NCBI GenBank assembly: GCA_001516055.1
Contig: LOEZ01000061.1
Location: 62,001 to 126,000, forward strand
Direction of reading: 5' to 3'
DNA: 64,000 nucleotides
Source: Gracilibacter sp. BRH_c7a
Lineage (GTDB): Bacteria; Bacillota; Desulfitobacteriia; Desulfitobacteriales; Syntrophobotulaceae
Shown here: piece by piece, positions 1-64,000 of the stretch
Layout: the number at the start of each line of letters is the position of its first letter
How positions within the stretch are numbered: position 1 is the stretch's first letter
Notes under the pieces: generated by a model
Databases searched by the model: none
Seen by the model: only the letters and a program-made list of their open reading frames with translations
Told to the model about the DNA's origin: nothing
Program-made: the position numbers and the translations under genes

Positions 1-32
1 TTGTACTGGATTTTAATCATTTATGATAAAAT
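1..32 (+). promoter_or_regulatory. weak candidate promoter for the AEC carrier
   Basis: TTGTAC at 1-6 is followed 18 bases later by GATAAA at 25-30. The only coding region downstream is the carrier starting at 79. The -10 match is weak, and the upstream context lies outside the window. Confidence 0.3.
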
Positions 33-78
33 GACAAAGTATAAACAAAAGGAATGAATATGAAACGGAGTAATCAAC

Positions 79-999
79 ATGGGGACTTTCCTTTACATCA
101 TTTCCAATATTATAATTCCCATATTTATATTGATAGCTATTGGATTCCTTGCCCAGAAGAAACTTAAGATGGATGTCAGGACCTTTGCTAAGGTCAATAT
201 GTTTATTTTTCTCCCTGCGATTATTTTTACTAAGATGTATCGAACGGAAGTGACATTACAGTTATTTGGAACTGTTATGATATACCTTTTAGCTGTATTT
301 TTTGTAATGATGACCTTAGGGATGGTTATTGCACGTTTACTAAATTATCCACGAGGTCTTCGTAATGCCTTCCTTAATTCTATCTTGTTCTTTAATGGAG
401 GTAATTATGGATTACCGGTAGCTGAAATTGCTTTTCAGAGCAATCCCTTAGCAACAACTGCCCAAATATTTATTATGGTAATTTCACACATATTACTGAA
501 TACTTTTGGGATTTTTCAAGCATCTTCCGGGAAAGAAGGAAATAGAGACGCATTTAAAAATGTACTAACAATGCCAGCCATACATATGCTAGTCTTGGCA
601 TTAGTAATTAAGACATTACATGTATCGGTGCCTGAATTCTTAATGGTCCCTGTGGAGAACTTGTCTAAAGGATTTATACCCGTTGCGCTTATTACCTTGG
701 GAGTTCAGCTGGCGGAGGTTAAAGTTAGCGTTAAGGTTAAAGATATACTAATTTCTTCTTCTCTTAGGCTAATTCTGGCACCTATAATTGGCTTTATGTT
801 GGTTAACTTGATGGGAGTGGAAGGAATCCTGGCCAAGGTTCTAGTTATAGGGGTAGCTACACCAACTGCTGTCAATATCGCTATTATTGCGAGGGAGTTT
901 AATAATGAGCCGGATTACTCTTCACAAACTGTTTTTGCTTCGACGCTTTTAAGTGTTATAACGATTTCGTTTTTGATACTAATCATGGAGTATATATAA
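79..999 (+). CDS. AEC (auxin efflux carrier) family transporter
   Basis: This 306-residue protein is strongly hydrophobic throughout, with about ten predicted membrane segments in two halves, as in the AEC/MdcF permease family. The motif NGGNYGLPVAE near residue 107 and the C-terminal ATPTAVNIAIIARE segment are typical of that family, whose bacterial members export or import small organic acids such as malate or malonate. The substrate cannot be told from sequence. The ATG at 79 follows GGAG with good spacing. The gene stands alone and ends in a strong hairpin facing a convergent gene. Confidence 0.85.
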   Translation: MGTFLYIISNIIIPIFILIAIGFLAQKKLKMDVRTFAKVNMFIFLPAIIFTKMYRTEVTLQLFGTVMIYLLAVFFVMMTLGMVIARLLNYPRGLRNAFLNSILFFNGGNYGLPVAEIAFQSNPLATTAQIFIMVISHILLNTFGIFQASSGKEGNRDAFKNVLTMPAIHMLVLALVIKTLHVSVPEFLMVPVENLSKGFIPVALITLGVQLAEVKVSVKVKDILISSSLRLILAPIIGFMLVNLMGVEGILAKVLVIGVATPTAVNIAIIAREFNNEPDYSSQTVFASTLLSVITISFLILIMEYI

Positions 1000-1044
1000 T
1001 TAATAGGGAGTCACAGTTCAAAATGAACTGTGACTCCTATTAAT
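1000..1044. terminator. bidirectional hairpin between convergent genes
   Basis: A 20 bp-plus inverted repeat (arms about 1000-1020 and 1023-1044, one-base bulge in the GGG/GG step) lies between the stop of the AEC gene and the stop of the GIY-YIG gene. It probably ends both transcripts. The following T-run is poor on both strands. Confidence 0.7.
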
Positions 1045-1063
1045 TATGCAAAGAAAAAGTTCT

Positions 1064-1441
1064 TCAATCAGCCTTTTCGTCCTTTTTTCTATTCGGTTTA
1101 TTATATCCTTTCTCACCATATGGTTGCAAATGGTCTGACCACTTTTTCTCAAGTTCAGCTAGTGCTTTAGGCCAGTCTTCTTTAACAATTTTTTTAGGAT
1201 CTAGATTTTCCAATACTTCAAAAGAGAAAGACTCAGCGCCGTACAGATTCCAATCTTCTTGTAAGGCTTTATTATAATGAGATTTTAATTCTAGCTGAAA
1301 CCGGTTACTATTAAATTTTCCTGGTAGATTAAGACTACTACCTACATATATTTTATTATTCTTAATGTTAAGGATTTGATATACTCCCATCGGTCTGGGG
1401 GTTTCTTTATAGTCTAATTTTAGTTGTTTGCGTCTATCCAA
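1064..1441 (-). CDS. small GIY-YIG domain protein
   Basis: The GIY-YIG core is visible: GVYQI, then KIYVGSS about 11 residues later, an arginine in the following helix (SNRFQ), and a glutamate in SFEVLE. These match the catalytic layout of GIY-YIG nucleases, which cut one DNA strand using a bound metal. An open frame runs back to 1534, but I chose the TTG at 1441. It sits 9 bases after AAGGAG (1451-1456), gives MDRRKQLKL as N-terminus, and removes a 29-base overlap with the upstream gene. The result is 125 residues, little more than the domain. It is probably co-transcribed with the regulator upstream. Target and function are unknown. Confidence 0.75.
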   Translation of the reverse strand: MDRRKQLKLDYKETPRPMGVYQILNIKNNKIYVGSSLNLPGKFNSNRFQLELKSHYNKALQEDWNLYGAESFSFEVLENLDPKKIVKEDWPKALAELEKKWSDHLQPYGEKGYNKPNRKKDEKAD

Positions 1442-1505
1442 ATGAATCAACTCCTTGCTAATTAAAGCAGCAAAATTTTTTGGTAAATAATTACAAGCCT
1501 GTTGG

Positions 1506-2270
1506 CTAAAGTTTGACCCAGTAGGAGCTCCCATCTGGAATCCGTTCCATAAAGCCGTATTCGATTAGATTCCGGCGGAGTAATACATAATCGTTGTAGA
1601 ATTGTTTTAAGACATCGTTCACTTCTTTTTCAGTATAGGTGCGATCGGTTTCAAAGCACTTCAAGATATGCTTAAGGATAGCTACTCTCTTTTTTTCCTT
1701 AAGAGGGAAGGAAGAGATAGGACCATCAGGTCCCTGCGGAAAATAAGCTGATAAGATTTTATTGTATTCCTCTTCGGTGATAGCAAAGCGGTCGTCAACC
1801 TTTTTTGTATTTCGTGGAATATTTATAAAGGAACCTTTCTTAGGAGCTTGCTCCCCGAGCAATTCCATGATAGCCAAGAATATTTTGGCCTGTTTTTGTT
1901 TTTCCCTTAAAGTAAACCTATGGTTCCTAATAGTTGATGTGCTACCTGTGTTTAAAACTTTTGCTACTTTGTTATCGTCGTATCCCTCATAAAACAGCTC
2001 CAAAATAGTTTTTTGATGATCTGTTAAGCCCGTCAGTTTCTTGTCTAAATCCAACAAGAAATGAAAGGAAGAGCGATGCGACTGTTCTATATGAACCCGT
2101 ATGAACTTCTTTGCTTCGTATAACTGACCTTCATACGGATAGATAATACCGTTAAGCAAAGTCTTGCCGCATATTAGACAGATGAACTCCTCACTTTGCT
2201 CGCTATAAATATAGCCCTGCTTCATCTCTTCCAGGGAAGAATGCCAAAACATATCGGAAACACTAGTCAT
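1506..2270 (-). CDS. zinc-finger/HTH regulator with C-terminal DUF2087 domain
   Basis: The protein has 254 residues. Near the N-terminus CLICG followed by HIEQSH forms a C2H2-like metal site (residues about 31-65). Residues about 75-110 (LTDHQKTILELFYEGYDDNKVAKVLN...STIRNHRFTLREK) resemble a LuxR-type helix-turn-helix. The last 90 residues (AYFPQGPDGPISSFPLKEKKRVAILKHI split over two stretches, ending YGFMERIPDGSSYWVKL) match DUF2087. It is therefore probably a DNA-binding regulator. The ATG at 2270 follows AGAGGTG, and a near-consensus promoter lies just upstream. It is followed by the GIY-YIG gene on the same strand. Confidence 0.8.
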   Translation of the reverse strand: MTSVSDMFWHSSLEEMKQGYIYSEQSEEFICLICGKTLLNGIIYPYEGQLYEAKKFIRVHIEQSHRSSFHFLLDLDKKLTGLTDHQKTILELFYEGYDDNKVAKVLNTGSTSTIRNHRFTLREKQKQAKIFLAIMELLGEQAPKKGSFINIPRNTKKVDDRFAITEEEYNKILSAYFPQGPDGPISSFPLKEKKRVAILKHILKCFETDRTYTEKEVNDVLKQFYNDYVLLRRNLIEYGFMERIPDGSSYWVKL

Positions 2271-2310
2271 ATATAAACACCTCTAATATTTATCTACTTA
2301 ACACATAGAC

Positions 2311-2339
2311 ATAATAAGCATAAATCTATAAAATGTCAA
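2311..2339 (-). promoter_or_regulatory. sigma-A-type promoter for the DUF2087 regulator
   Basis: On the minus strand TTGACA (complement of 2334-2339) and TATTAT (complement of 2311-2316) are separated by exactly 17 bases. This lies 41 bases before the regulator's ATG. It is among the best promoter matches in the window. Confidence 0.75.
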
Positions 2340-2360
2340 TGGTTGCTGCAAATAAAAGAT

Positions 2361-2393
2361 GTATTTATTTATGAAAAAAGCATAAACAAATAC
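2361..2393 (-). terminator. terminator after ablB
   Basis: Arms at 2361-2373 and 2381-2393 pair over 13 bases with one mismatch around a 7-base loop. On the minus strand this is followed by a T-rich stretch. It lies 25 bases beyond the ablB stop. Confidence 0.65.
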
Positions 2394-2417
2394 ACCTAAA
2401 GTTAGCTGGATGATATT

Positions 2418-3254
2418 TTAAAGAGGCTTATACCAAACGTTCATGCTTTCCAAGCTCCCTGAGATATTCGTGTTATTTATTAATGTGCCGCTATATAAAT
2501 AGCCCATTTTAGCAAAGGTAATATTCATCCCATAGGAGAGAGCCCTGGCTATGGTATAGGCGGTTTTAACATTTAATTTCTCCATATGGTGCTCCATAGT
2601 TTGTAAAAGATATGCAGATAGATTATGGCCCCGATAGTCAGGTAGAGTTGCAAAGTCCGTCATCTCAACATTACTCCCATTCAAATCCATTTCTGAAGAA
2701 GCGAGAGAAACGAGAGATTGGTTATGCCATACACCAAAATAAGTAACATTATCAGCCATGGTCTCGGCAATATAATCAGGATCATGGATAGGGAAAGGAT
2801 AAGTCTCAAAAACCTTCTGATATAATTGGGCAATCTCAGATATATCGGACAGATGACACTCGCGAGAATTAAAACCTTCGGACAGAATAATAAATGGGCT
2901 TTCATCTGAATACTTAAATTTTGCGGCCCTAAGCACATTATTTAACTCGTCCGGGTCTGATAATTGCTTGCGACTATTGGAAAAATATTTTGCCATAAAG
3001 TAAGCAGTCTGTCTTCCATGATAAAAGTTTGGAATAGAGGCCTCTATTACATATTCCTTAGCCAAGAAATCATCTTTGGCATAGTCCGGCAGCTTGGCAA
3101 ATATTTTGGAGTAATTTTCTTGGGAGGCTAGGCTATCTAGTTTCGTTATTATTTCAGGGAAGTCATCTTGGGAGAGTTTAAGCAGATATATTCGGTCATT
3201 ATAAGGCCCGTGTTGAATCAAGGAGTTACCAATAGTGGTTAAATTGTCAATCAT
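2418..3254 (-). CDS. ablB: beta-lysine N-acetyltransferase
   Basis: The 278-residue protein has a GNAT-type acetyltransferase fold in its second half. There, [19 protein letters not shown] (about residues 200-220) is the acetyl-CoA-binding segment. Overall layout and length match AblB, which acetylates the epsilon-amino group of beta-lysine to give N-epsilon-acetyl-beta-lysine, a compatible solute. The start overlaps the last 8 bases of ablA, which indicates translational coupling. The pairing with a lysine 2,3-aminomutase is what fixes the function; the GNAT domain alone would not. Confidence 0.88.
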
Positions 3255-4557
3255 GTTCTCTTCTCTCTATTCGTTCAGTATTCTCAGGTATCAAAGATAT
3301 TGTATCAGAGGCGTTGGATAGAAGTTTTTCTATTCCGATGGCTTTATATTCCTCAGCTCCCTCTAGTTTGGGTTCAATGTCTGAGTAAGTATAATTTCGA
3401 AAAACATCTTCGTATTCTCTTGGTTCTTCATATGTAGTGATTATTCCTTCAAAGTTTCTAAGGACTACTTTATCATTTGACCAGGAAAGGAGATAGTTCG
3501 GAGATACACGTATTTTTCCGCCTCCCCCTGGAGCATCGATTACATAGGCAGGAATAGCGAACCCGCTCGTATGTCCAATTAGACTTTCCATGATTTCAAC
3601 TCCTTTACCTACAGGAGTTCGAAATTGTTTTAAGCCTTCAGATAGATCACATTGGTAAAGATAATAAGGTCGTACACGATTTTGAACAAGTTTATGGACA
3701 AGTTTTTTGATAATGATGGGACTATCGTTTATTCCTGCTAGAAGAACACTTTGGTTCCCAAGAGGGATGCCTGCATCAGCTAGTTTTCTTAAAGCTTCCT
3801 TAGAAGACTCTGTAATTTCTCTAGGGTGATTAAAATGGGTATTCACCCATAAAGGATGATGTTTTTTGAACATAGTTACTAATTCATCTGTCACCCTATA
3901 AGGAAGGACTACCGGTATCCTGCTTCCTATCCTGATTACTTCCACATGAGGAATACGTCTTATTTCTGTTAATATCCAATCTAAATTATCATCGGACAAT
4001 AGAAAAGGGTCTCCTCCAGATAATAAGACATCGCGGATAACAGGAGTTTTCCTAATATACTCAATACCTGCAGATAATTGATCTTTGCTAGGCAAGAAGC
4101 TTTCATCTCCGACTTTTCTTTTGCGGGTGCAATGTCGACAATACATTGAGCAAGTAGTGCAAACCTGGAATAAAATACGGTCAGGATAGCGATGGGTTAC
4201 TCCAGGAACAGGACTGTCTTTATCTTCATCCAGGGGGTCACTCATCTCAAAATCTCCTACTTGCAGTTCGGAAATGGAAGGGAAGGCTTGTTTATAGATA
4301 GGGTCATTCTCATAATCCTCTGTATCGATTAAAGATAGATAGTAAGGAGTTATGGAGAGAGGAAACTTGGCAAGGGTTTCTTGTAATTGAGACTTTACAG
4401 AATCAGTAAAGTTAATTCCTAAGAGTTTTTCGAACGTATCGATATCCTTTATAGAATGCTTGAGCTGCCATTTCCAATCTTTCCAGTTTGATTTCTGAGC
4501 AGTTGAGCTTATCTTTTTAGCAATCTCTTGTTGGCTTTTATTATAGATTCCTTCCAT
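3247..4557 (-). CDS. ablA: lysine 2,3-aminomutase (radical SAM, PLP)
   Basis: This enzyme converts L-lysine to L-beta-lysine. The radical-SAM cluster motif CSMYCRHC (cysteines at about 136, 140, 143) is intact. The PLP-lysine region [16 protein letters not shown] is near residue 330. Length (436 residues) fits the KamA/AblA family. I start at 4557 because GGAG (4566-4569) is 8 bases upstream. An ATG 21 bases further out lacks a ribosome-binding site. With the overlapping ablB it forms the two-gene acetyl-beta-lysine pathway, known from methanogens and some Firmicutes as a salt-stress response. An alternative role in lysine fermentation is less likely because kamD/E and kdd genes are not nearby. 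Confidence 0.92.
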
Positions 4558-4713
4558 CAATTTCACTCCAAACATCATATATTTAGTGTTTCTAGTGTTT
4601 CATACCTAATGCCATATTATGCTTGAGAGATTCAGACAAAGGAATATTAAAAATATTGGCAAAACCTGTTATAATTAAAAAATGGATTGCAGAAAGTCAT
4701 AGGGGTAAAACAA

Positions 4714-5052
4714 ATGAACATTCAGATTTTCGGAGTTAAGAAATGCTTTGACACTAAAAAGGCAGAACGTTACTTTAAAGAAAGAAAAATGCAATTTCAG
4801 TTTGTTGATCTAACTCAGAAAGGGTTAAGTAAGGGAGAATTACAAAGCATAAAAACTGCAGTTGGAATGGAAAATCTTATTGACAGAGGATCCAAAGACT
4901 ATAAGAAGTTGAATATGGATCGTATAAGTGGTACAGATAAGAGGGAAGAAATTTTACTGGATAATCCCTCTCTCTATAAGACACCCATAGTACGTAATGG
5001 TAGACAAGCTACCCTCGGATACCAGCCAGAGATATGGAAAACTTGGGAATAA
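4714..5052 (+). CDS. ArsC/Spx-like thioredoxin-fold protein
   Basis: At 112 residues this matches the ArsC/Spx/YffB family: MNIQIFGVKKCFDTKKAERYFKE at the start, a single active-site-position cysteine in KKCFDT, RGSKDYKKLN in the middle, and TPIVRNGRQATLGYQPEIW at the end with the cis-proline TP. It has one N-terminal cysteine rather than Spx's CxxC, so a glutathione- or thiol-dependent reductase is possible but true arsenate reduction is unproven. The ATG at 4714 follows AGGGG; an in-frame TTG at 4687 has no such site. It precedes larC by 54 bases. Confidence 0.75.
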   Translation: MNIQIFGVKKCFDTKKAERYFKERKMQFQFVDLTQKGLSKGELQSIKTAVGMENLIDRGSKDYKKLNMDRISGTDKREEILLDNPSLYKTPIVRNGRQATLGYQPEIWKTWE

Positions 5053-5106
5053 ATCTAATTATTATCTGATTTAGAGATATGAAAGCTAAATGTGGAGGCT
5101 CTAAAG

Positions 5107-6345
5107 ATGAAAGTTCTATATTATGATTGCTTTAGCGGAATATGTGGTGATATGAATCTAGGTGGGATGCTTGATCTGGGAGTGGACAAGGATCTGCTTT
5201 TAGACGAACTGGGTCGCTTGAACTTAGAAGAACACTATAATATAGATATACGCAAGGAAACTAAACGAGGAATATTAGGCACAAGGGTAGAGATAAAACT
5301 CGACTATCCATCTCAAGCTGTTGCCGATAATCATTGCGAGCATCATTCACATGCTAGGAATCTAAAGTCTATAACAAATTTATTGGAGGATAGTTCTTTA
5401 TCTGAGTCCGTTAAAACGAGAAGCTTGAAAATGTTTCAGCTTCTAGCTGAAGGAGAAGCAAAAGTTCATGGTGTTGATATTGATGATATTCATTTCCATG
5501 AAGTAGGTGGAACAGATGCAATTTTGGATATCGTAGGAGCAGCTTTCTGCCTTGAATATCTTCAGGTAGATAAGGTTATGGCCTCTAGTATAGAGCTTGG
5601 TGGGGGATTTGTTAACTGTGAACATGGATTATTACCGGTACCCGCTCCGGCGGTAATCGAATTACTTCAGGGCATACCGGTTAAATTAGGGAAAGTACAG
5701 TTTGAGACCACAACACCTACGGGGGCTGTAATTTTAGCAGCCAGTGTGCAGGAGTATACAGATCAACTTGATTTTATGATAACGAAGACAGGATACGGAA
5801 TAGGGAAAAGAGATTTGGAAATCCCTAATGTACTACGAATCTATCTCGGGGAAACAAGCAGTAATGAGAATAAGGTCAATGAATGGGATTCAAAAGTAAA
5901 TGATAAGTATAAAGCGAAGCATGAATATATGATTGAAACAAATATCGATGATATGAATCCAGAGTACTATGAGTATATTGAAGAGAAGCTGTTTGCAGTC
6001 GGTGCTTTAGACACCTTTAAAACTCTAGTAATGATGAAAAAAGGTAGACCTGGGATAAAGCTAAGTGTTTTAACGTCTGTGGATAATATATCAGAGATTG
6101 AAGAAGTAATATTTCGGGAGACTTCGGCTATAGGCCTTCGGGGTTATCCGGTAGATAAGAAAATGCTTCCAAGAGAGATTGTTCAATTATCAACTAAATT
6201 TGGCCTCGTAACAGTTAAATCTTCTCATTTTGGAGACCAAAATAAGGTTAAGCCAGAATACGAAGATTGCAAAAGACTGGCACTAGAGAATAATGTTACA
6301 CTAATCGAGGTCTATGAGGAGATACATAAAAGAATGAAAAGCTAA
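5107..6345 (+). CDS. larC: nickel-pincer cofactor nickel insertase LarC
   Basis: LarC uses CTP to insert nickel into the pyridinium-bisthiocarboxylate precursor of the NPN cofactor used by lactate racemase and related enzymes. The N-terminal YYDCFSGICGDMNLGGMLDLG and HFHEVGGTDAILDIVGAA blocks are family hallmarks. A histidine-rich loop (HCEHHSHARN) lies near residue 80. The 412-residue frame is continuous, whereas in some lactobacilli larC is made by programmed frameshifting. The ATG at 5107 sits 8 bases after GGAGG. Neither larB, larE nor larA is within the window. Confidence 0.88.
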   Translation: MKVLYYDCFSGICGDMNLGGMLDLGVDKDLLLDELGRLNLEEHYNIDIRKETKRGILGTRVEIKLDYPSQAVADNHCEHHSHARNLKSITNLLEDSSLSESVKTRSLKMFQLLAEGEAKVHGVDIDDIHFHEVGGTDAILDIVGAAFCLEYLQVDKVMASSIELGGGFVNCEHGLLPVPAPAVIELLQGIPVKLGKVQFETTTPTGAVILAASVQEYTDQLDFMITKTGYGIGKRDLEIPNVLRIYLGETSSNENKVNEWDSKVNDKYKAKHEYMIETNIDDMNPEYYEYIEEKLFAVGALDTFKTLVMMKKGRPGIKLSVLTSVDNISEIEEVIFRETSAIGLRGYPVDKKMLPREIVQLSTKFGLVTVKSSHFGDQNKVKPEYEDCKRLALENNVTLIEVYEEIHKRMKS

Positions 6346-6371
6346 TAACGAAGAAGAGTCTATTAATATTA

Positions 6372-6403
6372 AAAGGCCTGCAGAAAGTGAACTGCAGGCC
6401 TTT
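6372..6403. terminator. bidirectional terminator between larC and the efflux operon
   Basis: A perfect 12 bp inverted repeat AAAGGCCTGCAG / CTGCAGGCCTTT surrounds an 8-base loop between two convergent genes. The A/T ends give U-tracts on both strands. Confidence 0.85.
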
Positions 6404-6416
6404 ATCGTAATTAAGC

Positions 6417-7511
6417 TTAAATCTTAATTCTTTTCCCTTCTGCTAATCCTGTCATTTTCGGATTCAGGATGACCAAATCTCCCTCTACCAGCCCTTCCAT
6501 TATCGCCACATCGCGATCATTCTCAAACCCTTTCTTCACAGGCTGAATTACAGCTTTTCCGTCTTTCACTAGCCAGAGAGCATCTCCATCGTTAAAGGGG
6601 AATAAGACAGTTTTTGGTACGACCAATTGGCTCTCCTGTTTATCTATTGTAAAATCCACATTAACAGCATATCCTGGTTTAAGTACTAAGTCTGGAGAGA
6701 GTTGGGGAACGATAGTTACTTTTAAGCGCTGTTCAATAAGACCTAAAGAAGAGACTTTTTCGACAGCCGAAGGGGCAATTAAGTCTACTGTTCCAGAAAA
6801 GAGGACATCTCCACTTTTATTATCTTGAATCAAATCGACAGTCATCCCGGGTTTAACACTGGTGGCATCTTGGGTTAGCACATATGCTTCAATTACATAT
6901 GCTCCTCCACTGAAAATAGTCATCAGAGGTGATCCTGGAGGTACGACCATACCTTCTTTAATGGTAAGATTGGCAACCGTTCCAGCAACAGGAGAAGAAC
7001 TATTTTTTTGTGTAATTTGATAATTAAGTTGGTTTATTTGGGCTCGCACAGCAGATATTAAAGCCGGATAATAATCGGAATTAAGGGTGTTCTGGGCGTC
7101 TTCAAATTCCTTTTGACTCAGGGCACCTGCTTCATATAAGAGCTTCATTGTTTCTATGTCTACGGTAAGCTCTTGAAGGTCTTTTTGAGCTTCGATACTG
7201 CGCATCTGCCCCTGAAGCCCCTGAATTTGATAGAGAATTTCTTGGTTATCGAAAGTAACCAAACTGTCGCCTTGCTCGACCTTATCACCTTCACGTACAG
7301 AGATGGTGCTTATCTTCCCCCCGTGGATTGTATAAACATGAGTTTCTTTCTCGGCTCTTACCACACCTTCTTCCCGGAAAGTCTTGGCGATATCTTCCTT
7401 AGGAACGGTCAGAAGATCGGTTTCTAGTGGGCGAGTGTACTGAACAACTGCCATTATTATCGCCACAATCCCGAATGCAGCACCCAAAATAATTTTCCAT
7501 TTCTTTTTCAT
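6417..7511 (-). CDS. HlyD/MacA-type efflux adaptor
   Basis: The 364-residue protein has one N-terminal membrane anchor (residues 7-25), then a lipoyl/barrel-sandwich segment (YTIHGGKISTISVREGDKVEQGDSLVTFD), a short coiled-coil hairpin (about 80-155), and a returning lipoyl half (SSPVAGTVANLTIKEGMVV). This is the architecture of membrane-fusion proteins working with ABC exporters. It is the last gene of a four-gene operon with the permease 17 bases upstream, and it has a strong AGGAGG site. The substrate is unknown. Confidence 0.88.
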   Translation of the reverse strand: MKKKWKIILGAAFGIVAIIMAVVQYTRPLETDLLTVPKEDIAKTFREEGVVRAEKETHVYTIHGGKISTISVREGDKVEQGDSLVTFDNQEILYQIQGLQGQMRSIEAQKDLQELTVDIETMKLLYEAGALSQKEFEDAQNTLNSDYYPALISAVRAQINQLNYQITQKNSSSPVAGTVANLTIKEGMVVPPGSPLMTIFSGGAYVIEAYVLTQDATSVKPGMTVDLIQDNKSGDVLFSGTVDLIAPSAVEKVSSLGLIEQRLKVTIVPQLSPDLVLKPGYAVNVDFTIDKQESQLVVPKTVLFPFNDGDALWLVKDGKAVIQPVKKGFENDRDVAIMEGLVEGDLVILNPKMTGLAEGKRIKI

Positions 7512-7528
7512 AAGATTTCTCCTCCTGA

Positions 7529-9898
7529 CTATTCTCTAGATTTAAGTACTTCAACTAAGCTTAGTTTTTTTAGTTTTCTAGCTGCCATTCTTTGCGCAAC
7601 TATCATCGAGGCAACTGTGATTAGAAAGGCAACGATTAATGTATCAACGGTTATTTCGGGATTAAAGCTGAACATATCGCTTGCCACAGACTGTGCCATC
7701 CCAATCATCATTAACTTAGTTAGAGGAATTCCAGCTAACATCCCAAATATACTGATAAACCATTGTTCGAAGGTGACGACCTCCAGTACTTCTTCAGGAT
7801 TCATTCCCAAAACCATCATAGAAGCTAATTCCCTACTGCGTTCGGAGACTGTTATTACAGAAGAATTATAGATGATGGCGAAGCCAATGATGATTCCAAA
7901 GATGAACATGATGTAAATCGTTCCGGAATAGGAAGCCATGAGATCTCTCATTTGGCTTAAGAGACTGAGGCGATTTTCTATACTATTAATCACAGGGCTA
8001 TCATTATACTTTTCCATCAGAAGAGGAATACTTGTTTCTTCAATACTTATTATCAACGAAGTTGCGACTGGTCCCTGGCCGAGAAAAGCTTGAAGAGCAG
8101 AGATTTCCATATAGGCATTCAACCCTAGGTTCTGAGAAATAACGCCTACCACCTGTAAATATTTTCTCTCATCTGGCTTGCTAAAATAAGGACTTCCAAC
8201 GCTAAGTGTTGTACCGACATCTGCCTGAAGAAGGTCGGCAAGTCGCTGAGATATCAGAATTCCGTTTTCTGGCGCACGTACAGATTTTCCAGAGCTGTCC
8301 ACAATATGATAGAGACTACTGTTAGATTTTAATCCCAGCAAGACGACGCTCTTTTCGTGCCAGGAATTATTTAAGGTCACAGGAATCTCGGCCATAGATT
8401 CTACAGCTTTTACACCATCAAAATCAGCAAGTTCTCTTTGCACTTTTTCTTGGCTAAGTGGAAGTGCTAAAGGTATCTTTACATCGTATGTTTCTATTTT
8501 CTCGAATTGTTCGAAAAGTAAGACATCACTTAGAGCTTTAAATGACCAAGGGAGAGCCAGCAAACTAAAAGTAAACATGATTCCAATAAAGAGGAAGCTG
8601 GTTCGCACCTTATTCCTAGCCAAATTTCGCAAGGCCATTTTACCTTGAACCGTAAGCATTTTCCAGAAGAAGATGGCTTTTTCAAAAATAACATTCTTTC
8701 CTGGCGGAGGTGCAGCCGGGCGTATGGCTTCGGCTGGTTCGAGGATCAGCATTTTTCTGCAACCCTGATACCCAGCAACCAAAGCAAAGGATGTAGCTAA
8801 TACGAGACTAAGGAAAAAATACTGGGGTGAAAAGCTAGCCTCCATCCCTGGCATATTAAAGTAATCTCGGTAAAGACTGAGGAAGGGTCCGGTAAGTAAT
8901 GAACCAGAGATTCCTCCAATCATTCCTCCTAGGAGTCCGGTAATAAGAGCGTAGGAAACGTAATGGAATAATATTTCGTTCTTTGTATACCCGAATGCTT
9001 TAAGGGTTCCGAGTTGAGTCCGTTGTTGTTCGATCATCCGCTTAAGCATGATATAAAGAATCATAGCCGCTACGGACAAGAAGATCAGAGGCATGGATTT
9101 AGCCATTGCTTGAAGACTTGCTAGCTCCTGGTTTAACATAACAGTACTCAGTTGATCTTTACGGGGATAGATGCTCTCTAAACCGTAAGGCTTCAGTTCT
9201 ACTTCAAGAAAAGCTTTAACTTCATCAAAGTTAGCGTCAGGCTTGAGAGTAAAAACAATATCATTGACTGCTTCTTTTTCCTGAAAGAGGTTCTTCATTA
9301 CCGACAGAGGGAGATAACCTATTCCAAAGGTCTCAGGATTAGGATAAATTTCACTCACCGTTCTCAGGGTATAAATGAATTCTGGACTTTTACCAGAACC
9401 AATCACCCGGAAGGTCTTCATCTTCCCTTCAGCTATGAAATCTATTTCATCGTTGAGCTGCAAAGAGTTGGCCACAAAGAATTTATTATCCACCCACATA
9501 TTAAAGTTGTCATCTGAAAGGGGAATCCCTTCATCCAGCAGTACATCATTTAATACTTTCGATTGGGAAGTATCGATAGAAACCAAACGTAGATAAACGT
9601 TTTCTTTACTATCCGGCATGACTACCCGGACATCCTTAATTAATCTTCCTTGAACATCCTGGATACCTTCTATCTTTTTTAGATTTTCTATTTGGTTATA
9701 AGGCATGGCTTGGATTTCTGCGAAACCATCGGCAAAATGTTGATTTTCATAAAAAGTATCTCGAGAGAGAGTTAAGTTGTCCATCACGATGGACATCGAG
9801 GAGTACATCATCAAGCCGATGGCGATGACCACTATACAAGCAGCATAGGCACCTTTTTGTTCTAAGAGGTCACGGCGCATTTTTCTAAACAGCATCAT
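7529..9898 (-). CDS. FtsX/MacB-type ABC transporter permease
   Basis: The protein has about 789 residues. An N-terminal membrane segment, a large extracytoplasmic domain, a three-helix FtsX block (about 270-390), a second extracytoplasmic domain and a second FtsX block near the C-terminus give the duplicated architecture of large Gram-positive MacB-like exporters. I start at 9898, where TAATG couples it to the ATPase stop and GAAGGTG is 8 bases upstream; an ATG at 9904 is too close to that site. It should work with the adjacent ATPase and adaptor in efflux of hydrophobic or peptide compounds (inferred). Confidence 0.88.
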   Translation of the reverse strand: MMLFRKMRRDLLEQKGAYAACIVVIAIGLMMYSSMSIVMDNLTLSRDTFYENQHFADGFAEIQAMPYNQIENLKKIEGIQDVQGRLIKDVRVVMPDSKENVYLRLVSIDTSQSKVLNDVLLDEGIPLSDDNFNMWVDNKFFVANSLQLNDEIDFIAEGKMKTFRVIGSGKSPEFIYTLRTVSEIYPNPETFGIGYLPLSVMKNLFQEKEAVNDIVFTLKPDANFDEVKAFLEVELKPYGLESIYPRKDQLSTVMLNQELASLQAMAKSMPLIFLSVAAMILYIMLKRMIEQQRTQLGTLKAFGYTKNEILFHYVSYALITGLLGGMIGGISGSLLTGPFLSLYRDYFNMPGMEASFSPQYFFLSLVLATSFALVAGYQGCRKMLILEPAEAIRPAAPPPGKNVIFEKAIFFWKMLTVQGKMALRNLARNKVRTSFLFIGIMFTFSLLALPWSFKALSDVLLFEQFEKIETYDVKIPLALPLSQEKVQRELADFDGVKAVESMAEIPVTLNNSWHEKSVVLLGLKSNSSLYHIVDSSGKSVRAPENGILISQRLADLLQADVGTTLSVGSPYFSKPDERKYLQVVGVISQNLGLNAYMEISALQAFLGQGPVATSLIISIEETSIPLLMEKYNDSPVINSIENRLSLLSQMRDLMASYSGTIYIMFIFGIIIGFAIIYNSSVITVSERSRELASMMVLGMNPEEVLEVVTFEQWFISIFGMLAGIPLTKLMMIGMAQSVASDMFSFNPEITVDTLIVAFLITVASMIVAQRMAARKLKKLSLVEVLKSRE

Positions 9899-10602
9899 TA
9901 CCATGTCACCTTCTCTGGAGGAATAGGATTCTCATTAACCACTATCCGGGAAATCCCGCCATCTTTTATGTAGAAAACACGATCAGCAATCTGAGCTACC
10001 CCTGCATTATGAGTAATAATAATTACGGTTTTTTTATACTTCTCGTGAAAGTCTTTGAGTATTTTCAATACTTGAATACTTGTTTGAGAATCAAGGGCAC
10101 CTGTAGGCTCATCACAAAGAAGTAGCTCAGGATTCTTAGCTATTGCTCTGGCCAAAGCAATCCTTTGCTGTTCTCCGCCACTTAACTGAGAAGGGAAGTG
10201 GTCAGCACGGTCTGTTAAACCAACCTGATCCAGGATAGTGCTTACATCCAGTGGATCTCTAGCAATTTCCGCTGAAAGGCTGATATTCTCCCAAGCGGTA
10301 AGGTTAGGGATAAGATTATAAAATTGAAAAACAAAGCCAACGGCATTGCGCCGATATAACGTCAGTTCTTTAGAATCAGCAGAGTGGAGGGGAATATCTT
10401 TATAGAAAAGTTCACCTCGTGTAGCCTGATCCATACCTCCGACCATGTTAAGTAAGGTGCTTTTGCCTGAGCCACTAGGGCCTAGGATAACAATGAACTC
10501 GTTTTCGAAGATTTGAAAATCGGTGTCGACCAGAGCTTTAACTTCAACTTCACCCATCTGATATGTTTTGGTAAGACCAGTTGCCCGAATTAAAGGACTC
10601 AT
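9898..10602 (-). CDS. ABC transporter ATPase of the LolD/MacB type
   Basis: All ABC motifs are intact in 234 residues: Walker A GPSGSGKST (about 41), Q-loop FQFYNLIPNLT, signature LSGGEQQRIALARA, Walker B LLLCDEPTGALD, and the H-loop histidine in IITHN. The sequence groups with lipoprotein/MacB-type exporter ATPases. Its ATG overlaps the tetR stop (ATGA) and its stop overlaps the permease start, so the operon is tightly coupled. Confidence 0.92.
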   Translation of the reverse strand: MSPLIRATGLTKTYQMGEVEVKALVDTDFQIFENEFIVILGPSGSGKSTLLNMVGGMDQATRGELFYKDIPLHSADSKELTLYRRNAVGFVFQFYNLIPNLTAWENISLSAEIARDPLDVSTILDQVGLTDRADHFPSQLSGGEQQRIALARAIAKNPELLLCDEPTGALDSQTSIQVLKILKDFHEKYKKTVIIITHNAGVAQIADRVFYIKDGGISRIVVNENPIPPEKVTW

Positions 10603-11234
10603 TTTCTTCCCCCTTTCTGTTTGATTTTGCCTTGAAAGAATAGTTTGATTTGGCGCAAGATATTATTTTGCATCTCATCATAAGTAATGCTATCGTTCAT
10701 CATAAAGAAAAGGGCTTGGGTGGTAAGAATACTGAACACGCAAAAAGCAGCGTCTCTGGTATCGAAACCAGTTTCAAGCATCCATTTTTCTTGATAGGCC
10801 TCTAGAATTTTAGCGATGAAATCTATAAATAGATATTTATTCTTTGTATAGACTTCTCCAAGCTCAGGATGCTTAGTGATGCTATCCATAAAAACTACAA
10901 ATAGCTCTCGTGTAGTATTTTTTTCAAAAGTCTTATAGGGCTCTAGATAGACTTCTATTATCTTGATAACGGTCATGGCAGGGTCATTTCCAAATTTGCT
11001 GATAACGTCATCCAATTTTTCTGAAGGATTTCCTATTTCAAGGTAATAGCTTTGCATGTAAAGAAGGGCTTTGGAAGGAAAATAATTATAGAGGGTACCG
11101 ACCCCAATGTTGGCCCTAGCAGCGATATCAGCAATCGTGGTCTCTGCAAAACCATCCGTTAGGAAGCATTCTTTGGCCGCTTCTAAAATTTTGTTGCGGA
11201 TAGCTTCTTTTTTTCTATTTCTTATACTGGGCAT
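10599..11234 (-). CDS. TetR/AcrR family repressor of the efflux operon
   Basis: The 211-residue protein opens with a TetR helix-turn-helix (residues about 9-55: KILEAAKECFLTDGFAETTIADIAARANIGVGTLYNYFPSK) followed by a divergent ligand-binding helical domain. I chose the ATG at 11234, 8 bases after GGAG; a GTG at 11243 overlaps that site. As first gene of the operon, 90 bases from a double palindrome, it probably represses its own transcription and that of the exporter until an effector binds. Confidence 0.88.
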   Translation of the reverse strand: MPSIRNRKKEAIRNKILEAAKECFLTDGFAETTIADIAARANIGVGTLYNYFPSKALLYMQSYYLEIGNPSEKLDDVISKFGNDPAMTVIKIIEVYLEPYKTFEKNTTRELFVVFMDSITKHPELGEVYTKNKYLFIDFIAKILEAYQEKWMLETGFDTRDAAFCVFSILTTQALFFMMNDSITYDEMQNNILRQIKLFFQGKIKQKGGRK

Positions 11235-11318
11235 ATTTTTCACTCCGTACTTAATAAATAAGGCTTAGAAGCAATAACCATTCACCTGTTACCATATAAT
11301 TATGGTGTTAAAAAAATA

Positions 11319-11352
11319 ATATGAATGCATTCAAATATGAATGCATTCATAT
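11319..11352. promoter_or_regulatory. tandem TetR-type operators
   Basis: The 12 bp perfect palindrome TGAATGCATTCA occurs at 11322-11333 and again at 11338-11349, 16 bases centre to centre, flanked by AT-rich DNA. The position directly upstream of the tetR-led operon makes this the likely binding site of that repressor, probably for two dimers. Confidence 0.75.
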
Positions 11353-11502
11353 TTATTATAAAGGAGAGTATCCGTAAATTTCAATAGATTTTAACGAGAG
11401 ATACAAATATAATAAAGAATAATTGAGTTTTGACAAAATTTTATTGATAGCAAAAGGATATCAGGGAAATATTATTGTTAATGTTAAAATGTATTTGCAC
11501 GT

Positions 11503-12192
11503 CTAACATTTGTTCTTACAGTATCTGCACCGAAGATTAAGATTCGAAATTTCCGAGAAACGTTCAGGATATCTATAGTGCTGATATTCCCATTGGATCA
11601 TAATTATTAGAGAAACTGCGATTAAACTCCAAGTCCAGAACGAGGGGATAAAAGCCAAGGGAGAAAAAATCATAATATGATCCCAATTATATATCCTGCA
11701 GGCGTTACAGCACTTACTTCTAACTATCCAAGCCTGAAATGGGCACCAAATATTAATGCAAAACTGATCGGCAAAATATAAGAATAAGAATAAGAGAAAT
11801 AATCCCATTTCATTGATAAGCCCGTTAAGGAAAATAACACCAAGTCCTGATAGTAAAGCTAACCAGAATATAAGGGCCAATAAGGCACGTCTGTTAAATT
11901 TTTTCGTGTGCTTTAATAGAGCATCTTGTTGGTATACCGCTTCACTGTAATGCTTGACGTAAAGCTTTCCACAACCGACGTAAGTACTCCAGCGCGGAAC
12001 GAAAACAAGAAGCATTTCGGAGAGGAAGAAGAACCACAATACTTGGTAAAAAGAAAAGTAACCGATGTTTGTTACTAAAACTTTTTTAAGCAGAGTAATG
12101 TCATACAAAGAGATAAGGAAAGCTGCTAAAAAAAGAATAAACTTAAATATAAATTTTTTGTTATTGATAACTAACAGGGTTTTGGGATTCAT
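11503..12192 (-). CDS. unrecognised cysteine-rich four-helix membrane protein
   Basis: I do not recognise a family with a known function. The 229-residue protein has an N-terminal pair of membrane helices (about 14-60), a basic cytoplasmic loop, a second pair (about 100-140) and a last helix (about 178-195). Cysteines cluster in CPFQAWIV, KCCNACRIYNWDHIM and the C-terminal CRYCKNKC, suggesting a metal or Fe-S site near the membrane, or redox activity. The ATG at 12192 follows GGAGG by 6 bases. The gene is isolated from both neighbours. Confidence 0.6.
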   Translation of the reverse strand: MNPKTLLVINNKKFIFKFILFLAAFLISLYDITLLKKVLVTNIGYFSFYQVLWFFFLSEMLLVFVPRWSTYVGCGKLYVKHYSEAVYQQDALLKHTKKFNRRALLALIFWLALLSGLGVIFLNGLINEMGLFLLFLFLYFADQFCINIWCPFQAWIVRSKCCNACRIYNWDHIMIFSPLAFIPSFWTWSLIAVSLIIMIQWEYQHYRYPERFSEISNLNLRCRYCKNKC

Positions 12193-12315
12193 TTGCTTCC
12201 TCCATATTATCACTATCGTAATGATTTCTTAGGTTGCTTTATGCTTATTCATAATCGTAGCAGGACATTACTAAGATTTAAACGGTCCATTTATAAAAAC
12301 ACCCAAAGAGAAAAC

Positions 12316-12349
12316 CGAATGATTTTAAAAGAAAATTTAATATTGTTCG
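12316..12349. promoter_or_regulatory. candidate PurR operator (paired PurBoxes)
   Basis: CGAATGAT at 12316-12323 and ATTGTTCG at 12342-12349 form an inverted pair 18 bases apart, close to the Bacillus PurBox CGAACAAT with its usual spacing. It ends 9 bases before the -35 of the xpt promoter, the usual location. One box deviates at two positions. Confidence 0.5.
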
Positions 12350-12358
12350 ATTATTAAA

Positions 12359-12387
12359 TTGAAAATTCCTCTCTGAATAGATATAAT
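12359..12387 (+). promoter_or_regulatory. sigma-A-type promoter for xpt
   Basis: TTGAAA at 12359-12364 and TATAAT at 12382-12387 are separated by 17 bases, 44 bases before the xpt ATG. No guanine/xanthine riboswitch is visible between promoter and gene. Confidence 0.72.
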
Positions 12388-12430
12388 TAGTTCTAGTGGA
12401 ATAATGAAAAATAAAGAATAAGGTAAGAAC

Positions 12431-13006
12431 ATGAAACTACTTAAAGAATATATCCGTCATAGTGGCCGCGTTATTGGGAATGATATACTTAAAGTCGACA
12501 GTTTTCTTAATCATCAAATGGACATCGGACTTTTTCAGGAGATCGGCCAGGAATTTAAGAAAAGGTTTTCTGAAAATAAAATTACTAAGATATTAACCAT
12601 AGAAGCTTCAGGTATAGGAATTGCCTGTATCACAGCTCAGTACTTTGATAATGTCAAAGTAGTGTTTGCCAAAAAAAATTCTGCCCGGAATCTTAACTCA
12701 GAGGTCTACGAAAGCCAAGTTTTTTCTTATACCAAGGATACTCACTACAACATCAAAGTAGATAAGAATTACTTATGCCCTGCTGACAAGGTACTTATAA
12801 TTGATGATTTCTTAGCCAACGGTAATGCCGTATTAGGATTATTGGACATAACCAAGCAAGCTAAATCTCAGGTCGCAGGGGTAGGAATTGTTATTGAAAA
12901 GAGCTTTCAAAATGGTAGGGATTCTATTCTGGATAAAAATGTGAGATTGGAATCTCTGGCAAGAGTAAAATCCTTGGCAGGAGGGACTATTTCTTTTGTA
13001 GACTGA
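12431..13006 (+). CDS. xpt: xanthine phosphoribosyltransferase
   Basis: The enzyme joins xanthine (and less well guanine) to PRPP, giving XMP for purine salvage. Length (191 residues) fits Xpt. The PRPP-binding loop VLIIDDFLANGNA is near residue 120, and the N-terminal IRHSGRVIGNDILKVDSFLNHQ pattern is characteristic. The ATG follows AAGGTAAG. It precedes the nucleoside importer, which would supply purine nucleosides, so the group is a salvage unit. Confidence 0.92.
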   Translation: MKLLKEYIRHSGRVIGNDILKVDSFLNHQMDIGLFQEIGQEFKKRFSENKITKILTIEASGIGIACITAQYFDNVKVVFAKKNSARNLNSEVYESQVFSYTKDTHYNIKVDKNYLCPADKVLIIDDFLANGNAVLGLLDITKQAKSQVAGVGIVIEKSFQNGRDSILDKNVRLESLARVKSLAGGTISFVD

Positions 13007-13056
13007 TTTAGGTAGAATTTTTTATTTTTTATTAAATAATAGGGAGGACAAGCTAA

Positions 13057-14148
13057 ATGAGAAAGGGATTAACTCTACTGCTGGTTGCATTACTAGCAGT
13101 AACGCTGACTGTTGCAGGCTGTTCATCAAACACACCTGCTCCAGCTGGAGAAGAAAAATTGAAAGTTGGGTTCATTTACATTGGTCCAGTAGGGGATGCA
13201 GGTTGGACTTATGCACATGACCAAGGTCGTCAATATTTAGAGAAAGAACTTGATGTAGAAACAATTATTCAAGAAAGTGTACCTGAAGATCAGCAATCAG
13301 AGAAAGTCATGAAAGATATGATTGACCAGGGTGCCAAAGTTATCTTTGCTACTAGTTATGGTTATATGGATCATGTGGTAAATGTAGCTAAAGAATATCC
13401 GGACATTATTTTCCTCCATTGCTCAGGCGATAAGATTGGAGATAACTACGCAAACTATTTTGGAAGTATTGAAGAACCAAGATATCTATCTGGAATAGTT
13501 GCCGGCTTAAAGACCCAAAACGATACCATTGGGTACGTAGCAGCTTTTGATTATCCTGAAGTTATCCGTGGAATCAATGCCTTTACCTTGGGTGTCCGTT
13601 CTGTAAATCCAGATGCAGTTGTTAAAGTTAAATGGACCAATACCTGGTTTGATCCTGCTAAAGAAAAAGCAGCGGCTGTTGCTCTTCTAGATGAAGGGGT
13701 AGACATTATTGCTCAGCATCAGGACACTGCTGGTCCACAGGTTGCGGCTGAAGAAAGAGGAGTATGGTCAGTTGGTTATAATACCGACATGTCTAAGATG
13801 GCTCCTAAATCATATATGACGGCACCTCTGTGGAACTGGGGCATGTATTATGTTAAGACTGTGAAAGAAATCCAAGAGGGCACTTGGAAACCTGAAGCTT
13901 ACTGGGGAACCTTAAAGGATGGTTTCGTTGACCTTGCACCTCTCACTGATATTGCTCCAGCAGAAGCTCAAGCAGCCGTTGATAAAGTACAAGATCAAAT
14001 GAAGGCTGGGACATTCGATGTGTTTGCTGGTCCTATCAAAGATCAAAATGGTAAAGAGATGGTCCCTGCTGGGTCGACCGTTTCCATTGGTGATCAGTTA
14101 GGCATGAAATGGTTTGTTGAAGGTGTAGAAGGAAAAATCGGGCAATAG
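13057..14148 (+). CDS. BMP/PnrA-type nucleoside-binding lipoprotein
   Basis: A lipoprotein signal peptide with lipobox VAGC (cysteine at residue 22) leads into a periplasmic-binding fold of the BMP family (KVGFIYIGPVGDAGWTYAHDQGRQYLE). Such proteins bind purine nucleosides at the membrane's outer face for an ABC importer. The three following genes encode that importer. The gene has a good GGGAGG site and lies 50 bases after xpt. Confidence 0.9.
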   Translation: MRKGLTLLLVALLAVTLTVAGCSSNTPAPAGEEKLKVGFIYIGPVGDAGWTYAHDQGRQYLEKELDVETIIQESVPEDQQSEKVMKDMIDQGAKVIFATSYGYMDHVVNVAKEYPDIIFLHCSGDKIGDNYANYFGSIEEPRYLSGIVAGLKTQNDTIGYVAAFDYPEVIRGINAFTLGVRSVNPDAVVKVKWTNTWFDPAKEKAAAVALLDEGVDIIAQHQDTAGPQVAAEERGVWSVGYNTDMSKMAPKSYMTAPLWNWGMYYVKTVKEIQEGTWKPEAYWGTLKDGFVDLAPLTDIAPAEAQAAVDKVQDQMKAGTFDVFAGPIKDQNGKEMVPAGSTVSIGDQLGMKWFVEGVEGKIGQ

Positions 14149-14158
14149 GTGAATTTGT

Positions 14159-15682
14159 ATGAAAAACGGTTCTGCATATGTATCTATGAGGGATATTACT
14201 AAAATTTTTGGAACAGTTAAAGCTACAGACAATATGAATTTAGATGTTACCAAGGGTGAGATTCATGCCCTCTTGGGTGAAAACGGAGCCGGAAAAAGCA
14301 CGCTCATGAATATGCTGTCAGGGATTTATATCCCTGACAGTGGTCATATTTTTATAGATAATAAAGAGAATAGATTTACATCACCTAGAGATGCTATCAA
14401 GGCTGGTGTGGGTATGATACACCAGCATTTTAAACTTGTTGAAGTACTTACTGCTTTGGACAATATTCTGTTAGGATATAATGTTGGCTTATTTGTAAAC
14501 AAGAGAATCCAAAAAGAACAGATCAATAAGATTATGGAGAAATTCCAATTAGATGTGGACCTGGATAAATATGTATTTGATATGTCGGTAGGGGAGAAAC
14601 AAACTCTTGAGATATTAAAAACCTTATATCGAGGAGCACGTATTCTAATCCTCGATGAACCTACAGCAGTATTAACCCCACAGGAAACAGTCAAACTATT
14701 TAAAATTATGCGCCGCATGAAGAATCAAGATTGTTCTGTTATCTTCATTAGCCATAAGATGAATGAGGTTATGGAAATAGCAGATAGAGTTACCGTTCTG
14801 CGTAAAGGGCGCACCATAGATACTTTAATAAAAGAAAACAGCAATCCTCAGGAACTAACAGAACTCATGGTGGGTAGGCCTGTGGATCTTTCTATAAAGC
14901 GCATTGATAAACTCACTGATAAAGTGGTATTTAAGGTAAGAAATCTTAGAGCAGATAATGAAGAAAAAGTTGAGGTCTTAAAAGGCATCAATTTTGAGAT
15001 GTACCAAGGAGAAATTCTGGGAGTAGCTGGTATCGCAGGAAGCGGCCAGAAAGAGCTTTGTGAGGCATTAGCCGGACTCTATCCAATTAAAGAAGGAGAG
15101 ATATCATTTAAGGGAGAAGACCTCGCCGGCAAGAACCCGAAGGAGTTTATAACAAGAGGAATTAGCATGAGCTTCATTCCTGAGGATCGGTTGGGAATGG
15201 GATTAGTGGCTAATATGGATATGGTCGACAATATATTGCTTAAGCAATACCATAAGAGCAAAGGTTTTCTTGTAAAAAGAAAACCTGCAGCCGAAAAAGC
15301 CAAAGAGATAATTCAGAAACTTGATGTTATAACACCAGGAGTTCATCATCCCATCAAAAACCTTTCTGGAGGAAATATTCAAAAGGTTTTACTCGGAAGA
15401 GAATTAGATTCTCATCCAGAATTGCTAATTACAGCTTATCCCGTCCGAGGGCTAGATATTAATACTTGCTTGAAGATATATGATATTTTAAATGAAGAAA
15501 AGAAAAAAGGAGTCTCTATCCTTTATATTGCTGAAGACTTGGACTCCCTACTTGGTTTATGTGATCGTATTATGGTGATTTCTAATGGAGAAGTTACTGG
15601 TATTGTAGATGCTCGTAAAGCCACTAAAGAACAGCTTGGTTTAATGATGCTCGGAAACAAAGAGGTGGACAATGCAGATTAG
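14159..15682 (+). CDS. nucleoside importer ATPase (two ABC domains)
   Basis: The 507-residue protein carries two ABC domains. The first has an intact Walker A (GENGAGKST), signature-like SVGEKQ and Walker B ILILDEPTAVLT. The second is degenerate: GSGQKE instead of Walker A, LSGGNIQKV signature, and AYPVRGLD where DEPTRGLD is usual, so the catalytic glutamate is missing. Asymmetry of this kind is known in RbsA/NupA-type ATPases. Its 3' end overlaps the permease gene by 11 bases. Confidence 0.9.
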   Translation: MKNGSAYVSMRDITKIFGTVKATDNMNLDVTKGEIHALLGENGAGKSTLMNMLSGIYIPDSGHIFIDNKENRFTSPRDAIKAGVGMIHQHFKLVEVLTALDNILLGYNVGLFVNKRIQKEQINKIMEKFQLDVDLDKYVFDMSVGEKQTLEILKTLYRGARILILDEPTAVLTPQETVKLFKIMRRMKNQDCSVIFISHKMNEVMEIADRVTVLRKGRTIDTLIKENSNPQELTELMVGRPVDLSIKRIDKLTDKVVFKVRNLRADNEEKVEVLKGINFEMYQGEILGVAGIAGSGQKELCEALAGLYPIKEGEISFKGEDLAGKNPKEFITRGISMSFIPEDRLGMGLVANMDMVDNILLKQYHKSKGFLVKRKPAAEKAKEIIQKLDVITPGVHHPIKNLSGGNIQKVLLGRELDSHPELLITAYPVRGLDINTCLKIYDILNEEKKKGVSILYIAEDLDSLLGLCDRIMVISNGEVTGIVDARKATKEQLGLMMLGNKEVDNAD

Positions 15683-16754
15683 ATTAGTAAAAAAAGCTGA
15701 TATCGGGACCAGAAGACAGACTTTAATATTCTTAGCGGCCATATTTTTGGCTTTATTCACCACGGGCTTATTTATTCTATTCTTGGGGCTTAATCCTATC
15801 CGGGTTTATATATCTATGATTAATGGTGCTTTTGGAAGTGCTTATAGACTTGAGCAAACCTTTGTTAATGCCATCCCCTTGATTATTACGTCTCTGGGTA
15901 TAGCGATTGCGTTTAGAATGAAATTCTGGAATATCGGAGCTGAAGGGCAAATTATTATGGGGGCATTCTTTGCCAGTTACGTTGCCTTGAATCACTCCGA
16001 TCTCTCAAGACCAGTTCTTCTTTCTATAATGTTCCTGGCTGGTTTTATAGGTGGAGCAATTTGGGGTTTCATTCCGGCTTTCTTCAAAGCAAAGTGGGGG
16101 ACAAACGAAACAATCATTACGCTGATGATGAACTACGTAGCCCTAAAGTGGATTATTTATCTTCAGTTTGGACCTTGGAAAGACCCAAGTGCCCTTGGAT
16201 TTCCTAAAATTCCTAATTTTGCAGAAAATGCTATTTTGCCTAAACTTTTTGGATTACATATTGGGTGGATTATAGCCCTAATCTTAGTTGTACTTGTTTA
16301 TATTTTTATGAACCGTAGTAAAAAGGGATTCGAAATTGCAGTTATTGGAGAAAGCATCAATACTGCTCGTTATGCTGGAATTAATATATTTAGGACAATT
16401 ATTCTCGCTATGGTCTTAAGTGGCGGCATCTGTGGTATAGTAGGCATGATCCAAACCTCAGGCGTTAACCTTACTCTCTCTAAAGAGATTACCGGCGGGG
16501 TTGGTTATACAGCAATTATTACAGCTTGGTTAGGGGCTTTAAAGCCTCATTGGATCGTATTGGTATCAGTATTGTTTGCAGCATTAATTCAAGGTAGTTC
16601 TTATATTCAATCCGCCTTCGGGCTTTCGGCTGCTTCGGCCCAATTATTCCAAGCAATTATTCTATTCTTCGTATTGGGAAGCGAGTTTTTTGCAAGATAT
16701 AAAGTAATATTCGATTGGAAAAGTCTTTCTAAAGCAAAGGAGGATAGAGAATGA
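15672..16754 (+). CDS. nucleoside ABC importer permease, YufP/NupB type
   Basis: The 360-residue integral membrane protein has about ten helices and the family motif FRMKFWNIGAEGQIIMGAFFA near residue 80, followed by WGTNETIITLMMNYVALK. This is the larger of the two permeases of BMP-type nucleoside transporters. It overlaps the ATPase gene upstream and the second permease downstream (ATGA), so the three are translationally coupled. Confidence 0.9.
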   Translation: MQIRLVKKADIGTRRQTLIFLAAIFLALFTTGLFILFLGLNPIRVYISMINGAFGSAYRLEQTFVNAIPLIITSLGIAIAFRMKFWNIGAEGQIIMGAFFASYVALNHSDLSRPVLLSIMFLAGFIGGAIWGFIPAFFKAKWGTNETIITLMMNYVALKWIIYLQFGPWKDPSALGFPKIPNFAENAILPKLFGLHIGWIIALILVVLVYIFMNRSKKGFEIAVIGESINTARYAGINIFRTIILAMVLSGGICGIVGMIQTSGVNLTLSKEITGGVGYTAIITAWLGALKPHWIVLVSVLFAALIQGSSYIQSAFGLSAASAQLFQAIILFFVLGSEFFARYKVIFDWKSLSKAKEDRE

Positions 16755-17683
16755 TTACAGTAGCATTTCTCAAAGCAGCCATTATCGCAGGTACACCCCT
16801 CCTCTTTGCTACGTTAGGTGAAATCATTACGGAGAAAGCCGGTAACTTAAACCTGGGAGTTGAAGGAATGATGCTCATGGGAGCTGTGATTGGCTTTCAA
16901 ATGGGATATTCATCTAATAGTCCTTTGCTTGCTTTAATATTTGCAGCACTAGCTGGAGGTATTGGAGCTTTTATATATGCCTTTTTAACGGTAAGCCTGA
17001 GAGCTAACCAAGTAGTATCGGGTCTGGCTCTAACTATATTTGGGACAGGGTTTGCAGGTTTTGTAGGTCAGAAACTAGTTGGGCTGAAGATGACCGATGA
17101 ATTTAATGACTTTTTCCGAGAACTAAAAATTCCCGGATTAGGAGATATCCCTTATTTTGGCGAAATACTCTTTAACCATGATATGTTTGTTTATCTAGGC
17201 TTTATTACAGCCATTATTTTAGGTTTATACCTCTATAAGACGGGAAGAGGACTGAATCTAAGGGCGGTGGGAGAGAATCCAGCTGCTGCCGATGCTGCCA
17301 GTGTTCGAATTACCAGGTATAAATATATCCATATCTTAATCGGTGGGGCTTTATGCGGGCTAGGTGGTGCTTACTTGTCTTTAGTTTACGTTCCAGTTTG
17401 GCAAGAAAACATCACAGCTGGTAGAGGATGGATTGCCGTAGCCTTAGTTATTTTTTCAGCATGGAATCCTTATCGAGCTATCTTTGGAGCTTATCTTTTC
17501 GGAGGGTTGGATATAATCGGATTCAGACTCCAAGGTACTGGTATTGCAATCTCACAGTATGTTTTTGATATGGTTCCCTATGTGGTTACCATTATCATTC
17601 TTGTGATAGTCTCACTTAGAAAAGATAAAAGAAACGCCCCTCCTAAATCATTAGGAGAGCCGTATTTTAGAGAAGAACGTTAG
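16751..17683 (+). CDS. nucleoside ABC importer permease, YufQ/NupC type
   Basis: This 310-residue permease has the family block PLLFATLGEIITEKAGNLNLGVEGMMLMGA close to its N-terminus and VGENPAAADAASVRI in the cytoplasmic coupling loop. It completes the importer. The next gene converges on it with only 17 bases between stops; no separate terminator is visible, only a short CTCCTAA/TTAGGAG hairpin inside its last codons. Confidence 0.9.
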   Translation: MITVAFLKAAIIAGTPLLFATLGEIITEKAGNLNLGVEGMMLMGAVIGFQMGYSSNSPLLALIFAALAGGIGAFIYAFLTVSLRANQVVSGLALTIFGTGFAGFVGQKLVGLKMTDEFNDFFRELKIPGLGDIPYFGEILFNHDMFVYLGFITAIILGLYLYKTGRGLNLRAVGENPAAADAASVRITRYKYIHILIGGALCGLGGAYLSLVYVPVWQENITAGRGWIAVALVIFSAWNPYRAIFGAYLFGGLDIIGFRLQGTGIAISQYVFDMVPYVVTIIILVIVSLRKDKRNAPPKSLGEPYFREER

Positions 17684-17700
17684 TGAATCGGATAGGAATA

Positions 17701-18213
17701 TTACGTACGCTCAGTTCCTATCTCTATATCAGTTAACAGTCCGTAACCATCTAAAACCTTTACTTTTGCAATAAGATTTCCTCGGAATGAAGCATCTTCC
17801 AGTTGTTTGCCACTACCTTGAGGGATAAAGTATTTATCCAAACTGTAATCAACTTGTACCAGCTCCGAATCAAAGTAATAGAATGGTATCCGCCCTTCGA
17901 GATAGAGACCTTCTTGTGGTTGTGTGGTAGCGATGCTGTCAACTACATGGTAGGGTCCTTCTTGCTTTAAGAGCACATATATTTTTTTATTGTTGTCCAA
18001 CTCCATTGATGGAAATTTAGTCTTTGGTATCTGGGATATCTTGGGACTAACAATAATATAGTCACCGCGAAATAAGTCAGTTGGATCAACAGCACGAGTC
18101 TCTAAGAGAATCTCTTGTCCGTAAAGCATAGTTTTTACAGGTATTATTGTAAGGCCGATTAGAATTAATAGAGGAATAAGAACTGCGATTAGGAACTTTT
18201 TGTTTCTAGTCAT
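17701..18213 (-). CDS. GDYXXLXY-domain membrane-anchored protein
   Basis: The 170-residue protein has one N-terminal membrane helix (residues about 5-25) and an extracytoplasmic domain with LFRGDYIIVSPKI at about 43-55, the signature of the GDYXXLXY family. The biochemical role is unknown. Its ATG overlaps the stop of the DUF2157 gene (ATGA), a pairing that recurs in bacteria with DUF2157 or DUF4401 membrane proteins, so the two probably form one complex. Confidence 0.8.
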   Translation of the reverse strand: MTRNKKFLIAVLIPLLILIGLTIIPVKTMLYGQEILLETRAVDPTDLFRGDYIIVSPKISQIPKTKFPSMELDNNKKIYVLLKQEGPYHVVDSIATTQPQEGLYLEGRIPFYYFDSELVQVDYSLDKYFIPQGSGKQLEDASFRGNLIAKVKVLDGYGLLTDIEIGTERT

Positions 18214-19274
18214 AAGGATATTCCTCCTTTTTGTGTTCTTCTCAATCTTTCAAAGTAGAAACCGAAACCGAGTAACAACAACCCCCCAACCATAAAGAAA
18301 AGTGATTTCGGTAGAAATTCAAAAGTATCAACATAATAGCGGAAGATGGTTAGACAGACAAATAATAGACTAATAAGACTGCCTTTTCTTATTAAGGCGA
18401 AAAGCAATATCATAAAGGCAATTGCGAAAATTGTACTCGCCTCTGTTTGATAAGAATTGGAAACCCGAGTCCACATATGAGGTAAGGTAAGGACAATACC
18501 CGAGATGCCGAAAACGATATTACCTTGAAGCTTAAAGATATCGAAGTGAAGCTTATGTCGGATAGTGAACATCAATAGCCCTATAATAAAAAATCCGCCT
18601 GCTATATATAATCCGACAATCTCATTTCTAAAGCCTAAATACCCAATCAAGTTTAGTGCTGAAACGTTAGCAAAGAACAATAGAAGTTTAGGTCTTCCGA
18701 AGTAATTGAGGGCAAGGTAAAGAGCGGGTATACCTATGATAGACACATAGGGGAACCCCTCACTGAGAGAAGCATTTAAGTAAATTAGAAATAAAACATT
18801 GGCAAATAGTAATAAGTATTTATCTCTCTGTTGGAAAGCCATGGGAATTATACCCATCGACCAAAGCAAGAAAGCAGTAGAATAAGTACCACCAAAATTA
18901 AACATCTGTCCAATCAAAAAAATTCCGGCACCATATACTAAAGTGCCTAAATAGATGAGACTACGAGCTGTCTTAGGATAACTCTGAAGGTTGAAGCTTA
19001 TTGCATTAACTCCAATGAAAATTCCAAAGATGAGACTTAGTTTAACTAGCTTGGTCATACCGCCCCAATTACTGGCAATGAAACTGAGAACACCCAAACC
19101 AACTAGAATGGCTCCAATAGTAACCACTATCCTAACAAAATTCAATTCTCCTTTTACAATATAAATATTCACGATTGAATCTTTTTGTCCTGTGGTAATA
19201 AGTCCTGTCTCTTCATAATGGTTAAGTTCTTTGGTTATAAACGAAAAATCTGATTTGCCAATCTGTCTTTTCAC
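18210..19274 (-). CDS. DUF2157 membrane protein
   Basis: After a cytoplasmic N-terminal stretch of about 45 residues, the protein is a series of about ten to twelve closely spaced hydrophobic helices, beginning VRIVVTIGAILVGLGVLSFIASNWGGM split over the first two. This matches DUF2157, whose function is unknown. The start is GTG at 19274, 9 bases after AAGGAGG; the longer open frame has no ribosome-binding site. It is coupled to the GDYXXLXY gene downstream. Confidence 0.8.
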   Translation of the reverse strand: MKRQIGKSDFSFITKELNHYEETGLITTGQKDSIVNIYIVKGELNFVRIVVTIGAILVGLGVLSFIASNWGGMTKLVKLSLIFGIFIGVNAISFNLQSYPKTARSLIYLGTLVYGAGIFLIGQMFNFGGTYSTAFLLWSMGIIPMAFQQRDKYLLLFANVLFLIYLNASLSEGFPYVSIIGIPALYLALNYFGRPKLLLFFANVSALNLIGYLGFRNEIVGLYIAGGFFIIGLLMFTIRHKLHFDIFKLQGNIVFGISGIVLTLPHMWTRVSNSYQTEASTIFAIAFMILLFALIRKGSLISLLFVCLTIFRYYVDTFEFLPKSLFFMVGGLLLLGFGFYFERLRRTQKGGISL

Positions 19275-19369
19275 ATTGCATTTCCTCCTTTTCAGTTTAT
19301 GATATATTATATTCGGCAACTGTTCTCTTAAGGATATAGGTTCATAAAGGTTAAACTTTATGAAGTCAT

Positions 19370-20464
19370 TTAATTAGATGAAGGAGGAGTAACTGGAGTA
19401 CCTGTCAGGAGCCTGCCCTTAACAACGCCAATAATGGTTTGTCCGAAAGTGTAGAGCCAGAGAAAGATTAGAAGAATAGTCAGAAATGATGTATAGCCTG
19501 AAGTTAGTGGGGTTACAAAATAAGCTGCTATCTTTTGACTGGCCATTGTATAGGCTGCCAAAGGGAAGATAAATGCCCACCATCCCAGATTAAAATCTAA
19601 GCTGGAATTCCTCAAATGGTGGATGCAAATAATGAAGATAATTCCAACTATCCAGATACCAAAGCCCCAGATGACTGCCGCTCCAATATAGGACAGGTCG
19701 ACTGTTGATAACATACCCATGGCCTGAGAATTTTTGGCGGTATCAATCACAGCACTTACAGCCAGACCAACGGCACTTAAGAAAATCCCGAAGGATGGGG
19801 TGGTATCTGCTGGAGGTAAAGGATATTGAGCCAGGCGCACAAAAATGATTGCACTGATAAAAATAAAAAGAAAGAATCCGATTCCCAGGAGAGCGATATT
19901 ACTAATTAAGACAGCGATGGCCCAATCTGGATAATGATTTATAGTCATGCTCAAGACAGGATTTCCAATTAATAGGACAGCCATATTAGCTATGGGAGCC
20001 ATAATCCAAGAGAAATTCATTGTATCAGGGTTAGGAGAGATCTCCATTTTCATCATACGAAAAGTGGTATAGAAGGTGAAGAAGCTGACTCCGATAATCG
20101 CAACTATCCATGAGATAAGGCATAAAGCAAATACTAAAGAAGAATTAATGTATGAGCTCCAAATAAAATGGATATTTGTTCCTATAATGGTAGTAGCCAC
20201 AGGCATAGTTACGAAAAAATTCACAGCAATAGGATTATGTAAATCGCGGCGAACGTAATCGTAATATAAGAACCAACGGAGACACCAAGGTATCAATACC
20301 AAAAAATAGAGAACAATTGCTAATAAAGCTAGTGTGATACCAAGGTATTTACCTGGAGGGAAGACGTCCTGCCAAAGATATAAGATATTCCCAAGACCAC
20401 CTGTTCCCATGATAACAGCAAACCACCCTGGGACAAGATATTTTATTGCGTGTCTTTCCTGCAT
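19370..20464 (-). CDS. TDT-family (TehA/SLAC1-like) anion carrier
   Basis: The 364-residue protein has about ten membrane helices and starts VPGWFAVIMGTGGLGNILY, the pattern of the tellurite-resistance/dicarboxylate transporter family. Members include the malate carrier Mae1, the plant anion channel SLAC1 and the sulfite pump Ssu1. The substrate is therefore some small anion, not resolved here. The ATG at 20464 follows AAAGGA by 7 bases. Confidence 0.82.
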   Translation of the reverse strand: MQERHAIKYLVPGWFAVIMGTGGLGNILYLWQDVFPPGKYLGITLALLAIVLYFLVLIPWCLRWFLYYDYVRRDLHNPIAVNFFVTMPVATTIIGTNIHFIWSSYINSSLVFALCLISWIVAIIGVSFFTFYTTFRMMKMEISPNPDTMNFSWIMAPIANMAVLLIGNPVLSMTINHYPDWAIAVLISNIALLGIGFFLFIFISAIIFVRLAQYPLPPADTTPSFGIFLSAVGLAVSAVIDTAKNSQAMGMLSTVDLSYIGAAVIWGFGIWIVGIIFIICIHHLRNSSLDFNLGWWAFIFPLAAYTMASQKIAAYFVTPLTSGYTSFLTILLIFLWLYTFGQTIIGVVKGRLLTGTPVTPPSSN

Positions 20465-20590
20465 AAATTTTTCCTTTCTCATTAAAAATCTTATTATGCG
20501 ACAGCTAATTCTAAAATACGTTTATATACTAGCACATGCTTATTATTATGGCTATATCAATCATCTTAGTGTTGCAATCAAATCTTTAAA

Positions 20591-20613
20591 GACCGCATCT
20601 TAAAGATACGGCC
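20591..20613 (-). terminator. probable terminator after rubrerythrin
   Basis: Arms CCGCATCT (20593-20600) and AGATACGG (20604-20611) pair with one mismatch. On the minus strand a TTTAAAGATT stretch follows. It lies just beyond the rubrerythrin stop. Confidence 0.5.
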
Positions 20614-20646
20614 TTAGAAGGACTTTACAGGAAAAACGTTTGTTGT

Positions 20647-21231
20647 TTAATAATTCTGTGGTAAGTCAATAAAGAATCCTTGTGGATGGATACATGCTGG
20701 GCAGATATCAGGAGCAGTTGATCCTTGGTGAATATAACCGCAATTCGTACATTTCCAGTCGGTAGTGATATCCTTTTTAAATAAAGTACTGGTCTCAACG
20801 GCCTTGGCTAATCCCAGATAACGTAAGTAATGGTGGTTCTCTACTGAGGCGATATTACGGAAGGCAGCAGCAATCTCTGCAAATCCTTCTTGTTCAGCAA
20901 TATCCCCAAATTCAGAATAGATAATTTCCCACTCCTCGCGCTCGCCTTCAGCAGCAGCTTTAAGATTCGCTAGAGTATCTTTATATTCCAATGGGTAATC
21001 AGCTCTGACATGAATTACATCTGTAGAAGGAGCATATTTAACTAACAGTTTATAAAAAACTTTAGCATGCTCTTGCTCGTTCTCAGCAGTTTCTAAAAAA
21101 GTAGAACCGATTGCTTGGAAACCGTCTTTCTTAGCAACAGAAGCAGAAAAAACATAACGGTTTCTGGCTTGTGACTCACCGGCAAAAGCCTTGGCTAAGT
21201 TAGCAAATGTTTTGGTTCCTTCAAATTTCAT
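20647..21231 (-). CDS. rbr: rubrerythrin
   Basis: Rubrerythrin reduces hydrogen peroxide in anaerobes. The 194-residue protein has the diiron four-helix domain with paired glutamate motifs (FAGESQARNRY, ENEQEHAKVFY, EGEREEWEIIY, VENHHYLRY) and a C-terminal rubredoxin-like domain with CTNCGY and CPACI. All iron ligands appear present. A GGAGG site precedes the ATG. It is transcribed alone, divergently from the EamA gene. A weak promoter, TTACTA-17-TATAGT, can be read on the minus strand upstream. Confidence 0.95.
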   Translation of the reverse strand: MKFEGTKTFANLAKAFAGESQARNRYVFSASVAKKDGFQAIGSTFLETAENEQEHAKVFYKLLVKYAPSTDVIHVRADYPLEYKDTLANLKAAAEGEREEWEIIYSEFGDIAEQEGFAEIAAAFRNIASVENHHYLRYLGLAKAVETSTLFKKDITTDWKCTNCGYIHQGSTAPDICPACIHPQGFFIDLPQNY

Positions 21232-21455
21232 AATGTTACCCTCCAGAGTAAATTAACATAAATAAAGAAAAAAAGAAACGTTGCTTTACTTAGTTTATGA
21301 CCTTCTGGTTGGGCAAATACTATATAGATTTATTAAAAGCTTAGTAATATTTAAACTTTGTTCCATAAATTGACTTTAAAAAATTTGATATTTCTTATTT
21401 ACACAGTTTTAATAATTGTCTAGGAGTAAAATTGAAAATGTTCTATGTAATAGGC

Positions 21456-21485
21456 TTGACCGTATTAGTAATTAAAGCGTATTCT
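21456..21485 (+). promoter_or_regulatory. candidate promoter for the EamA exporter
   Basis: TTGACC (21456-21461) and TATTCT (21480-21485) with an 18-base spacer lie 40 bases before the ATG. Confidence 0.5.
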
Positions 21486-21525
21486 AATAATGCTGAATAT
21501 AAATAATTGAAATCTAGGAGCAAAT

Positions 21526-22464
21526 ATGTCTAATCGAACAGTTTATATATCTATGGTGATTGCAGCCTTGTTCTGGGCAGGAGCTTTTATTGCAGGAAAG
21601 ATGGCGGTACATGTTTTTGAACCCCTAACGTTAACCTTCTTACGCTTTCTCTTTGCTCTTCCTTTAATTTTTCTGTTATTAAGGATTAAAGAACCCGAAA
21701 GAATGATTCCGCGCAAGGAACAAGTCTTCCCTTTGATTATTCTGGGAATCATAGGTACCCTAGGCTATCATTTCTTCTTTTTTTTAGCGCTGATTCATAC
21801 TACAGCCATTAACTCTTCTCTTATCGGGGCAACCAATCCTATGGTTACGACAGTCTTAGCAGTTGCTTTCTTTAAAGAGAAAATCAGTACCCTTAGGTTA
21901 ATCGGAGTCGGAGTTTCCCTGCTTGGTGTATTCAGTGTAATTACGGGACTAAACCTTCAAATAGTAACTAATTTGGAATTCAATATAGGAGATATTTATA
22001 TGGCCATGGGGGTTATGTGCTTTTCTACTTATGCTCTCTTAAGTCGCAGATTCATGTTGGAGTACAGGATATCACCACTTACCACAACAGCTTATACTTT
22101 TCTAGTTTGTACAGTACTCAGCCTAGTGCTCAGTTTAGTATTTGAAAACCCTTTGGAATCTTTAGTGATGGTGACAACGGGAGTATGGCTGGAAATATTA
22201 TATATGGCGGTATTCGCCTCAGTTGTTGGGTATTATATACAACTAAATGCTATTCACCAAATCGGGGCACCTCGAACAGTTATGTTTATTAATCTTGTCC
22301 CTGTGTATACTATTATCTTGGCGGGAACTATACTTGAAGAAACCATAAGCATATTTAAATTTCTTAGTGCCATACTGATAATCTGTGGAGTATATCTTGC
22401 TTCGAGGCCAGAAAAAAGTTATCTTGATAAGAAAATAACCTCTTTGCATGATAGTAAAAGTTAA
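21526..22464 (+). CDS. DMT-superfamily (EamA) transporter
   Basis: The 312-residue protein has ten predicted helices as two EamA repeats, with WAGAFIAGKMAVHVFEPLTLTFLRF in the first. Members typically export amino acids or other metabolites; the substrate is not predictable. The gene is monocistronic with a strong terminator. Confidence 0.85.
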   Translation: MSNRTVYISMVIAALFWAGAFIAGKMAVHVFEPLTLTFLRFLFALPLIFLLLRIKEPERMIPRKEQVFPLIILGIIGTLGYHFFFFLALIHTTAINSSLIGATNPMVTTVLAVAFFKEKISTLRLIGVGVSLLGVFSVITGLNLQIVTNLEFNIGDIYMAMGVMCFSTYALLSRRFMLEYRISPLTTTAYTFLVCTVLSLVLSLVFENPLESLVMVTTGVWLEILYMAVFASVVGYYIQLNAIHQIGAPRTVMFINLVPVYTIILAGTILEETISIFKFLSAILIICGVYLASRPEKSYLDKKITSLHDSKS

Positions 22465-22501
22465 TTTATTCATTATAAGCATTACTTCCGGGAAGATTAA
22501 T

Positions 22502-22538
22502 AAAAGGCGTATTCCTAATTATTAGAAAAACGCCTTTT
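22502..22538 (+). terminator. terminator after the EamA exporter
   Basis: AAAAGGCGT (22502-22510) pairs with ACGCCTTTT (22530-22538). The A/T ends would also serve the convergent receiver gene. Confidence 0.75.
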
Positions 22539-22558
22539 GGACAAAAAAAATTGAAGTG

Positions 22559-22957
22559 CTAAGCGGAGTGGACGGAAGAACCATAGCCATTTTCTTTTAT
22601 AAGATCATTGAGGGTCTGTAATAGGGTATTGACTCGAAAAGGCTTATTGATAACTCCACGGAAATTATCCGTTTGCGGGAGATTGACGCTTGTTAAATCT
22701 GAACCGGATAGTATGACTGCAGGTATATACTTCAAATCATCACAAGCGTATATTGCTTCGATTAACTTAGACCCTTTTAAGCGAGGCATGCAGTAGTCCG
22801 TGATAATAATATCCGGGGATAAATTGCAACTAAGAAGATTAAGGGCGGCAATCCCATTGGAAGCAGCAAGTACATCATAGCCATTATCTGTTAAGATAAT
22901 GCTTAAAAGGTTTAACATTCCGCGATCATCGTCAACAATCATTACCAAAGGTTTCAA
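22559..22957 (-). CDS. stand-alone response-regulator receiver protein
   Basis: At 132 residues this is a single CheY-like receiver: acidic triad DDD (9-11), phosphoacceptor aspartate in IIITDYCMP (about 56), the serine of VILSGS and the lysine of INKPF. There is no output domain, so it acts through protein contacts or phosphotransfer. The start is TTG at 22957, 7 bases after AGGAGG. No kinase lies nearby. Confidence 0.82.
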   Translation of the reverse strand: MKPLVMIVDDDRGMLNLLSIILTDNGYDVLAASNGIAALNLLSCNLSPDIIITDYCMPRLKGSKLIEAIYACDDLKYIPAVILSGSDLTSVNLPQTDNFRGVINKPFRVNTLLQTLNDLIKENGYGSSVHSA

Positions 22958-23265
22958 AACTTTTCCTCCTGAAAGCCATTAGTTTAACACTTTTACAAGT
23001 ATACTATATCTACTGGCAGAAAAATGTTGATACTTGTCAATGAAGAAAAATACTTGCAATTTAATTACGAGTAAAAATATGGTAATTTAAAGGCATTATC
23101 AAAGAGATATTAATTCTTTATACGAAATAGATATATAATAAATCAGAAATAATGAAAAGTTTGTCTGAAAAAACAAATAAGTTGATTTAAAGTAGAATTA
23201 AGCAGAATTATCTAATATAATCGCAGATTAACGGTAGAGCTTCAAATACAAAGGGGTGAATTTTC
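22958..23265. other. 308-base gap with no gene found
   Basis: This AT-rich stretch separates the divergent receiver gene and the rRNA methyltransferase gene. Apart from the two ribosome-binding sites at its ends I see no convincing promoter, hairpin, riboswitch or small gene. Confidence 0.5.
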
Positions 23266-24414
23266 TTGGCTAAAATAGAACTAATCGCAGCGACCGCATT
23301 TGGACTAGAGTCTATAGTAGCTAAAGAAATAAGAAATCTTGGGTACGAGCAACTTGAAGTAGAGAATGGCCGAGTGAAGTTTATGTCTAATGAAGAAGGT
23401 CTTTGTAGGTCAAATATCTGGTTGAGATGTGCTGAGAGGATCGGAATAAAGATAGGAGAGTTTTCGGCACGAAGTTTCGAAGAGCTTTTTCAACAGACCA
23501 AAGCACTTCCTTGGGAAGAATGGTTACCCGTAGATGCTTGTTTCCCAGTCTCAGGTAAGTCTGTGAAATCTCAATTACATAGTGTCCCAGATTGCCAAGC
23601 GATTGTAAAGAAAGCTATTGTAGAGAGGTTAAAAGACGTATATGGTCTAAATTGGTTCGAAGAAAGTGGCCCGCTATATGCTATTCAGGTAGCACTACTC
23701 AAAGACACTGTAACTTTAACTATAGATACTTCTGGTAAAGGATTACATAAAAGAGGGTACAGAGAACTAGCAGGGGAGGCTCCTCTAAAAGAAACCTTGG
23801 CAGCAGCCATGGTTATTCTTAGTTATTGGAAAGTGGATAGAGTTCTATTGGATCCTTTTTGTGGAACGGGAACTATACCTATTGAGGCAGCTTTTATAGG
23901 GCAGAATAGAGCTCCAGGAATTAAAAGGAATTTTAGCTCTGAAAAATGGCCCAATATTCCAAAGAAATATTGGGACAAAGCCAGAGAAGAGGCCTTAGAT
24001 TTTTGGCGTAGAGATGAGGCTCTAAATATTTATGGTTCGGATATAGACTCAAATGCTCTTCAATTGGCTAGGGTAAACCTTAAAGAAGCTGGCTTAGAAG
24101 ATAAAATTTATTTTCAAAAATTACCTGTTAAAGAAGTTCGTTCGAGATTTAGATATGGACATGTTATAACAAATCCTCCATATGGCCAACGCCTAGGAAG
24201 TTTGGACCAGGCGGAGGAGGCCTATAAAGAATTAGGTGCTGTATTCACCTCATTAGAAGACTGGTCTCTTCATATGCTTACATCAGTACCTAAGCCCGAA
24301 AGATTCATCAATAAACGTTGGGATAAAAGTCGCAAACTCTATAACGGCAGATTAGAATGTCATTACTATCAATTTTTTGGTCCAAGACCTCCAAAAAAAG
24401 ATTATCAAGAGTAG
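23266..24414 (+). CDS. THUMP-domain RNA methyltransferase, YpsC/RlmL type
   Basis: The 382-residue protein has an N-terminal ferredoxin-like/THUMP region (about 1-165) and a class I SAM methyltransferase domain with DPFCGTGTIPIEAA (about 200) and the N-methylation motif NPPYGQRLG (about 304). Family members such as RlmL and YpsC methylate N2 of a guanine in 23S rRNA; the exact site here is inferred only from family membership. The start is TTG, preceded by AGGGGTG. Confidence 0.85.
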   Translation: MAKIELIAATAFGLESIVAKEIRNLGYEQLEVENGRVKFMSNEEGLCRSNIWLRCAERIGIKIGEFSARSFEELFQQTKALPWEEWLPVDACFPVSGKSVKSQLHSVPDCQAIVKKAIVERLKDVYGLNWFEESGPLYAIQVALLKDTVTLTIDTSGKGLHKRGYRELAGEAPLKETLAAAMVILSYWKVDRVLLDPFCGTGTIPIEAAFIGQNRAPGIKRNFSSEKWPNIPKKYWDKAREEALDFWRRDEALNIYGSDIDSNALQLARVNLKEAGLEDKIYFQKLPVKEVRSRFRYGHVITNPPYGQRLGSLDQAEEAYKELGAVFTSLEDWSLHMLTSVPKPERFINKRWDKSRKLYNGRLECHYYQFFGPRPPKKDYQE

Positions 24415-24482
24415 ATTGTTGCCAACAAAACCCTTAAAATAAAGAAGAGGAAGATCTGAAGTGAACAAGAGGTAGTTATTAA

Positions 24483-25199
24483 ATGAATACAGAAAAACAA
24501 TCCCAGCTGGAACCTCTCTATGATAAAAAGGTAGACTGCCCTTTTTGTGGGAAAAGATTTACCACCAAAAAGGTAAGAAGCAGATTTATTAAGCCGTTGC
24601 GAGTCGATAGTGATTTTTGTCCTATCTTCAGTAATGGAAGTCATAGTCCATTATATTATTACGTTGTAATATGTCCGGAGTGTGGATTTGCATTCACCGA
24701 GGATTTCACAAGTTATTTTAGTCATGTTTCTAGAGATAACGTCAATAAAGAAATAACAGCCAAGATGGATAAAAATGTTAATTATTGTGGGGAACGTAGT
24801 TTTGAATCGTCTATACGCACTTATAAATTAGCAATCTATTCTGCACAACTTGTCAAAGAAAAACACATCGTTTTTGCCCACCTCTGCCTCAGATTGGCTT
24901 GGGCATATAGGGGAAATGGCGATTCTCAAGAAGAATCACGGTTTCTGAAACTAGCTCTTAATGAGTATGAGAAGGCGTTTATTAATTCGGACTTTGATTC
25001 CGAGAAGATACCCGAAATGCAGGTTTTATATATGATAGGAGAGTTGAATCGGCGCTTAGGAAATTATTCTGAAGCAGTAAAGTTTTTTACTGCGGTTACA
25101 GAACATGGTGATAAAAGCAAGAATATGAAATATGTAAATATTGCTAGGGAACAATGGAAGCTAGCAGTAGAAGAAAACAGAATAAAAAGAAAAGCATAA
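24483..25199 (+). CDS. DUF2225 zinc-binding/TPR-like protein
   Basis: The N-terminus has two CxxC pairs (CPFCGKRF at about 19 and CPECGFAF at about 60) typical of DUF2225. The rest (about 95-235) is helical with TPR-like repeats (LRLAWAYRGNGDSQEESRF, LYMIGELNRRLGNYSEAVKFF). Function is unknown; a scaffold role is plausible. A promoter was not evident; it may be read from the methyltransferase gene 68 bases upstream. Confidence 0.8.
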   Translation: MNTEKQSQLEPLYDKKVDCPFCGKRFTTKKVRSRFIKPLRVDSDFCPIFSNGSHSPLYYYVVICPECGFAFTEDFTSYFSHVSRDNVNKEITAKMDKNVNYCGERSFESSIRTYKLAIYSAQLVKEKHIVFAHLCLRLAWAYRGNGDSQEESRFLKLALNEYEKAFINSDFDSEKIPEMQVLYMIGELNRRLGNYSEAVKFFTAVTEHGDKSKNMKYVNIAREQWKLAVEENRIKRKA

Positions 25200-25205
25200 A
25201 TACTT

Positions 25206-25234
25206 AAGGCGAAGGAACAGATTTCCTTCGCCTT
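25206..25234 (+). terminator. terminator after the DUF2225 gene
   Basis: A perfect 12 bp stem AAGGCGAAGGAA / TTCCTTCGCCTT with a 5-base loop is followed by T-rich sequence. Confidence 0.85.
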
Positions 25235-25306
25235 TCTCGTCTATAATGGCAAGAAGTAGAAATTAGAATTTTCCTAGATTTTTGAGTCCAAAGGAGGATT
25301 ATAATC

Positions 25307-27364
25307 ATGAGAGGGATTAAATATCTTACTTTCTTCTGCCTTATAGCACTTGTATTAATCAGTAGTGTTAAATATTCAGACAGTACGAGCGTCAAAGCAG
25401 CAGAACAAGAAACGCAGGAATTACCGAAGATAGGATCATATGAAAACTTTAAAAAGATATTAAAAGAGACGGAAAACCTAGGCGTAACGGCTTATGGAGT
25501 TTTTATGGATGCAGCTATACCAGCAAGCAAAGGATTAGTGAGTCAAGCTGCTGAAGCAGATTCAGCAACAAGCAGTTCTAAGAGTATTGATCATTCAGGG
25601 ACAAACGTACAGGTTGAAGGTGTCGATGAAGCGGATACTGTGAAAACAGATGGAGAATATATCTACAAGATTAGTAATAATCAGTTGATTGTAGCGAAAG
25701 CAAATCCAGTAGAGGAAATGAAAGTAGTAGAGACCCTTAATTATGACTCCCAGAATTTTAATCCGGTAGAAATGTATGTTGATGATAAGAGCCTAGTTGT
25801 AATCGGTAATAATTATAATTACTACAATACTGATTATAGGGAAACTACAGCTGAAGAAGACATTAAGGGGAAAAGTATGATACTTCCCCCGAATAATTTT
25901 GAAAACAGCGTGAAAGTGTTGATATACAATCTTAGTGACAAAGCAAATTTACAGCAGATTAGAGAAGTGGAAATTGATGGATCTTACATCTCTTCCAGAA
26001 AGATAGGAGATAACATCTATCTGGTAAACAATAAAAATATCCCCGTTTATCGTATACTGGAAGAACAAGAAGAGCTACCCCTCCCCGCTTATAGGGATAG
26101 TGCTGATGGCGGCCAGATTAAGAGGATAGGTTATGAAGATATATGCTATTTCCCTGGTTCCACAGAACCCAATTATTTGTTGATTGCAGGAATCAATCTG
26201 GAGAGTGAAGCAGAGAATAAATTGGAAATTAAGACTTATCTAGGATCAGGTCAAAGTATCTATGCCTCTTTAGAAAATCTTTATGTAGCGGTAGCTGAAT
26301 ATAAACAAGAAGACGTGTCCACACCGGTGTCTGATGACTCTGCTAATAGCAGAATTATGCCTTCTATTCTTCCGAGGACTTTAGAAGTAAATACCAGTAT
26401 CTATAAATTTGCTCTTCATAGTGGAACTTCCGAATACATTGGTAAAGGAAGTGTTGCGGGTAGGATTCTTAATCAATTCAGTATGGATGAGCATAAAGGT
26501 AACTTCAGGATAGCGACTACTATTGATAAATTCAAAAATAATGAAAATCAGATGAGCAATAATGTATCTATTCTTGATAACGGTATGAATGTGATTGGTA
26601 GTATAGAAAATATCGCTCCGGGAGAAAAGATTTATTCTGTGCGTTTCCTCGGAGACAGAGGATATATGGTCACCTTTAAGACAGTGGACCCCTTGTTTGT
26701 TCTTGATTTAAAGGATCCTCGTAATCCACAAGTACTTGGGGAGTTAAAGATTCCAGGATATAGTAATTATCTTCACCCTTATGATGAAAACCATATTATC
26801 GGCTTTGGCAAGGAAGCTATAGAAGTAGAGGAACCTCATTGGTCGGGCGAAGGAACTATCAAAAATGCTTATTATCTTGGAATGAAAGTCGCTTTATTTG
26901 ATGTAAGTGATGTTCAGAATCCGATAGAGAAGTTCAAATTGGAGATTGGTGATAGAGGGACGGAATCTGAACTCCTATGGAACCATAAAGCTCTTCTTTT
27001 TGATAAAGAAAAGAATTTGATAGCTTTTCCGGTAACAGTCCATGAAATAGACTATAATAATATTGATCAACATGACTATTTAGCTCGAAAAAATCCTCAG
27101 CTGGCATATGGTAGACCTGTTTTTCAAGGTGCTTTCGTATATAATCTTTCATTAACAGATGGTTTTAAACTAAAAGGAACTATTACTCACCATCCAGCGG
27201 GTAAATTTGCAGACCTGCAAAGATATCAGGAATCAAGCTATGAGAGAGATATTTCCAGAATACTTTATATTGGCGAGAATCTTTATACGATTTCTAATAG
27301 TTACTTAAAAGCTAACAATCTTGACACTTTGGCAGAAAAGGGCGGAATACAGTTGCTAAACTGA
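25307..27364 (+). CDS. secreted beta-propeller domain protein
   Basis: The 685-residue protein has an N-terminal signal or anchor helix (about 6-22). The segment VQVEGVDEADTVKTDGEYIY (about 100-120) is the hallmark of the large bacterial beta-propeller family (Pfam Beta_propel). Repeated blades follow (for instance GDRGYMVTFKTVDPLFVLDLKDP). No catalytic motif is visible; extracytoplasmic binding is likely. The ATG follows AAGGAGG with 9 bases. It is monocistronic. Confidence 0.8.
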   Translation: MRGIKYLTFFCLIALVLISSVKYSDSTSVKAAEQETQELPKIGSYENFKKILKETENLGVTAYGVFMDAAIPASKGLVSQAAEADSATSSSKSIDHSGTNVQVEGVDEADTVKTDGEYIYKISNNQLIVAKANPVEEMKVVETLNYDSQNFNPVEMYVDDKSLVVIGNNYNYYNTDYRETTAEEDIKGKSMILPPNNFENSVKVLIYNLSDKANLQQIREVEIDGSYISSRKIGDNIYLVNNKNIPVYRILEEQEELPLPAYRDSADGGQIKRIGYEDICYFPGSTEPNYLLIAGINLESEAENKLEIKTYLGSGQSIYASLENLYVAVAEYKQEDVSTPVSDDSANSRIMPSILPRTLEVNTSIYKFALHSGTSEYIGKGSVAGRILNQFSMDEHKGNFRIATTIDKFKNNENQMSNNVSILDNGMNVIGSIENIAPGEKIYSVRFLGDRGYMVTFKTVDPLFVLDLKDPRNPQVLGELKIPGYSNYLHPYDENHIIGFGKEAIEVEEPHWSGEGTIKNAYYLGMKVALFDVSDVQNPIEKFKLEIGDRGTESELLWNHKALLFDKEKNLIAFPVTVHEIDYNNIDQHDYLARKNPQLAYGRPVFQGAFVYNLSLTDGFKLKGTITHHPAGKFADLQRYQESSYERDISRILYIGENLYTISNSYLKANNLDTLAEKGGIQLLN

Positions 27365-27406
27365 TTGTCTCTACCAAATTATCTGACCAAATTGCTAAAC
27401 GTAGAA

Positions 27407-27431
27407 AAAAGGTGCTGCCTATGCATCTTTT
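27407..27431 (+). terminator. terminator after the beta-propeller gene
   Basis: AAAAGGTGC (27407-27415) pairs with GCATCTTTT (27423-27431), one G-T pair, followed by more T. Confidence 0.65.
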
Positions 27432-27535
27432 TTCTTATATTAGTATGATATGTCTACTTCACAAGGAATAGAGATTGAGTTAATATGAGAAGAGAAAATA
27501 ATAAATATAGATAATGGCAGAATTAGAGAAAGATA

Positions 27536-27544
27536 TGGTATAAT
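27536..27544 (+). promoter_or_regulatory. extended -10 element for the aminotransferase gene
   Basis: TGGTATAAT is a consensus extended -10. No good -35 is present 17 bases upstream. Confidence 0.45.
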
Positions 27545-27601
27545 CGTTTATTAATACAATAAAATATTTTCGCGGCTTTTGCTACAAGGAGGAAGAATAT
27601 T

Positions 27602-28774
27602 ATGCCTAATAAAGAAATGCTTTTGATCCCAGGTCCGACGCCAGTAGTTGATGAAATCTACGAGGCTCTTTCTAGAGAGACCATGTCACATACAGATATG
27701 CGCTTTGCTGGATTATTCTCGGAGGCTTTATCATTAACCAAGAAGATGTTTAATACAGACGGAGAGGTATTCGTTATAGCAGGATCTGGGACCTTGTCCA
27801 TGGAAATGGCATTAATAAATACTGTTGCTCCGGGGGAGAAAATATTAATTGTTAGCCATGGGTACTTCGGAGATAGATTCATTGGTGTAGCCAATAGTCT
27901 CGGGATAGAGGCTGAAGCTTTGGTTTCTGAATGGGGAAGGCAAGTTAGTCCTCAAGCTATAGATGAGAAACTCCAAGAAGGTGGGTTTAAGGCTGTAACT
28001 ATTACTCATGTAGATACTTCCACCGGAGTAATGTCTAACCTGGAAGAATTGGTTCCCATAGTTAAGAAACATGGAGCGCTGTTTATACTGGATGGTGTCT
28101 GTGCTTCAGCCGGCTTAGAAGAAGATATGGGTAAAGAATACGGTAACCCTGATTATAAGATCGATGTAGTTCTATCGGCTTCCCAGAAAGCTATAGGAGT
28201 GCCTCCGGGCTTAGCTATTGTTGCTTTTGGTCTTAAAGCTCTGGCAGAGAGAAAGAAATTCTCTAAGGTAGGAAGCTATTATGCAGATATCAATAACTGG
28301 ATTCATATTATGAATGAGCCTCAGAGATACTTTGCAACTCATCCAATTAATATGATTTATGCTTATCATCAAGCGATGAAGATTATTGAAGCCGAAGGAT
28401 TTAGGGAGAGGTATACAAGACATACTGCTCTTGGTAAGGCAATTCGGTCTGCTTTACGCTCTTACGGAATGAGTATTTTAGCCAAAGAAGAAGTTGCGGC
28501 ACCTACCCTGAGCTGCATACTATATCCTTCAGGACTAGAAGATTCAAAGTTTCGAGCAGCTTTGGCAGACAAAGGTTTGATAGTAGCGGGAGCTCTTGGT
28601 CCTCTAGCAGGTAAGGGTTTTCGACTCGGGCATATGGGAAATACCTCCAATCATACTTTTATTCAAGCCCTGAGAGTGATTGGGGAAACACTGGAGGAGC
28701 AAACAGGTAAAGTGGATATCAATAAAGCAATTGAAATCTTCAAGTCGGTTTTTGAAGAATATAATAGAACGTGA
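27602..28774 (+). CDS. class V aminotransferase (serine/alanine-glyoxylate type)
   Basis: The 390-residue PLP enzyme starts LLIPGPTPVVDEIYEALSRETMSHTDMRF split around the substrate loop, and carries the PLP-lysine in LSASQKAIGVPPGL (about residue 198) and DGVCASAGLEEDM at the cofactor aspartate. It belongs to the alanine-glyoxylate/serine-pyruvate aminotransferase family, which exchanges amino groups between alanine or serine and glyoxylate or pyruvate. In anaerobes such enzymes feed serine and glycine metabolism. No serA is adjacent, so the specific reaction is open. Confidence 0.85.
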   Translation: MPNKEMLLIPGPTPVVDEIYEALSRETMSHTDMRFAGLFSEALSLTKKMFNTDGEVFVIAGSGTLSMEMALINTVAPGEKILIVSHGYFGDRFIGVANSLGIEAEALVSEWGRQVSPQAIDEKLQEGGFKAVTITHVDTSTGVMSNLEELVPIVKKHGALFILDGVCASAGLEEDMGKEYGNPDYKIDVVLSASQKAIGVPPGLAIVAFGLKALAERKKFSKVGSYYADINNWIHIMNEPQRYFATHPINMIYAYHQAMKIIEAEGFRERYTRHTALGKAIRSALRSYGMSILAKEEVAAPTLSCILYPSGLEDSKFRAALADKGLIVAGALGPLAGKGFRLGHMGNTSNHTFIQALRVIGETLEEQTGKVDINKAIEIFKSVFEEYNRT

Positions 28775-28788
28775 ATCTAATTCCAGTA

Positions 28789-28817
28789 AGAATCCCAAGA
28801 ATAAATCTTGGGATTCT
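28789..28817 (+). terminator. terminator after the aminotransferase gene
   Basis: A perfect 12 bp stem AGAATCCCAAGA / TCTTGGGATTCT with a 5-base loop, followed by TTTATTTT. Confidence 0.88.
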
Positions 28818-28919
28818 TTTATTTTGGGATAATTCCTGGATTATCAAGACACAATAAATAAAAATAAAAAGTGGCATAACCGCCAATATTTTAGAAAAAG
28901 CATATGGCGAGGTGGAAAC

Positions 28920-29624
28920 ATGTTTGAGCAGAAAAAGAAAAATCAGATTAGAATTATGACAATTATCTCAGTCAGTATGGTGATATGTCTTATCCTTTCA
29001 GCTGTTGTTGGAGCAGCTTTAGGAGATAGGGCATTAACATCAGGTTCTAAGGGAAGTGAAGTAAAAGAGCTTCAGCAAAAATTGACACAGTTAGGATATC
29101 AGCTTGGCACAGTTGATGGTGTCTATGGGAAGAAAACTGAAGATGCAGTCAAAAGATTCCAAAAAAATCGAGGACTCAAGGTCGATGGTGTTGCCGGAGA
29201 GAAGACAATCAAGGAATTAAAAAGGTTAACCGGAGAGAGCCAGACCGCCGAAGGCAAGAAGGTAGGTTATAAAGGAAACGATCTTAAGCTTTTGGCCCGT
29301 TGTGTTTACTCGGAGGGGCGAGGGGAACCCTTTGAGGGTCAGGTGGCTATTGCAGCCGTCGTGATGAATAGGATAAAAAGCTCGTCATTCCCTAATACGG
29401 TTGCTGGGGTTATCTACCAGCCTCAAGCTTTTTCGGCTGTCGATGATGGACAAATTAATCTTGAGCCTGATGAGACAGCGACCAAGGCTGCCCGGGAAGC
29501 TTTGGATGGTACAGACCCCACTCATGGAGCAATATATTATTTTAACCCAGATAAGACTAAGAATAAATTTATATGGTCCAGACCTCAAATCATGAAACTA
29601 GGCAAACATATCTTTACACGCTAG
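28920..29624 (+). CDS. sleB: spore cortex-lytic enzyme SleB
   Basis: SleB is a lytic transglycosylase that cleaves muramic-delta-lactam cortex during spore germination. A signal segment (about 12-36) is followed by a peptidoglycan-binding domain (about 38-95: GSKGSEVKELQQKLTQLGY) and the hydrolase domain with YSEGRGEPFEGQVAIAAVV, whose glutamate is the catalytic residue. It is followed 12 bases later by ypeB, the standard sleB-ypeB operon. No convincing sigma-G promoter could be defined. Confidence 0.93.
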   Translation: MFEQKKKNQIRIMTIISVSMVICLILSAVVGAALGDRALTSGSKGSEVKELQQKLTQLGYQLGTVDGVYGKKTEDAVKRFQKNRGLKVDGVAGEKTIKELKRLTGESQTAEGKKVGYKGNDLKLLARCVYSEGRGEPFEGQVAIAAVVMNRIKSSSFPNTVAGVIYQPQAFSAVDDGQINLEPDETATKAAREALDGTDPTHGAIYYFNPDKTKNKFIWSRPQIMKLGKHIFTR

Positions 29625-29636
29625 GTGGTATTTAAT

Positions 29637-31067
29637 ATGAATGATGAAAAACGTAAAAAACTGTATTCGTGGTTATCTATAACTTTCGCTCTGGCATTTG
29701 TAGCCTCGCTTGCTTGGGGCGTATATGAATACCAATTACTTAAGGAATATAGGGTTGCGACTGAAAACCAGTACAAGCGAGCATTCAATGATCTAGTAAC
29801 TTCTTTGAATGAAGTGGAGACAAGCATGTCTAAAGCCAAAGTCGCCAATAGTCCTGCTCTCAAAGCTTTGTATATGGGAGAGACCTGGAAAGGCTGTGAT
29901 AGTGCAGTCGGTAACCTCGGTCAGCTGCCTGCCGACGAAGTAGGTCTGAGTTATGTAGACACTACAATTAACCAAGTAGGAGATTTCAGTAAGACTATGA
30001 CCAGGAAGGTAGCCTCAGCAGAGGTTATGACTGCTAAAGAAATGGCAATTTTCGAAGATATGCATAATAGAATTATTGATGTAAATAGAGCTGCTCAACA
30101 ACTATCACAGCAGGTGTACTCCGAAAATTTGGCCTGGATCGATAAGCCGGAGGGGCTTCTCGAAAAAATGGGTTTTGGTGGAAAGAATCAAACGGTTCAA
30201 ACTGCAGCTCAAGGAGAGGAAAGCGGAGCTGAAGATAAAGCAAAACAAGAAGATCAACAAAAACCGTCAAGTTCGGTCAGAAGTGGCTTGAATCAATTGA
30301 GTGAGACTCTGCAAAAACATCCTCCTTTTGATTATGAAGGTGAGATGGATAAGCACTATGTTGAGAAACCACTAGGACTTCCCAAAGGGGAAATTGATGA
30401 GAAGAAAGCCATCTCCGTAGCTAAAGATTTTCTGGAAAAAATAGGTTATAAAGAAGCAACGCCCGAGTTGTCAGGGCTATCACAAGGGCCCATGGGAGGA
30501 TTCATTTTTAAATATAACGACATTATCCTAGAAGTTACGAAACAAGGCGGGGTAGTTTCAATCTACCGTGATAAACGAGAAATCAATGAACGTAAGCTGG
30601 GCCTTGAAGAAACAGTTGGCAAGGCCAAAGATATTCTTAAAAAACTAGGATGGTCATCTATGGTTATCACCACGACACAAGACCTAGGAGAGACCTTCCA
30701 AATTGATGCCGTTCATTTTGAAAGCGGATTCAAGATTTATCCGGATAAATTAAGACTTATCATAGCTACAGATAATGGCCAGCTTGTGGGGTTGGATAGT
30801 ACCCCATACTATGCTTTCCACCATGATAGAAACCTCAATACAGTATTAAGTCTAGAAGAGGCTAAAGCGAAATTAGATAAGAACCTCCAAGTAAAAGAGA
30901 GCAGCCTGGCAGTGATTGCTAAGATTGGGACTCAAGAAGCCAACTGTTATGAATTTATTGGAATAGGTTATGGAGAAGAATACTTAGTCTATATTAATGC
31001 TATTGATGGATCTGAAGAAAAGATAAGTAGAGTTATCCAAACTCCAAGAGGAAAATTACTCCAATAG
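29637..31067 (+). CDS. ypeB: germination protein YpeB
   Basis: YpeB stabilises and localises SleB in the dormant spore. The 476-residue protein has one N-terminal membrane helix (about 9-28), a helical region, a low-complexity linker rich in E, K and Q (about 190-225), and C-terminal PepSY-like repeats from about 250. The ATG at 29637 is 8 bases after AGGTGG; an in-frame GTG directly after the sleB stop is not spaced from any such site. Confidence 0.92.
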   Translation: MNDEKRKKLYSWLSITFALAFVASLAWGVYEYQLLKEYRVATENQYKRAFNDLVTSLNEVETSMSKAKVANSPALKALYMGETWKGCDSAVGNLGQLPADEVGLSYVDTTINQVGDFSKTMTRKVASAEVMTAKEMAIFEDMHNRIIDVNRAAQQLSQQVYSENLAWIDKPEGLLEKMGFGGKNQTVQTAAQGEESGAEDKAKQEDQQKPSSSVRSGLNQLSETLQKHPPFDYEGEMDKHYVEKPLGLPKGEIDEKKAISVAKDFLEKIGYKEATPELSGLSQGPMGGFIFKYNDIILEVTKQGGVVSIYRDKREINERKLGLEETVGKAKDILKKLGWSSMVITTTQDLGETFQIDAVHFESGFKIYPDKLRLIIATDNGQLVGLDSTPYYAFHHDRNLNTVLSLEEAKAKLDKNLQVKESSLAVIAKIGTQEANCYEFIGIGYGEEYLVYINAIDGSEEKISRVIQTPRGKLLQ

Positions 31068-31447
31068 ATTCATCCAAATCAGCTTAAAATATAAGCTGTA
31101 TATAACGTGGTAGATAACAATGTAGATACAGGCGATAAAACATCTTGAAAAACTAAAGGATAATAGTTAAAATAATATAGTGTTCAAATAGTTGAGCAGA
31201 GAAAGAATACTTTTTTCTCTGCTTAACTTATTATTAAGAATGCATAAACGACTTAAAGTAGGTCCAAGATGTTAATACTGGTATTTTAGGGTAAAATATA
31301 TTAAACTTTCTATTGTAAATTATTTTTTGCATTAATTATTTTAATATAGATGGGAAAAACTTTTATCTTAAGTAATGTGCTTTGTAAAGACAATAACCAG
31401 TAAATAAATCAACAGATTTGGTAATAACATGAATTAAGGAGGATTCT
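31068..31447. other. 380-base gap before argS
   Basis: It contains the ypeB terminator at 31191-31227. The remaining AT-rich DNA lacks a T-box (no AGGGTGGNACCGCG), a tRNA or a small gene that I can support. GGAGG precedes argS. Confidence 0.6.
31191..31227 (+). terminator. terminator after sleB-ypeB
   Basis: A 14 bp stem (31191-31204 with 31214-31227, one G-T pair) has a 9-base T-rich loop. It lies 124 bases after ypeB. Confidence 0.7.
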
Positions 31448-33133
31448 ATGAGCCTCTATGAAAGAATTAAAAAAAAGATATATAATAATTTAGAAGAGGC
31501 CGCATACCGGGCCAGAGAAAATGGAAAATTAGCATACGATGAACTTCCGGCTTTTGTGCTTGAAGAGCCACGTGAACGTCAGTTAGGGGACTTGGCTACA
31601 AATCTTGCTATGCTCCTAACCAAACAATGCAAAAAAGCACCCAGAGAAATTGCCGAAATAATTTTGGAGAACCTGGAGATCACTGATACCTGGATTACCG
31701 CTAGCGAAATAGCAGGACCGGGCTTTATTAATTTCAGACTAGATTCCAATTGGCTGACAGGTGTTATTCCGGAAGTTCTTTCCCAAGAAGATAAATATGG
31801 TTCAGTAAATATTGGTCAGGGACAAAAATTACAAGTTGAGTTTGTTAGTGCTAATCCTACAGGATTACTGCACATGGGGAATGCTAGAGGGGCCGCTCTG
31901 GGAGATAGTTTGGCAGCCCTCCTTTCTATGGCAGGTTATGATGTGAGCAGAGAATTCTATATCAATGATGCAGGTAATCAGATTCATAATTTTGCACTTT
32001 CTCTCGAAGCACGCTATCTTCAACAGTTAGGCCATGATGTACCCTTCCCTGAAGCCGGATATCATGGTGAAGACCTTATCGAAACTGTAAAAAGAATAAT
32101 TGAACAGGATGGAGATAAATACGTTACCCTGGAAGAGGATTTCCGTCGTGAATCTTTGGTTCGCCAAGCGTTAGAGGAAAAATTGCATGATATAAAAACT
32201 ACGTTGGAGGATTTCGGCGTTTTTTACGATGTATGGTTTAGTGAACAAACTTTACATGAATCCGGTTATGTACGAGATACTACTAATGAATTACAGGATA
32301 AAGGCTACATCTATGAAAATGAAGGAGCTTTATGGTTTAAATCAACATTACTTGGTGATGAAAAAGACGAGGTAATAATTCGTAGTAATGGCGTACCAAC
32401 CTATTTCGCAGCAGATATCGCCTACCACCGTAATAAATTCCACAGGGGTTTTCGCAAAGTTATTAATATCTGGGGAGCAGACCATCATGGACATGTTGGA
32501 AGATTGAAAGGTGCTATGCAAGCTTTGGGATATAATCCTGATAGTTTGCAAATAATCCTTATGCAGCTTGTAAGACTGATTCAAGATGGAGAAGTTGTAA
32601 AGATGTCTAAGCGTTCAGGTCAGTATATTACTCTTAGAGAACTGATGGACGAAGTGGGCAAAGATGCGGCCAGATTTTATTTTATATTACGCGATCCTGA
32701 TTCAACTGTTGAGTTTGATTTGGATTTAGCAAAGTCACAATCTGCTGACAACCCGGTTTATTATGTTCAATATGCTCATGCTAGACTTTGCAGTATTTTA
32801 AGGCAAGCGAAAGAGCAAGGTTACGAAACGGATATCGAACCTGATAGAAATCAATTAGCTCTCCTCAACTCGAATGAAGAAAAGGATCTGTTGAAAAAAA
32901 TAGCAGATTTACCTGGAGAGATTGCTATATCAGCCAAAATGGCTGAACCTCACAGGCTAGCCAGATATGTTCTTGATCTAGCAGCTTTATTCCATACTTT
33001 CTACAACAGTCAGAGAGTTCTAATTGAAGATACGGATTTACGGGTAGCGCGTTTAGGGCTAATTAAATCTACTAAACAAGTGCTAGCTAACATATTAGGA
33101 ATCCTTGGAGTGTCCGCTCCCGAAAGAATGTAA
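31448..33133 (+). CDS. argS: arginyl-tRNA synthetase
   Basis: This class I synthetase charges tRNA-Arg. The HIGH-like motif is NPTGLLHMGNARG (about residue 134) and the KMSKS-like motif is VVKMSKRSG (about 383). An N-terminal Add-1 domain and a C-terminal anticodon-binding helical domain (DALR, ending FYNSQRVL...) are complete at 561 residues. A strong AAGGAGG precedes the ATG. pyrG follows after 29 bases, so the two are probably co-transcribed. Confidence 0.95.
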   Translation: MSLYERIKKKIYNNLEEAAYRARENGKLAYDELPAFVLEEPRERQLGDLATNLAMLLTKQCKKAPREIAEIILENLEITDTWITASEIAGPGFINFRLDSNWLTGVIPEVLSQEDKYGSVNIGQGQKLQVEFVSANPTGLLHMGNARGAALGDSLAALLSMAGYDVSREFYINDAGNQIHNFALSLEARYLQQLGHDVPFPEAGYHGEDLIETVKRIIEQDGDKYVTLEEDFRRESLVRQALEEKLHDIKTTLEDFGVFYDVWFSEQTLHESGYVRDTTNELQDKGYIYENEGALWFKSTLLGDEKDEVIIRSNGVPTYFAADIAYHRNKFHRGFRKVINIWGADHHGHVGRLKGAMQALGYNPDSLQIILMQLVRLIQDGEVVKMSKRSGQYITLRELMDEVGKDAARFYFILRDPDSTVEFDLDLAKSQSADNPVYYVQYAHARLCSILRQAKEQGYETDIEPDRNQLALLNSNEEKDLLKKIADLPGEIAISAKMAEPHRLARYVLDLAALFHTFYNSQRVLIEDTDLRVARLGLIKSTKQVLANILGILGVSAPERM

Positions 33134-33156
33134 TTTACTGATTAAAGAAAGGGTAG

Positions 33157-34764
<1,608 letters not shown>

Positions 34765-34864
34765 ACTTTATATCATTTGATGATTCTGCTTACCAGCTGC
34801 TTAGGGCTCTTAAGCAATTCACAAATATAATAATAGCATTATAGTATTCATTTAGCTTAACGTG

Positions 34865-34919
34865 ACCAGTACTAACGGTTTTAGGTAACCGCGACGTATT
34901 GGTTTTACCCTTTTTGTTT
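34865..34919 (+). terminator. nested hairpin after pyrG, probable terminator
   Basis: Outer arms ACCAGTAC (34865-34872) and GTATTGGT (34896-34903) enclose inner arms CGGTT (34876-34880) and AACCG (34887-34891). Then comes TTTTACCCTTTTTGTTT. A smaller hairpin (GCTTA/TAAGC) sits about 60 bases earlier. A terminator is the simplest reading; a structured leader for the next gene is possible. Confidence 0.5.
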
Positions 34920-34963
34920 GCACTATTAAGGAGATGGCAATAATCCCTTTAGGAGGTAGAACT

Positions 34964-36040
34964 ATGCAATATTCAGCCAAATGGATTGGGCAGGAAGACA
35001 AGCAAAGATTCAATTCTTTCATTAGCAATCATCCTAAAGGTCATTCCATGCAGACTTGGGAATGGGGAGATATAAAAGGAAGGACAGGTTGGCGTCCCTG
35101 GAGACTGATACTTGAAGCAGATGGTGAGATAGTTGGTGCTGCAACTATCCTAGAACGCAAACTGCCTTTTATAGGAGCTCCAATTTTTTATTGTCCTCGC
35201 GGCCCTGTTGTCGATATGAAAGATCATCTAAAATTAGATACTGTATTTCAGGCTATTCAGACCCTTGCCCAAAAGCAGAAGGCGATTCTTTTAAAAATAG
35301 ATCCAGATATCGCCTCTAGCGAAAAAGAGCTAAAAGACCATCTTCAAACTCAAGGATTTAGACAACTAGATACAGGAAAGAATTTTGAGGGAGTTCAGCC
35401 CAAATATGTTTTTCGCTTAGATATCTCAGGGGATGAAGATACTCTTCTGGCCAATATGAATCAAAAAACCCGTTATAATATTCGTTTGGCTGCTAAAAAG
35501 GGTGTTACCATCCGGATTGGATCAAGGGAAGACCTACAAGAGTTTTATACAGTCCTGAAAGAAACGACGGAGAGAGATAACTTCTTAGTAAGATCTTACT
35601 CTTACTTTGAAGACTTATATGACACGTTGGTAACAGCAGACCTTGCTCAACTTTTTATTGCAGAGTATGAGGGCAAGATTATTGCTGGAACATTGGCCTT
35701 CATCACAGGAGAGAAGACTTGGTATATCTATGGAGCATCTTCCAATAAACATCGTAATGTTATGCCTAATTATCTAATCCAATGGGAGATGATTCGATGG
35801 GCTAAAGATAAAGGGTGTACTCTTTATGATTTCCGAGGAGTCTCTGGTGATTTAAGCGAAGATAATCCGCTCTATGGATTATATAAATTTAAAAAAGGTT
35901 TTAATGGAGAGTTCATAGAATTTATCGGCGAATGGGATTATGTATATCATCCTTTCATGTACTCTGTCTGGAAATTTGCAGAAAGATTGTACTCCGGTAA
36001 ACTAAAAGGTATACTCGTTCGTTTGCTTAGACGCGGATAA
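34964..36040 (+). CDS. FemAB-type aminoacyltransferase
   Basis: The 358-residue protein shows the twin GNAT fold of FemX/FemAB/MurM enzymes, with MQTWEWGDIKGRTGWRP near the N-terminus and a C-terminal LYDFRGVSGDLSEDNPLYGLYKFKKGF block. These enzymes add amino acids from aminoacyl-tRNA to the peptidoglycan stem peptide. Next to alr it suggests a cell-wall function. The ATG at 34964 follows GGAGG by 7 bases; an ATG 30 bases earlier lacks one. Confidence 0.85.
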   Translation: MQYSAKWIGQEDKQRFNSFISNHPKGHSMQTWEWGDIKGRTGWRPWRLILEADGEIVGAATILERKLPFIGAPIFYCPRGPVVDMKDHLKLDTVFQAIQTLAQKQKAILLKIDPDIASSEKELKDHLQTQGFRQLDTGKNFEGVQPKYVFRLDISGDEDTLLANMNQKTRYNIRLAAKKGVTIRIGSREDLQEFYTVLKETTERDNFLVRSYSYFEDLYDTLVTADLAQLFIAEYEGKIIAGTLAFITGEKTWYIYGASSNKHRNVMPNYLIQWEMIRWAKDKGCTLYDFRGVSGDLSEDNPLYGLYKFKKGFNGEFIEFIGEWDYVYHPFMYSVWKFAERLYSGKLKGILVRLLRRG

Positions 36041-36073
36041 ATAAAAGCACTAAAGTGCTAAAGAGGGAAAACA

Positions 36074-37273
36074 ATGGCCGATCTTTGGGTAGAAGTTGAT
36101 TTGGATGCTGTGAAATATAACTATAGACAAGTTGTTTCAATCCTTACCGCAGGATGTCAGGTAATGGCAGTTGTCAAGGGTGATGGATATGGCTTAGGTG
36201 CTGTCGAGGTAGCGAAAGCTCTGCAGGAAGAAGGATGCCAAGCTTTTGCTGTCACGACTGTAACCGAGGCTTTAACCCTTAGGGAACATGGCATTGAAGA
36301 CACTATCCTTGTGCTAGGGCCATCAGGACCGCAGGATTGGGCTGAGGCTATAATGGCTGGGATACAACTAACGGTATCCCAGCTGGAGTGGATAATTATT
36401 TTGGAGAAGATGGCAGCTGAAAACAATATCCAAGTTAAGATTCAGCTTAAAGTCGAAACAGGAATGGGAAGAACAGGATTTAAAGAGGATATGATAGATG
36501 ATTTAGTCAATAGCCTAAGCAACGCTCCTCATATAGTTATTGAAGGGGCCTATACTCATTTTGCTAGAGCTGCTCAGCAAGATCATACATATACAAGAGT
36601 CCAAAATGATAGATATCTATCATTTCTTTTGAAGTTAGACAACCTAGGGGTTAAGGTACCACAAAGACACGTTTGTAATAGTGCTGCTTTTCTAGATTAT
36701 CCCCAATATCATTATGATATGGTAAGAATTGGTACTCTGATAGGGGGACATTTCCCATCTGCCAGTTTTCGGGACAAGCTGGAGCTTCAGGATCCTTGGT
36801 CAGCCAAAGCGAAGATAGTTCACGTTCAGCAGGTCCCTAAAGGAACACCTGTAGGTTATCAAAGCATTTATAAGAGTAAGACAGATACTACGCTAGCTGT
36901 CATTGCTGTGGGATATGCTGATGGCTTTGGAGTTGATCCTAGATTTGTCCCTCAAGGGATAGTTGATTTAGGTAAAATTATTATCAAAAATATTGCTGCC
37001 CTTTGGAGAATCCAACTTGGTCAAGAAAGAATTCTGTTCAAAGGGAAAAGTATAAAAATAGCTGGTAAAGTTGGTATGCAGTTAACCGTTATTGACGTTG
37101 GTAAAATAGAATGTTGTAGAGGGGATGAAGTACAAATCCCTTTAAGACGCACTTTGGCTAATCCGAGAATTCCTCGATTTTATAAAAAAAATAATGAATA
37201 TTTTAGAATTAGGATAATAAAAGAAGGATTTTTGTCGTTTAATACAGAATATGCAAATTTAACCAATTCTTAG
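36074..37273 (+). CDS. alr: alanine racemase
   Basis: The PLP-binding lysine is in VKGDGYGLG (about residue 35), GHFP...and VGYADGF near residue 275 carries the region around the second part of the active site. The usual VKANAYGHG motif is altered but the lysine is kept. The C-terminal KVGMQLTVIDVG replaces the common MD(Q/M) motif. The fold-III racemase layout is complete at 399 residues. Its place between femX and spo0F supports a wall role. Conversion of L- to D-alanine is expected, though a broader amino-acid racemase is possible. Confidence 0.85.
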   Translation: MADLWVEVDLDAVKYNYRQVVSILTAGCQVMAVVKGDGYGLGAVEVAKALQEEGCQAFAVTTVTEALTLREHGIEDTILVLGPSGPQDWAEAIMAGIQLTVSQLEWIIILEKMAAENNIQVKIQLKVETGMGRTGFKEDMIDDLVNSLSNAPHIVIEGAYTHFARAAQQDHTYTRVQNDRYLSFLLKLDNLGVKVPQRHVCNSAAFLDYPQYHYDMVRIGTLIGGHFPSASFRDKLELQDPWSAKAKIVHVQQVPKGTPVGYQSIYKSKTDTTLAVIAVGYADGFGVDPRFVPQGIVDLGKIIIKNIAALWRIQLGQERILFKGKSIKIAGKVGMQLTVIDVGKIECCRGDEVQIPLRRTLANPRIPRFYKKNNEYFRIRIIKEGFLSFNTEYANLTNS

Positions 37274-37305
37274 ACGTTTTGAATTACATAAAAGGAGCGA
37301 TACCA

Positions 37306-37686
37306 TTGTTAAAACTATTGATTGTAGATGACCAAAGAGGAATCAGAAGACTTCTAACTGAAGTTTTCATGGAATATGGTTACGAAATAGAATCTTGTAG
37401 TAATGGTCTCAAAGCTCTGGAAACAATACCTGAATTTGACCCTGATCTTATAATAATGGATGTTAAGATGCCAGGGATGAATGGAATCGATGTGCTGAAA
37501 AAACTTCGAGAAACCGATAAGGAAAGAAAAGTAATAATGATGACGGCCTATGGAGATCAGCATTATGTTAATCAAGCAGAAGTTTTAGGGGTAGCTAGGT
37601 TTATTATCAAACCATTTGATCTGAACGACCTGAAAACTCAAGTTTCCGAGATTCTTAAAGATAAAGATTTTTGGATAGGAAGCTAA
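37306..37686 (+). CDS. spo0F: sporulation phosphorelay response regulator Spo0F
   Basis: The 126-residue single receiver has DDQ (8-10), phosphoacceptor aspartate in LIIMDVKMPGMNG (about 53), threonine in MMTAYG and lysine in IIKPF. In Bacillus spo0F lies directly before fbaA, as here with one gene between. Start is TTG at 37306, 7 bases after AAGGAGC. The phosphorelay role is inferred from synteny; in Clostridia such proteins may act differently. Confidence 0.82.
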   Translation: MLKLLIVDDQRGIRRLLTEVFMEYGYEIESCSNGLKALETIPEFDPDLIIMDVKMPGMNGIDVLKKLRETDKERKVIMMTAYGDQHYVNQAEVLGVARFIIKPFDLNDLKTQVSEILKDKDFWIGS

Positions 37687-37733
37687 TAAAGTAAAACTAT
37701 TAAGGATTTTTCTTATACGAATAAGACTCTATT

Positions 37734-37756
37734 ACCAGACCTATTGGTCTGGTTTT
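37734..37756 (+). terminator. terminator after spo0F
   Basis: ACCAGACC / GGTCTGGT with a 4-base loop, followed by TTTATTTTTATT. Confidence 0.85.
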
Positions 37757-37863
37757 ATTTTTATTGAGTAGCTTCAATTAAAAATTATGCTTATTAAATT
37801 AAGAATAAGGCAGGAAAAATATTTAACTTGGAGAAATATAGAACTAGAAGGGAGTGGCAAGCA

Positions 37864-38541
37864 ATGATTGTTTCAGCAGTAGCGACAGTCGGGATACAAT
37901 GTTCGAAATGCGGGGAACTGCAGTTCAGGACTTTATCCGCCTTTGCTTTCTCCCACTTTAATCAAGAATCTTATTCTTGTGTTTGTGGAGCACCGCTATT
38001 AACCATCACCAGTATTGAAAGAAGTAATTTTAGTATAGAATATCCATGTATCTACTGTGGAGAATCTCATTATTTACTTACAAAGAGAAATCATATTTGG
38101 GGTGAAGACATTTTAGAACTCGTGTGTAATGACAAGGATTTACCTATTGGGTATATCGGCCATCACCATGAGGTGGCAAATTCTTGTCAAGAGATTAAAA
38201 AGAATTTTGTAAAATTAGCTTCTCAGTTAGTTAATGATGGAGAAAACGAAAGTGAATTTGATAATTTCTTTATAGTTTATGCCATAATGGAGAAAATAAG
38301 TAAGATGGTAGAGCGAGGGCAGTTGGAGTGTCGCTGCGGTAACAAAAACCTTTCTGTAGAGATCCTGTCCGACAAGATAGAACTTGTTTGTCAGGCTTGC
38401 TATGCAGTGGGGACTATTTATACGGATAATAAAGAGATTTTGCGCATAATAGATAGTATGGGATCTATATTTTTGGAAGATAATATGACGTGGTATCCAA
38501 AAGATCCATTGAAGGGTCAGAATCTAGTTAAAAATAAGTGA
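37864..38541 (+). CDS. unrecognised zinc-ribbon protein between spo0F and fba
   Basis: I do not recognise this family. The 225-residue protein has four apparent metal-binding cysteine sites: CSKCG, CVCG, CIYCG and, in the C-terminal part, CRCG plus CQAC. An additional HIWGEDILELVC and GYIGHHHEV segment lies in the middle. It has no membrane helix or signal. The ATG at 37864 follows AAGGGAG; an in-frame TTG at 37828 has no such site. It sits 28 bases before fba, so it may be co-transcribed with glycolytic genes. Confidence 0.65.
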   Translation: MIVSAVATVGIQCSKCGELQFRTLSAFAFSHFNQESYSCVCGAPLLTITSIERSNFSIEYPCIYCGESHYLLTKRNHIWGEDILELVCNDKDLPIGYIGHHHEVANSCQEIKKNFVKLASQLVNDGENESEFDNFFIVYAIMEKISKMVERGQLECRCGNKNLSVEILSDKIELVCQACYAVGTIYTDNKEILRIIDSMGSIFLEDNMTWYPKDPLKGQNLVKNK

Positions 38542-38569
38542 TTTAAAAAAACAAATGGAGGACAAGAAA

Positions 38570-39424
38570 ATGGGTTTATCTCCGATGAAGGAACTGGTAT
38601 TAGAAGCACAAAAAGGACATTATGCAGTAGGAGCTTTTAATTGTAATAACATGGAGATAGTTCAGGCAATAGTAGCAGCTGCTGAAATAGAGAATTCTCC
38701 AGTCATTATTCAGGCCAGCCAAGGGGCTATTAAGTATGCAGGAATACATTACATAACCGGACTTACAAAGCTTGCCGCCGAAAGTGTTAAAATACCTGTA
38801 GCCTTGCATCTCGATCATGGAACAAGTTTTGAACAATGTATTGAATGTATCCGCAGTGGATTTACTTCGGTGATGATTGATGGTTCTAAGCATGATTTGC
38901 AGTCAAACATAGAACTTACACGCAGGGTGGTTGAGATTGCCCGCCTATTTGGAGTATCAGTAGAAGGAGAACTAGGTAAAATTGGCGGCACGGAGGACGA
39001 TATTGTTGTATCTGAAAGAGAAGCATTGTTTACAGACCCTTTAGAAGCGGAAAGATTCTGTAAAGAAACCGAAATAGATGCTTTAGCAGTAGCTATTGGA
39101 ACGGCACATGGACAGTATAAAGGGATTCCAAAACTTGATTTTGAGAGACTTAGGGAAATCAAGAAAAAGGTATCAACTCCCTTGGTCTTGCATGGTTCTT
39201 CGGGAGTACCCGAAGAAGCCATCAGGGAAGCAATTTCTATAGGCGTATCAAAGGTCAACATTGATACGAATATTAGAGAGGCATTTACAGAGGCGGCTCG
39301 TCAAGTGATTATAGATAACCCTAAGGAAATTGACCCCCGTAAAATGTTGGGGCCTGCCAGGGAGGCCGCTATAGAAGTTATCAGAGAAAAAATAAAGATT
39401 TTCGGCAGTAGTGGAAAAGCATAA
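38570..39424 (+). CDS. fba: fructose-bisphosphate aldolase, class II
   Basis: This zinc aldolase splits fructose 1,6-bisphosphate. Metal-binding LHLDHGT (about residue 80), GTAHGQYKG and LHGSSGV are intact, and AIGT and NIDTNIREAF match the family. The ATG at 38570 follows GGAGG by 8 bases; an ATG 15 bases earlier overlaps that site. Length is 284 residues. It joins fsa and glpX in a carbon-metabolism block. Confidence 0.95.
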   Translation: MGLSPMKELVLEAQKGHYAVGAFNCNNMEIVQAIVAAAEIENSPVIIQASQGAIKYAGIHYITGLTKLAAESVKIPVALHLDHGTSFEQCIECIRSGFTSVMIDGSKHDLQSNIELTRRVVEIARLFGVSVEGELGKIGGTEDDIVVSEREALFTDPLEAERFCKETEIDALAVAIGTAHGQYKGIPKLDFERLREIKKKVSTPLVLHGSSGVPEEAIREAISIGVSKVNIDTNIREAFTEAARQVIIDNPKEIDPRKMLGPAREAAIEVIREKIKIFGSSGKA

Positions 39425-39539
39425 TTTCTATAGCCTAAACGTATTCTAAACATAAAGTTTTGCAACGTCCATGGATGGACTAGTTCAGCCAAGCCATGGA
39501 GAGTGAGATTAATAAAGGAACGGTTACAGGAGGATTATT

Positions 39540-40196
39540 ATGCGTTTCTTCTTGGATTCTGCCAATTTAGACGAAATAACTAAGGCTTGGGAAATGGGAG
39601 TTATTTCCGGTGTTACCACTAATCCTTCCTTAGTTGCTAGAGAAAGGGCGACAAATTTTCATGCTTTAATAAGTAGAATAGCCAATATTGTTGATGGCCC
39701 TATCAGTGCTGAAGTTATCTCCCTTAATTATGAAGGCATGATTAAGGAAGCAAGAGAACTAGCTGATATTCATCCCAATATAGTAGTTAAGATTCCCATG
39801 ACTGTTGAAGGGCTAAAGGCTGTCAAAACCCTGTCTCAAGAAGATATTGAGACCAACGTAACGTTAGTGTTTACTCCTATTCAGGCATTACTTGCGGCGA
39901 GAGCGGGCGCATCATACGTAAGCCCTTTCTTAGGGAGGTTAGATGATATAGGGGAAATAGGACTTGATTTATTGGCTGATATCTGTCAGGTGTATGAAGT
40001 CCATGGCTTGGAATGCGGCATTATTGCTGCGAGCATTCGTAATCCTGTCCATGTTCTGCAAGCTGCAAAGATAGGCGCAGATTTTGCTACCATTCCATAT
40101 AGTGTTCTCACGCAGCTTTCCAAACATCCTTTAACCACCGCTGGGATAGAGAGATTTATGTCTGATTGGCAGAAACTAACTGAGAATCAGGGATGA
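39540..40196 (+). CDS. transaldolase / fructose-6-phosphate aldolase family
   Basis: At 218 residues this is the short TalC/FSA-type transaldolase. [29 protein letters not shown] opens the barrel, and the Schiff-base lysine is in VVKIPMT (about residue 83). Bacillus has the ortholog ywjH in the same place. Transaldolase activity in the pentose-phosphate pathway is the more likely function; aldolase activity cannot be excluded. GGAGG precedes the ATG. Confidence 0.9.
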
Positions 40197-40267
40197 TGTA
40201 GAATTGATAATAGGTTATAATATAAAAAGTAATAATATTTGGAAAGCTATTAATAAAGAGGAGCTAA

Positions 40268-40334
40268 TGAAAAAAGATAAAGTTTAGTGGACATATTAAC
40301 AAGGTTGAACAGTGCTCAGCCTTGAGATTTTTTT
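40268..40334 (+). promoter_or_regulatory. possible leader peptide and terminator before glpX
   Basis: A six-codon frame MKKDKV (40268-40288) follows GAGGAG. It is followed by AAGGTTGA (40301-40308) and TCAGCCTT (40316-40323) with a 7-base loop and eight T at 40327-40334. The terminator is convincing for the transaldolase transcript; the leader peptide may be chance. Confidence 0.5.
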
Positions 40335-40387
40335 TAGCCAAGTTATGTTAACTAAATGTGTATTCATTAAGGACAGGGGGAGTTAAA

Positions 40388-41362
40388 TTGGAAAGAGAAC
40401 TAACCATGGAATTTGCAAGGGTTACTGAAGCAGCTGCCTTGGCCTCTGCCCGCTGGGTGGGAAGAGGAGAGAAAGAGGAAGCTGATAATGCTGCCGTAGA
40501 GGCTATGAGATCTTTATTTGACACCATTCATATGAATGGAACTGTGGTAATTGGCGAGGGAGAAATGGATGAGGCTCCTATGCTTTATATTGGAGAAAAA
40601 TTAGGAACCGGAGAAGAACCTAAAGTAGATGTGGCAGTTGATCCTCTTGAGGGAACGAATCTTGTGGCCAAAGGTATGCCAGGTGCTATCGCTGTTCTGG
40701 CAGTAACAGAACGACGTTGTCTTCTTCATGCACCCGATATGTATATGAATAAAATTACAGTAGGACCTCAAGCAGCAGGTAGAATTCATCTGGATGCACC
40801 TGTGAAGGAAAATCTACATAACGTTGCCCAGGCACTCAACAAAAGTATTCAAGATGTGACTGTAGTAATAATGGACAGGCCGCGACACTACGAGATTATT
40901 AAACAAGTAAGGGATTGCGGAGCAAGAATACGTCTAATTACTGATGGAGATGTCGCTCCTGCAGTAGCTTGTGCGATTGAAGACAGCGGCATAGACATAA
41001 TGATGGGTATAGGCGGGGCACCTGAAGGAGTACTAGCTGCAGCAGCACTTCGCTGTATGGGTGGAGAGATGCATGCCAGGTTATGTCCTGAGAATGAAGA
41101 AGATATCAGGAGAGCACAGAGTTTGGGAATTAAAGATGTAAATAAACTGCTTACTCTCAATGATTTGGTAAGCACAGATGATATTGTATTTACGGCTACA
41201 GGTATTACCGAAGGGCCTCTGCTTAAGGGGGTTACTTTTAACGCTGACGGTGCAACTACCCATACTGTGATTATAAGAGGTAAAACAGGGACGGTAAGAT
41301 TTATCGAAGCAAGACATTTTTTTGCCAAGAAGCCAAAATATGCTATCAAAGGTGTATATTAG
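40388..41362 (+). CDS. glpX: fructose-1,6-bisphosphatase, class II
   Basis: GlpX removes the 1-phosphate from fructose 1,6-bisphosphate in gluconeogenesis. The metal-binding VIGEGEMDEAPM and DPLEGTNLV motifs are present in a 324-residue protein. The start is TTG at 40388 after GGGGGAG. The longer frame to 40358 has no ribosome-binding site. In Bacillus glpX and rho precede rpmE; rho is absent here. Confidence 0.93.
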   Translation: MERELTMEFARVTEAAALASARWVGRGEKEEADNAAVEAMRSLFDTIHMNGTVVIGEGEMDEAPMLYIGEKLGTGEEPKVDVAVDPLEGTNLVAKGMPGAIAVLAVTERRCLLHAPDMYMNKITVGPQAAGRIHLDAPVKENLHNVAQALNKSIQDVTVVIMDRPRHYEIIKQVRDCGARIRLITDGDVAPAVACAIEDSGIDIMMGIGGAPEGVLAAAALRCMGGEMHARLCPENEEDIRRAQSLGIKDVNKLLTLNDLVSTDDIVFTATGITEGPLLKGVTFNADGATTHTVIIRGKTGTVRFIEARHFFAKKPKYAIKGVY

Positions 41363-41450
41363 ATTCCGTTCAGAAAGTAACTGAATTACCACCCGACAGC
41401 AGATTTATCTTATTTTTAGTATATAATGATCTAATTCTAGCAGGTTTTTC

Positions 41451-41480
41451 TTGACCAGCTAGTAGTATTTGTGCTAAAAT
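41451..41480 (+). promoter_or_regulatory. candidate promoter for rpmE
   Basis: TTGACC (41451-41456) and TAAAAT (41475-41480) with an 18-base spacer lie 57 bases before rpmE. A small inverted repeat (CTAGC...GCTAG) overlaps the -35. Confidence 0.45.
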
Positions 41481-41537
41481 ATCACAAGTTGACGTTATAT
41501 CTAAGAACCGATTTGATACGAAAGAAGGTGACTAATT

Positions 41538-41738
41538 GTGAAAGAAAAAATTCATCCAAATTATCAACAAACTACTGTTACTTGTGCTTGTGGTTGTTCT
41601 TTTGAGACTGGTAGTACAAGGAAAGAAATAAAAGTCGAGATTTGCTCTAAGTGTCACCCTTTCTATACAGGGGTTCAGAGATTTGTTGATGCTGGCGGTC
41701 GCGTAGATCGCTTTAAGAGAAAATACGGTATGGAATAA
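41538..41738 (+). CDS. rpmE: ribosomal protein L31, zinc-binding form
   Basis: The 66-residue protein keeps the CACGC and CSKC pairs that bind zinc in the C+ form of L31, with the C-terminal FKRKYG tail. Paralogs without cysteines replace it under zinc limitation in some Firmicutes; none is in the window. The start is GTG after GAAGGTG. Confidence 0.97.
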
Positions 41739-41771
41739 CAACGGCCTGCAGTCGTTGCTAGTAAGAAAAAG

Positions 41772-41795
41772 AAGCAGAGCGCAAGCTCTGCTTTT
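41772..41795 (+). terminator. terminator after rpmE
   Basis: AAGCAGAGC / GCTCTGCTT with a GCAA loop and a TTTTC tail. A weaker CAACG/CGTTG hairpin lies just before. Confidence 0.85.
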
Positions 41796-41909
41796 CGATT
41801 ATTTATAGGTGTAAGCCCACTGTTATTATGATTTTAAGCACTACCTAGACTAATTACATAAAATATAGAACACAATACTAGATGGAAGATTGTATGGGAG
41901 AGGTACAAA

Positions 41910-42977
41910 ATGTTTGAGAGACTTGAAGATATTGAACAAAGATATAATGAGTTAACGGAGCTTCTTACTGATCCTGAGGTTATTTCTAACCAGACTGAAT
42001 ATCAGAAGTATGCAAAAAGCCAAGCTGGCCTAACCGAAACTGTAACAGTTTATGCTGATTATAAAAATATACTTGGCCAACTTGAAGAGATTAAGGGACT
42101 TCTTACGGAAAAACTAGATCCAGAGATGCTGGAAATGGTAGAGCTGGAAAAGACTGAGTTAGAGGAACAAAAAAGAAACTTGGAGGAAGAGCTAAGAATT
42201 CTTCTTTTGCCCAAAGACCCCAATGATGAGAAAAACGTCATTATGGAAATCAGAGCGGGTGCAGGTGGCGATGAAGCAGCACTTTTTGCCGGGGTATTAT
42301 ACAGGATGTATACCCGCTATGCAGAGAACCAGCACTGGAAAACTGAGATGCTCAGCGCCAGTTATACTGACATAGGAGGATTTAAAGAGATCATCTTTAT
42401 GATCGAAGGACAGGGAGCTTATAGTAGACTGAAGTTTGAAAGTGGTGTTCATAGAGTTCAACGTATACCTACTACTGAATCCGGAGGAAGAATCCACACC
42501 TCCACAGCAACCGTGGCCGTTCTTCCTGAAGCTGAAGAAGTGGAAATTGACGTCAATCCTAATGAACTTCGAATCGATATCTTTTGTTCCAGTGGTCCTG
42601 GTGGACAATCGGTTAATACCACTCAGTCAGCAGTGCGTATCACCCATTTACCAACAGGCTTATCTGTATCTTGCCAAGATGAAAAGTCTCAACACAAGAA
42701 TAAAGATAAGGCTATGAGGGTGTTGAGAGCTAGGTTGTTGGAGAAGGCTCAAGAAGAAGCACATGGAGAAATGGCCAGTCAACGCAAAAGCCAGGTGGGA
42801 ACAGGTGACAGAAGTGAACGTATTCGGACGTATAATTATCCCCAAGGCAGAGTTTCTGATCACCGTATTGGACTGACTTTGCATAAATTAGATAGTATCC
42901 TAATCGGAGACCTAGATGAAGTAATCAACGCCTTGATTTCTGCCGATCAGGCAGAAAGACTTAAAGCAACAATATAA
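41910..42977 (+). CDS. prfA: peptide chain release factor 1
   Basis: RF1 reads UAA and UAG and releases the finished protein. The GGQ motif ([18 protein letters not shown], about residue 232) and [12 protein letters not shown] are present in 355 residues. prmC, whose enzyme methylates the GGQ glutamine, follows after 13 bases. Confidence 0.97.
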
Positions 42978-42990
42978 GGTTATGATGTAG

Positions 42991-43842
42991 ATGATGTATT
43001 CTTCAACAATTCTCGAATTACTACGAACAGGTGATGATTATCTCCAATCTTGTGGGGTAGAAGGTTCGCGAGCAGAAGCGGACATTTTACTCGCCTATGT
43101 TCTCAATACCACGAGGGATAAACTTTACTTGGATATCGATACTGCGATTACTAATGATAACAAGACCAGATATACTGATTTATTAAGAAGGAGGGGTTCA
43201 AGGGAGCCTCTCGCTTATCTATTGCAAGGACGTAGTTTCATGGATTTTGAATTTTTTGTAGATGAAAGAGTCCTCATCCCTCGACCCGAGACAGAACTAT
43301 TGGTAGAGAAATCATTGGACATTGGCAAAGGTAGAATCCAATCAGAAATCAGATTACTGGATCTTTGTACCGGAAGTGGAATTCTTGCGGTATCAATCTC
43401 TAAATATTGGCCTGAAGCCTCTGTTACAGCAGTGGATATTTCTGAGGATGCCTTGGATGTAGCCCGAATTAATGCGGAGAGATTAAATGTTAGAGTTGAT
43501 TTTAGACAAGGTGACTTATTCGAACCGGTTATAGGAGAAAAATTTCATATAATTGTTTCGAACCCACCTTATATCTCTTTAGATGAGTATCAAGAATGCT
43601 CACCGGAAGTCAAAAGAGAACCTGCGCAGGCTCTCTTAGCGGGGGAAGATGGGCTTGATTTTTATAGAAGGATAGCCCAGGGAGCTCATGAATATCTTAG
43701 ACAAGAGGGCAAAATACTGATGGAAATAGGATGTAATCAAGCTTATGAAGTTAGGACGATATTTCAGGAAAAAGGTTATAAATGTACTGTTTATTCTGAT
43801 TTAGCTGGTTTGGATAGAATAGTACTGGCAGAAGAAGAATAA
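42991..43842 (+). CDS. prmC: release-factor glutamine methyltransferase
   Basis: PrmC methylates the glutamine of the GGQ motif of RF1 and RF2. The SAM domain has LLDLCTGSGILAVSIS (about 120) and the catalytic NPPYIS motif (about 190), after an N-terminal helical domain with REPLAYLLQGRSFMDFEF. Length is 283. It is coupled to prfA. Confidence 0.95.
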   Translation: MMYSSTILELLRTGDDYLQSCGVEGSRAEADILLAYVLNTTRDKLYLDIDTAITNDNKTRYTDLLRRRGSREPLAYLLQGRSFMDFEFFVDERVLIPRPETELLVEKSLDIGKGRIQSEIRLLDLCTGSGILAVSISKYWPEASVTAVDISEDALDVARINAERLNVRVDFRQGDLFEPVIGEKFHIIVSNPPYISLDEYQECSPEVKREPAQALLAGEDGLDFYRRIAQGAHEYLRQEGKILMEIGCNQAYEVRTIFQEKGYKCTVYSDLAGLDRIVLAEEE

Positions 43843-43902
43843 TATCAGAAGAAGAATAAAACGAGGACAGGAACATCTCAGTTAATTGGAATAGGTGTTT
43901 AA

Positions 43903-44982
43903 ATGAAAACCAAGAGAGTTATAATAAATCAAGAAAACCAAGCAGAAGCTCTTCGAGAAGCTGCCGAACTATTACACCAAGGTGAAGTTGTGGCTTTTCC
44001 CACAGAAACGGTATATGGTCTTGGAGCCAATGCTTTAGATTCAGCAGCCTGTGAAAAGATTTTTCAGATTAAGGGGCGTCCCGCTGATAATCCATTGATT
44101 GTTCATGTAGCTTCTGTAGAAGATGCTAAGAAAATAGTTAGATATTGGCCGGCAGAAGCAGATTTATGCGCCGCTAAGTTTTGGCCGGGGCCCCTTACCA
44201 TTGTCTTGCCTAAAGATGAGAGTATACCTGGGATAATAAGCGCAGGCTTAGATACTGTTGCTATACGGATGCCATCTCACCCTGTCGCGTTGGCTTTGAT
44301 TCAAGCTGTGAAGGTCCCTTTAGCTGCTCCCAGTGCAAATATCTCTGGTAAACCTAGTCCTACAGATGGAGAGCATGTCTGGCAGGACCTTAATGGTAAA
44401 CTACCGTTAATCCTAGACTCAGGCAGGACTGACTATGGGTTAGAATCAACAGTACTTGATTTGTCCGGAACAAATCCTACTATCCTTCGGCCAGGTGGTA
44501 TCACCAGAGAGCAGCTCATAGCAGAGCTCGGAAAAGTTGAGTTAGATGCAGGGGTGAACGGACAATTACAAGCATCAGCAAAACCTAAGGCACCAGGTAT
44601 GAAATATCGGCATTACGCACCTCGAGGAAAAGTAATCCTGCTTGATAAAGAAAGTGATTCGGAGATCGCTGAAGCGGTTAGATTTCAGTTGAAGAACAAA
44701 AAGAATCAGGAGAAGTTAGCTCTTCTCTGCTTGCGGGAAACTGCCTCCATTCTAGAATCTGAAATTCCTGTCAAGGTGGATCTTCTCTATATACTTGGGT
44801 CCCGAAATAACCTTCAGGAAGCAGCTAGCCGTCTTTTCGAAGGGCTGAGGCTTTGTGATGAACAAGGAATAGATATAATTATGGCTGAAGGAATGACCAC
44901 TGAGGGTATTGGTTTAGCCTATATGAATAGACTCCAAAAAGCTGTCGGAAAAAACTCTTATCTTGGGTTTGAGAAAATATAA
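43903..44982 (+). CDS. tsaC: threonylcarbamoyl-AMP synthase, Sua5 form
   Basis: The enzyme makes threonylcarbamoyl-AMP for t6A37 of ANN-reading tRNAs. The YrdC domain (AFPTETVYGLGANALD, KGRPADNPLIVHV, APSANISGKPSPT) spans about 1-205, and a C-terminal Sua5 domain follows after the APGMKYRHYAP linker. It is the Bacillus ywlC ortholog. spoIIR, which in Bacillus lies nearby, is not seen. Confidence 0.93.
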   Translation: MKTKRVIINQENQAEALREAAELLHQGEVVAFPTETVYGLGANALDSAACEKIFQIKGRPADNPLIVHVASVEDAKKIVRYWPAEADLCAAKFWPGPLTIVLPKDESIPGIISAGLDTVAIRMPSHPVALALIQAVKVPLAAPSANISGKPSPTDGEHVWQDLNGKLPLILDSGRTDYGLESTVLDLSGTNPTILRPGGITREQLIAELGKVELDAGVNGQLQASAKPKAPGMKYRHYAPRGKVILLDKESDSEIAEAVRFQLKNKKNQEKLALLCLRETASILESEIPVKVDLLYILGSRNNLQEAASRLFEGLRLCDEQGIDIIMAEGMTTEGIGLAYMNRLQKAVGKNSYLGFEKI

Positions 44983-45005
44983 AAAAATGGATAGGGGGAA
45001 GTCAA

Positions 45006-45557
45006 TTGGAATTAACATGGATTATAGCGGTCTCTATTGCACTAGGGATGGATGCATTTTCCTTTTCCTTAGCACTTGGACTTATAGGTACTCGTTATAG
45101 AAAAGCTATAAAATTAGCTATTATTGTAGCTATATTCCATGTATTTATGCCTCTAATCGGGTTATGGGTGGGGCAGAAACTAGGAACGATTTTTGGTGAT
45201 GTTGCTATTGGGATTGGGGCCGTAATCCTGTTTTGGCTCGGAGGGAAGATGGTTTGGGGTGCTTATAAAGGAACAGACACAGCCACCAATATCCCTAGCC
45301 TTCAGGGAGTAGGTATCTACGCCTTAGCTGGAAGTGTTAGCATTGATGCTTTGAGCGTAGGATTCTCTTTAGGCACTTTCGTAACCAATATTATCCCTGC
45401 TACTCTAGTTATGGGTTTTACGGCGGGATTCATGACCTTAATCGGTGTCATTTTAGGACGGAGAGCAGGAACCTGGTTAGGAAATAAAGCTGAAGCATTA
45501 GGTGGTATTATTTTGATACTTATCGGTATTAAGATGGCTTTAGAGATAATTTTGTAG
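45006..45557 (+). CDS. mntP: manganese exporter MntP
   Basis: The 183-residue protein has six membrane helices in two repeats, with conserved aspartates in LGMDAFSFSLALG (helix 1) and SIDALSVGFSLG (helix 4), as in MntP. It exports excess Mn2+. The start is TTG after AGGGGGAA. Bacillus ywlD is in the same place. No yybP-ykoY Mn riboswitch fits in the 23-base gap upstream. Confidence 0.88.
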   Translation: MELTWIIAVSIALGMDAFSFSLALGLIGTRYRKAIKLAIIVAIFHVFMPLIGLWVGQKLGTIFGDVAIGIGAVILFWLGGKMVWGAYKGTDTATNIPSLQGVGIYALAGSVSIDALSVGFSLGTFVTNIIPATLVMGFTAGFMTLIGVILGRRAGTWLGNKAEALGGIILILIGIKMALEIIL

Positions 45558-45559
45558 GA

Positions 45560-45580
45560 GCAATTCTATTAGAATTGTTT
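45560..45580 (+). terminator. short terminator after mntP
   Basis: GCAATTC (45560-45566) pairs with GAATTGT (45572-45578), 5-base loop, then TTT. The stem is short. Confidence 0.5.
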
Positions 45581-45608
45581 TACACCGCTTACTCAAAGAG
45601 GGTATAAT
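45580..45608 (+). promoter_or_regulatory. candidate promoter abutting ywlE
   Basis: TTACAC (45580-45585) and TATAAT (45603-45608) are separated by 17 bases. The -10 ends 6 bases before the ATG at 45615, so transcription would begin at or very near the start codon. Confidence 0.5.
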
Positions 45609-45614
45609 TGTTTT

Positions 45615-46070
45615 ATGAAGATACTATTCGTATGTACCGGCAACACTTGTCGCAGTCCACTTGCCCAGGGTTTAGCAACTCATTATTTACCGGAAAGTTT
45701 TGAAATATCATCCTCAGGGATAAGTGCTTATGAGGGACAACCTGTAAGTGAGAATGCCGTGCAAGCCTTAAAGGAAAAGAAAATTGATATTAGAAACAAC
45801 AAAGCAGTTAAACTTCATGAAAAATTGCTTAGGGATGCTGATTATGTGTTTGCTATGACTAAAAAGCATGAACACTATCTTGTTAATGCTTATCCAGAAT
45901 TCAGGTCTAAAATAACACGATTAGGTGACTTTGTTGGATGTAACAAAGATATTAGTGACCCTTGGGGTGGTTCGCTAGATGACTATAAAGATTGTGCGAA
46001 GGAGCTGGAAGAGATGCTCTTGATTCTAGCCGAAAAGTTGGATAAAAGCACTGAAAATTCTTGGAGGTAA
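45615..46070 (+). CDS. ywlE: protein arginine phosphatase, YwlE type
   Basis: The 151-residue enzyme has the low-molecular-weight phosphatase loop CTGNTCRSP (7-15) and the general-acid aspartate in ISDPWGGS. The threonine inside the loop is the determinant of arginine-phosphate selectivity in YwlE, which opposes the McsB arginine kinase. The Bacillus order ywlD-ywlE-ywlF is kept. An AGAGGG is 12 bases from the ATG, a long spacing. Confidence 0.88.
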   Translation: MKILFVCTGNTCRSPLAQGLATHYLPESFEISSSGISAYEGQPVSENAVQALKEKKIDIRNNKAVKLHEKLLRDADYVFAMTKKHEHYLVNAYPEFRSKITRLGDFVGCNKDISDPWGGSLDDYKDCAKELEEMLLILAEKLDKSTENSWR

Positions 46071-46074
46071 TAAG

Positions 46075-46515
46075 ATGAAGGTAGCTCTAGGGTCTGATCA
46101 TGGAGGATACGAACTAAAAAAAATCATTAAAGAAAACTTATTAGAAAAAGGCTATGAGATTTTAGATTTTGGTACGGAATCTTCCAAGTCTGTAGATTAC
46201 CCGGAATATGGGTTTAAAGTGGGGCAGGCTGTTGTTGCCAAAGAGGCTGAATTAGGTGTAGTAGTATGTGGAACAGGGATAGGGATATCCATTTCTGCCA
46301 ATAAGGTTAAAGGTATACGAGCAGCTTTATGCACAGACAGCTATATGGCCAGAATGGCTAGAGAACATAATAATGCAAATATCTTAGCACTTGGTGCCAG
46401 AGTGATTGGATCGGGAGTTGCTTTGGATATCGTTGATACGTTTATAAATACAGCTTTCAGTGAATTCCGCCATGCTCGTCGGTTAGAGATAATCACAGAG
46501 TATGAGGGAAAATAA
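46075..46515 (+). CDS. rpiB: ribose-5-phosphate isomerase B
   Basis: It interconverts ribose 5-phosphate and ribulose 5-phosphate. SDHGGYELKK (7-16), the active-site cysteine in VCGTGIGISISANKVKGIRAA (about 65) and HNNANILALGAR match RpiB. Only four bases separate it from ywlE. Bacillus ywlF is the ortholog. Confidence 0.95.
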   Translation: MKVALGSDHGGYELKKIIKENLLEKGYEILDFGTESSKSVDYPEYGFKVGQAVVAKEAELGVVVCGTGIGISISANKVKGIRAALCTDSYMARMAREHNNANILALGARVIGSGVALDIVDTFINTAFSEFRHARRLEIITEYEGK

Positions 46516-46553
46516 TCTAAAAAAATAGCTGATTAAAAAGGGAGATGTTAGTA

Positions 46554-47807
46554 ATGGACTATATCCGTAAATATGTTACCCCTCAGGATCCTGAAGTTGC
46601 TAAAGCTATCGAGATGGAAGAAGGCAGGCAGGAAAACAAGATCGAACTTATAGCTTCAGAAAACTTTGTTAGCCGTGCTGTAATGGCTACCCAAGGGTCA
46701 GTGCTTACTAATAAATATGCAGAAGGCTATCCTGGAAAAAGGTATTATGGCGGATGCGAGTATGTTGATGTTGTTGAAGATCTAGCTAGAGAACGAATCA
46801 AGAAACTGTTTGGTGCCGATTATGCTAACGTCCAACCTCACTCAGGAGCTCAGGCTAACACAGCAGTTTATTTCGCTATGTTACAACCTGGAGACACTGT
46901 GATGGGTATGAATCTTTCTCATGGAGGACATCTTACCCATGGAAGTCCAGTTAATATATCTGGAGTCTATTTTAATTTCGTGGAATACGGCGTGGATAAA
47001 GAGACCGAAACAATTGACTATGATAAGATGCTGGAGTTAGCTCATAAGCATAAACCCAAGATGATTGTTGGTGGAGCCAGCGCTTATCCTCGAGAGATAG
47101 ATTTTAAGAAGATTGCTGAGATAGCTAAAGAAGTAGGGGCCCTTGTCATGATTGACATGGCTCATATCGCAGGTTTGGTAGCTGCAGGGCTGCATTCCAA
47201 TCCGGTACCGTATGCTCATTTCGTGACATCTACGACGCATAAGACTCTTAGGGGCCCCAGAGGTGGACTTATTCTTTGCCAAGCAGAATTTGCTCAGAAA
47301 ATTGATAAAGCAATTTTCCCAGGTATACAAGGAGGTCCTCTCATGCATGTAATTGCAGCTAAGGCTGTAGCTTTTGGAGAAGCACTCCGCCCCGAATTTA
47401 AGGAGTATCAACAGCAAATTATTGTGAACGCCAAAGCTTTAGCTCAAGGCTTCCAATCCAGAGGATTCCGCTTAGTTTCAGGGGGAACGGATAATCATCT
47501 TCTCCTGCTTGATATGCGTAGCAAAGGTCTTACTGGTAAAGTAGCGGAGAAGATTCTTGATGATGTAGGTATCACTGTAAATAAAAATACCATTCCTTTT
47601 GACCCGGAAAGTCCGTTTGTAACAAGTGGGATTCGCATTGGCTCACCTGCTGTAACCTCAAGAGGGATGAAAGAACCAGAAATGGATAAGATTGCTCAGG
47701 CCATCGATATAGCTCTAACTGCCGGGGATGATAGAGCTAAGATTAAAGATGCAAAAGAAATTGTAGCAGAAGTCTGTTCAAGGTTCCCGTTATATGGAGA
47801 GCAATAG
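46554..47807 (+). CDS. glyA: serine hydroxymethyltransferase
   Basis: The PLP enzyme makes glycine and methylene-tetrahydrofolate from serine. The PLP lysine is in [14 protein letters not shown] (about 226); [34 protein letters not shown] is intact over its two halves. Length is 417. I chose the ATG at 46554 because the one at 46545 touches the GGGAG site. Confidence 0.96.
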
Positions 47808-47875
47808 TTGAGAAGATATTGTTCTGCAAAGTCATAAAAAGATGATATCAATTAAAATTATAGGAGAACAAAAAA

Positions 47876-48505
47876 ATGGGTAATATCTGTGTATTTGACC
47901 ATCCCCTTATTCAGCATAAGCTAGCTCTAATTCGTGATGAGAATACTAGCTCTAAAGAATTTCGTTCTTTGGTTGAAGAGGTCGCTATGCTTATGGCTTA
48001 TGAAGTTACTCGAGATTTTCCGCTTCAAGAAGTAGAAGTAAAGACTCCCGTTGCTCTGGCGAAAGCGAAGAAGATTTCTGGCCGTAAAGTAGCTCTTGTG
48101 CCTATTCTTAGAGCAGGCTTAGGTATGGTTGATGGTATGCTTAAACTAATTCCGGCAGCAAAAGTTGGACATATCGGATTGTACAGAGACCATGACACCT
48201 TAAAGCCGGTAGAGTATTACTGTAAGATGCCAACTGATATCCAAGAACGAGATATTATTCTTATCGATCCCATGTTAGCGACAGGGGGTTCCGCTGAGGC
48301 AGCTATTACATTTATCAAAGATCGGGGAGCAAAAAATATTAAATTAATGTGTTTGATAGCTGCGCCGGAAGGAATAGCGGCTGTCCAACAGAGTCACCCG
48401 GACGTAGATATTTTTGTCGGTGCTGTAGACGAGTGCCTTAACGAGCATGCCTACATTGTTCCCGGTCTGGGTGATGCTGGTGATAGGCTGTTTGGAACGA
48501 AATAA
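47876..48505 (+). CDS. upp: uracil phosphoribosyltransferase
   Basis: Upp salvages uracil to UMP. The PRPP loop [12 protein letters not shown] (about 130) and [12 protein letters not shown] match the family. Length is 209. It follows glyA as in Bacillus. The atp operon is further away here because three genes intervene. Confidence 0.96.
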
Positions 48506-48521
48506 TGAAGGAGCCGAACCA

Positions 48522-48935
48522 ATGATTAACGAAATGGTTAGAAAACATCACCAACAAATCAGAAGAGCAATACAAGAATTACAAGAGGATGTGTATCAAG
48601 AACAAGAAGTAGTAAATAATCAACTATGGATTGCACTTCGGATTGGAACTCTGACCGGGATACTTAATGTTCATCTTAAATATGAAGATGAACAGTTATA
48701 TCCTTACTTGCTTCAGCATCCTAGAGAAGAGGTAAGGGCTATCTCTAAAGTATTCAAGAAGGAAATGGGAGACCTTTCATTGATTTTCGAAAGTTATAAG
48801 GACAAGTACCTAAAAAAGCCTGACGAGCTCGTAAAAAATTCTTCTCAGTTTATAATAGATACTAACAGTATATTATATGAAATCTCCAAGAGGGTAGAAA
48901 AAGAGGAACATGAACTCTTCCCGCTTCTGGACTAA
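48522..48935 (+). CDS. hemerythrin-domain protein
   Basis: The 137-residue four-helix protein has KHHQQ near the start, HLKYEDEQLYPYL in the middle and EEHELFPLLD at the end, the histidine/glutamate pattern of hemerythrin HHE domains that bind a diiron site for oxygen or NO sensing. The ATG at 48522 is 8 bases after AAGGAG; a longer frame would overlap upp. The role is not evident. Confidence 0.8.
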   Translation: MINEMVRKHHQQIRRAIQELQEDVYQEQEVVNNQLWIALRIGTLTGILNVHLKYEDEQLYPYLLQHPREEVRAISKVFKKEMGDLSLIFESYKDKYLKKPDELVKNSSQFIIDTNSILYEISKRVEKEEHELFPLLD

Positions 48936-49024
48936 ACTCCTTGATGACATAGAAGGATAAATTGGTGTATACTATAAAGAAATAAGTGATAGTATCAGAT
49001 GATTACCCTGGGGGAAAAAGAGCT

Positions 49025-49480
49025 ATGATAGAGAAAACCAGGCCGTCATGGGATGAGTACTTTTTGGATATTGCCCAATTAGTTGCCAAGAGATCGACAT
49101 GTTTAAGGCGCCACTATGGTGCTGTTATTGTCAAGGATAATATTATTGTAAGTACCGGCTACAATGGCGCTGCCAGGGGTGAGCCTAACTGTATTGATAC
49201 AGGAAAATGTGTGAGAAAAGAGCATAATGTCCCCAAAGGGGAGAGATACGAGCTATGTGTTGCTGTCCATGCGGAAATGAATGCTATAATAGCAGGAGAT
49301 CCAGTCAAGATGCATGGCAGTACTATTTATGTCTCCGGTTATACCCATGAGGGAAAGCAAGCATCTGGAGAGCCCTGTCTTCTTTGTCGGCGCATTATTA
49401 AGAATGCAATGATTAAAAGAGTCGTTTTCCTTGATGAGCATGCAACGAAGAGGAATATCCGCTTTGGAGGAAGTGAATAA
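49025..49480 (+). CDS. comEB: dCMP deaminase family protein (ComEB-like)
   Basis: The zinc-dependent deaminase has VHAEMNAI (catalytic HAE) and PCLLCRR, with DTGKCVRKEHNVPKGERYELC inserted as in dCMP deaminases. It would convert dCMP to dUMP for thymidylate synthesis. The start at 49025 gives 151 residues beginning MIEKTRPSWDEYF. The comEB name is from similarity to the Bacillus protein. Confidence 0.9.
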   Translation: MIEKTRPSWDEYFLDIAQLVAKRSTCLRRHYGAVIVKDNIIVSTGYNGAARGEPNCIDTGKCVRKEHNVPKGERYELCVAVHAEMNAIIAGDPVKMHGSTIYVSGYTHEGKQASGEPCLLCRRIIKNAMIKRVVFLDEHATKRNIRFGGSE

Positions 49481-49517
49481 TATCTACTAAGTAACCGAAT
49501 CAGAGGTTATTTCGCTT

Positions 49518-49543
49518 AAGCGTCAATATAAGGACGCTTTTCT
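49518..49543 (+). terminator. terminator after comEB
   Basis: AAGCGTC / GACGCTT with an 8-base loop and TTTTCTTG. Just before it AAGTAACC / GGTTATTT forms a second hairpin. Confidence 0.75.
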
Positions 49544-49559
49544 TGTATAGCAACTGGGG

Positions 49560-49588
49560 TTAATATCAATATCGGCATATGCTATAAT
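49560..49588 (+). promoter_or_regulatory. promoter for wecB
   Basis: TTAATA (49560-49565) and TATAAT (49583-49588), 17-base spacer; TGC in front of the -10 makes an extended -10. Confidence 0.6.
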
Positions 49589-49655
49589 AGATGTATTAAC
49601 TACTTTTCTTCGAGCGTTAGGAATGTTGTTTATGTTTTTCAGGAGGACAATACGA

Positions 49656-50798
49656 GTGAAAAAAGATAGTTATAAAGTTATGGCTGTATTCGGCACGAGG
49701 CCTGAAGCTATCAAAATGGCTCCTGTCGTGAGGGCTATGAAAAAACAGGATTGTATAGAGTGCTTGGTGGTGGTGACTGCCCAACATAGAGAAATGCTTG
49801 ATCAAGTTCTAAACCTGTTTAAAATCATTCCCGATTTTGACCTTGATCTCATGACCCATGGGCAGAGTTTATCAGGGTTAACTTCTAAGATACTCGAAGG
49901 AATGGATCAGATTCTTTCAGAAAGTAAACCAGATCTTATTTTGGTTCAAGGGGACACGACTACAGCATTTGCTGCAGCTTTAGCAGCATATTACCACAAG
50001 ATCCCTATTGGACATGTAGAAGCTGGCTTGCGGACAGGAGAAAAATATTTTCCTTGGCCCGAAGAGATAAACAGGAAATTAGCTGGCTGTTTAGCTGATT
50101 TTCATTTTGCCCCAACAAAGGTTTCCAGGGATAATTTATTACGGGAAGGGATACGAGCTGATAAGATATTTATCACTGGCAATACTGTAATAGATGCCTT
50201 GAAATCGACAGTCAGAGATAACTATGAGTTTAAAGATGAAAAATTAAAAGACATTCTTCATATCAATAAAGAAAAACGTCTCATAATGATGACTACGCAT
50301 CGACGGGAGAACTTAGGAGAGCCAATGACCCAGATCTATGAGGCATTAAAAACTATCTTGCAAGAATTTCCTGATACATATGTTATTTTTCCGGTGCATA
50401 AAAATCCTACAGTAAGGGAAGTTGTTGATAAGGTTTTGGGTAATCACCCACGGGTATATCTAATAGAACCTATGGATTATGAAGCTTTTATAAACCTCAT
50501 GTCTAAAACATATCTGATTCTTTCAGATTCAGGGGGTATACAGGAAGAAGCTCCGTCTCTAGGAAAACCTGTGCTGGTTGTGAGAGATACTACTGAACGT
50601 CCTGAAGCTGTAGATGCAGGTACAGTAGATGTTGTTGGAACTAGTTACGAGAAGGTTCTGCACGGAATAAAGATTTTAATGAGTGACAGTATTATTTATA
50701 ACAAGATGAGTCAGGCAGCTAATCCTTATGGAGATGGATTTGCAAGTCAACGAATTGCGGAAATTGTCGTAGAAAATCTGCATAATTGTAGTAATTAG
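49656..50798 (+). CDS. wecB: UDP-N-acetylglucosamine 2-epimerase
   Basis: The enzyme converts UDP-GlcNAc to UDP-ManNAc for wall polymers. FGTRPEAIKMAPVV opens the protein, VQGDTTTAFAAALAA and DSGGIQEEAPSLGKPVLVVRDTTERPEA match the family. The start is GTG at 49656 after AGGAGG; an ATG 33 bases earlier has none. Length is 380. This gene preceding atp genes is common in Clostridia. Confidence 0.93.
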   Translation: MKKDSYKVMAVFGTRPEAIKMAPVVRAMKKQDCIECLVVVTAQHREMLDQVLNLFKIIPDFDLDLMTHGQSLSGLTSKILEGMDQILSESKPDLILVQGDTTTAFAAALAAYYHKIPIGHVEAGLRTGEKYFPWPEEINRKLAGCLADFHFAPTKVSRDNLLREGIRADKIFITGNTVIDALKSTVRDNYEFKDEKLKDILHINKEKRLIMMTTHRRENLGEPMTQIYEALKTILQEFPDTYVIFPVHKNPTVREVVDKVLGNHPRVYLIEPMDYEAFINLMSKTYLILSDSGGIQEEAPSLGKPVLVVRDTTERPEAVDAGTVDVVGTSYEKVLHGIKILMSDSIIYNKMSQAANPYGDGFASQRIAEIVVENLHNCSN

Positions 50799-50936
50799 TA
50801 GAAATTATGAGAATATTTTGAACAAAAGATAGCGAAAATACTTGATCAATGGAAGGAAATAATAGAAAATTGTTACTAAATTGATTATTAGTGAAGATTG
50901 TAAAAAAATTCTATGTTCATTTGAAGGAAATTAACA

Positions 50937-50942
50937 TATAAT
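50937..50942 (+). promoter_or_regulatory. -10 element of the atp operon
   Basis: TATAAT lies 39 bases before atpZ. The -35 at 17-base spacing (TGTTCA) is weak. Confidence 0.4.
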
Positions 50943-50980
50943 AGCGAAAAGTAATCTAACGAAGTTGGGGATGATAGACC

Positions 50981-51214
50981 ATGGCTAAAAACGATGTTAA
51001 CAATTGGGTTAGATATATGGCCTTGGGTTCTATGATAGCCACTTCCCTAGCGGGGTTAGTTGGAGGAGGATACTTCCTAGGGAATTTTCTTGACTCCCTG
51101 TTGGGAACGGATCCGATCCTGAAAATTGTCATAATGTTACTTGGAGTAGCCTTAGGTATTGCCTATCTTGTTTTTACATTAAGAAAGTTAGGTAAAGTAA
51201 ACGATGAGCAGTAG
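50981..51214 (+). CDS. atpZ: AtpZ/AtpI-family small membrane protein
   Basis: The 77-residue protein has two helices (about 13-37 and 45-65) with GGGYFLGNFLDSLLGTDP between, the AtpZ pattern. Such proteins are thought to support c-ring assembly or Mg2+ uptake. It overlaps atpI by 11 bases. The start follows a GTTGGGG stretch, not a strong site. Confidence 0.8.
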   Translation: MAKNDVNNWVRYMALGSMIATSLAGLVGGGYFLGNFLDSLLGTDPILKIVIMLLGVALGIAYLVFTLRKLGKVNDEQ

Positions 51215-51563
51215 ATTAGCTATTATATTGATAAGTCTCATTAGTTCAGGGGTTTTCCTTGGGATAATATTCACAAATGATTATAGCCCTTTGGGTTTAA
51301 TTTTAGGTTTTTTAACTGGATTAATAAATATTCAATGGTTATCTAGAGATACTAAAAAGGCAATAGATCAAGAGAAATTTATCGCACTGAGAATATATTT
51401 TAAGAGTTTATTTTCTAGGCTGGGAGTGATTACCTTGATCGTCGCTACGGTCGGAAGATTTAGACCAGAATGGCTTCTGTTTTTAGCGTTGGGAATCGCA
51501 GTGGGTATAATAATACCCCTGATATTATCAATAAGGCAACAGATTATGCACGGAAGGGGGTGA
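51204..51563 (+). CDS. atpI: ATP synthase subunit I
   Basis: The 119-residue protein has four helices, as in AtpI, a chaperone for assembling the c-ring. It ends in GGGTGA, which also carries the ribosome-binding site of atpB. Both atpZ and atpI are present in tandem. Confidence 0.75.
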   Translation: MSSRLAIILISLISSGVFLGIIFTNDYSPLGLILGFLTGLINIQWLSRDTKKAIDQEKFIALRIYFKSLFSRLGVITLIVATVGRFRPEWLLFLALGIAVGIIIPLILSIRQQIMHGRG

Positions 51564-51570
51564 GCAATGA

Positions 51571-52314
51571 ATGCATGAAATGATCCTTTGGCAGGTAGGT
51601 AATAGTACCGTACATGGTACGACACTTGTTATGACCTGGATTACAATGGCTGTTATCATAATTATTGTGCTTTTGGGTGTTCGTAATCTAACCAGTGGCA
51701 AGCCGGGTAAAATGCAGAACATCTTAGAATGGCTGGTAGATTTTATCAGAAAACTTGTTGCGGAGAATATGGATTATAAAAAGGGAGCTCCGTTACTGTC
51801 ATATCTTATGACTCTGATTATGTTTATCTTCTTTTCTAATATGCTGGGACTTATACCTAATTTTGTAGCTCCTTTATTTCATAATGTAGAGTTCGCTAAG
51901 CTCAATGAAATATTCCATGGACCTGTATTGATGTCTCCAACGGCTGACATTAACACTACGATGGGGCTAGCTACCCTAACAATCATTTTGGTTGTATACC
52001 TGGGTATTAAGCATAAAGGAGCAAGCTATTTTCGCCATTTCATAGAACCGAATGCGCTTTTCCTGCCAATCCATATTGTTGATATCTTGTCTAAACCTAT
52101 GACGCTGGCCTTCCGTCTATTTGGTAATATCTATGCAGGTGAGGTTCTAATAGCTGTAATTCTAATGTTGCCGGGATTATATGTATTTGGCGGAGTAATT
52201 GGCCCTCTGCCTATTTGGCTTGGGTTCAGTATTTTTATCGGGACTATACAGTCCTTTGTATTTACTGTTCTGACTATTGCTTATGTTGCTCAAGCTGTTG
52301 CTCACGACCATTAA
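51571..52314 (+). CDS. atpB: ATP synthase subunit a
   Basis: The proton channel of F0. The essential arginine is in LTLAFRLFGNIYAGEVLI (about residue 190), after PNALFLPIHIVDILSKPM. Length is 247. Its ATG is 8 bases after GGGGGTGA at the end of atpI. Confidence 0.95.
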   Translation: MHEMILWQVGNSTVHGTTLVMTWITMAVIIIIVLLGVRNLTSGKPGKMQNILEWLVDFIRKLVAENMDYKKGAPLLSYLMTLIMFIFFSNMLGLIPNFVAPLFHNVEFAKLNEIFHGPVLMSPTADINTTMGLATLTIILVVYLGIKHKGASYFRHFIEPNALFLPIHIVDILSKPMTLAFRLFGNIYAGEVLIAVILMLPGLYVFGGVIGPLPIWLGFSIFIGTIQSFVFTVLTIAYVAQAVAHDH

Positions 52315-52414
52315 TCACGACATAATAACGTTATTGTACTTAAGCAATGCTGTTCAAACTTTACCGTAGTTGTATTATGAAGTGGAATTGTTGGGAATTC
52401 TAAAAAAACATTAA

Positions 52415-52681
<267 letters not shown>

Positions 52682-52696
52682 AGCGTTAGCCGCAAA

Positions 52697-52726
52697 TAAG
52701 AGGGGGGCTTACCTGTTCCCCTCTTA
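52697..52726 (+). promoter_or_regulatory. intercistronic hairpin between atpE and atpF
   Basis: TAAGAGGGG (52697-52705) pairs perfectly with CCCCTCTTA (52718-52726) around a 12-base loop, in the 99-base gap after atpE. No T-run follows, so a terminator is unlikely. It may protect the atpE message or mark a processing site. Confidence 0.6.
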
Positions 52727-52780
52727 CAGTACGAGTTACTGATACTGTTAATTTATCTCTAGAGAGGAGGGGAAGACCTG

Positions 52781-53319
52781 TTGAATCCCTTAGGAATTAG
52801 CTTTGCTTATACTATTGCTGCCACGGGTAGTGATAATCCGATATCTTTCGACCTCACTTACTTTGCAATGATAATATCATTTCTAATCCTAGTTTGGTTT
52901 CTAAAGAAGTATGCTTGGCAACCTTTGATGGATATGATGGAAAAACGACGTCAATTTATTGAGGATAATCTGGCCCATGCTGAGCAGGAAAGAAATGATG
53001 CGGAGAAAATCAGACTCGAATATCAGGAAGAAATGCGCCAAGCTCGAAGTGAGGCACAATCCATTATTGAGAATGCTACTAAGATTAGTGAACAACAAGC
53101 AACTGAAATCATTGCTCAGGCCCGCAAGGAAACTGAGAGAATGAAAGAATCAGCCTTAGCTGACATAGGACGTGAACGCGATAAAGCGGTTGCTGATGTC
53201 AAGGCTCAGGTAGCTGATATGTCTATAGCTATTGCTGAGAAAATAATTCGTCAAAAGCTTGATATGACAGGTCAAGAGTCTCTAATTGACCAATTTATTC
53301 AAGAGGTAGGGGATAAACC

Positions 53320-53326
<7 letters not shown>
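52781..53326 (+). CDS. atpF: ATP synthase subunit b
   Basis: The peripheral stalk subunit has one N-terminal helix (about 25-45) and a long charged coiled coil (about 50-165). The start is TTG at 52781 after GGAGGGG. Its end overlaps atpH by 7 bases. Length is 181. Confidence 0.93.
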
Positions 53327-55405
<2,079 letters not shown>

Positions 55406-55425
55406 AGAAAGAGTAGGTGAATGAA

Positions 55426-56274
55426 GTGGCAGGAGTACGCGATATTCGCAGACGCATCCGCAGTGTTGCCAATATGCAGCAGATTACGAAAGCTATGAAA
55501 ATGGTTGCTGCCGCCAAATTGCGTCGAGCACAGGAAAAAGTAGTCGCTTCCCGCCCCTATGCTAAACAGATTCAGGATGTGTTGGGTCGACTGGCTCAAG
55601 CCCAGACAGATACGAGCCATCCGCTTTTAGAGCAGCGTCTCGTCAAAAAAATTGGATATATCCTTATTACTTCAGATCGAGGTCTGTGTGGAGGGTTTAA
55701 TGCTAACCTTATCAGAATGACCAGAGGGATATTAGAAGAAAAACGGGATGCAGATACTGGGTTGGTAACAGTAGGTCGTAAAGGTAACGACTACTTTAAC
55801 AGACGAAAAGCAGAGATAATATCAAGGTTTGTTGGTCTAGGAGATAATCCTGATTATAATCAGGCCAGTAAAATAGCAGATGAGGTTATGGGTCTTTATA
55901 CAACCAGAGAATTAGATGAAGTCTACTTGGTATATTCAAAATTTATTTCGGTGTTAACCCAAGAACCTACTATGGTGAAAGTACTGCCAATTGAACCATC
56001 TGATGAGAAGGTAGGGGGTAATTATATTTTCGAGCCATCTCCCGAAGAGATGCTGGAAAAAATGTTGCCCAACTATATTGAAAGTCAAATCTTCAGTGCT
56101 TTGCTGGAAAGTAAAGCGAGTGAAGAGGGAGCAAGAATGACAGCGATGGATTCGGCTACAGAGAATGCTAAAGAAATGATATCTAAACTGACGCTGGTAA
56201 TGAATAGAGCTCGCCAGGCAGCCATAACCAAAGAAATTTCTGAAATAGTTGGGGGAGCTGCCGCTCTGGAGTAG
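55426..56274 (+). CDS. atpG: ATP synthase subunit gamma
   Basis: The rotor shaft. N-terminal [34 protein letters not shown], here read as two coiled stretches, and C-terminal [23 protein letters not shown] are typical. I chose the GTG at 55426 (MAGVRDI), 6 bases after AGGTG; a GTG at 55417 lies inside that site. Length is 282. Confidence 0.95.
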
Positions 56275-56308
56275 CTACCGGATAATACCTTATAAAGGAG
56301 GTTGCTAG

Positions 56309-57715
<1,407 letters not shown>

Positions 57716-57718
57716 GCT

Positions 57719-58120
57719 ATGACCACCTTTAATTTGAACGTCGTCTCACCTGATGGCCAGGTCATTGACAAAGAAGTTGAATTCGTTGTTTTGCCCAGTG
57801 TGGATGGAGAATTAGGTATCCTGGCAAATCATGCACCGCTTATTGCTGGACTGGAAGCAGGAGTAATGCGCTACACAGAAGACGGAAAAGTTTATAAAAT
57901 AGCAATATGCGGCGGCTTTGTAGAGGTTGCCAAGAACAAGGTCAGTGTCTTGGCTAATACAGCTGAAAAGGCGGAAAAGATTAATGTAGAAAGAGCCTTG
58001 GCAGCGAAGGAGAGAGCTCAGAAACGGTTACAAGACAAAAGCCCGGATGTAGACGTTTTAAGAGCGGAGATGGCTCTTAAGAGAGCTGTAGCCAGACTAA
58101 AGACAACGGGTAAATTATAA
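57719..58120 (+). CDS. atpC: ATP synthase subunit epsilon
   Basis: Epsilon has an N-terminal beta sandwich (VVSPDGQVIDKEVEFVVLPSVDGELGILANHAPLI in pieces) and a C-terminal helical hairpin that can inhibit ATP hydrolysis. Length is 133. It starts 4 bases after atpD and closes the operon. Confidence 0.96.
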   Translation: MTTFNLNVVSPDGQVIDKEVEFVVLPSVDGELGILANHAPLIAGLEAGVMRYTEDGKVYKIAICGGFVEVAKNKVSVLANTAEKAEKINVERALAAKERAQKRLQDKSPDVDVLRAEMALKRAVARLKTTGKL

Positions 58121-58148
58121 TTGAATTATGATAATTGATAATAAAAAG

Positions 58149-58191
58149 GCTTCTGTACAATGAACTAGCTAATAGTTCATTGTACAGAAGC
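58149..58191 (+). terminator. terminator of the atp operon
   Basis: A perfect 19 bp inverted repeat (58149-58167 with 58173-58191, 5-base loop) is followed by TTCTATTTT. Confidence 0.92.
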
Positions 58192-58267
58192 TTCTATTTT
58201 AGTATATTCGATTTTCCCAATTCTAGGATATTATTCTACTTACTTATCTGAATTTTCTAAAATATAT

Positions 58268-58309
58268 CCCCCCTAGCCGGATTGTTTATTTTTTTTAGAA
58301 CAATATAAT
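58268..58309 (+). promoter_or_regulatory. cbiM promoter with upstream C6 tract (candidate metal-sensor operator)
   Basis: TTGTTT (58282-58287) and TATAAT (58304-58309) are 16 bases apart. Six C (58268-58273) in AT-rich flanks sit 8 bases before the -35. CsoR/RcnR-type repressors bind G/C tracts flanked by short AT inverted repeats. The flank here (ATAT/TAGC) is an imperfect match. No B12-box (GCCACTGG) is visible up to the cbiM start. Confidence 0.4.
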
Positions 58310-58401
58310 AAGAATCAAAGCAACTTTATGGTGGTAAATTAGTATAACAATATTTTGAGATAAGGCTGATACTAACAAACTGACAAGGGGGATAATTGGG
58401 A

Positions 58402-59064
58402 ATGCATATACCTGATGGTTTTTTAGATGTTAAGACCGCGGCAACAGCTGCTGTAGTAAGTGCAGTAGCTATTAGTTATTCGATAAAACAAACCAGAGAA
58501 GTTTTAGATGATAGACAAATACCTATGATGGGTGTTGCAGCAGCTTTTATATTTGCAGCACAGATGGTTAATTTTCCTGTTGCAGGGGGCACCTCTGGTC
58601 ATTTGATTGGTGGGACATTAGCTGCCATAACGTTCGGGCCTTGGGCGGCTATGCTGATTATGTCCGCAGTACTTATTATACAAAGCTTTGTCTTCCAGGA
58701 TGGAGGGATTTCTGCTCTAGGCGGAAATATCTTGCTTATGGCGGTAGTAGCACCTTTAGTAGGGTATTTTGTATATTCTTTGCTTATGGGTTCGGGAGAG
58801 AGCAGAAAACGGGTACTGGCAAGTACATTTGTGGCAGGATGGATTTCCACTATTTCAGCGTCTTTGGTTTGCGCTATCTTGTTGTCAATATCAAATATTG
58901 TCTCAATTCAAGTAGCTGTTCCGGCTATGCTTGGATGGCATACTCTAATTGGTATAGGTGAAGGTTTGGTTACTGCATTCGTTGTTTCTTATTTGACGAA
59001 AGTTAAGCCTGGTATGGTCAGAAGATATAGGGTGAATACCAAGGAAAGTGTAGGTGCTATGTAA
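58402..59064 (+). CDS. cbiM: ECF Co/Ni transporter substrate component CbiM/NikM
   Basis: The 220-residue membrane protein begins MHIPDGFLD. In this family the N-terminal Met and His2 bind the metal inside the membrane, so translation must begin at this ATG and not at the in-frame TTG at 58396. GGGGG lies 10 bases upstream. Co2+ versus Ni2+ cannot be read directly; context leans to nickel. Confidence 0.88.
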   Translation: MHIPDGFLDVKTAATAAVVSAVAISYSIKQTREVLDDRQIPMMGVAAAFIFAAQMVNFPVAGGTSGHLIGGTLAAITFGPWAAMLIMSAVLIIQSFVFQDGGISALGGNILLMAVVAPLVGYFVYSLLMGSGESRKRVLASTFVAGWISTISASLVCAILLSISNIVSIQVAVPAMLGWHTLIGIGEGLVTAFVVSYLTKVKPGMVRRYRVNTKESVGAM

Positions 59065-59375
59065 TGCCAAAAATAAAAAAAGAGGTAATTATTGGGATAT
59101 TTATTGCTCTTCTTATAGTTGTAATTTTAGCACCTTTAGCTTCCTCTAACCCAGATGGACTGGAAAGAGTAGCCGAAGATCTTGCTTTTCTGGAAAGGGC
59201 AGATGGCAGGGAAGTGATTTCATCACCCTTGCCCGATTACGAAGTGCCTGGATTGGAGAATAAGACTTTGGCAGGAATTCTGGCAGGAATAACGGGAACA
59301 CTTTTAACCTTTGCCCTAATGATGATACTAGCCAAGTTAATCGCTACTTCTAAAAAGAATAAACAAATGTCTTAG
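59064..59375 (+). CDS. PDGLE-domain small component (CbiN/NikN-like)
   Basis: The 103-residue protein has two helices (about 9-27 and 70-95) flanking SNPDGLERVAED, the PDGLE motif. Such small proteins accompany CbiM/NikM and are needed for metal uptake. Its ATG overlaps the cbiM stop. PDGLE forms accompany Ni as well as Co systems. Confidence 0.85.
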   Translation: MPKIKKEVIIGIFIALLIVVILAPLASSNPDGLERVAEDLAFLERADGREVISSPLPDYEVPGLENKTLAGILAGITGTLLTFALMMILAKLIATSKKNKQMS

Positions 59376-59392
59376 ATACAAGGGAAAATATT

Positions 59393-60199
59393 ATGAACAA
59401 CTTTTTTGAGCAATTAAGCAATAAACAAACAATTATCCACGAGCTGGACACTAGAGTAAAGATTATTAGTGTTGTCGGTTTTATACTTATTAGCTCTTCG
59501 CTTCAATCCTTTTTAGGACTCGCTGTAGGAGCTGCTTTTCTCATGATTGTTCTGAAGCTAGTGGGGACTCCAATCTCACCTATCCTACGGAGATTGGCTT
59601 GGATACTTGTCTTTGGAGGAGCATTAATAGCCTTATTTCCTTTTATTACTCCTGGCAAGGAGATTCTTGCATGGCAATTAGGAACTTTGAAGATATCAGC
59701 AACACAGGAAGGTGTTGATAAGGCGATACTTCTTTTCTTGCGTTTGCTTTCGGCTGTTCTAGCAGTTACTCTTCTTAACGCAACAACCGGTTTCAGGGAA
59801 GTAATTAATGGTTTTCGTAAGCTTCATATGCCTAATATATTAGTCAGTATAATCGAATTTACGGTAAGATATTTCTTCGTGCTAGGAGATGAATTAACAA
59901 GAATGAAGCTGGCTCGTAAAGCAAGGGGCTATGATTTAAATCAAAGTATTATTAATCGAAAGGCATTAATGACAATTACTCAATTGATTGCTGTGTTGTT
60001 TATCCGATCCATGGAAAGAGCGGAAAGAGTATATTGTGCCATGTTAGCAAGAGGTTATGGTGGCGTAGGCTCTAATGGAGAACATCGACCTGTTAAAAGG
60101 AGTGAAAGAGTTCAGATGGCCGATATACTATGGGGAATAGGATTCGTATGCTTCACTTTAAGTATTAAATTATTAGAAGCTGGTGGAATTATTGGTTAA
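59393..60199 (+). CDS. cbiQ: ECF transporter transmembrane subunit CbiQ
   Basis: The T-component has an ELDTRVKIISVVGF start, about five helices, and two coupling motifs with ARG cores (ARKARGYD and AMLARGYGG) that contact the ATPases. Length is 268. Its 3' end overlaps cbiO by 17 bases. Confidence 0.9.
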   Translation: MNNFFEQLSNKQTIIHELDTRVKIISVVGFILISSSLQSFLGLAVGAAFLMIVLKLVGTPISPILRRLAWILVFGGALIALFPFITPGKEILAWQLGTLKISATQEGVDKAILLFLRLLSAVLAVTLLNATTGFREVINGFRKLHMPNILVSIIEFTVRYFFVLGDELTRMKLARKARGYDLNQSIINRKALMTITQLIAVLFIRSMERAERVYCAMLARGYGGVGSNGEHRPVKRSERVQMADILWGIGFVCFTLSIKLLEAGGIIG

Positions 60200-61019
60200 C
60201 TGTATTGAAGTAAGAGATTTGTTCTTTAGCTATGAAGATGGAACCCAGGCTCTTAAAGGGATAAACCTAGATATAGAGAAAAGTACCAGAGTTGCGATTC
60301 TCGGTCCTAACGGAGCTGGAAAATCAACTCTGCTTTTACATTTTAATGCATTGAATCTTCCACAGGCAGGTAATGTCTACGTGGAAGATCTGGAAGTAAC
60401 TAAGAAAACAGAAAAGCTCGTCAGAACCAAAGTGGGGATGGTCTTTCAGGATCCAGATGATCAAATCTTTTCTATGACGGTCAGGGAGGATGTGAGTTTC
60501 GGTCCCCTGAACATGGGTCTGTCACCTGAAGAGGTACAGGCAAGAGTGGACTCCGCTCTCAAGGCAGTAAGAATTGAGGATTTGGCTGAGAAAGCCCCTT
60601 ATCATCTAAGTTATGGACAGAAGAAGAGAGTAGCGATAGCAGGAGTATTGTCCATGAGTCCTGACATTATTATACTGGATGAGCCCTTCGCCTACCTTGA
60701 TCCTCGGGGAAAATGTAGCTTGCTGGAAATCCTGGATGACTTATCTCAGAAAGGGAAAACAGTTGTTATTGCTACCCATGATGTCGATTTGGCTGCTGAA
60801 TGGGCTAATAGAATCGTGGTTATTCAAAACGGGAAGGTCCTAGCTGAAGGAGACAAGAGTATCCTAATTGATCCCATAGTGATTGAACAGGCCGACCTTG
60901 AATTTCCGACTGTAACAAAAATATTTCTGGAGTTTCCTAGTCATGAGCGAGAGCGGTTTCCTATGACAATTAAAGAGGCCATTACCAGAATTAAGCGAAT
61001 GAGTAATTATTACAGGTAA
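60183..61019 (+). CDS. cbiO: ECF transporter ATPase CbiO
   Basis: This ABC ATPase has Walker A GPNGAGKST (about 43), FQDPDDQIFSMTVREDV, the signature LSYGQKKRVAIAGVL and Walker B IIILDEPFAYLDP. Length is 278 from GTG at 60183; a TTG at 60192 is an alternative start. It energises the CbiMNQ importer. Confidence 0.92.
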   Translation: MELLVNCIEVRDLFFSYEDGTQALKGINLDIEKSTRVAILGPNGAGKSTLLLHFNALNLPQAGNVYVEDLEVTKKTEKLVRTKVGMVFQDPDDQIFSMTVREDVSFGPLNMGLSPEEVQARVDSALKAVRIEDLAEKAPYHLSYGQKKRVAIAGVLSMSPDIIILDEPFAYLDPRGKCSLLEILDDLSQKGKTVVIATHDVDLAAEWANRIVVIQNGKVLAEGDKSILIDPIVIEQADLEFPTVTKIFLEFPSHERERFPMTIKEAITRIKRMSNYYR

Positions 61020-61045
61020 TTAGATAGGTATATTGGAGAAAACAG

Positions 61046-61088
61046 AAAACCTTGAAATCTATCCTTACGGACTGAATTTCAAGGTTTT
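61046..61088. terminator. terminator between cbiO and the metal sensor gene
   Basis: AAAACCTTGAAAT (61046-61058) pairs perfectly with ATTTCAAGGTTTT (61076-61088), 17-base loop; usable on both strands. Confidence 0.75.
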
Positions 61089-61136
61089 AGTATATTTATA
61101 ATTAAAAGAGGCGCGATTAATCAAATGAAGTTTATA

Positions 61137-61427
61137 CTATTTTAAAAATTTGTCAATAGCATCGTTTAATTTTCCAAGTACCTCTGTATCGTTTTCCTCA
61201 TAGGCATGTAGTAAACAGTGATTAATATGATCGCTGAGTATTATCTTTCCAGTACTGTTTATGGCTGAACGGACAGCAGATAATTGAATTAAGATATCGC
61301 TACAGTCAATATCATCATCAACCATACGTTTTATTCCCTCCATATGGCCAATGATTCTGGAAAGTCTATTAATGACACTTTTTTTATGGGGATGCTGATG
61401 AGAGTGGGTATGGTCAGCTGCTTTCAC
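61137..61427 (-). CDS. CsoR/RcnR-family metal-sensing repressor
   Basis: The 96-residue all-helical protein matches the DUF156/CsoR family: INRLSRIIGHMEGIKRMVDDDIDCSDILIQL and SDHINHCLLHAYE. A cysteine in DCSD and the HxxxC pair of DHINHC make the CHC metal set. A histidine-rich N-terminus (HTHSHQHPHKK) recalls nickel sensors of the InrS/RcnR kind. The start is GTG after AGGGGAG. It converges on cbiMNQO, so it may control it; copper sensing is the alternative. Confidence 0.85.
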   Translation of the reverse strand: MKAADHTHSHQHPHKKSVINRLSRIIGHMEGIKRMVDDDIDCSDILIQLSAVRSAINSTGKIILSDHINHCLLHAYEENDTEVLGKLNDAIDKFLK

Positions 61428-61792
61428 ATAAGACTCCCCTTCCCAAAAAATTAGTTATTATGTATATTATTTTATCATAAATAAAGAGATATAAAAAAGA
61501 ATTAAATTTCACAACTAACAAGTTGATAAGTTTTACTTTATCACGCAGTAAGCGTCCGTAAAAATTGGAACAACGGTCGCTAACTTCCTGATTGGTGCAA
61601 CTAAACCAACAAGTTGGTAAGTTTTACTTTATCACGCAGTAAGCGTCCGTAAAATTGGAACAACGGTCGCTAACTTCCTGATCGGTAAAACTAAACCAAC
61701 AAGTTGGTAAGTTTTACTTTATGTTTTGGGATTTAAGAGTTTGGTCAAACTATAAAAAAGAGATTAAAACTTGAGAGAAGTTGTAAAATAAA
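61428..61792. other. 365-base gap holding the tandem repeats
   Basis: No gene was found. It holds the tandem repeat described at 61515-61722. No good ywmB promoter was found in the remaining sequence. Confidence 0.6.
61515..61722. repeat. tandem 90-91 bp hairpin-forming repeat, 2.3 copies
   Basis: Copy 1 is 61515-61605 (91 bp), copy 2 is 61606-61695 (90 bp), and a 27 bp partial third copy is 61696-61722. The full copies differ by five substitutions and one A. Each unit contains an inner hairpin (61639-61650 with 61663-61674 in copy 2, 10 of 12 pairs), and outer arms TTGGTAAGTTTTAC (61614-61627) and GTAAAACTAAACCAA (61685-61699). CCAACAAGTTGG marks each unit start in copies 2 and 3. Confidence 0.88.
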
Positions 61793-62413
61793 ATGATTAA
61801 TAGAAGAAAACAGATTATTTGGGGATTAATACTAATCTTTCTGTTATCGCCTTCGCTTGTATTTGCTGAGCTATCTAAAATAAATAATAGTTCAAAGGAT
61901 TTCACACTGTTCTTAAATTCTGGAATAACTCATTGTGAAACCGCAACTGTTAAATACACTCTTTGGACGGATGATAGCAGTGAATTAGAAGTGATTTCTA
62001 AAATAACTCAGAACAGCCCCCTTGTATGGCAGAAGGAAGTAGTTAGTGATTTTACAGGGAAGAAAATTTACAAATATTTTTCAATAAATCGAGTGGATAG
62101 AAAAGGCGAAAAACTAATTTTTAGCCAGCTTGAATCTATTGAGCGACAGATAAAAGGAACAGGGATTCTTTTATATTTTTACCAACAGGTAGATGAAATA
62201 ATTGATATTTGGGATTATCTAAATCTGAATAAGCTAAGAGATAAACAAAAGACGCAAACAGATCAGTTGCTTTCTATAAATGGGTATAGTGATATAATTG
62301 GTGGAATAGTACAGTCCTCGCCATTCAATACCAATGTTCAGATTATTACGAATAACCAAAATAAGAAGGGCAAAAGTTTGATTGCTATACCTGCCTTACT
62401 TGACGAATTTTAA
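61793..62413 (+). CDS. YwmB-like secreted protein
   Basis: The 206-residue protein has a signal peptide (about 1-25, QIIWGLILIFLLSPSLVFA). The remainder shows no motif that I can name, but the order ywmB-murA-spoIID in Bacillus places YwmB-family proteins (DUF1779/TATA-box-like fold) exactly here. Function is unknown. The ribosome-binding site is weak (GAGAGAAG, 13 bases away). Confidence 0.6.
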   Translation: MINRRKQIIWGLILIFLLSPSLVFAELSKINNSSKDFTLFLNSGITHCETATVKYTLWTDDSSELEVISKITQNSPLVWQKEVVSDFTGKKIYKYFSINRVDRKGEKLIFSQLESIERQIKGTGILLYFYQQVDEIIDIWDYLNLNKLRDKQKTQTDQLLSINGYSDIIGGIVQSSPFNTNVQIITNNQNKKGKSLIAIPALLDEF

Positions 62414-62580
62414 AAAATGGAATAATTTTGATGAGGAAGAATTTTAACCTTATGCAGGAAAAATCTAAAACAAAAAGAACTATTTAGCTTAAGGTTAAAT
62501 ACTCACTTGTCACTTAACTTGTTTTATTTGTTGAAGCAAGAGATTTGAACAGGTGGAATATATCAGGGAGATGACTAAAT

Positions 62581-63831
62581 TTGAGCAAGTTTTTGGTGAC
62601 AGGCGGTAAGGAACTGAATGGTAAAGTTGATGTTAGCGGTGCGAAGAATGCTGTTTTACCTATAATCGCAGCCTGCTTATTAACATCAGATAAGATAATT
62701 TTGGAAGAGGCGCCTGATTTATTAGACGTACAAGTTATGAGCCAGGTGATTGAATCTCTCGGGGGGAAAATCAAAAGAAATGGCAAAAGAATGCATGTCT
62801 CCATCAGAGAAATAAATAGCGTGGAAACACCTTATGATCTTATTTCTAAGATGAGAGCATCTATTGTGATTATGGGACCGATGTTAGCTAGAAAAGGACG
62901 GGTACGAATTTCGCACCCCGGAGGGTGTGCCATTGGTTCACGGCCAATAAACTGGCATCTAAAAGGTTTAGAAGCATTAGGAGCACAAGTTAGAATGGAT
63001 CACGGCTTTCTAGATGTTAGTGCTACCAGACTTAAGGGTGCCCGTATTTATCTTGATTTCCCTAGCGTAGGAGCCACAGAGAATATTATGATGGCAGCTG
63101 TCTATGCAGAAGGTCAGACTATTATTGAAAATGCAGCCCAAGAACCGGAGATAGTTGATTTAGCTAATTTTATAAATGAAATGGGTGGGAAGATCCGAGG
63201 AGCAGGGACTAATATTATTACCATTGAAGGGGTTAGAGAACTACACGGTACTACGCATACAGTTATCCCAGATAGGATTGAAGCAGGAACATTTATTTTG
63301 ATGGCTGCAGCCTGTGGAGGAGAGGTATTGGTAAGTAACGTAATTTCTGCCCACCTAAAACCTCTTTTAGCTAAGCTTGATGAAGCCGGAGTCATTTTTA
63401 AAGAAGAAGATGATGGTATCAGGGTTATAAGTAAGGGTAATTATTCTGCCGTTGATGTTAAGACTCAAGTTCATCCAGGATTTCCAACTGATCTGCAAGC
63501 TCCTATGTTAGCGATGCTTACTAGAGCAAAAGGAACATCGGTAATAACCGAGACTGTTTTTGAGAACAGATTCATGCACGTTGAAGAACTAAAAAGAATG
63601 GGCGCAGATATCAAGATTGAAGGACGCAGTGCTATTGTTCAAGGAATTGATAGTATGTATGCAGCTCCAGTGGCTGCAAGTGATTTAAGAGCTGGTGCAG
63701 CCTTAGTATTGGCATCTTTGACAGCAAAGGGAACATCGGAAATTAGAGAAATCCATCATATAGAGCGAGGATACGAAGATATCGAACTAAAACTTAAGGG
63801 ATTGGGTGCAGAAATAATTAAAGTGGAATAA
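62581..63831 (+). CDS. murA: UDP-N-acetylglucosamine 1-carboxyvinyltransferase
   Basis: MurA makes the first committed step of peptidoglycan synthesis, adding enolpyruvate to UDP-GlcNAc. The catalytic cysteine is in HPGGCAIGSRPINWHLKGLEALGA (about residue 117), the target of fosfomycin. The start is TTG after AGGGAG. Length is 416. The block ywmB-murA-spoIID is conserved in Bacillus. Confidence 0.95.
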   Translation: MSKFLVTGGKELNGKVDVSGAKNAVLPIIAACLLTSDKIILEEAPDLLDVQVMSQVIESLGGKIKRNGKRMHVSIREINSVETPYDLISKMRASIVIMGPMLARKGRVRISHPGGCAIGSRPINWHLKGLEALGAQVRMDHGFLDVSATRLKGARIYLDFPSVGATENIMMAAVYAEGQTIIENAAQEPEIVDLANFINEMGGKIRGAGTNIITIEGVRELHGTTHTVIPDRIEAGTFILMAAACGGEVLVSNVISAHLKPLLAKLDEAGVIFKEEDDGIRVISKGNYSAVDVKTQVHPGFPTDLQAPMLAMLTRAKGTSVITETVFENRFMHVEELKRMGADIKIEGRSAIVQGIDSMYAAPVAASDLRAGAALVLASLTAKGTSEIREIHHIERGYEDIELKLKGLGAEIIKVE

Positions 63832-63935
63832 TTTTATATATTTTTATCATATCTAGATTTCCCATGCATACAAATTAACTGAAATAGCTTGTACTGTTTC
63901 TAAAATTTTGTACTGCATAGGGGAGGCAAGAAAAA

Positions 63936-64000
63936 GTGAATCAGAGAATAATTAGAATAACGGCTGGAATTTTAGCCGTTATATTATTAATTATAGTAAT
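63936..64000 (+). CDS. spoIID: start of probable spoIID, cut by the window end
   Basis: Only 21 codons are present, beginning with GTG after GGGGAGG: MNQRIIRITAGILAVILLIIV, a basic tail and a membrane helix. SpoIID, a peptidoglycan hydrolase for engulfment, follows murA in Bacillus. The name rests on gene order, not on domain evidence. Confidence 0.6.
   Translation, partial: MNQRIIRITAGILAVILLIIV

Follow-up and report, generated by a model that had tools for sequence, protein, structure and literature searches.

A conserved operator upstream of a NikMNQO-type importer operon suggests an InrS-type nickel-uptake regulon in Gracilibacter sp. BRH_c7a and its relatives

The CsoR/RcnR family of metal sensors is mainly described in connection with efflux control. 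In the 64,000-nucleotide stretch of Gracilibacter sp. BRH_c7a DNA analysed here (the window), a gene for a sensor of this family converges on an operon for an importer, which raises the questions of which metal the importer carries and how its expression is controlled.

Results

Profile searches and inspection of the sequence verified the gene order CbiM-PDGLE-CbiQ-CbiO in the 64-kb window (Table 1). All components of a NikMNQO/CbiMNQO ECF transporter, M, N, Q, and O, were present in one operon (PF01891, PF13190, PF02361, and PF00005, respectively), and the N component was of the PDGLE type rather than a classical CbiN (PF13190). Upstream of the importer, atpC, named from its position and synteny, ends at 58120. 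The 13-bp inverted repeat that separates the convergent genes probably acts as a two-way terminator; it was not in the output of the terminator scan of the window.

Table 1. Features of the importer locus (positions within the window).
Feature	Position	Strand	Basis
Terminator hairpin, ATP synthase operon upstream	58147..58193	+	Terminator-like site, 20 pairs
Operator ATCCCCCCTAGCCGGAT, including the C6 tract 58268-58273	58266..58282	+	Conserved 5' of nikM in 14/14 family genomes with strong NikM
Promoter: -35 TTGTTT (58282-58287), 16-bp spacer, -10 TATAAT (58304-58309)	58282..58309	+	Sequence reading
cbiM/nikM, substrate component	58402..59064	+	PF01891, 3e-65
PDGLE protein, N component	59064..59375	+	PF13190, 2e-20
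cbiQ/nikQ, transmembrane component	59393..60199	+	PF02361, 5e-45; TIGR02454 above cut-off
cbiO/nikO, ABC ATPase (uncertain start codon)	60183..61019	+	PF00005; TIGR01166 above cut-off
13-bp inverted repeat between convergent genes	61046..61088	.	By-eye reading
InrS-like CsoR/RcnR-family sensor, 96 aa	61137..61427	-	PF02583; structural relatives; fingerprint residues

An earlier note on this DNA had pointed to a C6 tract directly upstream of the promoter. The tract indeed abuts the promoter and forms half of a 17-bp operator, ATCCCC-N7-GGAT, the final base of which is the first base of the -35 element. The cbiM promoter was absent from the output of a generic promoter scan of the window because TTGTTT agrees with TTGACA at only three of six positions. 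The 21-bp form TATCCCC-N7-GGATTGT, with at most one mismatch, occurred once in the window, whereas 100 shuffles that preserved base composition only averaged 0.03 occurrences, a test that is non-independent because the pattern came from the window site and its relatives.

We then compared the 25 genomes searched for the family. The operator was located upstream of nikM in all 14 genomes with a strong NikM, and all 14 also encoded an InrS-like sensor. A strict pattern of operator plus promoter gave nine matches in the 25 genomes, eight of which were upstream of nikM, and the reversed pattern gave none; a looser pattern allowing one mismatch matched 51 places in 20 genomes, as against 11 for the reversed control. 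We inspected 44 of these 51 places. Ten were nikM sites, and a further 21 comprised 13 preceding identified targets (one, L248, at a gene fragment without a Pfam match at a contig end), seven inside long open frames, and one (L252) outside any frame, with a downstream frame that had no Pfam match. The other 13 were each overlapped on one strand by an open frame of 100 codons or more, three of these frames being short (123-155 codons); this criterion is unclean, since the accepted sites L243, L245, L248, and L251 also lay under opposite-strand frames of 114-167 codons. Other operator targets in the family were nikQO, FmdE, FecCD-type and Nik/Opp-type transporter genes, CGGC genes, and csoR, and where nikMN and nikQO occupied separate loci (G007), each had an operator. 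Of 25 sites (from 16 genomes), 23 had a -10-like hexamer 20-22 bases beyond the operator, and at most nikM operator sites it was a full TATAAT. No exporter was noticed among the operator loci inspected (44 of the 51 matches).

Among the 80 closest CbiM loci, some with little upstream sequence, the operator expression flagged four: L006, which to judge from its length of 14497 is the contig of G010 and hence non-independent, L063, L083, and L069, whose match is a different C-rich sequence. An operator variant was read by eye at L064, and the available stretches around the 80 loci contained no csoR-like gene. A cyanobacterial pattern, picked after L063, L064, and L083 had been viewed, matched 22 of 29 cyanobacterial nikM upstream stretches (controls 0, 0, and a mean of 0.1; shuffles here, too, preserved only base composition). 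L272 and L273, two of the 29, belong to the same genomes as L063 and L083, and the count without them was 20/27; L286 and L295 were mispositioned in the count, L286 nevertheless having the site, and L301, a distant CbiM, was excluded from the set. InrS-like proteins were encoded in all four cyanobacterial genomes tested. Judged from these comparisons, the C6 tract is part of a genuine control site that related anaerobes and cyanobacteria have in common at nickel-type importer genes.

Next, we focused on the convergently encoded protein. It belongs to the CsoR/RcnR family (PF02583; 5e-28, 97.8 bits with the cut-off at 22.8) and has five His residues in its N-terminal tail, which bears out the description of a CsoR-family gene product with a His-rich N-terminus in the earlier note. 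Its best solved relatives were InrS 5fmn and 6ahx (both 7e-22). C42, H67, and C71 of the window sensor correspond to C53, H78, and C82 of InrS with identical spacing, and Cys-His-Cys was conserved in all 21 family proteins. InrS Glu98 belongs to the allosteric network that couples metal to DNA release; this position is Lys86 in the window sensor, and among the 21 family proteins, 17 have Lys or Arg, two Asp, and two Glu. In the tree, the branch uniting family and cyanobacterial sensors had moderate support (92/85).

The convergent arrangement, which had been taken as evidence of regulation, provides none and was dropped as a sign of it: in ten relatives, csoR sits next to atpC in this atpC-murA position although the operon is missing. 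On this comparison, csoR beside atpC is an old synteny, and the importer is a newcomer there. The pairing of sensor and operator is supported by other loci: csoR adjoins nikMN in G002 and G022, the operator precedes csoR in G020, and the operator occurred in 17 of the 20 sensor-encoding genomes and in none of the other five (p = 0.001, post hoc, kinship uncorrected). Three sensor-encoding genomes (G014, G016, and G017) yielded no convincing operator, and none was present upstream of the window's own csoR.

NikR (PF08753) was detected in none of the 25 family genomes and in five of 14 control genomes, and NikR control was dropped. Repression by NikR is likewise a nickel-dependent control of nickel import, but the family operator is unrelated to the NikR operator GTATGA-N16-TCATAC given in the review PMC7055735.

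Discussion

The identity of the metal was addressed through the control of the importer. No Rfam family reached its gathering score anywhere in the window, and a permissive scan of 58100-58450 revealed neither a cobalamin nor a NiCo riboswitch, its matches being mostly microRNA and small-RNA families over the terminator hairpin; riboswitch control was dropped on these grounds. The B12 riboswitch that the earlier note had named in advance as contrary to its reading was thus looked for in 58200-58400 and not found, in keeping with the lack of a visible B12 box. In contrast, the genome's other CbiM is encoded in a cobalamin cluster preceded by a B12 riboswitch (RF00174), which supports nickel at the window importer. 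The subunits of the window importer are homologous to those of B12-riboswitch-controlled CbiMNQO cobalt importers. The larC gene cited in the earlier note is present at 5092-6345 of the window (PF01969). Import of cobalt under a cobalt-sensing CsoR/RcnR protein would agree with the NCBIfam and Pfam family names, which refer to cobalt, and with the sensing of both nickel and cobalt by RcnR, as described in PMC7055735. It is nonetheless improbable given the missing riboswitch, a sensor fingerprint (C-H-C plus His tail) matching InrS rather than RcnR, and the mixed Zn/Ni site of the regulon partner FmdE in a Desulfitobacterium structure (PMC2954224). The metal is very likely nickel, as the earlier note had proposed.

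The nearest precedent is InrS of Synechocystis PCC 6803, the primary study of which, together with nik, is reportedly Foster 2017. PMC7055735 describes InrS as binding upstream of the Synechocystis nik operon and enhancing its expression, and as controlling the exporter NrsD too; it also describes nickel members of the CsoR/RcnR family as losing DNA affinity on metal binding. The two systems share the CsoR/RcnR fold with Cys-His-Cys and an N-terminal His, the lack of NikR, a site in front of an ECF nickel importer, and a near-identical operator with the same 17-bp frame in cyanobacterial nikM promoters (the Synechocystis site itself being outside the comparison). They differ in that no exporter was noticed among the inspected family targets, in the replacement of Glu98, and in the additional family operators at FmdE, FecCD-type, and Nik/Opp-type genes. 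CsoR operators are likewise G-tract pseudopalindromes (PMC3902906), and the efflux repressors share both protein family and C/G-tract pseudopalindromic operator with the present system; however, they control copper or nickel/cobalt efflux, whereas here the targets identified comprise importer-type genes along with FmdE, CGGC genes, and csoR, and the dyad is ATCC/GGAT rather than TAC/GTA.

The most likely reading of these sequence data is an InrS-type nickel-uptake regulon. The operon would encode a NikMNQO-type nickel importer, and the adjoining 96-aa InrS-like sensor would, in all likelihood, bind the 58266-58282 operator abutting the -35 element. At low cytosolic nickel, the metal-free sensor would sit at about -42, the position of a class II activator, and aid transcription; once nickel occupied the Cys-His-Cys and N-terminal His site, the sensor would come off the DNA and import would drop. 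Other importer genes of the family would be under identical wiring. Activation by the metal-free sensor is an evenly balanced proposition, and the explanation as a whole, comprising importer, sensor on operator, and metal-free activation, has about an even chance of being correct. Several observations run against it: the Lys/Arg at the Glu98 position in 17 of 21 family proteins; the full TATAAT at most nikM sites, which leaves less need of an activator; the three sensor-encoding genomes without a convincing operator and the window csoR without one; and the reversed-control matches of the looser pattern (51 versus 11), together with the 92/85 support of the sensor branch.

The direct control through the C6 tract by a CsoR/RcnR-type protein envisaged in the earlier note is backed by the sequence comparisons, but its polarity, "direct metal repression," is unsupported. 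In that scheme, the nickel-bound sensor would block the -35 element from the operator, as is the case for NikR at its operator, inverting the usual CsoR/RcnR polarity. The importer-type targets, expected to be off with nickel, the one-base overlap of operator and -35 with a full TATAAT in many promoters, and the Lys/Arg mostly present in place of the allosteric Glu found in CsoR and InrS would all suit such co-repression; it is still rather unlikely, considering the weak -35 (TTGTTT in the window) and the activation exerted by InrS at nik. Of the two polarities, activation by the sensor in its metal-free form has better odds than metal repression because the nickel members of the family named in PMC7055735 leave DNA on metal binding. 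Also doubtful, and slightly more so, is the broader proposal that the family CsoR/RcnR fold serves as a dedicated nickel-uptake master regulator replacing NikR with reversed polarity (nickel as co-repressor), governing NikMNQO, Nik/Opp-like, and FecCD-like importers and FmdE, with a transporter gained from another lineage brought under the same operator.

Classical repression by the metal-free sensor, with nickel or copper removing it to switch the importer on, would have the polarity familiar from the well-studied repressors CsoR and RcnR and is compatible with the operator position; it would, however, make importers metal-induced, which is odd across all importer targets together, and the cyanobacterial nik operon is enhanced by InrS (PMC7055735), so that we regard it as very improbable. 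The operator might instead be bound by another protein, the CsoR-like gene being a bystander adjoining the operon, as the old synteny in the window and the two further PF02583 proteins encoded in the genome would allow. We hold this to be unlikely in view of the operator at csoR in G020, the csoR genes adjoining nikMN in G002 and G022, the co-occurrence of sensor and operator, and the same site in cyanobacteria possessing InrS-like proteins.

Among the matches listed in open-licence literature, an InrS-like nickel-uptake regulon in Firmicutes was not found. The present comparisons point to a sensor that governs nickel uptake, not export alone, and such a regulon would make the polarity of such sensors directly testable. 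If the explanation is true, FmdE-family proteins would be tied to nickel supply, and uptake control would be an old, main role of the InrS-like subgroup, given the NikR-less anaerobes and their near-cyanobacterial operator.

Operator upstream of the importer operon

The C6 tract that the earlier note had seen before the importer operon is present (58268-58273) and forms half of a conserved putative operator, ATCCCC-N7-GGAT (58266-58282). The window copy, ATCCCCCCTAGCCGGAT, is followed by 21 bases and TATAAT, and it shares its final T with the start of the -35 element (TTGTTT); if transcription begins 7 bases beyond the -10 hexamer, the operator would be centred near -42. The ATP synthase operon precedes the cbiM operon. 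A tandem array (period 90, 2.3 copies, 95% match) lies between csoR and the next gene (61513-61722).

Among 25 searched genomes of Syntrophobotulaceae, the same element, ATCCCC-N7-G(G/C)(A/T)T and then a -10 hexamer, stood upstream of NikM-type genes each time, and no exception was met among the 14 genomes whose NikM scored better than 1e-20 (in two of them, G004 and G006, the strict pattern described below located it). We compared 25 sites from 16 genomes, a set that does not contain the nikM copies from G004 and G006. The 7-base gap was constant in all 25, most non-nikM sites having been picked at that spacing in the first place. In 23 of the 25 sites, a hexamer agreeing with TATAAT at four or more of its six positions lay 20-22 bases beyond the operator; three-base control windows starting at 6-17 and 23-25 bases gave 4-10 and 13-15 such sites, respectively. 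Sites drawn from the one-mismatch scan were picked without use of the -10.

Genes behind the operator

The strict pattern ATCCCC-N7-GGATTGT-N(8-18)-TATAAT gave nine matches in eight of the 25 family genomes, eight upstream of nikM and one (G007) upstream of two CGGC-domain genes; the reversed pattern gave none, and the strict pattern had no match in 48 genomes from other families of the order. A looser pattern (one mismatch, no -10) matched at 51 places and its reversed control at 11. Ten of the 51 are nikM sites, and a further 21 and 13 of them were inspected. Thirteen of the 21 non-nikM places precede importer-type, FmdE, CGGC, csoR, or fragment genes, the other eight being coding or unclear, and the 13 further places sit under open frames.

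Features of the importer locus and targets of the operator
Feature	Position	Orientation	Source
Terminator-like hairpin of ATP synthase operon	58147-58193		window
cbiM	58402-59064	+	window
PDGLE gene	59064-59375	+	window
cbiQ	59393-60199	+	window
cbiO	to 61019	+	window
csoR (96 aa, PF02583)	61137-61427	convergent with operon	window
FmdE (PF02663), truncated at contig end	L241 4833-5103		own genome, contig C40
FmdE, then family-5 solute-binding protein and permease			G001
Methyltransferase-FmdE-FecCD			G004, G007, G008
FmdE			G008
nikQO	L246		G007
Family-5 solute-binding proteins			G015, G018
Opp/Dpp-type ATPase			G020
Two CGGC-domain genes (PF08821), strict operator-promoter	L253 1062-2131		G007
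csoR			G020
Gene fragment			G009

Target names are backed by Pfam at loci L241, L242, L243, L253, L244 (FmdE only), L246, L247, L250, L251, and L259; the L245 target takes its name from its resemblance to L243 and L244. Peptides as well as nickel may be the cargo of family-5 and Opp/Dpp systems. The recurrence of FmdE genes behind the operator in the window's own genome, G001, G004, G007, and G008 may point to a part in nickel supply. A published study of FmdE structure (PMC2954224) is consistent with FmdE as a target: it describes a mixed Zn/Ni site in a Desulfitobacterium member and metal-ion transporter genes adjoining most PF02663 genes.

Nickel or cobalt

The other CbiM of the genome (contig C19) lies in a cluster downstream of a cobalamin riboswitch, together with CbiD, two tetrapyrrole methylases, and a CobT-type phosphoribosyltransferase, and no operator was found in the 350 bases upstream of it. 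For the window importer the situation is reversed: it carries the operator, and no Rfam family matched in the window. The LarC-type nickel insertion protein (PF01969) noted earlier is indeed encoded at 5092-6345 and may represent a use for nickel. The split importer of G007 amounts to a natural experiment: nikMN (near 1.38 Mb; L167) and nikQO (near 4.25 Mb) occupy separate loci, each with an operator. The product of this nikQ was 72% identical to G005 nikQ, versus 33% over 122 residues to the cobalt-type CbiQ of G007 itself. In G023, a TwoAYGGAY RNA motif (RF01731, 52 bits) was located about 5.8 kb downstream of nikO (L163 10871-11008).

Sensor and its proposed link to the operator

The best matches of the csoR product among solved structures were InrS (5fmn), the Synechocystis nickel sensor described in a review (PMC7055735) as binding upstream of nik and enhancing its expression, and 6ahx (7e-22 each). 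Its C42, H67, and C71 are spaced like C53, H78, and C82 of InrS, and its tail is His-rich. All 21 family proteins share these three residues and H28; His also occupies position 28 in four of four cyanobacterial proteins, and Gln is found there in 12 of 13 others.

NikR was absent from all 25 family genomes searched, 20 of which encode an InrS-like sensor (at least 47% identity). The operator preceded an importer-type or FmdE gene in 17 of the 20 genomes with the sensor and in none of the five without it (Fisher p = 0.001; post hoc, uncorrected for kinship), the sensor-bearing genomes lacking such a demonstrated site being G014, G016, and G017. Moreover, csoR adjoins nikMN in two genomes, reading the same way in G002 and divergently in G022. 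In G020, an operator lies upstream of csoR itself, 21 bases ahead of a TATAAT; a csoR paralogue is immediately preceded by a 29-base operator form, AACCATATCCCCCCCGGGGGGATATGGTT (L159 7400-7428), judged by eye to be perfectly palindromic.

A counterpart emerged in cyanobacteria. CCCC-N(3-8)-GG(A/T)TTG occurred in 22 of 29 sequences upstream of nikM, taken from the family of a Scytolyngbya genome (20 of 27 without the two genomes that had suggested the pattern), compared with none in reversed or reverse-complement controls and an average of 0.1 over 200 shuffles. Some cyanobacterial and Firmicute sites were nearly identical, such as ATCCCCCTATCCAGGATTGAA (L278) and ATCCCCCCTACCAGGATTGTA (G003). 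An InrS-like protein with 41-43% identity to the window's sensor is present in each of the four cyanobacterial genomes tested, and a tree placed the 21 family proteins, these four, and one Cohnella protein on one side of a branch (92/85), giving moderate sequence-based support for joining the two groups of sensors.

Polarity of regulation

Three points favour activation of transcription by the metal-free sensor, a reading to which we would give an even chance: the precedent of InrS and nik, a -35 of weak match, and the location of the operator near -42. Co-repression by nickel at the operator is the less probable alternative; it would accommodate the complete TATAAT that many sites have, the overlap of the operator with the -35, and the loss of InrS Glu98, whose position holds Lys or Arg in 17 of the 21 family proteins.

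Origin of the importer

In ten genomes, csoR is flanked by atpC on one side and the murA-side genes on the other, and no importer intervenes; additional DNA is found at this spot in G003 and G014. An importer operon there was seen only in the window's genus among family genomes, and in G010, the second genome of the genus, contigs break within its PDGLE gene. The window CbiM is 84% identical to that of G010, 34-38% to the family's other NikM proteins (NikM-PDGLE fusions in four of four tested), and 44-57% to the other CbiM relatives listed, which are spread over many lineages; among those listed outside the family, the operator was seen only in cyanobacteria. Given this low identity within the family, the higher identity elsewhere, and the fusion-type NikM of other members, the operon is probably an importer of a different type that arrived next to csoR and was brought under the family operator.

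Follow-up and report, generated by a model that had tools for sequence, protein, structure and literature searches.

A TTTAT-bordered, gene-less double-hairpin element, probably mobile, in Gracilibacter and other Bacillota

The tandem hairpin repeat found near one end of the window (the whole 64,000-nucleotide stretch of Gracilibacter DNA that was analysed) contains two complete copies of a small element. The copies of this element are dispersed, keep TTTAT in a fixed orientation, include three precise insertions, form arrays whose members have TTTAT in common, and maintain their structure by compensatory changes across genera. The element is probably a gene-less, non-autonomous mobile DNA that is inserted at TTTAT by a hairpin-binding enzyme of the Y1/HUH type acting in trans, and that builds its own arrays.

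Tandem Repeats Finder places the array at 61513-61722, with a period of 90, 2.3 copies, 95% matches and a score of 378, the runner-up array in the window scoring only 64. The unit-to-unit spacings are 91 and 90. Predicted as RNA, the array folds at -63.5 kcal/mol, versus -39.5 +/- 3.8 for shuffled sequences (z -6.3), while one unit plus the next hairpin reaches a z of -8.1, with no shuffle folding equally well. The 90-91 bp tandem hairpin repeat described in the first-pass annotation is therefore real, but its unit boundaries were out of phase. Once the ends are set by aligning copies that stand alone, the element starts at TTTAT/CAC and ends at ACTTTAT/ (slashes mark its boundaries), giving the formula TTTAT/C-hairpin B-hairpin A-ACTTTAT/. 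In this phase the supposed partial third unit vanishes, being the right half of hairpin A of element 2, which is complete, and the sharp stop noticed before the flanking sequence is the right end of that element. The locus is thus laid out as follows:

61137-61427, reverse strand: metal-sensitive repressor gene (Pfam match to PF02583, E 5e-28)
61513-61541, forward strand: solo hairpin A remnant, 5'-truncated, with right end AACTAACAAGTTGATAAGTTTTACTTTAT
61537-61541, forward strand: TTTAT target/end word, left border of element 1
61537-61632, forward strand: complete element 1, 96 bp, from TTTAT/CACG through hairpin B and hairpin A to ACTTTAT
61540-61592, forward strand: hairpin B of element 1, ATCACGCAGTAAGCGTCCGT ... 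ACGGTCGCTAACTTCCTGAT; its tip is variable and its mismatches are spaced
61594-61627, forward strand: hairpin A of element 1, GTGCAACTAAACCAACAAGTTGGTAAGTTTTAC, with a 2x2 loop in the lower arm
61628-61722, forward strand: complete element 2, 95 bp
61631-61682, forward strand: hairpin B of element 2
61684-61717, forward strand: hairpin A of element 2, GTAAAACTAAACCAACAAGTTGGTAAGTTTTAC, with a perfect 8-bp lower arm
61718-61722, forward strand: TTTAT, right border of the array, followed by flank GTTTTGGGATTTAAGAG much as at the orthologous site
61793-62413, forward strand: gene in the ywmB position, directly upstream of a gene read as murA (assigned by position)

Elements 1 and 2 differ by 3 substitutions and 1 indel, and each junction in the array is a single common TTTAT, so that 61628-61632 belongs to both. 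The second copy does keep its outer arms better, as had been noted: GTGCAACT/AGTTTTAC becomes a perfect 8-bp arm through a single GC-to-AA difference. The family norm for the lower arm of hairpin A is the looped form. The array sits in a divergent intergenic region, and its placement between a metal sensor gene and ywmB holds for the first neighbour, which carries PF02583 and adjoins a cobalt-uptake operon (CbiM); for the second, the position fits but the protein encoded at 61793-62413 has no Pfam match. A promoter and terminator scan gave 3 promoter-like sites versus 1.8 expected, and no terminator.

Copies are by no means confined to this locus. With the array as query, 11 places were found in the same genome (the array included); a broader query raised this to 20, and a covariance model trained on 17 copies gave 26 matches there at E<1, some of them the opposite strand of one copy. 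Among 60 relatives, the only other genome of the genus holds 14 copies, one family member has 1 copy and one more distant genome a short match, the remaining 57 having no copy. A lack of other copies and of conserved structure had been put forward as the mark of a simple local duplication; the opposite was found in both this genome and its relatives, and the genome-wide copies rule that explanation out. Contigs G000:C77 (L004) and G000:C75 (L009, L016) both stop inside arrays with the same hairpin-A tip, and assembly probably failed at these points because of a longer array.

Three insertions of the same-genus genome (L021, L025 and L031) are absent from the orthologous sites of the present one. 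The empty site is one TTTATCA for L021 and one TCTAT for L025, and an AT-rich junction with a less clean alignment for L031. No further duplication is seen at the three sites, where a 5-bp TTTAT duplication would look identical to insertion beside TTTAT. At the same-genus ortholog of the window locus there is no complete element, only a solo hairpin-A remnant. Since the remnant occurs at both orthologous sites, it is older than the divergence of the two species, and both complete elements were either added later here or lost in the other species. Most likely, an older solo hairpin A between the metal-sensor and ywmB-position genes gained two copies behind it. Taken together, the dispersed copies, the relatives in other genera, the three empty sites and the like arrays elsewhere bear out one of the readings first offered, that of a palindromic mobile repeat. 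Some copies are old, because a hairpin-B-only copy with its stem kept lies between genes read as rpsB and tsf in both Gracilibacter genomes (L030, L017); this copy could have a local role.

Beyond the genus, the covariance model recovered this architecture from 29 of 398 Bacillota genomes and 23 of 267 genera, i.e., in about 1 in 14 sampled species. Hosts include Gracilibacter, Gracilibacillus and Pseudalkalibacillus, with one complete copy in Gracilibacillus massiliensis, a bacillus. The plan is constant everywhere: TTTATC, a B stem with the sequence of its subfamily, a variable tip, the second B arm, a linker that is GTTCAACTAA or a paired variant, hairpin A and AAGTTTCACTTTAT. Subfamilies differ in stem sequence, and element length ranges from about 95 to 250 bp, typically 95-170. 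A search of 12 positive genomes for the 14-base right end gave 131 occurrences, spread over 11 of them, versus 2 for a reversed control. Tandem arrays with a common TTTAT recur in genomes G213 and G154. No match to the element was found in viral contigs and phages, nor in plasmids of the Bacillus cereus group. The Klebsiella grimontii plasmid pNY3A carries one short TTTATC...CTTTAT element of this kind (L051:2990-3080), which reflects either cross-phylum transfer or a mislabelled record.

As to the structure covariation proposed as a check at the outset, compensatory stem changes are present across genera. In a gapless alignment of the stem arms of 21 representatives, 93.7% of stem cells are paired, a percentage favoured by the picking of arms by hand from folds, and in 10 of 15 pairs both partners have changed. 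Doubly changed cells number 68, versus 5-14 in controls with slid partners, and are too numerous for the hand choice of arms to explain. The unpaired TAA of the internal loop is invariant in the left arm. These compensatory changes, together with the strong fold (z -6 to -8) and the position in a divergent intergenic region, would fit a selected RNA or a cis-regulatory array serving the metal sensor or the ywmB-position gene. However, palindromes can stay complementary without RNA selection. RNA selection on one strand would favour G.T over A.C among departures from pairing, while 74 copies from five subfamilies show 71 G.T and 74 A.C (p=0.87); because the two are equal, no RNA strand is favoured, and what is conserved is a foldable strand, not an RNA. 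In addition, Rfam gave no match at the gathering score and, at E up to 1, none over an element; both complete units are missing from the same-genus ortholog; and copies of the element lie beside unrelated genes. A regulatory RNA role, one of the first readings of this array, is accordingly very unlikely.

How such an element might move is suggested by its ends. It has no terminal inverted repeats and no gene, its imperfect hairpins are sub-terminal (B on the left, A on the right), and its left and right ends, TTTATCACG and TTTCACTTTAT, are not inverted repeats of each other. TTTAT always has the same orientation relative to the element. A trans-acting enzyme would bind the hairpins in single-stranded DNA; the likeliest candidate is a Y1/HUH transposase of the IS200/IS605-RAYT type that uses the lagging-strand template. 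The element would be excised at TTTAT and put back 3' of another TTTAT, and an excised circle would carry the junction CACTTTAT/CAC. The right-end TTTAT of a resident copy would then serve as a new target; since every element ends in such a target, arrays would build head-to-tail.

The orientation of copies relative to replication bears on the single-strand step. In 47 of 63 cases (p=1.2e-4) the copy is oriented with the replication fork, its TTTATC strand lying on the lagging-strand template, a count confounded by gene direction, as most sampled stretches of G154 are nearly all leading-strand coding. By genome, the figures are 16/19 in G154, a closed genome with a skew flip at about 1.35 Mb, 17/23 in G250, 6/8 in G115 and 8/13 in Gracilibacter, whose copies alone show no significant bias. 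In the subset free of the gene-direction confound, 11 of 15 copies are oriented with the fork (p=0.12). Full-length copies of G250 are so oriented in 14 of 16 cases, by a split into full-length and mini copies that was made after the data were seen. The bias suggests transposition through single strands as in IS200/IS605, and we put the chances of a single-strand step at better than even.

The same element could instead move by the action of a tyrosine or serine recombinase, the crossover falling in a TTTAT core and the sites being folded like those of integron cassettes. Such a mechanism would accommodate both the fixed TTTAT at each end and the single TTTAT common to neighbours in head-to-tail arrays, but a replication-fork bias of 47/63 is not expected from double-strand integration, and the search of the elements and of the intervals between their ends revealed no recombinase gene; site-specific recombination is thus an improbable account, if one that keeps some weight. 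A conventional MITE mobilized by a DDE transposase, with TTTAT as a 5-bp target duplication, would match in size, dispersal and lack of genes, and the label MITE-like has been applied to bcr1-3 (PMC3446304). Against this, the ends are not inverted repeats, and the non-palindromic TTTAT is found in one orientation only where both would be expected of a DDE element, which makes a DDE-driven origin unlikely.

A partner for the Y1/HUH-type movement favoured here was sought directly. Loci L052-L055 of the present genome hold four Y1 transposase-like genes, three of RAYT/TIRYT size and one interrupted by stops; the three have their own inverted repeats nearby, such as GGGACGGTTCTTTAC in L052. The four were rejected as partners because their ends differ, as were the Y1 genes of other positive genomes, from which the element ends are absent: none of the Y1 genes inspected in either set is flanked by element ends. 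None of 133 left ends has a right end at a gene-bearing distance, and neither these left ends nor the inspected Y1 genes revealed an autonomous relative that combines tnpA with identical ends. A Y1 match is present in 23 of 29 positive genomes versus 203 of 369 others, a modest association that carries no correction for genome size (OR 3.1, p=0.011), and from the other 6 positive genomes Y1 matches are absent altogether.

Shortened copies are informative as well. Mini copies of about 53 bp, which consist of the left B arm joined directly to the right A arm, were seen in several genera (L141, L173, L175 and L180 in G250; L202 in G154; L145 in G180; L239, L243 and L244 in G410). They arose separately in several genera and are most simply explained as deletions between short C-rich repeats of both tips. 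Truncation also bears on whether a structured RNA might be spread by target-primed, SINE-like retrotransposition. Copies of G250 with an intact right end are often 5'-truncated (39 right versus 23 left ends), as this would predict, but the imbalance is reversed in G213 (33 right versus 44 left ends), and left-intact, 3'-truncated copies are common. With the truncation excess running in opposite ways in the two genomes, target-primed retrotransposition was rejected and appears highly improbable.

Other copies have gained sequence. In L031, L035, L036 and L158 (same-genus genome) and at L014:1491-1720, a further palindromic repeat with GCCATGGATGGC or CATCCATGG in it takes the place of the hairpin-B tip or lengthens it, so that one repeat is nested in another. 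The nested GCCATGGATGGC tips have no match in Rfam; their AUGGAU loop is similar to the loop-borne GGA motif of CsrA targets. Several G213 copies (L286, L292, L218, L223, L226 and L228) have additional small palindromes, CTTTGCACACAG...GAACAAGTTCG... and GGAAAGGG...CACACCTG..., nested within their tip or linker.

Among named repeats, the nearest relative appears to be bcr1, judged by description rather than by sequence. bcr1 is about 155 bp long and forms a double hairpin; a two-hairpin structure, kept by compensatory change, is likewise found in the present family, and TTTAT words stand at the ends of its elements. In the B. cereus group, bcr1 is described as an intergenic, gene-less, MITE-like repeat of high copy number, whose secondary structure is conserved and whose mobility is linked to a TTTAT motif, for which a mechanism akin to site-specific recombination has been proposed (PMC6542083, PMC3446304, PMC2267715). 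The initial statement that no named family fits was therefore too strong, as bcr1 is MITE-like and has the same reported target word (PMC6542083, PMC3446304). In contrast to the present family with its 29 of 398 Bacillota genomes, the bcr repeats (bcr1, with bcr2, bcr3, "group A") are described as specific to the B. cereus group.

Other comparisons are with repeats linked to Y1 enzymes. Elements of the IS200/IS605 family are without terminal inverted repeats and do not duplicate their target; they insert on the 3' side of a tetra- or pentanucleotide and require a hairpin at both ends (PMC7290912), and IS608 and ISDra2 target the lagging-strand template (PMC6006769). Their ends-only derivatives, PATEs (PMC7290912), resemble the present element in lacking genes, inverted repeats and an extra duplication, and in having a sub-terminal hairpin per end and insertion beside a short word; an orientation bias relative to the replication fork may be a further likeness, the count obtained here being confounded with gene direction. 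They differ in that no parental IS with the ends of the element was found, that the stems of the present family diverge strongly between lineages and that there are tens of copies per genome. REP-type palindromes are also thought to be moved by Y1 enzymes (PMC6006769, PMC3733652). Like the present element, the REP/BIME/REPIN repeats associated with RAYT (TnpA-REP) are short, mismatched, intergenic and multicopy palindromes; unlike them, it has no GTAG or CGTC foot, has two unlike hairpins in fixed order rather than inverted pairs, and has no copy-flanked RAYT among the Y1 genes inspected. The classical MITEs RUP, NEMIS and ERIC are similarly small, gene-less, dispersed and foldable, but have terminal inverted repeats where the present element has direct TTTAT words.

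It is conceivable, though we would give it somewhat less than an even chance, that the present family is a phylum-wide superfamily of TTTAT-targeted double hairpins of which bcr1 is a local branch, spread as single-stranded DNA from the lagging-strand template by an enzyme yet to be recognized, its stems rewritten in each lineage while the TAA internal loops and the pairing pattern are kept, and its arrays built by self-targeting. Such arrays call for caution before they are annotated as regulatory RNAs, as compensatory stems alone are no evidence of that role. The recurrence of one anatomy in 23 of 267 genera, together with subfamilies that have been aligned, sites that are empty and a bias that may follow replication, makes for enough comparative material to seek the mover and to test the single-strand model.
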